Assembly (NCBI GenBank): GCA_963971405.1
Contig: OZ020489.1
Span: 17,324,290 to 17,388,289 of the forward strand
DNA length: 64,000 bases
Source: Psococerastis gibbosa
Taxonomy: Eukaryota; Arthropoda; Insecta; Psocodea; Psocidae
Reading direction: 5' to 3'
Program-made: the position numbers and the translations under genes
Shown: positions 1 through 64,000 of the stretch, piece after piece
How positions within the stretch are numbered: position 1 is the stretch's first letter
Layout: every line of letters starts with the position of its first letter
The notes under the pieces: model-generated
Told to the model about the DNA's origin: nothing
Databases searched by the model: none
Seen by the model: the letters and a program-made list of their open reading frames with translations, nothing else

Positions 1-2096
1 TACCAATGTAAAAAAAATCGAAGTCTTAATCATTGGAGCATGGCTGAATGGATACCTGGACCCGGTCAAAACTCTACTTAACTTGTGTGTTTCACCCGGC
101 GAAATCACGTACTTATAAACAAAAAACTAAAACTCGTCTCCTCGAGTTGAGCAAGTCTCAAATCGCAGATAACTCTACTGTGAAACTGTGCTAGTGGGTT
201 TCCCTCTATTGATGGCAGTTCTTGCCGAAAGCGCTCAGGGTTGTATACTTACTTAGACAAAGTTAATTTTTTAACGATTATTTGGGTTTTACTAATTCGG
301 GGTATAGTAATTACAACAAGTTTTTCTAAAACTTTTTGTGTTTTGTTTATTAAAATGAAATGCCCAGAAGTCACGAATAATCTATTTTTTTCTATTTCGC
401 GTACTTATCTTGTGCAGGCCCACTAGCAGCCATATTGATGACGGTCTTCAGCCTTGCAATAGGATTTAAAAATATATTTTTGTGCGCTTGAATGTCCCAT
501 CTCTTCTCATAGTATATAGAACTCTAGTCATACTGTTCATTATACAGGTACAGCATAATACGAACATAAAATTGTTTATTGTGTCACAAGAAATCGATGG
601 AACATTTTCAAGTCAAATTGATGCATAACGAATCTCGATGTGTTGTTAAAAGTGAATACGGGTGAAAAGAAACATCCGTAGTCATCTCCATCAGAAGTTG
701 AGGAAAAATGTTTTTTTTCCTTTGCCTTTTTCAATTTTCCAATGATGCGTTTTTCTAACAGTTTGAATGAATTATTCAACGTTGTAGGTGTTGTTGTGAA
801 ATAAGTCAGTGGATTTTATTTTTTTATTTATCATACAATATTTATGATACTGAATTATGAGAGAATTGCAATACGGTTAGTTCTTTACGGTTACTGTTTG
901 TGTTGATTACGGGCGGCTCCTAGTACGGATACAGGGGGAGACTGGGGGGTTGCTGCCCCCCCCCCAAATTTAGTAACTCTGTTGTAAGTAAATTAATTAC
1001 GTTAAATAATGTAATCGATACTAGTAGATTAGTTTATACCATTTGATATATTTTAATGAAATTATGATTTGATTTATATTTTTTATATTTTGATCCACCA
1101 CTACACCTCCCAAAAGATGGGCTGGAACAGATATATTTTTGAAGGTTTGCCCATATAGTTTTGTTTAAAAAAATTTGCATTGAATTAATTTAAGAGACAG
1201 ATAAACAAATAAATAAAGATACATTAAGTTGTCAAAAAAATTCATAAAGAAATTCACCTGAAACATTATTGCATCAGAAAACCCCGAATGAGTCCATTAA
1301 ACTGATTTTATAGAAAAGTAGTAAAGCAGTAAGTTAGGGGAAATAAACAGCACCATTTGGAGAAAGCTTGCATTTGGTATGAATTTTTAATCTTGGCGCT
1401 TCTACATTTTTGTTACAGTGGAACGAGAAATTATTGAATTTTTTTTAAAAAATACACAACCACTTCTACAATATGTTAACATAAATTGAATTGTACAGTA
1501 TAATGAATAACCGAATATTTATCGATAGAAGATATTTTTTAAATCGTTAAAATTTCCATTGAACATGTGATAATCAGATGTTTATTTATCTCAATTCAAT
1601 AAATTTTAATTGAAAAATTACTAAAATGTTTCATCAATATAAAGGTTAAAGTTTTGAATGAAAAGTGAATAATAAGACTGAACTCTTTGAATCATCGAAT
1701 TAACTTCGTATTGACTAAATTCTTTGAGAATTAAGGTTCTCTCAGATGTTCAGTGATGCAGATAGGCAACAAATGACAGCTTAAAAGGTTTTCAGCTAAT
1801 AATAATGTTATTAAATTGGTGAGGGGATGGTGTGAATATTTTTTTTCTTAATTTCCTGGCAATTACAAATTTTTATGTAAAAGTTAGCTACAAGGTACTA
1901 TCTACCTATATGCCGTACTATAAAAACTTGGCAAATCAGAGTACCCCCACTAAGCACTTTTTTACAAAGTCTATTTTCATTGAAAATATTGATAATGTAT
2001 TTAGTAAATGTACACAATTGAAATACGTATATATATAAATAATATAGCCTACATAAAATATTAGATATTGTATATAAATGATAAACGGCCAACGGA

Positions 2097-2312
2097 TTAC
2101 CATGTTGATTCCATTAGAACAGAGCATGTTTCAAACAGCGGCAAACTTGTTAGTGTGCACAGCGTTGGCAAGGGAACATGGTGGGACATGATAACGCGCT
2201 TATAAGTATAAGTACGTGTCGAGTCCTGGCACCTCCGATTTAATCGTGTGACTTTACCATGTTCCCCAAGTGGTTCGGAATCCACTATAATCAGGAGGTC
2301 CACCCTGTCAGT
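2097..2312 (-). repeat. dispersed repeat, copy 1
   Basis: Read on the minus strand, this shares a long near-identical stretch with 52019-52145 on the plus strand, including a shared block with TGGATTCCGAACCACTTGGG. The copies differ mainly by a roughly 40-bp insertion near the middle of this one. A (CAA)n tract lies about 130 bp away. Probably a SINE or MITE fragment; the class is not determined. Confidence 0.6.
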
Positions 2313-2927
2313 CAACTCCCCCCTCCCCCGTGGTGAAAGAGTCTGCCCTTAGTGTGCCTCAAGTTAAAAAACAAACTCACTCTCCCCACCAGGCTGACAG
2401 GGTTGCTTAAAGCAGAAATGCTGAAAGCAGGCGTTGGAAAAAACAACAACATACAACAACAACTACAACAACAACAATATAAATTATAAAGGAAATATGG
2501 ATCGTTGAGCCGTCAAAATCGAAATCGGGGTCGTTGGCATTAGTTGAGTATAAACAAATAGCGTAGGCGGTTGTCATTATAAGGGTTACGAATCCTATAT
2601 ACGATTGAGGTCAAAAGAAATTCGATTGAAAGCAAAGCCAAATGAATTCGTTGAGGCTTGAATGAAGATAAAGTTGTCAATGGGGCTCCATTCGCATGCA
2701 GTTCCAGTCGCACACGTTCACTGAAAATATCTTACAAAAGTAATGAGTTTTCTAAATGTAATACTTTGAAATGCACGCGGGGTATGTCTCTGTTTACGAT
2801 TACTTACCTAGCGCAAAATGCTTCACGTTTGTGGGCATTTAGAGAGGATGGGAGATTTTAAGCAGATATTGGTCCACCTGAAATATCCTTTATGTAGACC
2901 GAAATTAGAGGATATAGAAAAACAGGG

Positions 2928-2996
2928 CTTGGCGGGATTCGAACCCACAATCTACATCTAACCGGGGCGTCGTCTTAACTGCTGGACCACAAGTTC
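2928..2996 (-). repeat. tRNA-like SINE head
   Basis: The minus strand shows an A-box-like TGGTCCAGCAGTTAAGACG and a B-box-like GGGTTCGAATCCCGCC, 30 or so bases apart, as in tRNA-derived promoters. The acceptor ends do not pair, so this is not a functional tRNA. A second, plus-strand B-box-like GGCTTCGAGTCCCGTCC lies at about 3083-3099. This family differs from the tRNA-Glu-like SINE that is common elsewhere in the window. Confidence 0.5.
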
Positions 2997-3367
2997 GCAC
3001 AAGAACAGTTGATGTATATATCCTCTACTTACTGTATATGCTCGTATTGACATTCATGTAGAAGTAACAACATGGCCCGGTGACGTGGCTTCGAGTCCCG
3101 TCCGGTCCAGTTTTTTCTTGATTTTCTATACTTTAAGATATAATGCTCAAAGGTAGTTGCTTCTTCAACATAAAGTACAAAAATCCTTACAGTAATAACT
3201 CCCAGAGTGAATTAACTATAAAGGAATGCCTGGGGTGGTCAATATACTGTATTACTGGTCTGCAAACTCTTAAAGGTAAAAATTTGGGCCTGAATTATTT
3301 TCCTCCAAATGAAGGCTATACCTAGTTATATTTGATGGAAAATATAGCCTCAGCTACAAATGGTGCT

Positions 3368-3890
3368 ACTGCAGCCCAATTATGGCGATTTCGCATTAAC
3401 GTAACGCCGGAGTTTATTCAATTGTTTAAAACAAATAAGTGCAAAATGCGCGGGAAATTCAAATTAGTAAATTAATCCTCGGTTATATTTTTGATGAGTT
3501 TTGTTGTTGGTTTGAGTCCCACACTAGCTATATTTTCTGGCCATGCTTAGGAGGGCATGTAAAGCAGGTGGTCCCGGGTCCTTCTAGTTGAGTGTAAGAG
3601 AGGGCTTTATAGCCCTAACTCCGCTAGGTTGGCTTAGTAATAGAACAAATAAAGTCAATATTTATTTATTTATGTACGTTTTAACGTTTAATAGTATTTC
3701 CTTCAATTATAAAACAAAACAGCCATTCTCTTGTATATTCTAATAATTTATTAATGAGAATTTGCCCTCGCATATCACGCCATCACGTGACACCTTACTA
3801 ATACTGTATTAAAAAATACACCCAGGAATTATTAAAAACCCCGGTGCTACGTTAATCCCAAATGAACATAATAAGGCTGCTGCCGGAGCA
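3368..3890. mobile_element. GCAGCC-ended MITE with nested SINE
   Basis: Starts with GCAGCCCAATTATGGCGATT and ends with an imperfect inverse (AATCCCAAAT... then GGCTGC). The interior CAAAATGCGCGGGAAATTC also occurs in the related copies at 10903-11309 and 50060-50213. The SINE at 3504-3672 sits inside it, so the SINE arrived later. Ends are approximate. Confidence 0.55.
3504..3672 (+). mobile_element. tRNA-Glu-like SINE, 5'-truncated
   Basis: Begins within the B box (GTTGGTTTGAGTCCCACAC-like) and continues through the family body (GGAGGGCATGTAAAGCAGG, TAACTCCGCTAGGTTGGCTT) to a TATTTATTTATTTA tail. The head with the A box is missing. Confidence 0.75.
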
Positions 3891-4403
3891 ATTAATGGTT
3901 TTTATTAGATACGCATAAGAGATTGAAGCGTACTGACAAATTGTAAACTAAATAATATTAAATAAAAGTGGGATCAAAAGATGGCTGAGACAACGTGTAC
4001 CGTTGTAGACTAGGTTATTGTACATTAAATTGATTAAAAATCAATTTACAAATAGTTGTCTTTGCCTGATCTGAGTCTTAGCAAGTAGGTATCTCCCCTA
4101 ATTTTGATAGTTTTTCTGTAGAAAGTTAAACATCTACTGTATGTTATTTTGAATATGATTGAAATAGGCCAAACTACGTAGACGGTATGGTGCTTGTTAA
4201 TCCGATGCAACTTGATAGGTGCAATAAAACCCGTTGGAAATGGTTCCCATATAAAATGCAATTCAATTTTACATTCATTGCTAGTTGCAGGGGTACATCA
4301 GGTGTACTCTTGCGTTATTCTGATCCAGAATTAATACTATTGGTTAACAGTTGCATGCTCGTACGAGTAGGACACTGTATAGTTTTCTAGTCGCTGGTGA
4401 GAG

Positions 4404-4734
4404 CAAGAGCGGATCCAGCGGAAAATATGGGGGGTGGGGTCACAAGTTGATGAGATAAGGCGGGGTTTACACATACGTCAATGGTCAATGGTAAATGTGG
4501 TATTGACGTTTTAGCAGACATTAAAGACATACTAAAAATGTCTGCTACCGGGTCAAAACCATATTTACCATTGACCATTGACGTATGTGCAAACCTCGCC
4601 TTAGATAAGTCTATTGAATTCTACGTAAGTTTAAAAGTACTTTGTTTGTTGAACAGTTCAGTTTTATTCAGTTATTTGTTTTTGTCACTATCTTATGAAT
4701 TTACTTATTTAGGGGGGGGGGTTATGACCCTCTG
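4404..4734. mobile_element. hAT-like G-tract element, split by a MITE
   Basis: The left end CAAGAGCGGATCCAGCGG and the right part (ATCTTATGAATTTACTTATT then a G run and TATGACCC) match the element at 8111-8278 read in reverse. The right terminus appears truncated and no target duplication is visible. The MITE at 4459-4600 is inserted in it. Confidence 0.6.
4459..4600. mobile_element. GGCGG foldback MITE
   Basis: Near-perfect inverted repeat of 142 bp. Both arms carry the CGTCAATGGTCAATGG block and the internal TAGCAGACATT motif is mirrored. It is flanked by TAA on the left and TTA on the right, as in the family members at 25073, 28020, 38588, 44045 and 44424. TWA-type flanks would fit a PIF/Harbinger-type MITE, but no transposase is seen. 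Confidence 0.75.
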
Positions 4735-5039
4735 ATTGTACAATAGACCTATGGTCTAGATCTCTAAAAAGTCCTTCATGACATTATTATTATATAGTAT
4801 TTTATCATTGTAGCTTGGTGTACAAAATAAAAACAATTATATTATTCTAAGGCCGGTTTCATAATTATATATACTGTATATACATTTTGTGGACTAAACT
4901 AAACTAAGTCATTATTTTTATTTTTATTGTGTCTAGGTTCTGCCAAGTCACAGTAGAGAACATCAAACATCTCTAACTATAACTACCGCACATTGAAAAA
5001 ATGGGTGCAGATCCACCTAAAATGCCATCCTAAAATAAT

Positions 5040-5222
5040 GAAGAACCAGTGGAATCCGGGCTGATGGGCCGTGGTCGTAATGAAAGCGAACTTCCAAGCG
5101 TTTCGTCAACATCTACAGTTCCACTGAAGATGTAGACTGCAGATGTTGACGAAACGCTTGGAAGTTCGCTTTCATTTCGACCACGGCCCATCAGCCCGGA
5201 TTCTACTGGTTCTTCATTCGAC
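5040..5222. mobile_element. long inverted-repeat (foldback) element
   Basis: Two arms of roughly 75 bp, at about 5040-5115 and 5141-5217, are near-perfect reverse complements (shared block CAAGCGTTTCGTCAACATCT). The loop between them is about 25 bp. A diverged relative of one arm, with GTTTCGTCAACATC and AATCCGGGCTGAT, occurs at 40726-40790 in a serpin intron. Confidence 0.75.
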
Positions 5223-5828
5223 TCCGGCCGTGAAAGCCTTTGCTGTTACATCCTCCTAAAATGGATAATAATTACTAAAAAAATCTCTCCTATAATTTAT
5301 ACGAAGCTGCATCATCCTGAATAGTAGTGAAAGATAAACCTAAGTAAAGATACGGTCTTAACAAACACACACTTGGGCCCTAATTCCTGGGAACCCTTGG
5401 GAGGGAAGTTTGACGTGCTGAAACTGTCAGTGAGGACTGCCAAGAGAGAGAGAGAGAGGGGGGGGGGGGGTGTTAGAATAGTACAGTCTGTTACTAGTCA
5501 TCCACCCACACCTCTTTCCCTCCAGAATGTGGGTAAACAGTTCACATATTCACTTGTTACGATATGCATGAGAAGTTTTTCTGCTTGAAAATTTCTGAAT
5601 TTTCTATATAATACCGTGCTTTTTCGATCGATAACTTATTTCAAACGTCAGCTGTTTCCATTTCCATTACCTAGCTACCTGTAAATTTCCATTTTAATGT
5701 AGAAAATGATTCAATTACTATTTCCTTAAACTACGGTTAGATTGTACTTTTTTTATTTTATTTTCGTTGGCTTTGGTGCACATTTAACCAGGAACAAAAC
5801 TAAGGTTAGTTGGTATTGTAGGATAATA

Positions 5829-6079
5829 TATGAAGCGTGAAAATAAAAACCGGGTTAACCGCCAAAAATTCGAAATTAGATTTACTTAAATATGATACAA
5901 GTGACATGACCAATGTCCCGAAAACGGCGCCAAGCGACAGTGGCAAAATTGTAGTTGCAGTTGGTAGATACATGGCAAGTTTTTCATTATCATGTAGCAT
6001 GCATTATCGCATAAAAAATCGTGATAACTCAAAATAACGATTTTGGCGGTTAACCCAGTTTTTATTTCCACGCTTCATA
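5829..6079. mobile_element. MITE with ~45-bp terminal inverted repeats
   Basis: Begins TATGAAGCGTG and ends with the reverse complement, CGCTTCATA preceded by CCA. The arms match for about 45 bp, including GGGTTAACCGCC. The ends could reflect a TA target duplication of the Tc1/mariner kind, but this is not proven. Open frames on both strands with the same peptide start are an artefact of the inverted repeat. Confidence 0.75.
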
Positions 6080-6307
6080 TGGCATAACACAAAATGAAAC
6101 TGATAGTTTCGTGGTATTTACTGTTATGGTAAAACGATGCCGAGTCTCTCTTTGCCCAGTTTTTCTTGATTCTCGTGCATCGAAAATTCAAAAGTTAAAA
6201 ACAACTGTAAGTAGGTAGCAATATAGTAACGCATTACAATGCTTTCAACAGGTGTATGCATTCCTTTTAAAGAGGGAATCCTCAAAACTAGTTTTCTATT
6301 GTTTTAG

Positions 6308-7358
6308 GGAAAAAGAAGAGAAAGCTTGTCAAGACGCTTCACTACCAGGAGGTTCTGCCGTTGATTTGGACAAACACGACAAAGACTCGTCATCAGCTTC
6401 AACGAGAAGTTCAACTCCTCAGATTGCAGAGCCCAGTGGCCAAGACTCTCCACAGAAAGGAGGTTACTGCCCTCTCAAAGACTCAGACAGCGAAGAAGCC
6501 CCCGATGAAACGACAACAGAGACAGGCAGGTATAAACCGCGCATAGTGGGAGAACTTTTAAAAAAAGACGTTCAAAAGAATGTTTATGTGCCTAAAAAAT
6601 CGTTTATACGACAATCGCAATCAGACTCTAAGCTGAAACATGACTCCGCGCAACAATTTTGTGAGCGAAGAAGCTGTTCAGATCGGGAATTCGAAAAGGG
6701 TGTGCAAAAAATTCAGAGAGATGACTTATCTCTCGGGAGTATTGTTAATAAAACTCTAGAATGCACTAAGACTGAAGAACCTTGTTTAAAAAAGGACGTT
6801 CCATCGTGTTCTCCAGTTATACAGAGGCCTAAGGATGATTTGTTAGTGAAATGGAACTACAAACATCGTTGGAAGTACGGTCGAAGACGACATGGAGAAA
6901 CTAAGACTACGGTTGTGAAAGATCTTCGGGGTTTCAATGGGGCCAGCCCTCAAATACCGCAGACAAGCTTGGTAATACCTTACGGCGGACTCATTAGAAC
7001 TCCTACTAGCCGAAGCCATCCTAGCAGGACATCTAGCGTGATTTCCAGAAATAGTTCTAGACACGGCAGAATTATAAGACTGGAACAGAAAGCGACCAAA
7101 GTTCTTGGTGTTGTGTTCTTCACATTTGTTATTTTGTGGGCACCATTTTTTGTACTGAATTTACTTCCAACCATATGTGAAGACTGCGAGAAAAGGATAC
7201 CCATTGGTGTGTTTGATTTTGTTACGTGGTTAGGGTATGCTAGTTCAATGGTCAATCCCATTTTCTACACTATTTTCAATAAAGTTTTCCGTGATGCTTT
7301 TAAAAAAGTGCTGACTTGTAGATATCGTCAATGGACTGTACCCCGTCAGACTCTTTAG
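6308..7358 (+). CDS. 5-HT2-type serotonin receptor, last coding exon (TM6-TM7)
   Basis: C-terminal exon of a class A amine GPCR. A pyrimidine-rich acceptor (TTCTATTGTTTTAG) precedes 6308. The frame enters in phase 2 and runs 349 residues to TAG. Residues 1 to about 255 are the tail of a very long, Ser/Thr/Lys-rich third intracellular loop. Then come EQKATKVLGVVFFTFVILW (TM6 start), WAPFF (the CWxP motif with Leu in place of Cys), a Cys pair in extracellular loop 3 (ICEDCEK), and TM7 with NPIFYTIF (the NPxxY motif). A basic helix 8 with a Cys (KKVLTCRY) follows, and the tail is short. The TM6-TM7 block resembles invertebrate 5-HT2 receptors, which couple to Gq at the plasma membrane. The 5-HT2A versus 5-HT2B assignment is not resolved here. 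Exons for TM1-TM5 are not found in the window. Confidence 0.9.
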
Positions 7359-7405
7359 CTGTGATTACCGTCATTGTCTCCCTGTATTTCTTTATCTAGT
7401 CACTG

Positions 7406-7411
7406 AATAAA
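7406..7411 (+). terminator. polyadenylation signal AATAAA, receptor gene
   Basis: Canonical AATAAA about 48 bp after the receptor stop codon, the nearest such signal. A further one occurs near 7593, so a longer 3' UTR is possible. Confidence 0.5.
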
Positions 7412-8110
7412 AACTTTTGCAGGCTAGAGCATATATTTTTTATGAAGTCTATAAGTGATTTTGGGCTTTAAAAAATTAGTTCTTCCAACCTTCAGATACT
7501 TGAATGACCTACGAATGTTAAATTGTTGTTTTATTGATAGTACAATGTTATAATGTCGTGTTTTAGACACATGAGCCGTCGATTTATATAAAAAATAAAA
7601 ATTAAAAATGCTTATGTAACAGCTGTAGTAAAATCATTATTATTATGAGGAATAAAATGACGAATAGAAACGACAAAATATTAATTTGTCTCTTGGGTAG
7701 TATTCAGAACGTGTGCAAGTCTGTGTTAAAGTTGTTCAAATCTATAGATACCTACTAGTACCTTTCATGTTAAAAAAATTAATTTCACTCATATTCAATG
7801 AAAGAATCAACATGTGATGGAACCAGGAGAATGGCGCTAAATCAAATTTCACGTGGTTTGGCTATAGGAGTCAATCTAAAGAAGCCACATCTTCCCAATG
7901 TCCCTCTATTAGTTTGTCGAAATATCCTCCACTTCATCTTATTATACAAAACAGTATTTGACAATCAATATTAGTGGTTTATTCTTTTCAATAGTGAAAC
8001 AATTTGCCCCTCTGGAGCCTTATGACAGTTGTTTTTTTACGCTCAGTCTAAGCTTAGGGTGAGCCATATATGTATGTTCCACGATAGTGTCATGCACTAT
8101 TACTTAGAGC

Positions 8111-8278
8111 CAGTGGCGGCTCCACAGGGGGTCAGGGGGGTCATGACCCCCCCTAAATGAGTAAATTTATAGTAAATTCATAAGATACCTGGTTTAAAAA
8201 AAAAGCAACCAAACAATTTCCTTTTAAATTTACAAAAAACTTGTGACCCCCCTAAATTTTCCGCTGGATCCGCCCTTG
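8111..8278. mobile_element. hAT-like non-autonomous element, 168 bp
   Basis: Bounded by CAGTGGCGGCTCC and GGATCCGCCCTTG (inverted ends) and flanked on both sides by the identical 8-mer CTTAGAGC (8103-8110 and 8279-8286). An 8-bp duplication with CAG-type ends is the signature of hAT transposition. The interior pairs a C-run with a G-run. Confidence 0.85.
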
Positions 8279-8694
8279 CTTAGAGCCCTTTTATGGGAAG
8301 AGGGTGTGGGAGCGGGTCCAACATAAGTAAAGCTTGCAGTTTGTTTATTTACACAGAACTTAGTCTCTTTTTAAGATGCCTCACAAGGCCTATAAGAAGG
8401 AGACAGACTGGCATGCTTGTCCTATGCTTGCCCACATTCTACTTCCACTTGCTATAAAAGTGCTCTTATCGAAACTTTACAAACGGTCGTGGGACTGACC
8501 CTCAGTATGGTTCGCTTGCAATCCAGACTTCAGCTTTGCATTCGGATTGCAGACTGAAACTGCGAAGGTCATTATCTCCATCTAACCAACCTCTTTTACA
8601 GGTACATGTTTTCTATATCTCTCTTTTTAAATCTGATTCCTACATTTAGTTCTTTGATTATCTTATAAGTGGACCTACTATGCCGTTTAGTATT

Positions 8695-8787
8695 AACGGT
8701 TAAAAATGTAAACAAAACAATTTTGAATTGTGGTTTCCAATGTAAAATTTTCTTTTTTACATTTTTAATCACATCCAGGTTAGGATT
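8695..8787. repeat. short palindromic element, TAAACAAAACAATTTTG core
   Basis: About 95 bp, inverted around its centre, with arms AAAAATGTAAACAAAACAA and its approximate inverse. Similar cores occur at 28893-28985, 43565-43630, 43690-43760 and 54570-54620, some as the interior of larger MITEs. Confidence 0.6.
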
Positions 8788-8914
8788 AAAAATAATCGCT
8801 ATAGTAAGCCTGCTGAATGACTTATTATCCATTGGTCCTTTGTCCATTCAATGCCATGGATTATTTATATTGTTTCCCTATGAACCTTTGGCCATTGGGA
8901 AGCTGGTAAACTGT

Positions 8915-9117
8915 CAGTGCCGGATTAACCCCTGTGAGAGTCGTGGCCCGTGGGCACAAGATATGTGGAGGCCGTGGTGGGTGCAAATGTTAAATTTCCC
9001 GCCAACTTCAACACTTTGTTTGGAAATTGTCTTCAATTTTTTAATTTTTTTTATTTAAAAAAATCTCGTTTGTATGGGCCGGAATGCCCCAAGTGCCCAT
9101 GGGTTAATCCGGCACTG
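8915..9117. mobile_element. hAT-like non-autonomous element, 203 bp
   Basis: Perfect 17-bp terminal inverted repeats, CAGTGCCGGATTAACCC, with an exact 8-bp target duplication TAAACTGT (8907-8914 and 9118-9125). It has no G-tract, so it belongs to a different subfamily from the G-rich copies. Apparently young, since the ends and the duplication are intact. Confidence 0.9.
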
Positions 9118-9846
9118 TAAACTGTACTTCCTCGATGTCGACCGGCTACAAGTGTGATAATCGACAAGCTGAGACAAGGTTACCATGGACACAATGTAAC
9201 ATGAGCATGACTTAACCAAACACAGATACGAGTCCATATTTCATCCCTAGCAACAATTTTCAATTGGAAATTTCTAACTGCCTACATATATGTTTAAAAA
9301 AAGTCTGTATTTGTCTGTTTTTGTTTATTTGTAACGTTAGCAGTTGGAAAAGAAAACCATATAGGCTATATTGTGGTGTTCTGTGGAGAAAACTTTATAA
9401 GCATTCAAATTTAGAACCGCTTTTGATTATCTTACAAGCTTACAAAATTGTTTTCACTGTTTTACGTTAATCTTAATCATCCCCATTGAAACTGTATTTC
9501 ACTTCATGTGGCGGAAATCAATATACTTATACTATCAATGATGATTTAAGTCTAGTTTATTTTAAACTTCTTTGAATCCTTGATACTAATTTTAAATAAT
9601 TTGACTTAAATCTAAAGTGGCCGGGGGTAGTAATATTTTTTTAGAAGCCGAGGCAAATTTCGAAATAAATTCAAATTTAGATTTGTTAGAAGAGACAGAC
9701 ATCGCAAATCAATAAATAAAACAACAATTGACTGCTATCAACGTAGTAAAAAACGCCTTACATGTTATTACTTATTAGGTATCTTTAAAACACGAATGCA
9801 CTAGAAAAAGTAGGTACCATCTGGATGTACTATGTTTATTACCTAT

Positions 9847-10260
9847 TTAATTTTTGTGCCTAAGAGGTAGAACCGCAGAACCGGTTATATTGGGAAGAGC
9901 CATACCCAATACACTCAATCTTAGTTGTTTGCCAAGGGCCCACATTGACGGTGGGAAACTTCTGAATTGAATAAAATGACAGAAAGGGTTCCGTAAGGAA
10001 AATGTAATAAAACACAAAGCAAAATTGAAGAAAACAGTAGTGAGGGTTACTTGCCACTCAGGTAATCCAATTTCCAGAAATAATGCTGGATGAGTGAAAC
10101 CCATGTAAAACATAGAAAAAAAACGGCGAATATTCGGCCTCGAAACGTGAAAAAGGTCAAAAGCGCAGGGTAAATTGTGGAAAGTTTGTAATGTCTCTGA
10201 GGAAGAGGTTGATGTCAACCGAAAAGGTTTAGTAAATTGAATTGTTAAGCCTCCAAACAA
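9847..10260 (-). CDS. unrecognised 137-residue open frame
   Basis: A continuous minus-strand frame encodes 137 residues with a hydrophobic segment near the middle (roughly residues 70-95), then WALGKQLRLSVLGM. Codon use looks plausible for a gene, but I recognise no family and see no convincing splice sites, Kozak context or neighbours. It could equally be a remnant of a mobile element or chance. Function is not assigned. Confidence 0.15.
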   Translation of the reverse strand: MFGGLTIQFTKPFRLTSTSSSETLQTFHNLPCAFDLFHVSRPNIRRFFSMFYMGFTHPALFLEIGLPEWQVTLTTVFFNFALCFITFSLRNPFCHFIQFRSFPPSMWALGKQLRLSVLGMALPNITGSAVLPLRHKN

Positions 10261-10902
10261 GGTTTTAGCTTTATTTCCATATTTTTACTTTTGGTTTAAT
10301 TATTTATGCATATTTGTGTAGATGGGATGTACCCAGTTCTGTTAACTACCATGTAGCTGCCACGACGTCCGTCGCCAGGGGAAAATCCTAAAAAGGTGAA
10401 GTTATTTTTGGAGTTTGTTGAATCATTTAAAACTTATCTAACTCTATGGTTAAATTAGAAGCATGAATGCAAGAGGTGATTTGTCACTTGAAACTGTAAA
10501 TGCAGTAGGGACAAAAAAACGTTTGGAATCTAAATGCTTCTACACTATGAGATGTAATATTTTAATTAATATTCATTGATAATATAGGAATCGCATTAGA
10601 CTTTTTATGAAATTTTTTGTAGCAGTCAATGCGACAATTACAGTGATATTACCAACTCAAAAATGATTTTTTGTGACAAATCGCCTTTTGCATTCATACT
10701 CCTCATATATTTTCTATACTCGTAATAATGAAAATAGTAATTAACTCATTATTCTTATAATTATTACTTGTAGAAAAGAGCATTCTAAATGAGAGAAATG
10801 GGACATTCGAGTGCACAAATAAATTTTTTTCGTCCTATAATGCCACGTTTCTTATCAACAGCCACTGAAAAACTTTTTTTTTTTTTTTTTTTTTTTTAAC
10901 GT

Positions 10903-11309
10903 ATGCCAGCAGCCCGATAATGGTGGTTTGGTTATTATAAAACCGGAATTTATATATTACAGGGGTTTATTTTTAATACTGCAGTGGTAAGGTGTTAAAT
11001 ATGCGCGGAAAATTCAAATTAATAAATTATTATACAAGAGAATTCTCTTAATTCTTCATTAATGGTTGAATTGTTTAATAATTGAAGGAAATACTAATAA
11101 ACATTAAAATGTAATGGTATAATTTAGATACATAGGCCTAATAAGAATTTTAATCATTTACATCTAAGGGTGAAAAAATTGAAAACTCACCAAAAATATT
11201 GATTCATCAATTTGAATTTCCCACGCATTTTGCACTCATTTGTTTAAAAAAATTGAATAAGCCCGGGTATTATAATAATCCCAAATCGCCATGATCGGGC
11301 TGCAGGTGG
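10903..11309. mobile_element. GCAGCC-ended MITE, near full length
   Basis: Starts CAGCAGCCCGATAATGG and ends GCCATGATCGGGCTGCA, with arms extending through TTATTATAATACC-like sequence. The subterminal CGCGGAAAATTCAAATT block is mirrored as AATTTGAATTTCCCACG. Same family as 3368-3890 and 50060-50213. No target duplication could be assigned. Confidence 0.7.
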
Positions 11310-12663
11310 CCCCAGGATTATTAATATTATTATTATTTTTTTTTTAAACGCTCAAATGTCCCATATCTGATCTACAGTATATGGAACCCTAGTAGGTACC
11401 TATAAGAGTTATTGTAGAAAGAAAGAAATTGTATCAGACAAAAGGCTCATGATTAACGGATATGGTAAATGTTTTATGTTTGCACACATGCGAGCATAAA
11501 GTAAAATAAAACACAAAGTATATATAATAAGTAGTTTAAGTACGGTGCGTAAGTAGGCTACAAGTCTCCTAAAATAATGAATAACTCTAAGCTAATCCAC
11601 AGGCTTCAGTTTCTAAAATTCATGATTTCCCATTGCAGAGGGCTTTTCCCCGAGACTGACACCTACCACTTCCGGCAAAATGCAGATTGGGTAGATGCTG
11701 AATAATTTAAAATGGTGCTTGTCCCCATGGAATTAGAAATCTCCCGCTTCAATCTCCAAGCTTGATTTAGAGTTTTTATGACTAAATTTCAATTATGATT
11801 CTAAATTTCAAAGTAGGTACTGTTATAAGTGGTGTAGTTTAGGTAGGTTTACTTAATTTTTTCCCCGATTCGATGCATTTCTGTTACTATATACTAGTGT
11901 ACCTGTACATACTGGGATACGTTATTTTAGGATGATTCATCTACGTTTTGAGACGGCGACCAATGTTCGGCTTCCGGAAAATTCCTTCACAACTTTTCAT
12001 TTCATGACCCCTTAGTCTAAAACCACGCCCCGTTCAAAATGTTATATATACCGTATATATATGTATGTATGATTGTATGTACATAGATTTTAGGAAACAC
12101 TCTAACTATTATCCGATTTTGATGAAACTTGGCACAAAAATTGATCATCCAAATGTCTTGAACGAGTTAGAGAACGAGTTAAAGAAGATTAGAGAACTAA
12201 AGGAAAAACAGAGCCTGAAGGAATCTCACTACACCTGATTAGCCAGAGCCGAAAGGGATTTTTTTTATTTGAATCTTCGCCTTCCCAAATATTATGAGGA
12301 CGCTGGGGCTCGTACGTGTCTAGAGCTGAAGAGAAAAACACAGAACCGATAGAGTTGGAGGATGATATGCAGGTAGTTGCTTTCAACCAATCATTGAGAT
12401 AATTTATTAATATTTTATACGTGTACAAGTACAGTTTAAAACCAGTTACACCCGTACAAAAAATAATGAAATAACAAACAACTTGTGATTGCAAGTACGG
12501 TTATTTCCTGCTAAGCTCATCCACTGCAAACGCACAAAAAAACGATCAAAATTACAGTTTAAAATATTATACAAAAAATACATATATTAAGATCTCAAAA
12601 GAAGAATGCACATACAGTACAGTAGGTATTCTCAAATTGTTTGGTCTGCACTGCTTTTTTTAT

Positions 12664-13115
12664 GCTAGTATTTTTGCTTTCCTATTTATACTTAAGTATA
12701 AGGCAATCATTGTGATGGTCGAAATGATCGATCTCGAGATTTCAGTGGATTTACACGTGTCTGTCTGTCGTCAATTTGTTGGCAAACTACTTGGTGGATT
12801 TTGATGAAATTTGGCATGTAGATTCAGAAATATGATATCTCGAAAGAATTTTTTTTAGCTGACTCAATTGAAGAGTATTTTCTCCTAGGTTTACTTTAAT
12901 TAATATGTATTATATTGGTCTGCCCGTTCTAGACTATGCAATTCTCCCATCGACCGATTCAGGTCGGAAATTTAGGGCAACCAAAATGTAGCCCGGGGAC
13001 AATTATTTACCAAGGAACTACTTGTGTTATCTAGCCTATCTACTATTTAATAAATTATGTGAACTAATCGATAAATAGGAAAGCATGCACGGGTTCACTC
13101 GCACCGGTTCTTTTG
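12664..13115 (+). mobile_element. diverged copy of the 860-bp GCTTTCC element
   Basis: Begins GCTTTCCTATTTATACTTAA, then GATGGTCGAAATGATCGA and a tract encoding the family's conserved order (GATTTTGATGAAATTTGGCATG). It ends with AGGAAAGCATGCACGGGTTC and ACCGGTTC. Internally deleted and the most diverged copy in the window. Confidence 0.6.
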
Positions 13116-13738
13116 CCGTGAGTAAAATTATGAATAAAAGAAGAATAAAATCTCGAAACTCATCATACAATACGTTGACTTGAACTGAGTCACATATTAT
13201 ATAATTTTTCATACGGTAATGGATGTTTTAGCCTTTTAAAAGTGTCGTCAGTGAAATCGACGATCGAAGGCTACAAACAGAGAATGCCTAAAAAGTCCAA
13301 TCTGTATCTCCAAAGTTGAAAAAAAGAGATTTTTTGTTTTTGTAGGAATAAATCCAACAGGATAGCGAGAGAATAAAAATGTAAATAGTGAGTCTGCAAT
13401 GTCTCATCGCGTGGAGATCCGGGTAGGTAAGAGCTTTTCCTAATTCCAGGTAAATTTTGTCTCTGGCAGGGGTACACATTACAAAGACAGTGGAAGAATC
13501 TATTAACATTTTTATTACCATTGATGAGAGTACCGTACTGTGTTTATAAATAAAAAGAAAGGCTGTTGTTACTGCTAATGTGAATAATTTTAAATTAGCC
13601 GTTTCGCATTCTCGTTTTTGTAGCTGTCATGGTGTCACTTAGCCAATAGTATCGTAGCTTGAGCTGATGTTTGATTTTGGGGCATGGTAAATGTTCACTG
13701 CACGTTGTACATACATCAACTGTTGATTGATGGCCCTG

Positions 13739-14011
13739 ATTACACACTCTAATATTTATTCTATCGAGGTAATATTTGGAAAGTTTATGTTGAAGTACGC
13801 GGTTTGAATCTGAATTTAGATAGGTCTATTAGGTTAGTTTAGTTTAGGTTTGGTTAGGTTAGGTTAGTTTAGGTTAGGTAAGTTTTGGTTAGGTTAGTTT
13901 TGGTTAGGTAAGTTTAGGTTAGGTCAGGTTAGGTTAAGTTACACTTTCCAATTTTTCTTGGACCCATATTTATTTGCATTGAATATTGGAGCCATTTTCT
14001 AATGTGTAATA
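13739..14011. mobile_element. TTACACACT MITE carrying a TTAGG-like insert
   Basis: The ends ATTACACACTCTAATATT and TCTAATGTGTAATAG are inverted. The copy at 38322-38470 matches its left part (through GAATCTGAATTTA) and right part (from TTACACTTTC). Here a 110-bp TTAGG-like tract lies exactly between those two points. Confidence 0.75.
13829..13940 (+). repeat. degenerate (TTAGG)n-like tract
   Basis: Repeated GGTTAGGTTAG, TTTAGG and TTTTGGTTAGG units over about 110 bp. The motif equals the typical arthropod telomere repeat in degenerate form. It is interstitial, interrupting the MITE at 13739-14011. Confidence 0.8.
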
Positions 14012-15153
14012 GGTGGGAATGAAATAATAAAAATGCAATGCAGTCCCTTATAGTAGCACATCTGAACGAATAGGCCATTTTAGATACTTGTTCCTCCCAT
14101 GTTCAGAATATTTTAAAGTGTAATTTCTTATGTCGGGCTCTTCAAATCTGGATTATTATCTGTTCGTGTGACGTCATGAATCAAACTGGAATGACGTCAC
14201 GCTCAAAGTATAAAGTAACCATATAAGTTAGTTTATATTTGTCCGATTTTCATAAAAAAAGTTGTCGCATCAATTCACTATGCCAACAGCAATTGAAAAA
14301 AAAAATAGGAAGGGCGGCAGTGCACGAACCGAGTTCCTCGTTGTAAAAAACTTTTGTTTTCTACTTGTCGGCTTATCGTCAACTTATAAAATATCGATTC
14401 GCAATCCGTACAACCATTGACGCAAAAATTAGGAAGCGCGGGAGCGCACAAGCCACATGTCCATTTAGGAACATAATGCTCATTGAACTTTGCCCTGCCA
14501 ACGATTCGCATGTTTTTACGACAATTAATGGTGTTGTTTCCGCAAAACATTTTGGCCGCTGACAAACTTGCAAACCTTCACCGGTTACAAGCTATAATAT
14601 GATGTCAAAATAATAATATAATATTATTATTATTATTAATAAATATATTAGGCCTAAGATATGTGTACCATCAACAGATTTCAGTCTAGAATTCGATAGT
14701 ACTTACATTAAAGAAAGTACAATCAGATGATACAGTAGTATGTCTATAGCGGCAGATTTGAACATGGGTAGACTCAATGCAAGTGGATTGAGATCGCTAA
14801 GATTATTAATTGCACTAACTAACTAACCTGGTGCCTTTGAGTTAGGATTGACACTGAACAAGGTTTTTTATCTAGTAGACCTATGAATGAATTAATGAAT
14901 GAATGAATAAATGAATGAATGTATGAATAATTATATTGAAACACACAGTACAATGCAGTACAATACAATTTTAAATAAACTAAAAACACTTAAAATCTAA
15001 CATTTAACTTAAATAACTAACAACAATAAAATATAAAAATAAAAAATTTAAAATTAGTCCATTGTAAGAAACAAATCGGCCAAAATTATTTACGCATTCC
15101 CCAGAAACTCTGCTTTTAACTCTGAGGTGGACTCTCTCGAGTATATAAGGGCA

Positions 15154-15319
15154 CAGGGCCGTAGCCAGTTTTTTTTCCGGGGGGGGGGGGGTAAAAATTT
15201 CATTGGGTATTACATAGTGGTTTTCATTTTTCCTCTCAAAATCCGATTCTATCTAGTATCAAGCCATTTCATTTCGGGGGGGGGGGGGGGGAGGTCGAAC
15301 CCCCATGGTTACGGCCTTG
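15154..15319. mobile_element. hAT-like G-tract element, 166 bp
   Basis: Ends CAGGGCCGTAGCCAG and GGTTACGGCCTTG are inverted. Flanks TAAGGGCA and GAAGGGCA agree in 7 of 8 bases. The interior holds two separate G runs (12 and 16 bases). Confidence 0.8.
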
Positions 15320-16620
15320 GAAGGGCAGTCCAGATGACTATTTATAGATGACTATTTATCAACTTCTAGAAAAATATACAGTCTGTAACCACCCTTCTAC
15401 ACTCGGATCATTTGAAAACTGCACTAGCCACAAAGGCATGTCTGCTATATTGTATTATACAGTGTCGTATTTCGGAGGTCTAAATGGATAAAACTGGATA
15501 AAAACAAAATGAAATTGTCACTGAACAATAGGTCTGTGAAGTTTGATATGGGTCATGGATGACTGAAACGCGAAATTGCTGACGTTGGACGTGAGTGGTG
15601 TAGCTAGGCTACCTGCTGAGGACAGCTGCACGTAGCTGTTCTTTCTTTCTCAATTTGTTCATTTCGATTTTTCTACCGCGAAAAGTATTTTTTTTTAAAC
15701 CTAAAGTCTGATTCTGACAGTTTGGCCAATTCTTTCGTCATTTTAGCAGCTTCCTTGATTGCAAATTACACTTTGGATTGACGAAATAAAATTGAATTCC
15801 CTTCCGAATATGAGGAGAAATCGTTGAAATTACTAATGGTAATTTTAGCTACAGTACATCAACAATTAATTATGCTACATCTTGTCGTAGCAATTTGGGA
15901 GCCCTAATTGTCTGGGGGTTTCCATGGTGGTTTGGGATTGAGATAATATTTCCCTCCGATAACGTTTGAGTCAACTACAGGCTATCTTTATATTTATCTC
16001 AAATCTGTATTGAAAACTTTTTTTTTTTAATTTGTCACTTTGCATGAAACATGGTTACCGTATAGCGCAGCAAAGTGGTTACAAAAGCCTCTCTACAGTC
16101 TCCGTACAAAAACACTGACATTACTTTCCCGACAAACCCTGTAGTCTTAGACTTTTTTTTAAAACCAAAAGCCATATTTTTTTACTATTTTTACATTTTT
16201 ATTTTTGTGCTTTTTAATGCTTAGGCCTAATTCCAATCCAGCAAAAATGAAGGCAGTAGTGGATTCACACCAGCACTCTCGGACTGGGAATATACAGTAT
16301 GTTATGTTAAGGTTGCCTACGACAACACTGAAAAAAATCACCGCACTGCTAAGTAGGCCAATAATTATTGATGGTCAGACATCTATCCCAGCTTATTCAT
16401 TGGAGAAAAATTGTTTAGTACAGTACCTTGCCGTATATGCAATACCTAACTCCTTTCCCGTAATACGTAGCTCTTACAAATTATTAAACCAAAATACTTT
16501 ACAAAATACGAAAATAATCTTGGATATTAAATATATTAAAAATGCGAAAACCTTATATTTGAATAAATTTCAGTAATAAAATACGAAAGCTTTGAAAATC
16601 CTCCTAATGAGTATAAGTCA

Positions 16621-16790
16621 GGACATGCATAGTAGGCTAGTGGTGGCATGGACTTTCACCCGAAAGGTTGTTGGTTCGAGTCCCACACTTGCTATGCTTC
16701 GGAGGGCATGTAAAGCAGTTGAGTCCTAGTTGAGTGTATATGAGAGGGCTTCTCCGCTAGGTAGGCTTAGTAATAGGACAAAGGCCGTGT
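16621..16790 (+). mobile_element. tRNA-Glu-like SINE
   Basis: Includes the tRNA-like head: CTAGTGGTGGCATGG (A box), ACTTTCACCCGAAAGG (anticodon arm resembling tRNA-Glu UUC) and GGTTCGAGTCCCACAC (B box). The body is slightly shortened and the tail is truncated. Confidence 0.75.
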
Positions 16791-16939
16791 GGGAAGCAAT
16801 CCCCCCCCCCCCGGAAGCAGGGACGGTTTCAGAAAAGGTTCTCGGAGGGGGGGGCGGTGGCCTGAAAAATATCGCGTTACCCTTACTTGAGTAATAATTT
16901 ATATATAAGACCTAATTTATATATAAGACCTTGGTGAAG

Positions 16940-17071
16940 ATGGGCGGACCAGTTAGTTCCAGGAGGACCTCCTTCGAGTTGGCGTCGAGGCAGCAGATTG
17001 ATCAGCTGCTGCGGAGGATCGACAAAGATGGAGGGAAATTGTCAAAGTCCCCCTGGGCTGATCGCGCCTAA
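16940..17071 (+). CDS. unrecognised 43-residue frame, locally GC-rich
   Basis: ATG to TAA, 43 residues, with the heptad-like stretch SRQQIDQLLRRIDKDGGK. GC content and codon choice differ sharply from the AT-rich surroundings, so it may be a fragment of a real exon or of a mobile-element ORF. No splice site can be defended and no family is recognised. An 18-bp tandem repeat lies immediately upstream. Confidence 0.2.
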   Translation: MGGPVSSRRTSFELASRQQIDQLLRRIDKDGGKLSKSPWADRA

Positions 17072-17480
17072 TTAAGTCAGCTATTTTTTACAAAACAATT
17101 TACAATCACTAAAAAACCAGAAGGACCACAGTAAGTGCACCCTATGAAGGGGACCTGCGTCGTGGCCCTTCTAAATACTAATCAGAGTATACTGTATGCT
17201 ATACTTCAAGGCGAGTGATGTCTGTCTCATAAATTGTAAGCAGCGAAGACTAGCTACGACGTCTCCAGGATTTGCAGGATTTGTAGATCAAGTTGGGAAG
17301 TTGTGGTTTCCGAGTGGAGACACATTGTTTTGCTCGTGTATTATAGTATAAGCTGTTCAATGCTCACTGTGGATTCTACGGCTTCATTACTCGAGTATGA
17401 AAGCTATTGTTAACCAATTCACATTTCTCAGCTCCACCACCCCCCCCCCCCCCCCCCCACAGTTGCCCCTGTAGTTGACT

Positions 17481-17831
17481 ATATTTTAAGGGGAGCCATG
17501 CAAACGTTGAGGAAAACAAACTATTTAATATCCAACGTTTACATTAGGTTTTCGCCAACCTGTTACTGTTATTGTCATATTGTATTCTTGATCAGGAACG
17601 TATCCAGCCCATTTGCAGGGGGGGGGGTTAGGTGTGGGTCAAAATAGAACGGCAAATATTATGTAGTATCGATTAAATTAGAGCGCAATAAATTAACTTG
17701 CAATAGATTTACTAAATTTTGGGGGTCCATGTGTGATGTGCTTGATTGTATGCAAAGGGAATAGGAGCCATGTAGACACTGAGGAAAACTAACTATTTAA
17801 TATCCAACGTTTACATTAGGTTTTCGCCTAC
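17481..17831. repeat. direct repeats flanking a G-tract element
   Basis: The block containing TTTAATATCCAACGTTTACA occurs at about 17481-17561 and again at 17760-17831, in the same orientation. The DNA between them (17590-17757) contains a G-tract element related to 23421-23593, starting GGAACGTATCCAGCCC. The repeats are much longer than a target duplication, so this looks like a local duplication. Confidence 0.6.
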
Positions 17832-18618
17832 CTTGATCTTGTCGTGCCCCCCTCCCGACATATAACAAGCCACTGATACATGGTATAGAAATGAGAGCAG
17901 AGTAAAAAAAGAAAACGGTACCTATATAAAAAGGTCAACTATTAGGTATGCCTTCGTCTCCGAGTATTATTGTGAGTACTGAGGTCGGTATGTTGAGAGT
18001 TAGGTACTCTTACCATAGTGAATATCGTACTATACAAATTTCTTCACCTGACTACCTAATACGTACATTGTAGCCATCAATAGAATAAGTACGAGAGCTC
18101 TGGATCTGTGATGCCTTGCAGCGTATAATGGCATAGGCTACCCATGTGATCTGAGGGTGGGGGGGGGGGAAACATATACAGTAGCTGCTGATTTAGGGGC
18201 AGCTTTGAAAATTTCCAACAAACAAAGGAATGACGCTGATTAGTTGGAATAATTCGTAGTTCTGGAATGTGCAGGAACGCAAGGCTGCTGATGGATTTCT
18301 GGAATGGGGAACTGCTTCCACGTTTATAGAAGAGCGCACAAAGCATGCCTAGTCGGTCACGTACCTTGCCCCATGATCGATGAGCCTCTGTAATGCACCA
18401 AGTTTCTATCAAGCCCAACCTTAACACCCCTTCCAGTGGCGGGCCGGCACTGACTTTTACCCCTGTGCATGTTACGAAACAATAGGAAATTGAGGCACGG
18501 TATCGTACTGTATGCTGAAGGGTCGGGTCACTGTGAAGTTCTATTCCCAAAGTTGGAAATAATGATCTATTATTAAGTGTTAGCCTATTTCAGTCTCCTA
18601 CCCGAACTTTATATACCC

Positions 18619-18795
18619 ACCATAATAGAAGGCACAATCGAAGGCACCAATGCAAGAGGGCGACCAAGGAAGGCGTACGCAGAAGACCCCAAGAAAGATA
18701 TGAGATGCGGAACCTACTTGGAACTCAAGAGAACGGCCCAAGACAGGGAGGAGTGGAGAAGGAGATGGAAAGATTTGCTGCAAACCAATCGCTAG
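18619..18795 (+). pseudogene. LINE ORF2 C-terminal fragment
   Basis: Encodes IIEGTIEGTNARGRPRK followed by LKRTAQDREEWRRRW and a stop. This is the familiar C-terminal tail of reverse-transcriptase ORFs from animal non-LTR retrotransposons. The upstream polymerase domain is absent, consistent with 5' truncation. The same family's end, with the shared LLQTN terminus, is present at 23393-23698. Confidence 0.7.
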
Positions 18796-20125
18796 ATTGC
18801 AACTACAGAAGAAGAACCCGAACTTTGTTATGCCACACTTATGCCTGTTTCTGTGTGTTTTTAATGGAATTAAGCATATAATAATAATAATAATATATTT
18901 ATTTCCCAATTTTTACAGTTTACAGTTTTTTTTAAACATTTTATTTTCCTTTAGCCACAAGCAGTGCAGTGTGTGGCTTAATCATAGGGAATCGCTATTA
19001 GTACAATTAAGTTAGTCTGTAAGTGACAGGTTAATGTTAGTTAGGATAGGGTACGGTCAAGGTTTTTGATGTTGTGTTTTAGGGTGCGCGTTTTTAGTTT
19101 TAGTTTTTATATCCTTTATGTTTACTTGTTTAGATGTCTTTTTATTTTTTTCATAAATATTTTTAACGTAGGGCTGTTTCTTATACTTATTGGTAGGTTA
19201 TTGTATATATTAAGAGCATGTCTCAGCATGTTCATTGTCGCTTGCAGCAGGAGTGGGTTGACATTGAGGACGTGTACCAGATTCCTTACGCCAGCGGCAC
19301 AATTTCATATGTCCCTTAATACAAGCTCCTATAGTTCTCATTATTTTAATAATAAGAAAATATAAAAACATGTTCATGATCATTACTGATGTATAGCATG
19401 TACCTACGCTAAAGAATCATAGTAAAAAAATAAAATAAACCAAATAACATAGTGAATTACTAAAAAAAACTTGACTAAGTTTTTTGGTTTAGGTACTTCT
19501 TTTTTTCTAAGACGACGCATTACTATAAATACAAAAATCGAAGATATCCGAGTGGAGGCAGGTAGCCCCTCCCCCTATGACCGAAAAAGTCAGGGAACAG
19601 AGTTTTGCCTGGTGAGGCAGGACGAAGAGGAGAGAAGATCGCAGGTGCGCTACAAGGTGGATGTGACTGAATGAACTGTACGTATACCAGAAGATACGCA
19701 AGACTAGAACTCTTGGAGTGTGACAACTTGCTAGTTGCTATGGTCTATTTGACCTCGGAGGCTAAACCAAATAATGAAATTAATTAAGATTATTACCCTT
19801 CAGGGTATTATAATACACTTCAGGGTATTATAATACACTTCAAGGGAACCCACCCATCAGTAGTCTATAAAAGATATGTAACTAGCGCTCTGGTTGACTA
19901 ATAATGATGCAAAATTGATGACAGCAGGCCGTAGGTATACACTGATATAGACAGTATGTACTAGCCTACCTTGAGACCTATCTGTCCAGTGTGAATCATT
20001 ATTATGCAATAATTGAGGTCAATAATTATTGGCAGCACACCAAAAGTAACTGGAGATAATAATTTTAGCATTGTAAAATTTATGGAAAATTTCCAAAAAT
20101 TAACAATAACCCGTGATATTATAAA

Positions 20126-20882
20126 GAACCGTTTCGAGTTTACTCGAAGATGTTTTCCAATTTATCAATTAGTAGATAGAGAAAATGAGTAATTTCATCG
20201 TAAATAATATTCCTATGGTTAAATTTGGGGGGGATGGGTTGTCCACCTGACGTCACTGGAGGTGAGGTAAATTCTAGATAGGTCAGACCAATACATTATC
20301 ACACAGTAATAATGGCAGGGCACGCAATGCATTTGTGCGTGAATTTTCTATCATTTTTTCAAAAAACAAATAGTTTTTGGGAAAGCAACTTGTCCGGTTT
20401 CGTTACTCAATTTAACACCTAAAACATGCCTGAAGGTAGATATCATCGATAGAAAGGTTTCGCAGGAAAATTACTTTTTAGTCATTTTTCATGAAAATTT
20501 AGTTATTTTTATTTTTTACCCCCAGAAGCAAACTATCGGGGGGCAAGCGACAAGTTAAATTTAATAACGACTTCAATATACGTGAATTTAAAAGAAATCG
20601 TTGGAGCTGTTATTGAGAAATAATTTTTTTAGACGTTTTTGGGGGGTTTTTTGAGAATAAAACCCCCCTAATTGAGTTAGCTTAAAATAAAAATAAAAAT
20701 GGTCCCGAGGTAGGATTTTTGTGATCCTGCATGCTGATTTAATCAAAATCGACCGAGTAGTTTGCCCGGAAATCTATGAACAGACAGACAGAGCGACAGA
20801 CAGACATTTCGTAAAAACCACTTTTTTTGGGTTCCTGGTAAATTTACCACAAAACGTGTAAATCCGTTGAAATCTCGTCTCA
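20126..20882 (-). mobile_element. 860-bp GCTTTCC element, minus copy
   Basis: Starts with the family end AAAGAACCG and TTCCAATTTATCAATT, then runs through the conserved TGACGTCACTGGAGGTGAGG, the block of C/G runs, and the GACAGACAGA tract. It stops at GTTGAAATCTCGT, so the hairpin terminus is lost. Confidence 0.75.
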
Positions 20883-21803
20883 TTTTTTTTTTTGGGATTA
20901 TGCGAATGTACAACACACGTGGAACAACCTACTTCTTACAATATTCAGTCATTATCAAAATATAAGGATTTTTTTTTATTCTCGAAGCGTTATGAGGAAG
21001 CCCGCATAATACAAAACAGTAGTTGGGGGTGGCGCGTTGCCGTGAATACAACGGTGGGTATATGAATGGAGTGATATTCCTCCTCGGTTAAAGAATGGAA
21101 ACCGCCACTGAGCGCCCCTCCCCCCCCCCCCGCTTCGCACCCCTTGCCACTGAGCAGGCCCCCATTGCACCCCCTGCCACTGTTGATTGCGAAATGGCTT
21201 TGTTGCTTTCTGTGAAACAGCGAGTTGAAGCTTCATTGGATGAAAGAAGGAGTTCTTTCATTACTCCTCAGATTCGAGTTTTCGTTCTACTTGACTAATG
21301 GTTGTAGTGCCCCTTTTGTACTGCTGCTGTATGAAATTCTTTCCTGTTTCGAAGATATGGGTTAATGATTTCCACGGGGGTTTTAGTTATCGTGTGGCGA
21401 CTAGGTAACCCGAAGAAACTTTTATAATTAATGGACTAATATGCTATATTATAGAGCTATATGAATACTTCTTGGTATTCCGCTCGAAATGGTGTTTGTT
21501 GTGACATCCTACTGATAGTTATGTAAATTAATAAATTTGAACAAAACGTACGATTTATTTATTTATTAAAATTGACAAAGTCACATCAAATGATTCTTAC
21601 ATTTTTTTGTTTTTTGTTTGTTTTGCAACATGCATAGACTACAATAGGGGTAATCTGACACAGGCTTAGAATGGAAAACCAGGCTCTCTGGTGGTTAAAT
21701 CGTGAAATAAGGCCATTGCCCCATTAGGTCAATTATTGTAAACGTTCAATTTCTTGAAGACGCATGATATACGTATATCGATAGGCATATATTTATATTA
21801 GAA

Positions 21804-22032
21804 CATGTAGTGTAGTGGTACGGACTCCGACTTTCACCCGAAAGGTTGTTAGTGTGAGTCTCACACTTGCTGCATTTTCTGGTCATGCCTCGGAGGGCAT
21901 GTACATCAGGCGGCCCCGGGTCATTCTAGTTGAGTATGAGATATATAGTTTTAACTCCGCTAAATTGGCTAATACAGTATTAATAGAACAAAATAGTCAT
22001 TATTTATTTATATTCATTGTAATTATTTATTA
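21804..22032 (+). mobile_element. tRNA-Glu-like SINE, full length
   Basis: The best complete copy. The head (TAGTGTAGTGGTACGG, ACTTTCACCCGAAAGG, GTGTGAGTCTCACAC) is followed by the body and a TATTTAT tail. Pol III A and B boxes are present, but the B box is mutated (GTGAGTCTC). Confidence 0.8.
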
Positions 22033-22405
22033 ATTAGAGAGTATATAGGATTAGCCATAGGATACCGTAATTGTTGAGAGGTGTCTGAAATTTTCCACTA
22101 CAAGTTAGTCGTTTCCTGTTAGCTATAGTTCATTGACTCGTATGCGGGCATATTTGACGACAAAAGTTAGTTTTATAGGCACACAAAGGTGATTTGTTTA
22201 TTCAGAGCCAATAATCTATATTAACCGATGATACAGCCTTCTGTATGTGGGAAACGTTTGATGTCTGAGCCGTCACGCGGTAAACAAAAGACAGCAGACA
22301 TATAGCACCGTACCAAACGGATGTTGATTTAGACCCAGAGTCATCGGCATTTAAGAAAAAAATGACAAATTTTTCCATTAATTGATATATCTATATTTCT
22401 AAAAG

Positions 22406-22905
22406 TCAGGGCATGTATAGTGGCAGGCGCGGATCTGCGGGGGGCTATAGCCCCCCCCCCCCGCCATTAGGGTCCTCAAAATGCGTAAAACCCCACTATT
22501 GCAGTCCTATTTTTCACAAATTTTCTCACGGGGGGGGGGGACCCCAGGGCCCCCCATGTGCTCGATTGTATTAATTACCTATAATATAGAACCCTTATTG
22601 CTCTGAAAATGCGTATAACCCCAATATTTCAGCCCTGTTTTAAAAAAAAATCGAAATTTAATCTTAGCCCCCTCCTTGGTCTCATTCTAGATCCGCGCCT
22701 GAGTAGTGGTAAACACTCCGACTTTCAACCGAACGGTTGTTCTTTCGCGTCCCACACTTTCTACATTTTCTGGCTATGCATCGGAGGGCATGTAAACGAG
22801 ACTTTCCCGGGTCTTCCTAGTTGAGTGAAAGAGAGGGCTTTATAGCCCTTACTCCGCTAGGTTGGCTTAGTAATAGAACAAAAAGTCAATATTTATTTAT
22901 TAATT
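22406..22905 (+). mobile_element. SINE split by a hAT-like element
   Basis: SINE sequence runs to 22423, is interrupted, and resumes at 22702 with the A-box remnant and the rest of the element, ending TATTTATTTATTAA. The repeated TAGTGG bases are part of the hAT target duplication, so the SINE predates the insertion. Confidence 0.8.
22424..22701. mobile_element. hAT-like G-tract element, 278 bp
   Basis: Ends CAGGCGCGGATCTGCG and AGATCCGCGCCTG are inverted. Flanks TATAGTGG and AGTAGTGG agree in 6 of 8 bases. It contains C12 and G10 runs and an internal near-repeat of GCGTA(T/A)AACCCCA. Confidence 0.8.
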
Positions 22906-23392
22906 TTAAAAACAAAATTATACAGTAAATCCATCATTTCCAAATTTCTATAGGCCCTATGTAGACTCTATAAAAATTTTATGAGGCAATTATTTTATAC
23001 CAGCCCCGCTAGAGAAACAATCACATTTCAATAACTCGTAGGAAAGGGGGGAGGGTGTGTTTAGGGGGTTCCAACCACCTGGAAAAATTAAACACATATT
23101 GGCAGTATTAACTTATGCTAGAAAAAAGATATGTGATAAAGATATGTAGGTATCCATCCAACAAATAGGCCTTAGTCTTGCCATGAATTCTTGCTATCAA
23201 GAAACCCACTAAGTTTATATTTAGCTGCTATTTTTTCAAACCAGTTACTCTTCGATTGTATATAGGGCTATCCTTAATTTTGTTGCTGTCAAAATACATA
23301 AACACCAATTCGGATCTATTTTTTTCAACAAAAAAAAAAGTTCCAACGGGGGTGACCCCCTATTGCGGTTATATACATCGATGTATATGCAT

Positions 23393-23698
23393 AAGGAGTA
23401 CCTAGAGGATGTCATGAAGGCAAGGACGGATACAGGGGGGGGGGGGTAGGGGGGTAGCTGCCCCCCCCCCCGAAAATTTGGTAAATCTATTGTAAATTAA
23501 GTTATTACGCTCTAATTTAGTCGATCCTACATAAGTTTTTCCTATTTTGACCCTCAGCTACCCCCCCCCCAAAAAAATGGGCTGCCGTCCCTGCATGAAG
23601 GACCTGGGTGCGACACCTATAAAGGGCTGAAAGGGACCGCACAAAACAGACAAGAGTGGATGAGAAGAATACAACATTTGCTGCAAACCAATCCCTAG
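23393..23698 (+). pseudogene. LINE ORF2 end, split by a hAT-like element
   Basis: Removing the insert joins KEYLEDVMK to DLG, and then (after a frame slip) to YKGLKGTAQNRQEW and LLQTNP before a stop. It parallels the C-terminus at 18619-18795. The slip and the insertion both mark it as dead. Confidence 0.7.
23421..23593. mobile_element. hAT-like G-tract element, 173 bp
   Basis: Ends CAAGGACGGATACAGG and CTGCCGTCCCTG are inverted. An exact 8-bp duplication CATGAAGG (23413-23420 and 23594-23601) lies inside LINE coding sequence, so the pre-insertion site is known. It contains G10, C11 and C10 runs. Confidence 0.9.
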
Positions 23699-24739
23699 AT
23701 TGCAACTCGAGAAGAAGACATCGATGTACAGTATGTAAAAACATTGTGGTGACCACCTACACTGGAAATAAGGCTGTGACCGGTAGAAACTTCAAGACCA
23801 GGGCCCCCCAAAATATTTTTTCATGGCTAAGGCTTAAAACCCCACTGAAAGAATCTATACCTCCGTACGTGCCTGTTCCTGACTACAGTGTACCTACCTA
23901 TGCATGAACCTCAGTTATGTATTTTATGTATGAATTCCGGGAGGCGTACATAAACAATAGATGAGTACCGGTACATTCTTTGTACATGACATGTAATATT
24001 AATAGAATACCTGTACTGTATATGCTGATAAACCGGTAATACAAAATAGCACATAAATCAAAATGCGTCGGTCCGATAAAAATTTTAACTTGCTTTTCTC
24101 AAATCAATACCTACTTAAAAAACCTACAAATGCTACAATCAAACTATTTTACAACTTTATAATTATGTTTCGTAGGCCTACTTCTAAAAATGTGTGTACC
24201 TACGCGGTATTTTGATTTTGTTTCCCATTTTACATTCAAGTTAAATGCTAAAATATGATATTTATATAATACCTACAATATAATAATAATCTTTATTTTT
24301 TCTTTAAGTACAACAGTTACAATTTAATTACATTTGGAAGGGGAGCCCAAAGGACAAGTCCCGTGCTGGGCCCCCCTTTTACAAAAGTTAAAGTGAAATA
24401 TAATAAATTTACAATCTATAATCGTTACTATTAGATTTAATGAAAAGAAATAAATAAATAAAATAAAATAAAAGGAATCAAACAAGATAATAATATAGCA
24501 AACAATAATAAAATGCAAGACAAAGAGTAATATGAGGTATAGTGTGAATATTTTAGAATAAATATTATATATATACTGTACACACATCCACTCATATACA
24601 TATATATATATATATACATATTATATCTTTTTGGGTGAGTAGTTTGCAAACCTCTGTGACCTTATATGACTCCTTCCCCAGTTTGTTATGGGGTGAAGAA
24701 AAGGGTATCGAAGCCAATTTTTTTTTTTTTTTTTTTTTT

Positions 24740-24905
24740 TAAGGATTAATCGCATACAAACAATTTAATGAATGTATCCGATTGAACTTTTCAGTCGCCT
24801 CTGTAGGTTATTACCCGTGATGAGTACGACACGTCTCCGATTGCATGGCGTGTAAGGACTCGCACAAGTGCAAGCACGTTACCACCTGGCCATCGAAGTC
24901 GATAA
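24740..24905 (+). repeat. dispersed GCGATTAA repeat
   Basis: Shares GGATTAATCGCATACAAACA, GTATCCGATTGA, AGTCGCCTCTGTAGGTTA and the GCGAGTC/CACAAGT block with copies near 36655-36790, 39505-39640, 39905-40030 and 57060-57225. A T(23) run directly precedes this copy. Element class is unknown. Confidence 0.6.
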
Positions 24906-25072
24906 ATAATTGGCCCGATGGCGCACCATAAGCAGTCTCTATATACTCCAAAGTACTGTACGTGCGGCCAACAGCCCTGCCCCTGCCTACAGTCTAAAAA
25001 AAGTATGCAGTATGCGGAACGAAAAAATAACTGCGCATGTTGCAAATGCATCGTATATCACAAGTACGCATA

Positions 25073-25216
25073 GGCGGTGTTTCCACATAAATCAATCATC
25101 AATGACTAATATGGTTTTGACGTGGTAGCAGAATTTTTAGTATGTCTTTATAAATGTCTGCTAAACCTTCAATTTCACATTTCTCATTGACGATTGACGT
25201 ATGTGGAAACACCGCC
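25073..25216. mobile_element. GGCGG foldback MITE, 144 bp
   Basis: Ends GGCGGTGTTTCCACAT and ATGTGGAAACACCGCC are perfect inverses, with ATA on both sides. It carries GACGTGGTAGCAGA internally. It lies about 350 bp upstream of the phosphatase gene start. Confidence 0.8.
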
Positions 25217-25563
25217 ATACAAAGCATGCAGAAGCATACATTCATGATTCATGGTATAAAAATATGAGTACATGAATATTACAGCTGTATAGTAGGCCTA
25301 TGCAGTAACAAAATAAATAGGAAGAAAACTTCATACGACATAATAAGAACAATATAAATGTTACAATATAAAACTTTGATATGTTTTGGCGCCAATTAGT
25401 ACCCATTGTGCCACGACACTCTAAAACTTTAATCTCCTGCCACGAAGTAATAAACGTATCTTCTGCCCCTGTTCTGCCTCAAAATATCCACCTTATCTTT
25501 TTATCTTTTATATTAACTGAAGGATATCATTATCAGTAGTGTGTCAAAAAATAATTCCGTAGT

Positions 25564-28500
25564 ATGTTGATAACTCGTTTTATGTCAAGCACATTGAGCT
25601 GGAGGGCCTGTTTCAAATCAAATCGTCTGCTTCAACAGTACAAAATGGCCAAACAGTTAAGTAGTAGTCCAGTGTGTCTAAGTTCTGTTAACATGATCAA
25701 AGTGAAGCCTGTAACTCATGTCATCTTCGACATGGACGGGCTCTTATTGGGTATGTATATTTTCATTAGTCTAAGCTCAGTTTTAAGTGTGTACAATTAT
25801 TTATTTTTGATTGTTATCGTCCCAAAGATTGGTATGACAATAGGCTAGTAATATTTTTGAATTGGGGTTGCTAGATGAAAACTTTCTGTTAATTTTACTG
25901 ATAAGTTAAAATAGTGTTTGGAAAAGAATTGACCGCGGTCTCTTCTCTAAGGAAAACTTCACGTGGCAGCGCTTGTTGATATGATATGGTGAAGTGATAT
26001 GGCTCCGGACAGACAGACTGCTTTACTGTCTCATAATATTATCTTGACCCGGTAAGTAGTAATTGCTGAAGTAGCACGACGTTTTGAAGGGTGGGTTAGT
26101 AGCTAAGTAGAACAGTAATTATGAAAATTTTTAAAACACTCAATAGCAAGCTTGCTTCTTACCGACAAGTCTAGATGTATTGGAAATGCTCTACGAATAT
26201 TTTTTATAGACTTGTAGACGTAGCCTAACAATTTATGGTTACCTTGGGAGTCCCAAGTTGGGACACCTTACCTAAAGAATTTAATTCGAGGATAACCTGT
26301 AAGGAAAGCCCTTATAACGTCCTCGCGTTTGATTTTGTTGATTAGATACCGTGCATCTTTACGAGGTTATCAGGCAAGAGATTCTCGCTGAATTTGGGCA
26401 CGAGTACGACTTCCAAAGAAATATTGCTTCACAGGGACTACTAAGTCAAGAAGTTGCGAAAAGGATAGTTGAAGAGTTCGACCTGCCCATTACTCCTGAG
26501 CAATATCAGGAGAGACATATTCGACTTGCTTCACAAATTTTTGCTAATGCCAAACTTTTGCCAGGTAGCCCTGAAACGGGCTTCCCATGTTACAGTGGTT
26601 AAATTACTGAGGAAGTTGTGATATCAATTTTCTTCCTCTTCCTGCGAGTAATAGATGGCGCATAATTTATATTTGAATCACGGCCGGGATTTTAGCCTCA
26701 CACATTTTTATTTTTATTTTTTTATTTTTCAACGTGACGGGGCGCGTCGGTGTTATAACTCAAGACCCTCGTGAACCAATTGTTAGTGCTAGCAACGAGA
26801 CGGAAGGGGACTTTAATTATTAGATACCAGTGGTATATATCAGCATTAAAAATTAAAATGACTTCTTATTTTGGTATTAAGCCGCCTGTGTTTTCATGTT
26901 TTTCTCAGCAATACCATCATCGCATCAATTGTTATGAGCGCACGGGCCTTTAGCATTGAATTGGAGTAACCAAACAAATTTGCTCTACCCTGTAAGTTGT
27001 CACCCCATAATGTGTGTTGTCTATCATACACTGGTGTAACTATGAATTTGGGGCACTTACGCAATCCAATAAAAGGGGCCCAATTGTTCCCTGAAAGGTT
27101 TGCAAAAAATTGGGGGGTCCAAGTTCTAGTTGTGCCGGTGTCATCATATTAACCCTACTAACCCGCTTATTCTTTGTAGACACGGAAATCATTTACGAAA
27201 AAATTATTAATCAAATTGTTGTCAGCTATGGAAAAGAGTATACCCGAGATATCAGGTTAGCAGTTCTTGGTACTACAGAGCAAATGACTGGAAAAACCGT
27301 AGTTGAACTTTGTGGACTGCCCATTCCTGTTGAAGAATTTTTGCAGAAGTTCAGAGCTTTGCAAAAAGAAGAACTTGGAAAAGCTGGGCTATTGGAAGGT
27401 AATGTATATCTATCCGTTTTGTTGATGTTTTCCCTCTGCAACCCGAGCACGAAGTTAACTTATTTTTGTGGTTAAAAAAAACAAAATTATAAATAAATAA
27501 ATAATAAATTATAATAATAAATCAATAATAGAACTTTGCATTAAAAAAGAAAAAAAAAAGAAAAAGAAAAGAAAGGTAGGTACATTTTTAACCCCGGCAG
27601 TAAATAGGGCTCTGAAATTGAATATACCAGACTAGTAGAATGGCCATCCACGCCTCAGGCAATCAACGATTCTGCGGTGGTGACCCTGAGTAATCGGGTG
27701 GTTTCCGCCATGAGCCCACTACGGCCAAATCAATGTTATCTACCCGAGACTAAGACAATCTACAATTCCCGCAATTATTTTGACCCAAGATCAAGTCAGC
27801 AGTTGAAAATTTCAAACCTGGTCCTTTCACGACGATTTGACAATTACCACCTACGTTTGCCAGCTTATCAGCCATGTTTAGCTCATGGTTATGAGCCATC
27901 TATTATATTTTATTATCTTTGGAATATACTACAAAATAATACTCAGCATTTTAAAATCAGTAGTTAGTGAAGAGTATGTTAATAAGAATAATGATATAAA
28001 TTCAGAGCCCTAGTATTAAGGCGCCCTTTCCACCGACCGGCTAGAGCTATTTACAAAAACAGTGACGTGGTAGCAGACATTCAAGACTTAGGCGGGGTTT
28101 CCACCGACCTCGCATTGCAGAATTGACGGAAATGTTTATTTTCCTCTATGCCATAGTTAAAATGTATCAATGATCATACGGTAAAATCACAAACAAACAA
28201 ACTAAAATAAAAAATGGCGTCATGGGATATGTTAAGTACAAACATTTTAATAGATTTCTATAAAAAGAAAAATTCTAATTTCCGTCAATGTCATTTGCAT
28301 TCTGCAATGCGAGGTCGGTGCAAACGCCACCTAAGTCTTGAATGTCTGCTACCACGACACCGTTTTTGTAAATAGCCCTAGCCGGTCGGTGGAATGGGCG
28401 CCTTAGTTAAGTTGGCACCTCGTGCTCGGACCTGCACAGAAGTGTGTTTACGGATATGGACTGACAGTTCTATTTACCCGTAAATACGCTTTAAAGGACT

Positions 28501-31500
28501 TGAATAAACATATTATCAGCGTTATCAAGCGTGAGATTTCATCGAGGCCACTTTTCTTGTAATACCATCACCGGCAACGAGTATATTGTATATTGGTTAA
28601 AGATAGCACTTTTAGTCGTTAGTAATTAGTAAATACTTCCTGTTTTTTTTCTAATCATAATTGAATTCGACTACGGTTATATTTTTTAGTACCTACTTCA
28701 ACCTGCTGGGATTAAAAATGTATCCATGACAATTTTAAAATGGAGAGTGCTATTCTAAATGGTTTTGTCTCCATTTTTAATCCCATGATTAATTTGATAC
28801 TAAAGAACGGAGTAGGCCCTCAGGTATCTACCAGAGATATCTGGCCTGTACTATAAAATTTAGTACAATACCTATTAAATAGGCCTAAGTCTTGGGGTAA
28901 AAATGTAAACAAAACAATTTAGAATAGTACTTTGCATCCTCAAATTATCTTGTTTTTCACATCTATATTTTTAATCCCAGGTTAAGATAAGAAACAATCA
29001 CTATAGTAGGCCTACAGCTAGTCAAAAACATATAGTTTGACAGTTTGTCACTGTTTTTCCTGAAGACGCCACATTCAAATTATATGACATGGGTGAAATT
29101 TTTGTTCTGTTATGCATGTTGTTGCACTTACACTGCCGGCAATGTAAGTCTAACTTACCTTTCGATAAATAATTGGATGTGAATAGTTTTTGGGTAACAT
29201 TTTCTTAAACCTCTGCGACCAGTCACTAACGTCCTCTGAACTTCCTTCCTTCCTATCATTCGCTTGACCTGACCTGTCTCACGCCTTTTTTTTGCTGATC
29301 AAAGAAGTCTTGGTGAATTTTCTCATAGTTATTATTACCCATTACTTCATAGTTCATTAGCCACACAACACCACTGGATGTAGTGTGGCTTGACCAGGCC
29401 CGCACCTAGGATTTAATTTGGGGGGGGGGGTTCAAGAACAATTTTTTTTATAAATGATAGGTTACATCCTTATTGATTTTAGTAGGCTAGTTTTAGCTAA
29501 AACTCTTACATTATTTATTATTTTTAAAAAAAATTAGGGGGGCCATGGCCCCCTTGCCCCCCCCCCCCCCCTTGGGTACGGGCGGGGGCTTGACTCGTAT
29601 CCCTACTTCGTTAAGTCGAGCTCACGCCAGTTTCTATATGACAAATCAAATATTCAGATCAAGCATAGCCTAAACTAGTTAACTAGTTAACTCATCTGAA
29701 CTTATGAAAAACTTAGTCATGCTGGGCGACCTTGACCTGCATGATGTTAATCAGCTGTGCCCTGTGTATGAAACTTTAACTTGCATGAAAAAATCTGTAA
29801 AGTTAAAAAAATTAGTGCAAATTTGGTATGGTTACCGGTTTTTAAAACATACATTTTTAAGATAAGCTTAGTGTTTTATCAGCGGTCATCTTAATTTTTT
29901 CGGAGATCGTAATAACAGAATGATCAGCAGTACAGAAGGGGTTCATTGCCGTTTGAGTATATAACCATCTTGCTTAAATTGATTGCCTTTTTCCCCTACT
30001 ACGTGTAAATAATGTTTTTTATGGATTTTTTTTTTTTTTGAAGGGTTATGAATTACATCTATTAATGCAATAAAATAGGTTTTCATAAACTGTCAAGTAG
30101 CCTATTAATTGGAGGTGGAGGGGCCGCTTTTGCTCCCGTGATTGGCTATGCCAGTGAATTGGCCCATATTTTCGGTTCGGTCCGGTTCAGTACCACCGGT
30201 AAACCAGTTTTTATTATTTTCCATGTCTTTTCGGGTCTGGTCCTGTTTGGGTCTGACTATCCTTGGTTAGATTGGATAATTATCCAGACCGATTCCTTCA
30301 AACTAATATCTTCTCGATCTTGGTGGCTTCCATTGTTAGCTTACCTAATCTGCTACCGGGAACAAATGGCATTTTCGGTTAATTTGTGATTAAAAAAAAA
30401 CTAACGTAATACGAAAATTTCCGAAAACTTTCTCTATAGGCTGATGTTAAATTTAAAAATTACAACACGTAGACCTACTTTACTGTTATTGATTTCCTCG
30501 GTATTTTTCTACCACTGTGCTTTGGGAGGCCCACAAGTCAGATAGTTTAATCTAGCCTAATTTATTTATATATGAATTCCCTATCTATGATAACCGTTGG
30601 ATATAGTCGTAGGTACAGATTTCCCCCAAAGGTATAGGTCAACTTTATTGTTTGCTCTTGAATCCTTATGAAGGCTTGGCATAACGCTCAATTCATTCGT
30701 TGAGGGGTACTGGGGTGCATAGAATAGATTGCGCCCAAGCATAAGCTAAATATTGCCGATAGTGGGCAAACGTAAGGGACAGTTGCCAAACTGTTGCGCA
30801 GACGTTATGAAAGCATGGTCGTTGCGCCTCATGTGCGGGAATCGTTGATTGCCCGAGACATCTTTATAGCTTGATTTTATTGTATTGGGCTTATAGCGAG
30901 AACCACATGAAAAAAAAACAGGGAATCGTTGATTTCTTGAAGTGTGGCTATCTTTCTACCCTGGGTAGTACCAATCTCAGACTACGAGTCGTCCTAAGTG
31001 TCTGAGAGCCAATCGCATTACTGAAGCGCTAAAAAGGTGCATTTTTACCATGTCATGCCCGCTAAAGACCGTAGCACAAGTTTGATTTTCTTAGTGCTTA
31101 AGGATCCATTTGAATAAATCCAACTGTCATGTAGGCGAACTAGCAGCAGCCAAGTTGCGGAACAAAATCACAACTAAAAATGTCAATTACCTAATTACCT
31201 TACCTTACATTTATTTGAGTTCTGGCTTCTTACAATGGTATGTGCGTTATTCCTTTCTAATATCTACTTTAGTTACATGTCAAGGAACCTAGGTTTTTAT
31301 GTTCATACGAGCCCTATTAAGAATTTACAGTAGATAATATTGGCTATAGCTTACTCTAGCCAATGCAAATAGAATATATAGAACAGGTTGTAGCATGCAG
31401 GCTGCAGGTGTGCGATTGACCTTGTTTACCAATTAACTGGTGATTCACATTACAGGTGCGGAAAGACTGGTTCGGCACCTGCATTCCAACAAAATACCAA

Positions 31501-32155
31501 TCGCCGTTGCGACCAGCAGCGGGAGCGAATCCGTCGCAGTAAAGACAAAGGATCATCAGCAAATATTTAGTCTGTTCCACCATATTGTGATCGGGAGTAC
31601 AGATCCTGAAGTAAAGAATGGCAAACCGGCCCCCGATATTTTCTTAGTATGCGCTAATCGTTTCGATGACAAGCCACCGTATGAAAAAGTAATTTCATTT
31701 CATTAGCATTTTATAATTTCGCCACTGAGTAAGGGTCGACACTGACCCTTAAACCAACTGGGGAACTTGGTTAAGTCAGGTCAAGTATGGAAGAGCGTAG
31801 TTGCAGAATATAATTAATATTTTGGAAAATAATTAACCATGGATGGTTGGAGGCACTCTTACATACTATTTATATTATATTACTATATTAATAGACATTA
31901 GAGAAACAGTAAAACATGATGATCTGGCTTGTACCAGTACTTTGAACATGCACTAAAGTATAGTTAAATTGTTGTTTTCAGTGCCTGGTATTTGAAGACG
32001 CGCCCAATGGAGTCACTGGAGCAGTTGCAGCTGGAATGCAGTCTGTGATGGTACCGGACGCTTCGTTACCAGAAGAACGAACGAAACACGCTACCCTAGT
32101 TCTTAAGTCTCTCTGTGATTTCCAACCTGAGCTTTTCGGCCTGCCACCTTTCTAA
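25564..32155 (+). CDS. pseudouridine-5'-phosphatase-like HAD hydrolase, alternative cap exons
   Basis: Cytosolic HAD-superfamily phosphatase similar along its length to human PUDP/HDHD1, which dephosphorylates pseudouridine 5'-phosphate, and to insect GS1-like proteins. Exons: 25564-25750, then either 26346-26564 (2a) or 27180-27398 (2b), then 31456-31688 and 31982-32155. All junctions are GT-AG, with phases 1,1,0. Motif I FDMDG is in exon 1. Motif II VATSSG and motif III Lys in GKPAPD are in exon 3. Motif IV FEDAPNG is in exon 4. The end [10 protein letters not shown] is typical of the family. Exon 2 encodes the helical cap. The first ATG is 25564, but 25645 (AAAATGG context, 243 residues per isoform) fits family length better. 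The 4-kb intron before exon 3 holds MITEs and a hAT-like element. Confidence 0.92.
26346..26564 (+). CDS. phosphatase cap exon 2a
   Basis: 219 bp between TTGATTAG and GTAGCC, entering and leaving in phase 1. It completes the Asp after LLL and encodes [17 protein letters not shown] through [10 protein letters not shown] to AKLLP plus the split Gly. This is the closer match to the PUDP cap pattern (ILAEFG/DLPIT/LLPG). It is 219 bp, exactly as long as 2b. Confidence 0.88.
27180..27398 (+). CDS. phosphatase cap exon 2b
   Basis: 219 bp between CTTTGTAG and GTAATG, same phases as 2a. It encodes [20 protein letters not shown] through [10 protein letters not shown] to AGLLE plus the split Gly. A hand alignment to 2a without gaps gives about 24 identities in 74 positions. 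The frame is intact and both splice sites are good. Joining exon 1 to 2b to exon 3 restores a full HAD protein just as 2a does. Confidence 0.85.
28020..28402. mobile_element. GGCGCC foldback MITE, outer of a nested pair
   Basis: Inverted ends GGCGCCCTTTCCACCGACC and its inverse, flanked by TAA and TTA. Arms carry GACGTGGTAGCAGACATTC. The element at 28091-28331 sits at its centre. Located in the phosphatase intron. Confidence 0.8.
28091..28331. mobile_element. GGCGG foldback MITE, inner of the pair
   Basis: Ends GGCGGGGTTTCCACCGACC and the inverse GGTCGGTGCAAACGCCACC. TTA lies to the left and TAA to the right. Removing it restores the palindromic centre GACTTAAGTC of the outer element, which is consistent with insertion at a TA. 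Confidence 0.75.
28700..28985. repeat. two short palindromes with TTTTTAATCCCA ends
   Basis: At about 28706-28790 and 28890-28985, each has arms of the GGGATTAAAAATG type. They resemble 8695-8787 and the cores of the 43490 and 54508 elements. They lie in the phosphatase intron and have no coding content. Confidence 0.5.
29395..29586. mobile_element. hAT-like G-tract element, 192 bp
   Basis: Left end CAGGCCCGCACC. The right end GGGTACGGGCGGG is its near inverse, with the last three bases changed. An exact 8-bp duplication GGCTTGAC lies at 29387-29394 and 29587-29594. It contains G10 and C14 runs. Confidence 0.85.
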
Positions 32156-32861
32156 GATTTTTCTAGCACATGTCTAGTCAAAATAATATGTATCGTTATA
32201 GCGTGTGCACACATTGGAAAATCACTATATTTTTTTATTGGATCTGCTGTAGTAGACTTACTACTTCGTTGTAAATTTAATCGTCAGATTGAAATTAAGA
32301 TTTTAACTTGAGAAATTATTATTTTTTGTTAATGAATTTTTAATAACCTATTGCATTGTAGGGCCTACTGATACATTGCACTATGTAGACTTATTACTCC
32401 TAAACTAATGAAACACGATTCAAACATATTGTTAGTTATGTTAATGTGTTATGGTTTTACTGCCACGAATATGTCATACAAACGAAAAAATACTTAGCAA
32501 GTTGAAAAAAAAAGTGTGTAATAAGAAGTCTGACAAACGTCCATTTAGTAGCAGAAAAAAAAACAGACTGCCGTTCTCGATCAAAAATTAGGTGGGGGAA
32601 ATTGTATAGTCTCGCCAATAACCCAGTTTCATTGTACATCCAAAAGTCTTCACTAACCTACTTCTGAAATCCTTAAATTTAATTGCCCTTGGAAATTTAA
32701 ATATATAGTCTTATTTTGATGTGTTAAAATAGTGACAAACATTATTTGATAATTCTAAAATGAAATAATTAGTTTATTAAACAATTAAGTTTAGGTAGGT
32801 TAACGACATTCCTGAACACTTTTCCAAAATAATATTGTCTTACTCTACCGCTCGGTTTCGG

Positions 32862-32867
32862 AATAAA
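32862..32867 (+). terminator. candidate polyadenylation signal, phosphatase gene
   Basis: Plus-strand AATAAA about 700 bp after the phosphatase stop. It sits 28 bp short of the minus-strand signal of NDUFA2, so the two 3' ends may nearly touch or overlap. Confidence 0.35.
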
Positions 32868-32895
32868 AACTTTTGACACAATGTTGCTAACTTAC

Positions 32896-32901
32896 TTTAT
32901 T
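32896..32901 (-). terminator. polyadenylation signal AATAAA, NDUFA2
   Basis: TTTATT on the plus strand, so AATAAA on the minus, about 18 bp after the NDUFA2 stop codon. This implies a very short 3' UTR. Confidence 0.6.
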
Positions 32902-32919
32902 TACAATATCCTACGAGAA

Positions 32920-33956
32920 TTAGCATTTTTTTGCTAGGGACTCTATCTGCTTCATCACGTCATCTGCGGATAAATTGGTCAGTGCAACACTGCTTTCCCT
33001 TCCTTGATCTGTAACGAAACGCACATGTTTATGAGATTTTTTAAACAAAAATGTAGCTTAGCCTCTATGTAAATTAATAATTAGTACCGACTGAAATGCG
33101 TTTTGAATTATGCTTACACAGAACTGTGAACAACAATTTTGGTAAATATTTGCAAAATAATTAATTAATTTTAGATAGACTGTCTTTATACTGTTTAAAC
33201 TTATAATGTTTCACTTCCTCGAAGTCAATAGAGAAACTCAGACCTGGATTTGAAAAGGTGAGCAAGGAGTGAGGGCCTTGAGAGGCACCGCCTGTATAGC
33301 ATGAGAGGTCTGAAGGTTGTTGAGGAAATGAATTGCATAAATATTACACATAGCAGCCTATTTGAAGTCCGTTCACGTACCTAATAATATTTAATACACA
33401 CTGCATAGTGGGCTATCTAAAAGTGCCAGAAGAGGGAGAACCAAGCACTTTCGTGCGGTCGGCATCACGCGAGCCTCTGAAATCTTTCCAACTATCCACT
33501 TTATTACAATGATAAATGACACCGGCAACTCGGGCGTATCGAATTGTCCTTGTGTACCTGGCCTAATGGTCACTACCGATAATAAAATTCCAACTAATAT
33601 ATTTTTTTCTCACTCCGATGGATGTCAATTACCGATCAGGGCAAAAAATCAACTAGTTTTAGATAATTACATAATGCTTACCGTATCTAGCCCACAATTT
33701 TGGCTGAACTCCTGAGCATTCGCGAATTAAAATTGGAAATTTCGGATTGTTTTGCTTCAGACATACATAGTGCTTTTCCACAAACTCCCTGAAATATAGA
33801 ATATACCATTTATTAAACCACCCACATGTATTGCACATATACATAGAATTCTTTCTAATGGCTTACTTACCTCACGCCTTGACTTGGAGCAGATTTCTGG
33901 CATAAATGGATTCTTATTTCTCTTAAAATCGGCCCCAATTTTATAGACCTCGCCAT
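32920..33956 (-). CDS. NDUFA2: NADH dehydrogenase 1 alpha subcomplex subunit 2
   Basis: Accessory subunit of respiratory complex I (the B8 subunit), with a thioredoxin-like fold on the matrix arm. Coding exons in transcript order are 33871-33956, 33682-33788 and 32920-33008, giving 93 residues (human about 99). Exon 1 encodes [20 protein letters not shown] then KSAPSQGV. Exon 2 carries the family signature [20 protein letters not shown] then [16 protein letters not shown]. Exon 3 has [16 protein letters not shown]. Splice sites are GT-AG (donors GTAAGT and GTAAGC). Only one Cys of the pair seen in some orthologues precedes QKS (HLCQ), with the second in REC. The gene is head-to-head with PARL and convergent with the phosphatase gene. 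Identification is by residue pattern and is strong. Confidence 0.96.
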
Positions 33957-34507
33957 TTTGTCTTCTGCTGCAGGTGGAAGTAGACGGATGGTGACACGTC
34001 TAATAATGTAAAATATAAACAAATCTGGCAAACATTAACATTTAATTTACATCGAAGTACTACAAATAATATATTTTAATAATTAATTTAGTATGAAAAT
34101 AAGCAAGCATTGTTAATTGTAATGGCATTTTACACGTCTTCGTCAGTTCTAATTAATAATATACACCGACTGTAAGTAAATTAACTCCTGCTTATCAGTT
34201 TAGCCTGCCAATCGAAATAAACAGACTGGCATCCCTATGCTTATCCATAGGATGCAATATTTCAGACCTTTGTGATTATTTAGTATATATTTATTGTATG
34301 AGTGTACCGTAGTTAGGATTTTCTTGGACAACGTACCTAGCAATAAATTAGCATGATTGAATTGAATTGAAAATATCCCATGCCTATAAATTGCCTTAAT
34401 CACTTAAGAGGAAGCTGGCTGTTGACATTAGCCATCTCTGTATCACCCCTATTTTGGCATATAAATGTTGTGCGCGGAAAATTCCATACTCACATAAAGT
34501 ACGGTAA
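33957..34507. promoter_or_regulatory. candidate bidirectional promoter, NDUFA2/PARL
   Basis: About 550 bp separates the two divergent start codons. No clear TATA box, CpG-rich block or known motif was identified by eye. If the PARL ATG lies in a second exon (an acceptor-like TTATGTTTCAG overlaps it), the true promoter gap is smaller. The bidirectional role is inferred from geometry only. Confidence 0.35.
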
Positions 34508-37500
34508 ATGTTATGTTTCAGATGTCTTCAACCCATAAATAGGAATCTAGAAACTTCAATCATCTTTCGAAATGCAAATTATTATGGGAAGAGTAAATTT
34601 TTATTTAGAGATCGCTGGACTAGAAGTAGAGGTTTCAGAGATAAACGAGGTCAAGGCAAGTTTGCGCCCATTCCTGTCGAGCCACCGCCAGGGCAGCCTT
34701 TAACATATAAAGCACTAGTGAAGCCATTTGTTTTTACATTGGGGGTAAGTTCACTTTTTACACTACTATTAAAATCCTCATTTTTTACTACAGTAAAATT
34801 TATGTCTTGTACAATAGGTACCTATGGTATTTATGTGGCTGAAGCTGTAAATTAGATCTGAAACTGATAAGCTGATTGTTTTGGTCTACGATTAAATAGT
34901 ACCTATTTCACTTCTTAGATAATATGATGTTATCATTTATTTCAGTTCTCAACCGCTACGTTAACTGGTTGTACAATATGGCAGTATGAAACCATTCGAG
35001 CTCGTCAAAGGGGCAGTTCCTGGTTTCCACAAAATTGGTTTCCTGATCGCCAAAAAGCCGGAAGCTGGCGCCAGTCCATAAATGATCTCTGGAATGGTCT
35101 TTCTGAAGCCGACAAAGTGTTCGCTCCTGTTTTATTTGCCAACTTTTTGGTATTTGTCGCTTGGAGAATACCTAGATTTCAGCCTACAATGCTCAAGTAT
35201 TTTGCTAGCAATCCTGCTGCAAGTAAGTTCCCATTTTAAAGTTTCCCTTTTGGTCTCATGTAACTGCTAATTTACGTTTCCATTGCATTGAGGCCTCCTC
35301 TGAGATTTCATAAATTGGTAATAAAGTTGACCTCTTGCATTAATAATAACAGTCATTATAAGACAACCCTTGCTTAAAATATGAATTCCCTTGCAAATGG
35401 GATGTTTTCCTTCCATATTAAAAGTATTTTCATTCGACTTCGGGTAAAATATATAATACAGTATATGCTCTATATAATTTTATTACTTTAGCCATAATTT
35501 AGGCAGCTGGCCAAGACGGCAAGGACTGTTCCATATTCTAATTTCACAATACATCAATCAAACCTTCATTCACTCTTACATCATCATAAATTCATAAACG
35601 AATTGACTTGCTAATTAAAGCGCACCACTCGAAATTCTATAATATCGCGTCAGCATGAATGTTTGAAATAAATAAATAAATAAGGACTTTTATTCTATTA
35701 CTAAGCCAACCTAGCGGAGTTAGGGCTATAAAGCCCTCTCTTACACTCAACTAGGAAAGCCCGGGACCGCCTGCTTTACATTTCCCTCCGAAGCATGGCC
35801 AGAAAATGAAGGAAGTGTAGGACTCGAACCAACAACCTTTCGGGTTTAAGTCAGAGTCCGTACTACTACTCTGCATGTCCTGAATGTTTGTTGTAGTGCA
35901 TGTGGTCGCTACAGTGGCATGAGTTTGGTTTATTTTGACCTTAATGTTGGGCAATAATCATAGAATCCTTGAATGGGCTAAGGATATTTATTTATTTATT
36001 GACTGATTGACTTTATAAGAAAGAAAAAACAATAATATAAACCTGCCATCACAGCGAAAATCTGATATTGGTCAGGATTCAGTCTCTTTTATAAAATAAT
36101 GTTGAGTTTTCATTGTTCTTTTCAGAAGTTGTGTGCTGGCCGATGTTCTTATCTACATTTAGCCACTACAGTTTTTTCCACTTGGCTGCCAATATGTATG
36201 TTTTGCACTCATTTTGTCTGCCAATGATCCAATCCCTTGGAAAAGAGCAGGCATCTACATTGTATTTGTCTGCTGGAGTTATAGCTTCTTTTTCAAGTTT
36301 CGTTCACAAGGTTGCTACAAGACAGCCTGGGCTATCAGTTGGAGCGGTATGTAACCATTCATTTTAGGGCCCAGTCCTACCACGCTTAGAAATGTTTTAG
36401 TAATGAATAATGGAGGCACGCTATGCATTGGTACATGGGGGTGCTGCCATACTCCATATCAAGACTCGGTAAAGAAGTCTGACGACCGGACTTAAAACCT
36501 ACCTTGCTGCAAACTAGGGATGACGTTGCCGTTGTTTTTTTTATAATCGTCGTACATGTGAGTTATGACAATAAAATTAGAAAATCTAAATCAATTTTTT
36601 TTATTCACAGGAAATAGAAACCTGTAAAAAATAATTACAAATTAAACACGCAAGTGTCAAACTATTGACATTGTCGGCAAGGTGGTACTTGTGCGAGTCG
36701 CTACACGCCATGCGATCAATACAAATACTAACTTACAGAGGCGACTGAAGAGGTCAATCAGATACATTCATTAAATGCGATTAACCCTTTTAAAAAATAA
36801 AAATAAAATGAAAATTGTTTTTTTTTCAGTCTGGAGCAATCATGGGTATGCTGGGTTTCGTATGCACCCAGTTCCCGGATACACGACTCTCTATTATTTT
36901 TTTGCCCATGTTTACATTTACGGCAGGCATGGCCATCAAAGTTGCCCTTGGGGTTGACTTTTTGGGAGTAGTGCTCGGTTGGAAATTTTTTGACCATGCC
37001 GCCCATTTAGGAGGGGCACTCACAGGAATGTAAGTATGATATCTCTTACCTGCTGTGCAATAATTGAGCAAGAAATGTGTATGTAGTCTTGAAATGAACC
37101 TTTTTTTAAAGTAAGTAGATTGTTGCTTTGTAGGGAGAAATAGCTGGCCTGATCAGAACGTTCTCATTTTCTTCTGCTGTGAACTTGTGTCTCCCCTATG
37201 AGGTTCTGTAGGGACAGTTTTGGTCACTAGGTTCGCTGACGGCAAACCGATATCCATATTATTCAAAATGGCCGCCGTTTGCATGTGAAAGCTAAGCTCT
37301 TAGCATCTAATTAATTCTTTTAAAATTTTTAATAATATTTTTACTATGCCTGGACCTTATTTCGCTGCATATAATTTAATATATATATTCTCCATGATTT
37401 ATAGAAAAATATCACTTTAAAATAATACATAAATAAAATAATTTTAAAATAGTATTGAGGCTTATGGAAAAATCAACGCTTTGATATCAGTGCAACTGGT

Positions 37501-37813
37501 GCTGCCATCTACAAAATGACGTCACAAATGAACCTCACAGGCTTCACATTTTATTTATACTAGGGCTTGATCTCCAGTATAAAAATCAACAGAATTTTCT
37601 TCGATCGACTGACCCGCTTGTTTAACATTTAGTTATTCTGTTTACTGCCCATATGCTGTGTATGTTAAGCATTGGAAAAACACTTCATTGTTTCATTAAT
37701 TAATCAATTCTTTTTACTTCAGATTTTGGACCTACTGGGGAAATGTTCTCATTTGGCGAAATAGAGAACCAATCGTAAAGCAGTGGCACGCTGTTCGGGA
37801 ACGATTTCACTAG
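34508..37813 (+). CDS. PARL: presenilin-associated rhomboid-like protease, mitochondrial
   Basis: Intramembrane serine protease of the mitochondrial inner membrane (PARL; rhomboid-7 in flies). In characterised species it cleaves PINK1, PGAM5 and others. Exons are 34508-34744, 34946-35222, 36126-36346, 36830-37029 and 37723-37813, totalling 341 residues (human 379), all GT-AG. Catalytic Ser 246 is the first codon of exon 4 (SGAIMGMLG, preceded by VGA). Catalytic His 304 is in [10 protein letters not shown]. The 58-residue spacing equals that of the human pair. Other landmarks are [10 protein letters not shown] (TM A region), [46 protein letters not shown] and [11 protein letters not shown]. 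The basic N-terminus fits a targeting sequence. The start is uncertain, since an acceptor-like TTTCAG overlaps the ATG. Introns 2 and 3 carry a SINE and a dispersed repeat. Confidence 0.96.
35667..35884 (-). mobile_element. tRNA-Glu-like SINE in PARL intron 2
   Basis: Complete minus copy: an AATAAATAAATAAATAAGG tail at the left, then AAGCCAACCTAGCGGAGTTA, GACTCGAACCAACAACCTTT (the B box complement) and the A-box end at CTGCATGTCCTGA. It is antisense to PARL. Confidence 0.8.
36655..36790 (-). repeat. dispersed GCGATTAA repeat in PARL intron 3
   Basis: Shares GCGAGTCGCTACACGCCATG, ACAGAGGCGACTGAA, CAGATACATTCATTAAATGC and GATTAACCCTTTT with the copy at 24740-24905 in the opposite orientation. 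Confidence 0.6.
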
Positions 37814-38321
37814 TTGTTTCTCAGTTCTTTCGGACTGGTTACAAGGTACTTTCATTTTTAATTAATTAATTATAATTATAATTATATAAAGTCTCACCGG
37901 CCGGTCCCGACAACATGCTTAACTTTTAAGCTAAACCTAGTTACTATGACAATTTCTCAAAGGAACTCCCATTAGGTATTTGAATTGTTATTTAGGCAAA
38001 TTAACAAATCGTAGTAAATTGCTCTCCGTAACTTTGAAAAAGAAGAGCATTGTACCAATATTATGCTGTGAATATGTAATTTTCCTCGATAATTTTCGGG
38101 ACGAGTTGGTGTTACAAATTGCTCCATACTGCTGTCCTATCAAACGGCCAAAACCGTGTGAATTTATCGTTGTAAAGGTAAACAGGTTCAATTTCTTAGC
38201 ACTCTCTGGTGGGACTGACATTTAATTGGGCTTGATTGACTTCTTCATAATAGAAGTAAATGCAATAATAACCACTCTTTATTCAGCAAAACCGCATTAT
38301 TTAAATAATGTTGTGGCCCTT

Positions 38322-38470
38322 ATTACACACTCGAATATTTATTCGATCGAAGGAAATTGATGAAATGTTTATGTTGGAGTATACGATTGGAATCTGAATT
38401 TACGTGTTACACTTTCGAATTTTTCATGGGTCCATATTTATTGGATCGAACAGTATTCGAGTGTGTAATA
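38322..38470. mobile_element. TTACACACT MITE, uninterrupted copy
   Basis: Ends ATTACACACTCGAATATT and ATTCGAGTGTGTAAT are perfect inverses. It gives the reference state for the interrupted copy at 13739-14011. It lies about 500 bp downstream of PARL. Confidence 0.8.
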
Positions 38471-38587
38471 GGTGTAATTATATAAATAATTAAATAACCA
38501 ACACACTAAAGTAAGTAATACAGGCATATAGAATCCATTAGCTATGTCATCATAATAAATAATCCGCTCTTGTCTCTCCACTGCTTA

Positions 38588-38807
38588 GGCGGCAATTCCG
38601 CCGACCTCGTTTTTCATAATGCTCGTGACATGACGTGGTAGCAGACATAATTAATAAGTCTCTGCCATATTTTAAGGAGACTATAATGTAGATACTTAAC
38701 TTATCTATTATAAATTAAGTTATAATATGGTAGAGACTTATTAATGATGTCTGCTACCACGTCATGTCGCGTGCATTATGAAAAACGAGGTCGGTGGAAT
38801 TGTCACC
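38588..38807. mobile_element. GGCGG foldback MITE, 220 bp
   Basis: Arms share GACCTCGTTTTTCATAATGC and GTGGTAGCAGACAT, with TTA on both sides. The centre (TAAGTTATAATATGGTAG) is close to that of 44045-44235, so they form a subfamily. Confidence 0.8.
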
Positions 38808-38894
38808 TTAGTATTATCCTGAACTGGTAAGAAACAGAGTGCTTTAACCTACTGTCCGCTTTAACCTAAGTCCGCAAGATACCCTAGTTCTTGC

Positions 38895-38900
38895 TTTATT
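38895..38900 (-). terminator. candidate polyadenylation signal, serpin
   Basis: TTTATT on the plus strand, AATAAA on the minus, about 175 bp past the serpin stop codon. Confidence 0.35.
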
Positions 38901-39075
38901 GGAGGACAAGCACAGCTTAAAATGTTATTCCATGCGAAAAGAGTTATGTTCATATGGTACAAAAACAACAGTGTATTATAATTATTAATAATAATGTTAA
39001 ATAATAGGAAAATCTATTTACAAAATCTTCAACCCGTAATTGGACGGATACGGTGGCTAGGGCCCCAGCCTAGAT

Positions 39076-39417
39076 CTATAATCTGTGAAACCGATTAAAC
39101 CGTTTGAAAATTTTCTTTTTGTACTGCTTCTTTGTTGGATTTTTGAAGACGCCCATGAAGAGCATGTTTTGGGATGCCTTATCGTAGATGATATAAATAA
39201 AAGGATGATTGGCATGGAAAGTAGTCGGGTCGAGGGGTCTTGAGGATCTAAAACTAAAGATGGCGGTTGCTGCAGCTGCTACTGTCCCCTCTTCGTCAAC
39301 ATCAACCTTCGCCTTGTGGGTAGCACCATCAAAGTGAATGTCTCCGTCGCCCCCTGTTAGCGTTGAGTAGTCTGATCCGTTTGTAAACATTTCACTTAGC
39401 CCAATGCGGGAAAAGAC
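39076..39417 (-). CDS. serpin last exon with reactive-centre loop
   Basis: 114 codons starting VFSRIGLSEMF in phase 0. After the hinge the loop reads IFSFRSSRPLD. Counting 17 residues from the first hinge Glu puts P1 at Ser, but the Arg just before it (FR|SS) is a more natural P1 for a trypsin-like protease, so the scissile bond is ambiguous by one residue. In insect serpins this is the exon that is often duplicated as a variable cassette. Confidence 0.9.
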   Translation of the reverse strand, partial: VFSRIGLSEMFTNGSDYSTLTGGDGDIHFDGATHKAKVDVDEEGTVAAAATAIFSFRSSRPLDPTTFHANHPFIYIIYDKASQNMLFMGVFKNPTKKQYKKKIFKRFNRFHRL

Positions 39418-42400
39418 CTGAAAAATTATTAAAATTAGAATAGAATATAGAATTTCCCGCACTCTTTTTTAAAGCAAATGAATCGATGAATCAATTGAAT
39501 TGGCTGCTGTGGCAAGTTGATAGCGTGCTTGTACTTTTGCGAGTCTCTATACACCTATGACGCGTCGTAACTCAACACAAATATCTATTAGGTTACTGAG
39601 TGAGGCGACAGACCAGGTGAATTGGTTACACTCGTTTATAAGCATTTCACTTAGCCCAATGCGGGAAAAGACCTAAAAAAATAATTAAATATATAATACG
39701 CTGCGTCTACCTACTATGCCGTTTACAGATGTTCTTAACACCAGGAATAGCATTAAATTATTCTGAAACCACAATTGGTTTAATTGTTCTAAACAAAAAA
39801 AGTGCAATGTGCGGGAAATTCGAATTTTTCCATATCCTCTAATGTTGGTTATAACAACCAAAGTTAATTTGATGTCAGTGTTATACATATACCACATAAT
39901 ACTACAATGTATTTATTACTATGACATGTTTTAACTTGACACAAATATCTATTAGGTTACTTAGTGAGGTGAATGAGGAGGTCAATCGGATACATTCGTT
40001 AATTTGTTTGTTTGCGATTAGCCTTTTCAAAAATAAAAAATAAGAAAAATCAGGGCTTATTGATATTATTGGCAAGAATAATCTGTAAACGGCATAGGGC
40101 TGTTGGTTGTAATCCATTCATAAGTTTGTTCCTTTACTTAAGGTACTGCTGCCATACACAATTAGTTAGTAGTAGTAGTAGTAGTAGTAGTAGTAGAAAC
40201 TTGTAGTCGGGTCCCAGGCCACAATTCACACTTGTCGAGTTCTATTGCTTCTGCGAATCTCGCTATGGCAGCAGGTTGGACTACTAGAGCCCAGCCGTCA
40301 GTAGCAAAAGTGCACTCTAGATGTTAGAGTCTCGGGCGCCAGATCACATGACACTCAGAATGTGCCATCCACTTTCGGCCTCCTTCCCACAATGTCTTAT
40401 AATATATATTCCTTACCTCCTTGAGCTCAAGTTCTTCTTCTACGGTAAATTTGGGAATTTTCACTTCAATCGGCCTAGGATACATGGCTTCGAAGTCTAA
40501 AATGTCCTTAAGAGCTTCTTCATTGAGGGACTTGATAAGTTCGTCGATGGCCTGGTTTCCGAATCGGGGCAGGATAAATATCATGCTGACATCGCCTCCT
40601 TTGTATGGCAGTTCTAGAATGTGCGCTTTCAGGTACTCAGATTGTACTGCAATGAAAAAGATAATGCAATTGAAACTTGAATAATTGCATATGAGAGACT
40701 GTATAGGTACTGATGGAGCAGTAGAATCCGGGCTGATAGGCTGTGGTCGATCTGAAAGTGAGCCTCCAAACGTTTCGTCAACATCCGCGAAGCCTCTGAG
40801 ATACAATCTTAGAAGTCTAGGCAGTTCCACTGAAAGTTCACTTTCAGATTGAGCACGGCCTGCTTCACCATCTGATTCCGCTAGTCCTGGATTTATAAAT
40901 AGGCCGCGGCCTAGGGGCGGCAGATTTCAGAGGACGGTCACTTGATTTCAGAGGACGGTCACTTGATTTCAGAGGATAAAAGTCAAGCACGTCCACTGGT
41001 GAAGCCTCTGAGATACAATCTTAGAAGTCTAGGCAGTTCCACTGAAAGTTCACTTTCAGATCGAGCACGGCCTGCTTCACTGCTTCACCATCTGATTCTG
41101 CCAGTCCTGGATTTATAAATAGGCCTTACAGCCCGCGGCCTAGGGGCGGCAGATTTCCGAGGACGGTCTCTTGATTTCAGAGGATAAAAGTCAAGCACGT
41201 CCACTGGTTTTCTCATGGTTTTTTATACTTTCAATAAATCCCTAAAGAAAGAATCTTATTCCTATTGAAACCTATATGGGGGTATGTACATGGGGTGGCG
41301 GAAATAAAGTGGCCTACACTCATAAAAAATATAAATCCGGTACTGGATTCCGCCTGAAAAACATACTTCCGTGATTCTTGAGGAGTATTGTACCTACAGG
41401 TATGCTATAACTTGCTGCATGAAAATAACACAGATACTTTGTCATAAGATGTAAGATTTAACTCACGACACAAGTGCTAATATAAGGTAAACTCACAATA
41501 GTTGAAGGTTCCCTTTTGGCTCATCATATCAACAAATCGGATATCAGAAGTGCTGCCATAAAATAAATCATTCTTCTTCGTTTGCTCCGACAAAAATTTG
41601 GATTTCCACAGTCCCTTGAAGTACGCAGCGTTCGCCTTAAAATAATAACAATGTATTAATTGCGTGATTGAAAGCATTGGAATGTATTAAAGTGAAGATG
41701 TTACGTAAGATTTGAAGATATTACTTGAATGGGTTGTAATGGGTAAACCGGTATGCCTGATGAGCATCGCATAGCTCCATTACATGTTGTTTTCCTTCAC
41801 TAATCTGTCAAAATGATCATGTCATTGTGGTTGCGGTTTTTTAGAGCAGTTGTCATCTGTCCTGACTAGTATTACCATATCGTGTAACTTTTCGGCTTAA
41901 CGTTCTTTTTTATGCCGAATTAATGGAAAAGAAACATGCCCAAATTAAACATAACGTTAAGAAATCCATGTACTGGGCTCATCCTCTAAGCAGGGGTTCC
42001 CAACAGTTTTTATCCATGGACATTAGATTATTTTATGATTTTCCGTGGACCACCATGGCTGCGACAGGAAAATCGTCAAATTCTAGTATGATTTGTGCCT
42101 ACAATTACATGCTAATATTTGATTAAAGGTTTAGGACTGATATAGGTTGGATTTTATAGTTCAGTGCCAAGACTTACTGTATTTTACATCAAATTTCCAA
42201 TATGTCTGCTGTTTTATTTTCTTGTTTCTTACTTTGGTCCGTGTCTATCTGTGGACCACAGTTTGGGAACTCCTGCTCTACAGAAAACTTCATGTAATTT
42301 GGATTTTACACTTACCAAAATGAGTTTGGTATTTTCGTGAACCCCAGAAGCAGGTACCAAGTCCTTAATGTGGCCCCTGGTTATATTGTACACCCATCCG

Positions 42401-44793
42401 TTGATGTGTTTTAGAGCCCCACTGGAATCCGTTTGGAAGTCCAATGCTTCCAGTTCTTGACTCAACATCTTGCCAATGCACTCCTTGGTTGGCAGGTCCT
42501 TGGCAATGAACATTTTGTTGGCTGTCTGGTACGTGTAGCTGTCTGAGCCATTGGCTTCACGCATTGATTGGAAGTAATTTTCCATTCCGTAGATCCGCAA
42601 TGTCTCGATTTTGGTCTAAAGCGAACAGTTTATTTTATTATTTTATTGCTAAAAAATTGTCCTATTAAGACCATCGGAGGGGGAAGGCCTTATAAGTGTA
42701 AAATTGAAATATTTCGTGAAATATCAATCGTAGAGTTGCCATAAATATTAGGACAAGCAGAAGAAATTTTTCTGAGCATTTTGATGACATCTCTGTTACG
42801 GTCATATAGCGTAACATAGAAATATGGGTGGCGGGGTGAGCCTTCAGCCGTCTTTAGTACAATATATACGGTATATAATATACCTTATATATACTTAGCT
42901 TGTAGTATAGTGTAGTTTTTGTGCATTGTGTTTTGTACCCTGTCTTGAATTTTGAAGTTAGTGGATTCAACATGGTAAGGCCAGTGGCATATCTGATTTC
43001 GTAGTCAATGTTAAATCCGCCTTCTTGAATTGGTTACTTAAACATTGTTCGGGCTGGTGTAACCCAACATACGTACACCGTTTACCTGGCAGGCACGGCA
43101 TGCCAAACCGCGCAACTCTTATCGCCTATTATCCAACCGAATTCCTCCCGGAAGGTGACTTGCTGGGTCGGTCTTGATTTATGACTTACGAACCTGTGTT
43201 TCTGGCAGGTGTAGGGCTTTCTGAATAATCTTTTCAGTTTCGTTTGCTGCCGTGAAATAAGCTAGCAGAAGACTTTGGTAGATACTATGTGGAGAGAAGA
43301 AAATATTTTCATCGCGTTTCATCGTGTTCTTATCTTCATGTTTCATTTGGTTGAGTGTCCGCAGAAGTTCGAGGCTGAATAGCTGCTGGCCCTGTTGACA
43401 AATGTGTTGTTATAAATTTTTAATTGAAAACCTGCTGTAATTCTATGTACGTACTACGTAGCATGTTACATAGTCTAGCTTAGATCAGTGGGCCGATTAT
43501 GGCGATTGGTATTAACTTACTCCTGCAGCCTGATCGAGGCAATTATAATACCGGTATCCCTTGGTAGTAAAAATGTAAACAAGATAATTTTGTAATGGAA
43601 AGTGCTATTCAAAATTTGTTTGTTTACAGTTATAATCCTAGGGTATTTATTTAACCCCGGTATTATAATCGCCTCGATCAGGCTGCTGAGCTGTTAAAAC
43701 TGTAAACAAACAACTTTTGAATGGCACTTTCCATTGTAAAATTATCTTGTTTACATTATTAACACCCGGGTATTATATTAATTCTGGTATTATAATCGCC
43801 ATGATCGGGCACCTGAGGTGCCTAGACTTTCCGTATTTCTTTCGCGGCATTACCACATTTACCATCGATTTATAAAACTCATTTATATATAAATATAATA
43901 ATGATAATTATTAATTAATATTTTAATTATAATATTATAATTAATTTATATAATAATATAAATATATATATATATTTTTTTGGCGGTGTAGGTTCGTTAT
44001 AGTCTATGGTGCAGGTGAAGCGAGCCTTTTTCAATCAACATTTAGGCGGCTATTTCACTTGTCAATTTTACCGTCAAATGTGATTAAAAAGAGTCTGCTG
44101 CCATATTATAACTTAATTTATAATAGTTAAGTTAAGTATCTACAGAATATTAGTCTCCTTAAATTAAGTTATAATATGGTAGCAGACTCTTTTTAATCAC
44201 ATTTGACGGGAAAATTGACAAGTGGAACAGCCGCCTTATTAGGTCATGCTCTGTATATATTCGGACATCTATTTTTAGGCAATTGCAGTAGGTATACCAA
44301 GTTAAATATGGTCTTTTGTACTATTATGAAAATTAATAGGTAATTAGCTGAATTTGTGTGTACTATCCGCTTTAGTAATAATGAATAAAATTGAATAATC
44401 GGTCAGAATAAGTATTTTCTTTAGCCGCTGATTCCATCAACGTCAATAGTGATATTAAATGTTTTTTGACGTGGTAGCAGACATTTTTAGACAGTTTTAG
44501 CCATACTAAAATACTAAAAATGTCTGGTACAAAAAACATTTAATATCACTATTGACGTTGGTGGAATCAGCGCCTTATGATTCTTGGAAATAGGAATTGA
44601 ATTTAAGTGTTTCCATGCTTATGACTAAGGGGCATCTTTATTCTTGTAACTAGGGATGTATTCATTCATTTTAGGTCAGTACCTTAATAAGTGCCATCTT
44701 GGCTTCTGTGTCGTTTCCCGTAGCGCTGTCATCCTCGGAGATACATTGGGCTGCCACTAGTGCGGGCAGAGCCAAGAAAAGCGCCCAGTGCAT
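39076..44793 (-). CDS. secreted inhibitory-type serpin
   Basis: Serine protease inhibitor of the serpin fold, 439 residues. Coding exons in transcript order are 44683-44793, 43194-43391, 42316-42615, 41497-41635, 40417-40646 and 39076-39417, all GT-AG. Residues 1-16 form a signal peptide (MHWALFLALPALVAAQ). Family blocks follow: NIFFSPHSIYQSLLLAYFTA, then NAAYFKGLWKSKF, ELPYKGGDVSMIFILP, and the hinge HKAKVDVDEEGTVAAAATA (EEGTVAAAA, residues 368-376, the inhibitory consensus). The C-terminal HPFIYIIYDK and MGVFKNP complete the fold. A highly basic tail (KKQYKKKIFKRFNRFHR) follows the usual end. An acceptor ending one base before the ATG implies a separate 5' UTR exon. The target protease is unknown. 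Introns contain MITEs, a tandem duplication and a hAT-like element. Confidence 0.95.
39633..39690 (-). pseudogene. partial duplicate of the serpin last exon
   Basis: Nearly identical to 39379-39437. It includes the acceptor (TTTTTTTAG) and the codons for VFSRIGLSEM, then diverges into a dispersed repeat. If spliced in, it would add about 42 residues and stop before any hinge or reactive loop. It is either a relic of a duplicated cassette or a rearrangement scar. Confidence 0.75.
40167..40196 (+). repeat. (AGT)n microsatellite
   Basis: About ten uninterrupted TAG/AGT units in the last serpin intron. Confidence 0.9.
40789..41208. repeat. ~212-bp tandem duplication in a serpin intron
   Basis: GAAGCCTCTGAGATACAATC begins at 40789 and again at 41001. 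Both units run on through GGCCTAGGGGCGGCAGATTT to CAAGCACGTCCACTGGT. The first unit also has an internal 21-bp repeat (GAGGACGGTCACTTGATTTCA region, twice). The start of the region resembles one arm of the foldback at 5040-5222. Confidence 0.85.
41991..42275. mobile_element. hAT-like non-autonomous element, 285 bp
   Basis: Ends CAGGGGTTCCCAACAG and CTGTGGACCACAGTTTGGGA plus ACTCCTG. Both sides also share TGGACCAC. Flanks CCTCTAAG and CTCTACAG are similar but not an exact 8-mer. It lies in a serpin intron directly before exon 3 (42316). Confidence 0.65.
43490..43812. mobile_element. nested GCAGCCTGATC foldbacks in serpin intron 1
   Basis: Outer arms GGCGATTGGTATTA and GGTATTATAATCGCCATGA enclose an inner palindrome (43524-43687, ends GCAGCCTGATCGAGGC and GCCTCGATCAGGCTGC). 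The TAAACAAGATAATTTTG core is present twice. The inner element is the same kind as 54508-54669. Confidence 0.65.
44045..44235. mobile_element. GGCGG foldback MITE, 191 bp
   Basis: Inverted arms with CACTTGTCAATTTTACCGTC and AAAGAGTCTGCTGCC, flanked by TTA on both sides. Located in serpin intron 1, its central block is shared with 38588-38807. Confidence 0.8.
44424..44574. mobile_element. GCCGC foldback MITE, 151 bp
   Basis: Arms share CAACGTCAATAGTGATATTA and GTGGTAGCAGACATTTTTAG-like sequence, with TTA at both ends. It lies 108 bp from serpin coding exon 1, the third MITE in the same 1.3-kb intron. Confidence 0.8.
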
Positions 44794-45141
44794 TCTGTAA
44801 CAACAAAAAATATATTTATTTACAGTATATGCTACAAATATGTGTAAATGTTTCAAATGAAAAACAGAAGAGGAACTAGTTGCATTTAACGCCGGATGGT
44901 TACAATTTATTCCCCTTTACTATAGTAGGTTAAGTTACATCAATTGATTGATCACATATTATTATCTAGGCCTACAACAAATAAGGTTGTGCTGAATTCC
45001 CTTATTTGTGGGTGTATAAATAGTATTTACTCATCAACTATTAATATTGGAAGATTTGGGGGTTTTTACTGTCATTAGTGACAATCACCAGCATATCTGG
45101 GACCATCATCCAAGAGCATTGCTTTCTTATTTATCTGTTCG

Positions 45142-45290
45142 TGAAAGGAAAGCTTTGTGTTGGTCGAAATTTTCGATTTCGAGATTTCAACGGAAATATT
45201 TTCGCGTTTTGAGGTCCCGGCCTAGGAACTAAAGAAGTGTTTTTGCGAAATGTCTTGTCGGTCGGTGTGTCTGCCTTCTGTAGCATACAG
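45142..45290 (+). mobile_element. fragment of the 860-bp GCTTTCC element
   Basis: Contains GAAAGCTTTGTGTTGGTCG, AAATTTTCGATTTCGAGATT and GCGAAATGTCTTGTCGGTCG, matching the left portion of 55261-56110 only. Confidence 0.7.
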
Positions 45291-45400
45291 TATTGTGTCA
45301 ATCGCATGTCTAACAGCTCCAAGGCTTGTATTTATTTGATATGCTGCATGCATACTGTTGAATGAAGTTATTATTTTTCCTGTGATTTCTGAACAATCTG

Positions 45401-45836
45401 CACTAGCGGATCCAGAAAGTTTTGGAGGGGAGGGGGGCTGAACTAGTGGCTGGAAAGTCTATGATCAGAAGGTTCTATGATAGAGTGACGACTTAAGCAT
45501 AATAAACTCACTTTAATTACTTGTATTGTAATTGTATGGATTACAATATAAACTACTATATTAAGCTATTCAAAGGCCAGTTGCATTCTGCGCGGTGTTT
45601 CACCACGTACTCATTTAATATTCCCTCCGCCGTCACTTCGATATCTCTATGAAGGTATAGCGACGCTAGGCCGTTCAAACGCTCTGTACTCATGGTAGCC
45701 TGATGCGGCGCTGCTGTAGGATGCGTGAAAATGTCGTTGGAAAAAATCGAAAGTGCGTTTTATCTAGTGTGAGTTAAGTTAGAGAAAGAGGAGGGGGTGC
45801 TATGGCCCCATTAGTCTATAGCTTGATCCGCTAGCG
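45401..45836. mobile_element. hAT-like element, 436 bp
   Basis: Ends CACTAGCGGATCC and GATCCGCTAGCG are inverted. Flanks ACAATCTG (45393-45400) and ACAATGTG (45837-45844) agree in 7 of 8. The interior is mostly unlike the short G-tract members, so it may be a longer precursor. Confidence 0.7.
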
Positions 45837-46615
45837 ACAATGTGTACTTAACCCCTTCGGCCTTCTCCCATAATAAGCTAAACATTAAATTAAATTGATT
45901 TCTCAGCTTCTCAGCAATAGTCAAAATCGATTGCTGGTAGATCGTCATTGAATATCAATAGCGTGGTGTCTGCCTATAACTTCTATTGTATAATATTGCA
46001 ATACATGAGTCACGCTGTAAATACCGCCAATACTGGCAAGTCTATGGTCCAATGCCAGCGACATTTGACATGGTCTTCCGAGTAGGTCATGTGACATGAA
46101 AATCTGCAGTCTTGTTCCGTTGGACCTTCATATTGCCGGCTACCAATAGGTCACTTCGACTCCTGCCCTCCAAAGCTTGATGCATTATAATTTAGTGAAC
46201 CATACATAAAGCAGCTACTTCTCATAGAATAGCTAGTTAATTTGGCTATCTTGCCGAGTTACTCAACAGCCGCGGATGTGGGTTTACCCAGCTGCCGTCC
46301 CACATTCTGCGGGAAGGTCGAAGACACTCCAGTATGGCGGCGGCAGCCTTGACACATGTCCACAACAATACGGATACTGTCACTCGTGTGCTGCTCCAGT
46401 CAGTAACTCCAAATATTGGTCGATGACGGTCACTTCCGGGTTAAATGAGGTTCCCACGGATTTACTGCCTCATGGTAATTATAAATAGGCCAGATGGGAC
46501 ATTCAGGCAGACGTAAAAATCCATAATCTGGACCTCCTCGTGGTGAAGGTGGAAGCGCGTAGTGGCGACTAAACAGACGGGGGACCGAGGAAGCGAAAAA
46601 CGCTGTGCATGGCAC

Positions 46616-46884
46616 CAGGGGCGTAAAGTTGGGGGGGGGGGCACGGTCCAACTTGCCCCCAGCTCCTTTGGGGGGGGGGGGGGGTCCCCTTTGCAGCAAT
46701 ATGAATATAAGCATTCCTTTGTTATCTTTGTAAAATCTACAGCTATACTTTACTACTATTAAAATGCGCAAAACCCTACTATTTTGCTCTTATATTTTCA
46801 ATTTTTGCCTTATCCTGCCTGATGACGTCATGAGGTCTACTTAGTTTTGCCCCACCATAATTTTAAAACTTATTTACGCCTCTG
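46616..46884. mobile_element. hAT-like G-tract element, 269 bp
   Basis: Ends CAGGGGCGTAAAG and TTTACGCCTCTG are inverted. An exact 8-bp duplication CATGGCAC lies at 46608-46615 and 46885-46892. It contains G10 and G13 runs. Confidence 0.9.
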
Positions 46885-48693
46885 CATGGCACTCTTTTGC
46901 CCTGCGGTTGGGGAAATGGCCCTGAAGGCGGAGGAATTCAATGAAGAGTCAGCGGATTCAGATTCAGGATTCAGATGGAAATGGGACTGTATTACAATTC
47001 CCTAGTATAATAATCATGACATCAATTGCCATGGGCTGGAAAATCGATTTTATTTTTAAAATATGGACTACTTAGTGTAAAAAATAGTATACAATAGAAT
47101 TAATAATTCTAAGTCCCTTTTTTTCACCACCCTCATGATGCCACGAATTTTAAATTTTCCGTTTATTTATCAGTTATTTTGTTCATATACGTTACGGTCG
47201 AACTCACAATGAATTTAATGGCCGACTTGGTCTACTCCTAAATTAATGTTTACCACCTCCCTACGGCAGTTTTAATGTAAACTTACATAATCTTCTGGTA
47301 TAAAAGTTAGGTATAACTACCATGACCATCACAGTTCAAAATTAATTGAACACTTTCCACCATGAGAGAGTTAGGGTGCCAAAAGCAATCTGTTTTTAAT
47401 CAGCTGTTGTCACTTTCGCCACGCCCTCGTAACATTTCCAGGTGACATCTCTGGTCTGGGAACCCCAGTCTGGGCGACCTACCTTGTATCCTAATTCGTC
47501 AATCCTAATCGCTTGGCCAACACTGTCACTTGTAATCTAGACCGCTTCTAAAGGTCTATACAGATTGACCTACCCGTTTATCCTTCTCTATTTATAAACG
47601 TAGTGCGGTCACTATGAGATTTCGAAAATAATTATTAAGCAGCCAAAGGGTAACCCTTACACTAATTTTGAATTTATAAATCCATAGTTCCTACTTTACT
47701 TCTGAGAAAAAGTGGATTAAAAGGGAAAAAGTGACTCATAGTGAAAAAATTACTTTGTAAATTTTTACGTTATGAAATAAAAAAAACAAAAAAATGACCC
47801 TAATTTGTGTACAAGGCGCTTGAAGGGAAAAAGATCCTCAATAACAAAAACAATAAGAGCTAATGTCTAATAGGTTCATAAAGGCTAATGAACGTCGTAT
47901 TGCTGACTTTGAGGACTTGCTCGAATTAGCTACATTTATGGAAGGTGCATAGGAAGTTATAGCATAAAATTGAAAAACGCCTTATAATACGGTGTATGAA
48001 TTGATATACCAATTGAATTGACGAAATCGTTATAGGCTAACTAAAATTATTAACTTAAATAAAATATATAAACCGACCTATTTTGTGGCGATCCAGGGGG
48101 GGGGGGGCAATATCAATGGTAGGCTTCCTCTTGACAGCATTTAAGCATTTGTTACCACTGCCAGCGAGTTATAGTTTCTTGAGATTCCCAATATCCAGCA
48201 ATAGGTAGGTGCTATAGTTTACCTAATTACCCACGTCTATACCTCCTTCATCACGTGTTATTTCTATTGCTGCTGTATATATTTATTGAGTAATCACTGT
48301 AATTAGACGTGAAGGCCGTCATGTTTTTCAAGAAAGAATTATATTCGAAAGAATTCGTGTTTCATCTAAAGTGCTGCACTGTTTTTTACTTCGAAGCCAT
48401 GCCTGACTTTCTTAATGCACAACTCGCGCACATAACCACACTGATCCCTTATATACGAGTAGCTGACGCTACTGGCTGGTCCCTAAAATACTTCGAATTT
48501 GTCGACTCTGATTGGTGCAAGTTTGAGCCATGTGATGAGGACCGAAAAGTATCGCCTACACCTATACACAAGCTAAGAAGCGATGATGATGGTCAAGCTG
48601 AGACAAGTTTACCATTGACACAAATATGACAGACGTAAGCATGACTTCACCAAGTTAGAAAACGAGCTAGAGATATCAAACTTCGGCAATATT

Positions 48694-48768
48694 ATGAGGA
48701 ACGAAAAGTATCGCCTTCTGCATGTAATAATCCGAGGGAAGATAGAAGGACAGAGGACTCGCGGCAGA
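48694..48768 (+). pseudogene. LINE ORF2 C-terminal fragment
   Basis: Encodes MRNEKYRLLHVIIRGKIEGQ and RTRGR, the typical motif just before the basic GRP block of non-LTR reverse-transcriptase ORFs. Sequence after it is not LINE-like. Confidence 0.55.
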
Positions 48769-48850
48769 ATCTTCCTGGTAGAAAAAGCTGAGGCAGTGGT
48801 TAGGCAAGAGCACGACTTCCCTTGTCAGAGCATCAGTGTTCATGGTCCAA

Positions 48851-48960
48851 AGAAGCAGGCGGTTCCGGGCCTTCCTAGTTGAGTGCAAGTGAGAGCTTTA
48901 TAGACCTAACTCCGCTAGGTTGGCCTGGTAATAAAACAAAAGGCAATATTTATTTATTTA
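48851..48960 (+). mobile_element. tRNA-Glu-like SINE, 3' half
   Basis: Body from GCAGGCGGTTCCGGG through TAACTCCGCTAGGTTGGC to the TATTTATTTATTTA tail. The tRNA-like head is missing. Confidence 0.7.
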
Positions 48961-50059
48961 ACGTTTGTGAACTCTTTTAAGAGCTAAAATGAGGTTTTGT
49001 CAAGTTACTAATAGTAGCAGGACCCGTTCTTTGATAAGTTAGCAATAGGAGCCCCCTCACCGTTTCTTTTGTAATTGGCTTGGAGATTTCATATACCAAT
49101 TAACATGTTACCTGAACCAAATATTATGAATTTGGACGTGTCGGTTAGTGGAACAGGATTTTCGCTGTCCTGACAGATCAGTCCGATGCAATTGAAGAAG
49201 TTCGGAAATCGGCGTTGTAGTTGTCTGGCACGCCAGATCGAGATGCGAGATGCGATCTCGAGAGTAATCAGGATGAATCACGATTTGACGTCAATGGCCG
49301 ACACGCGAGAGTGAAAGTCGTACACTATATGTTGAGTAGAGTAGAAATCCGGCAACTGTCCTTACACACACCAATACACCTAAAGTAGTTACCGGTATCG
49401 CTTTTTTATGGCGAGTAGCCAATGGAATGGGGGGGGGGGGGCGGGCAGCTCAAAATTAATCACCTCACAATCTATGCTTTATGTGGAGCATTTATCTTCG
49501 GATAAACGATTATTTGCAACAACTGCAATTGTAAGCTTATGAAATGTAGTTTAAGGATTTAAGCAGCCCATTGATGATCCTTTAAAACCCGGCGTTAGGG
49601 AAAGTGTGTGTTATCTGAGTGATGAAGATTCGTTTGTCGGCTTCCTCGCCATATATCGTGAATGTGTTACTTAAATGAAATTACTTGAAGTAACTTTAGT
49701 AACAATGCAGAGAAGTACCGTACCTGGATTTGAGAAGCTTTTGCAATATAAAATGTAGACAGATGGACTAAGTTCAAAAGGGGTTGAATTTTCCAGCACA
49801 CAATCCGAAAATAATTATGTTAAAAGAATAAATGGAAACGCATTGTGAACCAAGGTAGAGGATCATTATGTCTTGGCCACTGCACTATTTGATATATTGC
49901 GGTCAGCAACATGCCCGGTAGTCGCGTCTTCCTCCAACTATTAGGGTTGGGTCATAGGTGGAAGATTGTTCCTTTTTATGACCATTCTCGAACCTCGACC
50001 TTCCGTTTTGTAGTCTGTATACCCAACTACAGGTAGAATTTTGAAATTAAATACGAATT

Positions 50060-50213
50060 TTAATAAATGTGTCTACACCTAAGGGAGAAAAAATTGATGA
50101 CTCACCAAAAATATTATTTTATCAATTTGAATTTCCCGCGCATTTTGCACTCATTTGAATAAACCCCGGTATTATAATAATCCCCAAATCGCCATGATCG
50201 GGCTGCTGGAATA
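50060..50213. mobile_element. half copy of the GCAGCC MITE
   Basis: Right half only: ACTCACCAAAAATATT, AATTTGAATTTCCCGCGCAT, then GCCATGATCGGGCTGC. Closely matches the right part of 10903-11309. Confidence 0.65.
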
Positions 50214-50750
50214 TTTTGCTTCTGTTTGTGGTGGTCATAGGTTTTCAACTCTGTCAACTCCTGGCAGGTATACTCGTAAGTACAGGTAGCACTTGTCAAT
50301 GGCGGATCTAGACAATCTAGTCATCTATTTTAGTTATGTCGGTCAGAGCAGGTGCAGGCTTTATATTACCTTCAATATGCCACTCATCCAGTACTGCAGT
50401 AGGCGCCTGGCCCACTTCACCGGAACAAGAGCCAGCAGTTTTCCCTTTCATAGGAAATGGTCAGTTAGGTGCACTTCACATAGGTCAAGAGAAACGTAAA
50501 AACAGCCGACAAGTGAGTGACTATGCGAATGTAGAAATTGCCGTACTCATTGTCCCAGAATAATTAGATCTGGTTGATATGAAGTGCGCATTCATTATTT
50601 ACAGCGTCCATATACAATCAGCAGAATCAGTGGGGTATATGGAGGGCCCAGCTCCCCCCTCCCAATAGAAGAATGCAAGATGAAATTAACTCGTAGGCAC
50701 TTGCAGAAATATGCTTTAAATGCAGACACGGAGTGAGGATGATTTGGACC

Positions 50751-51166
50751 CAAGGGCGGATTTTGCCTCCAATTTAGGGGGGGGGGGGTCAGCGGGTAGG
50801 TTCATAAATAAATAAATAAGGACTTTTTATTGTTTCTATTACTAAGCCAACCTAGCGGAATTAGGGCTAAAAGCCCTCTCTTACACTAAACAAGGAAAGC
50901 CCGGGACCGCCTGCTTTACATGCCCTCCGAAGCATGGCCAGAAAATGTAGCCAGTGTGGGACTCGAACCAACAACCTTTCGGGTGAAAGTCAGAGTCCGT
51001 ACCACTACGCTACATTCAGTTCAGTACGTTCTACGTTCAGTGGATTATAACATTAAAAAATAAAATTAATTTTAATTCCCACTGTAAACCCATTATTATC
51101 TAGTGTAAGTTATTTTATTTGGGGGGGGGTCTGGACCCTCTGACCCGCCCCTAAAATCCGCCCTTG
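50751..51166. mobile_element. hAT-like G-tract element containing a SINE
   Basis: Ends CAAGGGCGGATTTTG and AAAATCCGCCCTTG are inverted. Flanks TTTGGACC and CTTGCACC agree in 6 of 8. The minus-strand SINE at 50803-51016 accounts for about half its length. Confidence 0.7.
50803..51016 (-). mobile_element. tRNA-Glu-like SINE inside a hAT-like element
   Basis: Full minus copy with the ATAAATAAATAAATAAGGAC tail, the AACCTAGCGGAATTAGGG body, GACTCGAACCAACAACCTTT (the B box complement) and an A-box end at ACCACTACGCTAC. It is younger than its host element. Confidence 0.8.
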
Positions 51167-51177
51167 CTTGCACCAGG

Positions 51178-51366
51178 AGCAATACCGTACAGCCGCAATG
51201 GGAATTCACCCACCACTTAGGTGCAAGGTTGTATAACCACCTACCCAGCCTCCTAAGGCTTCCAACCCTAACACCATCCCAATTAAGGGAGGGCGTGATT
51301 AGGCTTCTTGGTGTGAACCGCCCTTACTCCGTGCCTGAATTTTTTGACTATAACTACAACAGTTGA
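51178..51366 (+). pseudogene. LINE ORF2 C-terminus, jockey-like
   Basis: Encodes WEFTHHLGARLYNHLPSLLR, then a linker, GVIRLLGVNRPYSVPEFFDY and a stop. NHLPS followed by PYSVPEFF is the usual ending of arthropod jockey-type ORF2. The frame is open for 62 codons to the stop. The hAT-like element ends immediately upstream. Confidence 0.65.
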
Positions 51367-51548
51367 GTTTATATCCCATGCATTATATTATGTTTCTGTG
51401 TTTTTGTTAAACGTAATAGAGTTACTTTATCTATAACGACGCCGAGAATACCACTGTATTTTAAAAATGGCCAATACATATGTCTTATACTTAACTATAA
51501 TGTCATCTGTTGTAATGAATAATTTGCCCGATCTAACAGATGCTGTGA

Positions 51549-51836
51549 GTGGTAAGTTGTTTGGTTGTGTTAGAATTGAACGTCGTCTCGGACCTCGGCC
51601 CCGGCAAGAAGTTGATAGCTAGAGGCGATCTGGTCTTGTTGGTACTTCCATCTACCAATGCACAGTGGCGCCGTCCAGTCTTCATTACCGACAGCGGTAA
51701 AGAACACTGGTCGGCACGGCCATGCATTAGAATACATGGCCAGTATTCCTCAATCTTCATAGAAACATTTGACATTGCCAAGCAGGGCCCTAAATTGTGT
51801 GGTATACCTATACTGGACAACTACTCGTATGATTGA
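51549..51836 (+). CDS. unrecognised 95-residue open frame
   Basis: Locally GC-rich frame with WRRPVFITDSGKEHWSARPC, ending GIPILDNYSYD. The complementary strand is also open. A donor-like GTAAGT lies just upstream (51551), preceded by a short ATG-initiated frame from 51499. No family is recognised, and it sits next to LINE and G-tract debris, so a mobile-element origin is as likely as a gene. Confidence 0.15.
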   Translation: MVSCLVVLELNVVSDLGPGKKLIARGDLVLLVLPSTNAQWRRPVFITDSGKEHWSARPCIRIHGQYSSIFIETFDIAKQGPKLCGIPILDNYSYD

Positions 51837-51891
51837 TAATCGCTATAAAGCAGATTTGGAATTTTATCAGAATTGTTGCCGGAGCTGCGGG

Positions 51892-52399
51892 CAGGGACGG
51901 ATCCAGCCCATTTGTTGGGGAGGGGTAGTAGTAGTAGTGTTCGTCGGGTTAGTAACGGCTTAGGCCTCAAATTTGGGCCCTTAGAGCGACCCCAACTTGA
52001 CTGTCCTATGCCAGCCCGTAGGACAGTGGACCTCCTGATTATAGTGGATTCCGAACCACTTGGGAAACACAGTGAAGTCACACGATTAGTTCGGAGGTGA
52101 CCAGGACAAGTCCTACCATGTTTCCCTACCGTCACTGTGCACACGACCAAGTTATCTGCAGCTTTGAACCTGCTCTGGTCCGCTGGATTCAACTTGGTAC
52201 GGCGGCCGGCTCTTGGGGAGGGGTAGTGGCGGGTCAAAATAAATTAAACTCATTTAGCATCGATTAAATTATAAAATATTTATATTTAATTATATATATA
52301 CAGTATATATAATTATATTATTACTTTGCTTACAACGGACTTACTAAATTGGGGGGGGGGGGCAGCTACCCCCCTGCCCCCGCTCTGTATGCGTCCTTG
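51892..52399. mobile_element. G-tract hAT-like element with internal dispersed repeat
   Basis: Ends CAGGGACGGATCCAGCCC and TATGCGTCCTTG are inverted, like 23421-23593. The dispersed repeat shared with 2097-2312 lies at 52019-52145. No 8-bp duplication is readable. Confidence 0.6.
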
Positions 52400-54420
52400 C
52401 TATGGGTCTGCTAAGCGCCACTAGAGTTCTTGCTAGTCGTATTATTATTATTTTCTTATCTCATAATAATCGGATGAAATCTTGATACTTTTCCATTAGT
52501 TCTTCAGTTGCCATTGTAGAAGCCAACTATTATGTCACGCATTGTATACAACAATAAATCTTACCCCCTACCTAGCCCACCTACTGTCTATTGTAATTTG
52601 TTAGTTGTCGTATCGAGCTCTGTTGTTTAACTAACTTGAACGAATGAATGATAACAATGAGGACTGCGATCGTCGATGGGTATTAAGTAATCATAGGGAA
52701 AACCATAAGCGAATCATATGTTATGAAGAAGTCTATTGTGTTTGTGTCCTATGCATACATTTGTAACTGTTTAGCGTGTATATAGCTTAATAGTAATAGA
52801 TGACACATCCCTCCCTGCTGCATGATTAAGAACCCATCGTACGTAGTGCAGTTGACTGGAGAAGCGTAAACTATAGGCGTGGTTTAGATTGGGCTTTCAT
52901 TTATACATAGGCATACCACATGCAAAGAAATTTCTAAGCCATTAAGCATAGGATCGTAACAAAGGAAACTATGTCTGACACTGAAAACGAGTGTAGAGTC
53001 GTTAAGGTGCTTCCTTCCACTATAACGCGGCCATATCACTCACTATATTAAGACGAACTCTCGAAAATGGTGGTGGTACTACAATATATAAATAAGTCAC
53101 GTGCTACGAGAATTATGAAAACACAACAAATAAGGTGTAAAAATCAATTTTAACTACCTAATGAATTTATTCAAATTTATTTAAATAACATCTGCCAAGC
53201 CTTGTTATTTTTTATCGCATGGAGATATGTAGTGAAATACTAGGTCTATAATCACCATGAAATTCTTTACGGTACACGTGGAAATGCATCGGATATATCA
53301 TTCATATTGTATGTTTGATAACAAAATAGGATTGTATGTAGGCCTACAGTATATAAAATTTCCGCATGGGTTTTTGGCATAATATATACGGAAAATTATG
53401 TTTGTGAGCAGTGAGATGTTCGCCCATACCATATTCGCGCCAATACTTCAATAATGTCAAAGTTGCGGATATGCAGGATTGCTGAGGGTGTTTCGATTTT
53501 ATATTTTTATAGAGAGGTTTTAAAGTTTTAATGTTGTTTTAAGAATTTCATATGCATCATCTTTACTCTTTAGTTCCAGCCTTAGAGATGTAGCACGGGA
53601 TCTACCACTGTTTCAGAGCCGCAAGGTTTGGAAAAGAGGGAGTGAGGGGGTATAAGAGCTTAAACTTCCTAAATTACCCAAAATATAGACTATAGTCAGG
53701 GGCGTATCACCACCACCATTCGGTGCCTTATGCATTTTTATTACTCCCCCCCCTGCTATTAAACTAATTGTTGCTCTTTAGTATAGCCTTTTCTGGAAAA
53801 TAACAATAACTTCAATCCAATTTTGTTCGAGTCTTTAAAGATTTTATACTAATTTAGTCTATTTTGTCATTATATACAATTATTTTAGTACGGGATAATG
53901 TTATTTATTTATTGTAATTTAAATTTATTTTCGAAATTTCAACGTTTGGCGCCTTACGCACCAGCGTTTTGCGCGGCGTGGGTAATACCTAATACATGCC
54001 TAACTATAATAATATATCGCAAATCGCATGCTACAAACTTACCTTAGCGGAGTATGTGATAAACTAAAAACGATAAACACTCGTTGTCTCTGCGATGAGT
54101 TCTGGAGTTAAACTGACGATGCCACTGGCTGAGGCATGGAAGAATATACTTGGTCCAGACTTGGCTTTCCCTGAGGGTGCGGATTTAACGAAGTATTCCG
54201 ATTGACGTCACTGCATGGTTGTCATGATTAGCTTTGTTAAATGGTTAAGACATGCCATGAAGAGTGCGATTGCGAGCCAAGATATACGAGCATCATCATC
54301 AGGGATAACCAGTTTGGCACCGGTAACTCCCGGTTGGATTGTATTTGTGTCCCCTCCGCCCTCTGCATTAGTCTGATTATATAGCAGTGTCATAAAGTAC
54401 TTTTTGCTTTACAATTTTTC

Positions 54421-54800
54421 ACGTTAACTAGTATGAGGAAAGCTTTGTGATGGTCGAAATTATTGATTTCGAAATTACAACGGATATAAATTCTTTTTGC
54501 GGTCCCAGCAGTCTGATCGAGGCGTTTATAATACCGGGGTTAAATAAATACCCTAGGATTATAACTGTAAACAAACAAATTTTGAATAGCACTTTCCATT
54601 ATAAAATTATCTTGTTTACCAGTGGATTAAATAAATACCGGTATTATAAACGCCCCGATCAGGCTGCAGAAACCAAAAAAAGTGTTTTTTTTTTGTTTTT
54701 TTTTTTTAACGAATTTCAGTCTGTCTGTCAATTAGCTGTTATGAAATTCGGCATTTAGGTTCTAAATTTTTTTTTTTTATACCAAAGAACTATTAAAAAG
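54421..54800 (+). mobile_element. 860-bp GCTTTCC element, fragment split by a MITE
   Basis: Left part GAGGAAAGCTTTGTGATGG to GCGGTCCCA, then the MITE at 54508-54669, then AAACCAAAAAAAGTG and CAGTCTGTCTGTCAATTAGC. Continues in degraded form to about 55080. Confidence 0.65.
54508..54669. mobile_element. GCAG(T/C)CTGATC foldback MITE, 162 bp
   Basis: Arms GATCGAGGCGTTTATAATAC and its near inverse. The interior carries the TAAACAAACAAATTTTGAAT core. Same kind as the inner element at 43524-43687. Confidence 0.75.
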
Positions 54801-55260
54801 ATATTTTCTCAAAAAAGCTCCAATGATTTCATTTAAATTCACATATATTGTAGTTCTTTTTAATGTAAACAAACCCCGCAAGATCGCATCCTGGTTGATG
54901 GTTTGGCTCAGGGCGTAAAAAAAATATAAGCTATGAAAAATTACTAATTAACATAATTGTTTTGTGGAACCATTCTATCGATGTTTTTTAACTTCTGCCA
55001 TATTAAGGTACCTAAATAAAGTAACAAACAGAACAAGGGGCTTTCCAAAGCAAGGTTTTAGTTTTGAAGGAAAAATTAGTTTTTGAAGACATTATAAACA
55101 ATCCGAGCCCCGGCCAATACAAATAATACAATGCCATTATTATTGTGTAGTACAATTATTTTCCAAAGGGAAAATCTATAGGCAGCCGATATTTAACCAC
55201 GGGACAAATTATTATTTACCATGGAACTGCTTGGGTACCTATCCTAATTATTTATTTTTT

Positions 55261-56110
55261 GCTTTCCAATTTATACGTAGTATAAGGAAAGCTTTGTGAC
55301 GGTCGAAATTTTCGATTCCGAGATTTCAACGGATTTACACGTTTTGGGGTCCCAGGAACCCAAAAAAGTGCTTTTTACGAAATGTCTGTCTGTCGGTCAT
55401 TCGGTCTGTCTGTTCGTCGATTTCCGGGCAAACTACTCGGTGGATTTGAGTGAAATTTGGCATGTAGGTTCACAAAAATCATACCTCGGGATTATTTTTT
55501 TTATTTTGGGCTAACTCAATTTGGGGGGGTTTCATTCTCAAAAACCTCCAAAAAAAGTCTAAAAAAATTATTTCTCAAAAACGGCTCTAACAATTTCTTT
55601 AAAACTCACATATATTGTAGCCCTTATTAATGTTGATAAAATGCGGGGGGTCGCTTACCCCTTGATAGTTTGCTTCTGGGGGTAAAAAAATAAAAATAAC
55701 TTAATTTTAATGAAAAATGACTAAAAAATAATATTTCTGCCAAACTTTTCTATCGATGATTTCTACCTTCAGGCATGTTTTAGGTGTTAAGTTGAGTAAC
55801 GAAACCGGACAGTTTGCTTTCCCAAAAACTTATTTGCTTTTGCGCAAATTTTTTTTTTTTTTTTTAATGATAGAAACTTCACGCTGAAATGCATTGCCTG
55901 CCCTGCCATTGTTACTGTGTTGTAATGTGTTTTAAATATATTGAGGCTACCTCACCTCCAGTGACGTCAGGTGGACACCCCCCCCCCCCCCCCCCCCGAG
56001 ATATCCGAAATTTAACCATAGGAAAATTATTTACCATGAAATTATTCATTTTCTCCCTACTAATTGATAAATTGGAAAGCTTGTTCGAGTTAACTCGGAC
56101 CGGTTCTTTT
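55261..56110 (+). mobile_element. 860-bp GCTTTCC element, most complete plus copy
   Basis: Starts GCTTTCCAATTTATACGTAG, whose GCTTTCC is mirrored 16 bp later by GGAAAGC (a terminal hairpin). The inverse ATAAATTGGAAAGC lies at 56067-56080, followed by the conserved GAGTTAACTCGGACCGGTTC. The interior has the GTCTGTCTGTC tract, a conserved GAAATTTGGCATGTAGGTTC block and a C17 run. No coding capacity; class undetermined. Confidence 0.75.
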
Positions 56111-56948
56111 TTTTTATTAAATAGGAAAACATGTACGGAATCTCTCGTATATACCAGTTCTATTTCTAGCCTGCCCATTCTAAGCTATGCAATTGTCGCA
56201 TCGGTCAAGCCAGTGATTTAGGATGGGGAAAATCTATAGGCCTCCGAAATTTAACCATGGCCTCCATGGTACAATTTCTTACAATCGCAATAATCCGGTA
56301 CCTATACTAATTTAAACGTGGATATGGCATTTTTATCGGAAACGGTAGGACTTTTTTTAGAAATAAAAGAAGTACATGCAACCGCTGTTTAAAAAAGCAC
56401 TCGTGATGGGACTAGTGGCATTGCACTTGAACCTGAAATGGGTCAGGTACGACCATACCTGAATTCGCCCACACCATACATACTTACTGTTTTTGCGTAA
56501 AGTGGTTGAGCAAGTCGTCCCCGGACTTGGTTAAGTCAAGCTAAGTGCCTGTTGCATGGCGGAGCTAGCTCATAGTCACTTTTAGGTTGACACGAGGACG
56601 TGACCCAGGCATCGACGGCCAGAAATTCGTTCGCAAACTGTACCAGTAATGTCGGAAAACCAATTGGGTCGTTGGCAGAGCAAGATTCAAAATAAGTACA
56701 CCTATGTCCATATATAAAGCTCTTCAAATAATAAGAAAGGGGTTGTGCCTATGTCACAACGCTGGACAAGGTTATGGTGGTGGAGTTGTTGCCCTACTAT
56801 CACCAGGCCCGCATCTGGATACTGCAGATGTTTACAGGTTGGTTGTTCTTCAGCAATTTAGTGATGCAAGCGGGATCTAGAGCTGTTAACATACCTGTTA
56901 AATAGGCTACATGACGGTCGTAACAATAAAGCATTAAATATGCTAGAT

Positions 56949-56996
56949 TAAATAAATAAATAAATCTCGACTTTTTGTGGCCAACCTAGCGAACCT
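56949..56996 (-). mobile_element. SINE tail fragment
   Basis: AATAAATAAATAAATCTCGA, then TTTTTGTGGCCAACCTAGCG; only the 3' end of the tRNA-Glu-like SINE. Confidence 0.6.
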
Positions 56997-57059
56997 AGAA
57001 GATTTTTCAGCAAAATTTATTTTTAATTAAATAATGAAAGTTAATTTAAATCAATTTAA

Positions 57060-57225
57060 TGAAAGTATACTGTTGACATCGTCAGTCACCTCATTAAGTT
57101 AGGTACCTACATAATAGGAGCTTGTGTCGTTGTGTGTGTTGTTACGACATACATATCTCCGATCGCAAGGTGTGCAGAGCCTCGCACAAGTACAAGTACG
57201 CTGCCACCTTGCCACCGAAGCCGAT
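57060..57225 (+). repeat. dispersed GCGATTAA repeat
   Basis: Contains TCTCCGATCGCAAGGTGTGC, GCCTCGCACAAGTACAAGTA and GCTGCCACCTTGCC, matching 24740-24905 in the same orientation. Confidence 0.55.
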
Positions 57226-58975
57226 TAAATTTCTTTCTTTCTTTTCGCCTCCAACGAAAGAACTTATTAAGGTGGTAGTGGCCTAGTGACCGATTTTGTT
57301 ATTTTATATATATATATATATATATTAATGATTGGGCTACTACATACAGCAGGTCATGTTATGACTCGGAAAAGGAACTAAAAGAAACAGGTAGCCCAGC
57401 AGCAGATGGTCCCTGGATAAAATATTTGTCAACTTTATTGAATTTTATCAAAATCTGTCAAGTATAGAAGACCCGAGTTGCTTAACAGAGAGGCAGAAAT
57501 AACTTTTCACTTTATTGGGGTCCTTAGTCCTCAAAACGTGCTATTCTGAAGAATTACGTTTGCTATTGCTATATATCATACAAGACGAATGCCTTATACA
57601 TTCTGTGCTCTGTTTGGAACATATACGCTAGTAATAATTACATTTCAGTTAAGATAAAAAGATTAAGTTATCTTGATCAACATTCTTTATGTATGAATTA
57701 TTGATCGTCGTGAAAACATCAGACGTTCGACTGCCGTTCTTATTGCAGCGAGATGATTTGGACTTTGGTGTATCGGAATAATGTACAAGAATACGTGTGA
57801 ATATAGTAGTTCTTGTTTGGTTCTACTATAGCGTTGTGAATAAATAGCCTTCTAAATTCTTAAGAAGGAGCATGGATATGAATAATTTATCAACGTGCAC
57901 AATAGATCTTCGTCACCGCCTAGCAATCGGTTTTTTTCTTTAAAATTTCAAAGCAAATGTTGGCAGTTGTTGGAACTGCCGGCGAAGGTCCCCCGTTCAA
58001 GCCGAATCGTGACTGCGCCATTGACACGATACAGTAAGCGCTCCCGCTTACTGCTTGGCGGTTTTGTTTGAACTGGGTTTCATTCGGACAATGGTTTGCA
58101 CGATCGAGTACAGCTAGTTACCGTCATAAAATTTCCAATGATTCTGCGATTGTTTGCTTAATGCTTAACAGTGATGAATTCGGAATTTCATAGCGATACG
58201 GGTAGATCAAGTAGATACGATAACAAACCCAACCTCTTGACTAGAGGATTTTCCTATTTTCCAACTAACACCATGGGCTCAAAATTGGGGCATAGCGCCG
58301 CCCCCCCCCCCCCGCCGCAGGTTCCTAAATGATCATAAAGATTAATGTCTGTATTTTATTGTGGAATGGTGGTTAGGCACATATAGGCGAAACCTACCTG
58401 CAATAACGCTGGTTTATAATTATACTTTTTGAAATTTTGTCTTTCGTTGCCACACGTGAGAGCTCTTTCTATGAATAAAAATTAATAAAAAATAAATAAA
58501 AACTAATGAAAAAGTATAAAACATAAACAAACAAAATAATTGGACTCTTACGGATTGCACTGACCATATAAAATACTCGTAACTGTAGGCCTACTTGGGT
58601 TTTAAAGTCATGCTTTCGCTTGTTGCATTGCCTTAATGGTAAGTTTGTCTCAGTTTATCCATTATCGCTTATTTTAGTCGGTGGAGGTTGACATCAACAA
58701 CGTATACCAGTTTGCCAATCAAAAAAATCATATAGAAACAATTTAAATAATGTTCGAAATCCCTGGGGTCGTTGGCAGTGGATCAGGGACCAATTTATGG
58801 GCCACTATTTAAGTAGGCCTCGGTTCACAAAAAGTCCTTCAGGAAATTATTTTTATATAATAAAGCTGTCTTCAAGGTAACATTATACAGGTATACTGTA
58901 GCATTGAATATATAACTCCAGAGTTACAAGTATAATTATATTATATGACTGCACCTATAAAAGTTAGATGTTCGT

Positions 58976-59767
58976 GAATTTAACACAGTTGCATAGCTTA
59001 GAAAATGCAGAAGTTCTGTGAAACCACACGATTTATTGCGACGTGTCCGTATCAGCCTCACCAACTGGCTGGGCAATGTCTGACTAATTCAACTCCACTT
59101 AGTTACTTAATTTTATTGCTTTCTAATTTATAAGGAAAGCATTGTGACGGTCCAAATTTTCGATTCCGAGATTTCAACGGATTTACACAGTTGAGTTGAA
59201 TTTAACACAGTTGCATAGCTTAGAAAATGCAGGAGTTATGTGAAACCACACGATTTATTACGATGTGTCCGTATCAGGCTCACCAACTGGCTGGGCAATG
59301 CCTGACTAATTCAACTCCACTTATTTACTTAATTTTATTGCTTTCTAATTTATAAGGAAAGCATTGTGACGGTCCAAATTTTCGATTCCGAGATTTCAAC
59401 GGATTTACACAGTTGAGTTGAATTTAACACAGTTGCATAGCTTAGAAAATGCAGGAGTTCTGTGAAACCACACGATTTATTACGATGTGTCCGTATCAGG
59501 CTCACCAACTGGCTGGGCAATGCCTGACTAATTCAACTCCACTTATTTACTTAATTTTATTGCTTTCTAATTTATAAGGAAAGCATTGTGACGGTCCAAA
59601 TTTTCGATTCCGAGATTTCAACGGATTTACACAGTTGAGTTGAATTTAACACAGTTGCATAGCTTAGAAAATGCAGGAGTTCTCTGAAACCACACGATTT
59701 ATTGCGATGTGTCCGTATCAGGCTCACCAACTGGCTGGGCAATGTCTGACTAATTCAACTCCACTTA
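58976..59767 (+). repeat. 222-bp tandem repeat, ~3.6 copies
   Basis: TAACACAGTTGCATAGCTTA starts at 58981, 59203, 59425 and 59647, an exact 222-bp period. Each full unit contains GCTTTCTAATTTATAAGGAA plus AATTTTCGATTCCGAGATTT, the left end of the 860-bp element. The last unit runs on into a full body of that element after a deletion. Confidence 0.95.
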
Positions 59768-59770
59768 GTT

Positions 59771-59837
59771 ATCCGAGATTTCAACGGATTTACACGTTTT
59801 GAGGTACCAGGAACCCAAAAAAGTGGTTTTTACGAAA

Positions 59838-59872
<35 letters not shown>

Positions 59873-60955
59873 TGGTCTGTCGGTCTGTCTGTCTGTTAAT
59901 CTATTTCCGGGCAAACTACTCGGCCGATTTTGATGAAATTTTGCATGTAGGTTCACAAAAATCATACCTCGGGCCAATTCAATTTGGGGGGTTTTATTCT
60001 CAAAATACTCCAAAAAAACGTCTAAAAAAATTATTTCTCAAAAACGGCTCCAACAATTTCTTTAAAACTCACATATATTGTAGCCCTTATTAATGTTAAT
60101 AAAATGCATGGGGTCGCTTGCCCCTTGATAGTTTGCTTCGGGGGGTAAAAAAATAAAAATAACTCAATTTTCATGAAAAATTACTAAAAAATAATGTTTC
60201 TGCGAAACCTTTCTTTCGATGATTTCTACCTTCTGGCATGTTTTAGGTGTGTAAACGAGTAACGAAACCTGACAGGTTGCTTTCCCAAGAAAGTATTTGG
60301 TTTTGGTCACAAAAAACGTTTTTTGAAAAAATGGGAGAAAATTCCTTGTGAGAGTTTCCTTGGTGACTTCGTGGAACTTGGAGAACATCATGAGTAGAGG
60401 AAGAAGATCGCAATGATCCACAGTAAAATACTTTAATAATGACCGGTTTCGGATAAAATCCATCATCAGACTAACAACACATGAAAAAACGCCAGCTTAT
60501 ATACTACGGGATGGGAGTGGGAGGTGGAGGCGGGGGTTGAGCACATAAAAGAAAATTCACGCTCAAATGCATTGCGTGCCCTGCCATTATTACTGTGTGG
60601 TAATGAGTTGGTCTGACCGGTCTAGAATGTGCAATGCCATCGATTAATTCAGTGCTTTGGGAAAGGTGATATCCTAGGCGATTGCCAGAGGTTGTCCTTG
60701 GGTTCCAGACCCCCCCCCCCTTCCCAAATGGTTACAGCGTACACTAGATAGAATGGAGTTTTAAAGATTTTTAAATTTATTGAGGTTACCTCACCTCCAG
60801 TGACTTCAGGTGGACACCCCCCCCCCCCCCCGAGATATCCCAAATTAAACCATAGGAAAATTATTTACCATGAAATTACTTATTTTCTCTAATTTTCTAC
60901 TAATTCATAAATTGGAAGGCATGTTCGAGTAAACTCGGACCGGTTCTTTTTACAT
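59771..60955 (+). mobile_element. 860-bp GCTTTCC element, interrupted
   Basis: Body from ATCCGAGATTTCAACGG to about 60335 and from about 60545 to ACTCGGACCGGTTC. The insert at 60335-60545 contains AATGACCGGTTTCGGATAAA and CCATCATCAGAC, a motif seen in other insect repeats. A second insert of about 150 bp lies at 60625-60775. Confidence 0.7.
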
Positions 60956-60966
60956 CGCCTTGGTCC

Positions 60967-61350
60967 TCAGGGAGGGTCGGCGGCACGGCAGCGGCGTTTC
61001 CGAACAACTCTGTTTAGAGCGTCTTCCTTGTTCAGGGCGAGAGTCCTTATATCTTCTTCGATTTTTCTGGGGAGTGTCATTTTCGGTATTCCCCGGGGGC
61101 GGGATCCAGGGGGTGTCATGTTGTGTACACGTTTTAGGAGGGATGTTTCCTCCCTCCTCTGGACGTGGCCCCACCAACTGAGTCTTCTTTCCCTTAGCTT
61201 CAGTGCGACATCACCAGTTTTCATCTCCAACCTTATGTGCTCATTTCGGCGCCGGTCTTGCAGGGTCAGTCCACACGCCCTTCGTAGCATTCTCATCTCC
61301 GCCACGTTAGTGCTATTTAAAGTTAGCGCCAAAATCCGAGAGTGTTTATG
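60967..61350 (-). pseudogene. LINE ORF2 C-terminal fragment
   Basis: Minus frame reads MRMLRRACGLTLQDRRRNEH, then LSWWGHVQRREETSLLKRV and a basic C-terminus ending RRCRAADPP. The RMLR..CG.TL.DR.RNE and W.GHVQRR pattern is typical of reverse-transcriptase ORFs of non-LTR elements. It is a different LINE family from 18619-18795. It abuts the end of the 860-bp element. Confidence 0.75.
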
Positions 61351-61397
61351 CAAATGCGTTTGTGATAATATTATGTGATAATACATATTTAGAGTTT

Positions 61398-61900
61398 TCG
61401 ATTTCAAGATTTAAGCGGAACTACACGTTTTGAAGTCCCAGGGACACTAAAGCGTGTTTTTTTGAATATCTGTGTGTAGCCTATGCATATTCATTTCTGG
61501 GCGAAATAAATAAATAAATATTGACTTTTTGTTCTATTACTAAGCCAACCTAGCGGAGTTAGGGCTTTTACACTCAACTATGAAAGCCCGGGACCACCTG
61601 CTTTACATGCCCTCCGAAGCATGGCCAGAAAATGTAGCATGTGTGAGACTCGAACCAACAGCCATTCGGGTGAAAGTCTCAGTCTGTACCACTACTCTAC
61701 ATGTCCTGACTCGATGGATTTCCATGAAATTCGGCATGTACGTGGGTTCACAAAAATCATGTCTCGGGAATCCTTTTTCTTCTTTGGGCTAACTAAATTT
61801 CCGGGGGTTTTACCCAAACGCCAAAAAAGGCAGAAAATGCTCAAAAACTACTTCAACGATTTTTGCGGTTTATTTCAGCCTAACTCTATAATTAATAATA
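61398..61900 (+). mobile_element. 860-bp GCTTTCC element split by a SINE
   Basis: GAGTTTTCGATTTCAAGATT starts the left part. The sequence stops at TTTCTGGGCGAA, resumes after the SINE with TCGATGGATTTCCATGAAAT, and proceeds to about 61900. Confidence 0.65.
61506..61711 (-). mobile_element. tRNA-Glu-like SINE inside the 860-bp element
   Basis: AATAAATAAATAAATATTGA tail, AAGCCAACCTAGCGGAGTTA body, GACTCGAACCAACAGCCATT (the B box complement) and an A-box end at CTACATGTCCTGA. Confidence 0.8.
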
Positions 61901-62384
61901 ACAAAATAATGATATTTTTCTTTTTTTCTTCTTCTTCGGCCGGTACTCCCCTGCGCCGAAGGAATATATTTATAAATTAACAATTTATACCCTTGTAATA
62001 CAAATAATAACCTGTGGGCCCCTAAGTTAATCAACTTGTCGGGGGTTCGCACAGTAAACGCTGTAGATGATGCAACATGTTTTCTATTTCACGTCTGTGC
62101 TAGCAAAAAACATAGTTTTAATTTCAAATTATAGTAACGTATAAAACGTATAAATAATTAAAGTAAAAAGGAAAGTAACTTTTAAAGATAAATATCACAA
62201 TATATAATTTAATATAATTAATAATAATAATATATACGATCTTGGCCATTGTTTACTCTGTGCATACGCAAAACGGTTGGCTGCTCTGACGTTGATTTAG
62301 ATCTGTTATACGAGCCATACATCCCAAACCCAAAAATAAAACAACAAAATTGATAGCAATCAACTTTATAAGAAACATCAGAAC

Positions 62385-62437
62385 ATGTATAGAGTATTGG
62401 TACAGGCTCCAACTTTCACCCGAAAGATTGTTGGTTA
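62385..62437 (+). mobile_element. SINE head only
   Basis: ATGTATAGAGTATTGGTACA then CTTTCACCCGAAAGATTGTT: the tRNA-like head of the common SINE without its body, an unusual 3'-truncated copy. Confidence 0.6.
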
Positions 62438-62467
62438 TTTATAACAATATAATAATAACGCCTTTCA

Positions 62468-63357
62468 AAGAACCGGTCCGAGTTTACTCGAACATGCTTT
62501 CCAATTTATCAAAATTAGTAGAAAATGAATAATTTCATGGTAAATAATTTTCCTATGGTTACATTTCCGATAACTCGGGAGGGGGGGGGGAGGGTTGTCC
62601 ACCTGACGTCACTGGAGGTGAGGTAAATTCTAGATAGGTCAGACCAACACATTACCACACAGCAATACTGGCAGGGCACGCAATGCATTTGAGCGTGAAT
62701 TTTCTATCATTAAAAAAAAAAAAAAAAAATTGTACAAAACCAAATACTTTTCTGGGAAAGCAACCTGTCCAGTTTCGTTACTCAATTTAACACCTAGAAC
62801 ATACCTGAAAGTAGAAATCATCGATTGAATAGTTTCGCAGAAAAACTAAATAGATATTGAAAAAATTTTTTAGTCATTTTTCATGAAAATTTAGTTATTT
62901 TTATTTTTTTACCCCCAGAAGCAAACTATCAAGGGCCAAGCGACCCCCCGCATTTTATCAACATTAATAACAACTACAATATATGTGAATTTAAAAGAAA
63001 TCGTTGAAGCCGTTTTTGAGAAATAATTTTTTTAGACGTTTTTTTGGAGTTTTTTGAGAATGAAACCCCCCAAATTGAGATAGCCCCAAATAAAAAAAAT
63101 TGTTCTGAGGTATGATTTTTGTGAACCTACATGCCAAATTTGATCATAATCGATCGAGTAGTTTGCCCGGAAATCGACGCACAGACAGACAGAACGAGAG
63201 ACAGACAGACAGACAGAACGACAGACAGACAGACATTTCGTAAAAACCACTTTTTTGGGTTCCTGGGACTTGAAAACGTGTAAGTCCGTTGAAATCTCGG
63301 AATCGAGAATTTTGACCGTCACAAAGCTTTCCTTATACTACGTATAAATTGGAAAGC
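62468..63357 (-). mobile_element. 860-bp GCTTTCC element, most complete minus copy
   Basis: Left end AAGAACCGGTCCGAGTTTAC and GCTTTCCAATTTAT at 62496. Right end ATAAATTGGAAAGC ends at 63357 after TATACTACGTATA. It contains (GACA)n at about 63183-63235 and an A17 run. A second, isolated end of the same type lies at 63429-63475. Confidence 0.75.
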
Positions 63358-63834
63358 AATAATAAAAATCAAAGAAAAGAAATTAATTAGCCTACATGTT
63401 ATTCGGTATCTTAAAATACGAATGAATTATAAAGAACCGGTCCAAGTTTACTCAAACAGGCTTTTCTATTTATCAATTAATACTATTAGATACCTAGATA
63501 CATTATTATGAGTAATTCCATAGAGAATAATACGAGAATATGCTAAAAGAATACGTCAGCATTCGAACACATTTTGAAGGAAATATCTAAGTTTTGGTTT
63601 GTTAAATAATATAAATAAATGTAAATAGAACATTTTACAAGCTTACATTACTATGTCAGAAGTTTCTGTGAATTATAGCACTTCTGAGACCTGCAATGCA
63701 ATTCAACATGCCCAGAAAGATTTATTGATATTTTTGACCATTGAATTTACATGTCATGAGATATTTGTTGTTTACACATATAAGTCTTTTCCCCCTACAA
63801 TTTTCACTTAACAGTTAATACTCTACCGTATATG

Positions 63835-63942
63835 CAGTGGCAGCGCTAGAAATACTAAGGCGGGGAGACCGTAGGGGGGGGGGGGCATGACTTCTATCTG
63901 AGAAAAGCAAAACAGCCCCCTCCCCCCGTAGCGCCGCCACTG
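63835..63942. mobile_element. hAT-like G-tract element, 108 bp
   Basis: Ends CAGTGGCAGCGCTAG and TAGCGCCGCCACTG are inverted. Flanks CGTATATG and CATACATG agree in 6 of 8. It is the shortest member, reduced to the ends plus facing G and C runs. Confidence 0.85.
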
Positions 63943-64000
63943 CATACATGCAAAACCGATAGAGCACAACAACTGAACTGTTGGATTACGTAACTGCCAT

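Follow-up and report, generated by a model that had tools for sequence, protein, structure and literature searches.

Probable alternative lid exons, produced by tandem duplication, in a Gs1-like (PUDP/HDHD1) gene of the barkfly Psococerastis gibbosa

The closest described system to the locus analysed here is the Gs1l gene of Drosophila montana, from which cDNAs have been cloned with either exon 2 or exon 3, giving short forms that are identical in length, differ at residues 25-94 and were both modelled on human HDHD1A (PMC5953924). Short forms predominated among the clones, possibly through PCR bias; the long clones numbered 12, of which 9 were intron-retaining and 3 possibly artefacts, and the retained intron brings a stop (PMC5953924). 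From homology models, the authors concluded that near the active site the short forms hardly differ in function from HDHD1A; the exon 2 and exon 3 regions responded differently to cold acclimation (PMC5953924). For the human gene, the isoform list quoted in the same paper gives an insertion between residues 20 and 21 and a form in which residues 51-93 are missing, and it names no duplicated cap exon (PMC5953924). These human breakpoints would fit exon junctions at the same places. Beyond PMC5953924, no description of a Gs1l cap-exon pair was found among titles and abstract openings, and the word Gs1l is absent from the main text of PMC3228551, PMC3303723 and PMC9013439. The arrangement is already published for D. 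montana Gs1l, and P. gibbosa provides a second insect example.

The gene in question lies on the plus strand of the window, by which we mean the whole 64,000-nucleotide stretch of P. gibbosa DNA that was analysed. Exon 1 (25645..25750), coding from an in-frame ATG taken as the putative start codon, carries HAD motif I (FDMDGLLL) and ends in phase 1. Intron 1 (25751..26345, 595 bp) leads to exon 2a (26346..26564, 219 bp), which encodes the first alternative C1 cap (DTVHLY...KLLPG), and intron 2 (26565..27179, 615 bp) separates this exon from exon 2b (27180..27398, 219 bp), which encodes the second (DTEIIY...GLLEG). After intron 3 (27399..31455, 4057 bp), which contains a high-copy inverted-repeat element at 28017-28405, follow exon 3 (31456..31688) with HAD motifs II (ATSS) and III (NGKP) and exon 4 (31982..32155) with motif IV (FEDAPNG) and the C terminus LFGLPPF, then a stop. 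All splice sites of the gene are GT-AG, and both 2a and 2b have ag..gt flanks and are in phase 1 at entry and exit. The frame is open in all four splice forms, namely those containing 2a alone, 2b alone, the two together (316 aa) or no cap exon, and the protein is 243 residues long with either cap exon.

The roles of the HAD motifs, which sit in a Rossmann core, are established, and C1-cap HAD enzymes carry one cap between motifs I and II. The four motifs (DxD, T/S, K, D) and a predicted helical cap between motifs I and II place the P. gibbosa protein among these enzymes. The initial annotation held that the catalytic motifs are confined to the constant exons 1, 3 and 4, and this is where we locate them: FDMDG in exon 1, TSS and GKP in exon 3 and FEDAPNG in exon 4.

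We propose, with a probability of roughly 0.8, that this is the Gs1-like (PUDP/HDHD1) gene of P. gibbosa and that tandem duplication of its cap exon has given the alternative exons 2a and 2b and so two lids. The spliceosome would place one cap exon, 2a or 2b, between exon 1 and exons 3 and 4, and the outcome would be two 243-residue enzymes with one catalytic core and different helical lids. The suggestion that 2a and 2b are alternative exons is strongly supported by the D. montana Gs1l cDNAs with either cap exon. That gene belongs to the same protein family and likewise has equal-length alternative cap exons, constant flanks and a stop on intron retention (PMC5953924). The two loci differ in that the post-cap part of the fly gene is labelled exon 4, whereas P. 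gibbosa splits it into exons 3 and 4, and barkfly and fly are of different insect orders. Some points weigh against alternative lids: the donor of 2a is the lowest-scoring of the gene, 2a is without a Glu typical of the family so that the form with 2a might be a poor or inactive enzyme, and pairing between the introns did not stand out in a partial test.

The assignment to a pseudouridine-phosphatase-like gene is well founded. Both forms match human pseudouridine-5'-phosphatase (PUDP/HDHD1A), starting at its residue 20 or 21 and running through to the C terminus, with E = 6.5e-72 and 7.3e-72 against 9m7l and E = 7.6e-71 and 8.5e-71 against 3l5k, and the core is identical to human PUDP at 99 of 149 positions. 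The Pfam families HAD_2 and Hydrolase match at 76 to 82 bits (cut-offs 24 and 26); the isolated 74-residue exon peptides gave no Pfam match at E up to 0.1. The form with 2a reaches 112 bits on TIGR02009 against 96 for the form with 2b, both below the cut-off of 153; on the MtlD model (cut-off 800) the order is reversed, at 78 bits for the 2a form and 90 for the 2b form. In all, several HAD family models favour the 2a form and others the 2b form.

The genome (409,210,807 bases in 68 contigs) was searched for further copies, the best candidates being scored. Five of the six matches at E up to 10 are the gene's own exons, and the sixth, on another contig (C15), has E = 0.96. No paralogue, retrocopy or second gene copy was found among the best candidates of the 409 Mb genome, and the gene appears to be single-copy as far as such a best-candidate search reaches. 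Neither was a third copy of the cap found in the window by tblastn of both forms at E up to 10. A scan of viral contigs returned 29 pattern matches, with no relative among them.

Exons 2a and 2b had been described as equal in length at 219 bp, the same in phase and alignable without gaps at about 24 of 74 positions, and all of this stands as stated: the gap-free alignment has 24 identical residues in 74, the last of which is completed by exon 3. Its BLOSUM62 score is 94, compared with a mean of -26.5 (sd 10.6) and a maximum of 15 in 2000 shuffles. At the nucleotide level 102 of 219 positions are identical, and of the 74 codons 39, 38 and 28 agree at positions 1, 2 and 3, respectively. Positions 1 and 2 together (77/148) are more alike than position 3 (28/74; one-sided Fisher p = 0.03), a bias that hints weakly at selection acting on the protein.

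Structure prediction suggests that both exons encode the same unit. Each exon peptide, aligned with the other exon and 13 bacterial caps, was predicted as four helices, with a mean pLDDT of 77.0 for 2a and 82.6 for 2b. The first structural match found by Foldseek for both caps is human HDHD1A (3l5k), with TM-scores by query of 0.86 (2a) and 0.80 (2b), but the E-values are no better than 0.012 and 0.014, with none of the matches as low as 0.001. The models are thus compatible with one four-helix HAD cap fold for 2a and 2b, shared with the human protein; this is compatibility and not independent proof, because the alignments contained homologous caps.

We compared the two lids with the human cap and with those of bacterial relatives, of which there are at least 80 loci, the best matches of the scan and mostly Pseudomonas; all 80 translations were usable and 75 are distinct. 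The human protein is homologous and shares the predicted cap fold, yet its cap is identical to 2a at only 22 of 74 residues and to 2b at only 20, with 12 residues common to all three. Mean cap identity to the 75 distinct sequences among the best 80 bacteria is 29% for 2a, 31% for 2b and 36% for human, compared with core identities of 54% for the insect and 51% for human. In eight chosen non-Pseudomonas rows the corresponding values are 32%, 29% and 38% for the caps, and 54% for each of the two cores. By these identities the insect caps have changed a little more than the human one, and the insect core has not.

Cap loop 5 reads SQGLL in 2a, VLGTT in 2b and VMGKK in human PUDP. The residue after the loop-5 Gly is R or K in 70 of the 75 distinct sequences among the best 80 bacteria and L in the other 5, and the K/R-flanked Gly of the pseudouridine-5'-phosphatase type is absent from both 2a and 2b. 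Substrate choice by other C1-cap enzymes depends partly on a cap loop whose conserved Gly usually has Lys or Arg as its flank, although exchange of the loop motif alone did not suffice (PMC6956230). Since TM_1254 likewise lacks a flanking basic residue in the alignment (IMGVP), the missing basic flank in 2a and 2b should not be over-read. Elsewhere in the cap, two residues without variation in the 75 distinct sequences among the best 80 bacteria and conserved in human, a Trp and a Lys, are replaced by F and N in 2a and by R and R in 2b. The initial annotation proposed two phosphatases of different specificity; the contrast between the cap loops would allow this, and it is plausible that one lid accepts other substrates than the other or handles them with another efficiency. 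The homology to PUDP stands; pseudouridine-5'-phosphatase activity must not be assumed from these sequences.

A different view of the same pair is that the lids are functionally equivalent and that the choice between them serves regulation, such as stress- or tissue-dependent expression, and not substrate. This is compatible with alternative splicing and rivals the specificity claim only. It draws on the D. montana study, in which the short forms were taken to be all but equivalent around the active site and cold acclimation shifted the two exon regions differently (PMC5953924). On the other side are the mere 24 of 74 residues shared by the caps, the contrast of SQGLL with VLGTT around the loop-5 Gly, and the influence of cap loops on the range of substrates in other members of the C1-cap class (PMC6956230). 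Weighing these, we give equivalent lids a chance somewhat short of even.

It could also be that 2b is constitutive or dominant and that 2a is a decaying duplicate, rarely spliced and giving a weak or dead enzyme, and the splice sites and residues of 2a bear directly on this. The initial annotation had called the splice sites intact, which they are, but the donor of 2a (CAG|gtagcc) scores lowest at 4.7 bits, below exon 3 (5.6), exon 1 (5.8) and 2b (7.7, the highest), on a donor matrix that was not trained on the present genome. The Glu of the DTE motif, found in all 75 distinct sequences among the best 80 bacteria, in human and in 2b, is Val in 2a, and 2a has S and Q before the loop-5 Gly where human, 2b and nearly all bacteria among the best 80 have hydrophobic residues. 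Against decay, pyrimidines occupy 10 of the 16 acceptor bases of 2a, compared with 12 in 2b and 9 each in exons 3 and 4, so the acceptor of 2a is no weaker than the constitutive ones. Further, 2a is open and gap-free over 73 codons, and in a crude neutral simulation of the exon the frame stayed open in only 87 of 2000 runs, so an unconstrained copy would usually carry stops. The family Pro near the cap end is kept in 2a and lost from 2b, and 2a is as near to the human cap as 2b is (22 against 20 of 74 residues). With this Pro and its higher scores on several HAD family models, 2a does not look like simply the worse copy, and we consider its decay quite improbable.

Returning to two working lids, 2b might be the default exon, given its stronger donor, and 2a the regulated one. 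This is only weakly indicated, because the acceptor pyrimidines do not set 2a apart. By eye, a branch-site-like TACTAAC lies just upstream of 2b.

As neighbouring internal exons of similar length, the same phase and homologous sequence, 2a and 2b have features in common with mutually exclusive exon pairs of insects in general (PMC3228551). Exclusion of so similar a pair is expected from the survey of the Drosophila melanogaster X chromosome, where such a combination is seen in only 0.56% (90/16180) of the exons outside mutually exclusive sets (PMC3228551). By analogy with D. montana Gs1l, most transcripts would carry one cap exon at a time. Unlike the known insect pairs, the P. gibbosa exons have no detected docking or selector structure, in a partial test on a single species. 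That test set duplex energies, computed over windows of 60 bases, against 20 dinucleotide shuffles for each intron pair and took intron 3 as its first 618 bases only (27399-28016); shuffles paired as well or better in 11 of 20 cases for introns 1 and 2, 3 of 20 for introns 2 and 3 and 12 of 20 for introns 1 and 3. We found no sequence feature enforcing exclusion in the length of intron 2 (615 bp), the GT-AG sites, the frame-keeping double inclusion or, in that partial test, the intron pairing. As a separate observation, among 25 listed of the 43 inverted-repeat pairs in 25751-31455, one (I19) joins 26649-26665 in intron 2 with 27889-27905 in intron 3 over 17 nt at 94% complementarity and would loop out 2b; it is possibly a chance or repeat-derived pair.

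It had also been remarked that inclusion of both exons keeps the frame, so that exclusion cannot rely on nonsense-mediated decay. This holds for clean double inclusion, which stays open, but not for retention of intron 2, which runs into an in-frame stop at 26600-26602 (ORF 26342-26602). Joint inclusion of both exons to give a functional protein with two tandem lids is highly improbable, for although the frame is open with both and the 615-bp intron 2 is long enough to splice, C1-cap HAD enzymes have a single cap and the D. montana clones, with their possible PCR bias, are mostly short, with nine of the twelve long ones intron-retaining.

As for the age of the duplication, the cap tree is too saturated to resolve it, with end branches of 5.1 (2a) and 5.7 (2b). 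In the tree without TM_1254, neither a grouping of 2a with 2b (p-AU 0.43) nor one of 2a with human (0.26) is rejected; the best tree itself joins 2b with human, without support (57/25). We offer as a tentative and rather unlikely scenario that the cap duplication predates the barkfly-fly split and has since been maintained, with one gene making two phosphatases of unlike substrate and the canonical pseudouridine-phosphatase loop in neither of them. More generally, occurrence both in a barkfly and in Drosophila points either to an ancient isoform pair retained by insects or to this one exon having been duplicated more than once. If both lids are active, the gene is a lid exchange made by nature on a constant core, and so a clean test of substrate choice by HAD caps. 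The comparison also carries a warning that insect genes named pseudouridine-5'-phosphatase by homology may lack that specificity in both isoforms.

Several other features were seen in and around the gene. The inverted-repeat element in intron 3 (28017-28405) has arms of 107 nt that are 93% complementary, and the best 40 of 982 candidates are the element itself and 39 copies at 95-97% identity over nearly its whole length; it belongs to a high-copy, probably young MITE-like family. Downstream, a rhomboid-domain gene lies at about 34508-37033 on the plus strand, PARL-like by eye and with a Pfam Rhomboid match in the ORF 36812-37033. A serpin gene follows on the minus strand (39076-40926), with Pfam Serpin matches in the ORFs 39076-39468 and 40324-40926, a reactive-loop stretch reading EEGTVAAAATAIFSFRSSRPLDPTTFHANHPF, and more serpin-like ORFs, by eye, to about 43409. 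Beside the serpin exons, ORF segments recur by eye in 40600-41220, a region that also holds a perfect 21-bp tandem repeat of 2.6 copies (40923-40976).

Nearer the start of the window, 2924-2996 on the minus strand matches an Rfam tRNA model at 30.2 bits (gathering score 29) and is not called as a tRNA by ARAGORN, which suggests a tRNA-derived element or a decayed tRNA. TTAGG is the usual insect telomere unit, and a degenerate interstitial array of about 22 such units lies at 13829-13941; the same unit also forms long arrays near 53.61 Mb of contig C1. Finally, a tandem array with a 222-bp unit, 3.6 copies and 97% match occupies 58975-59771.
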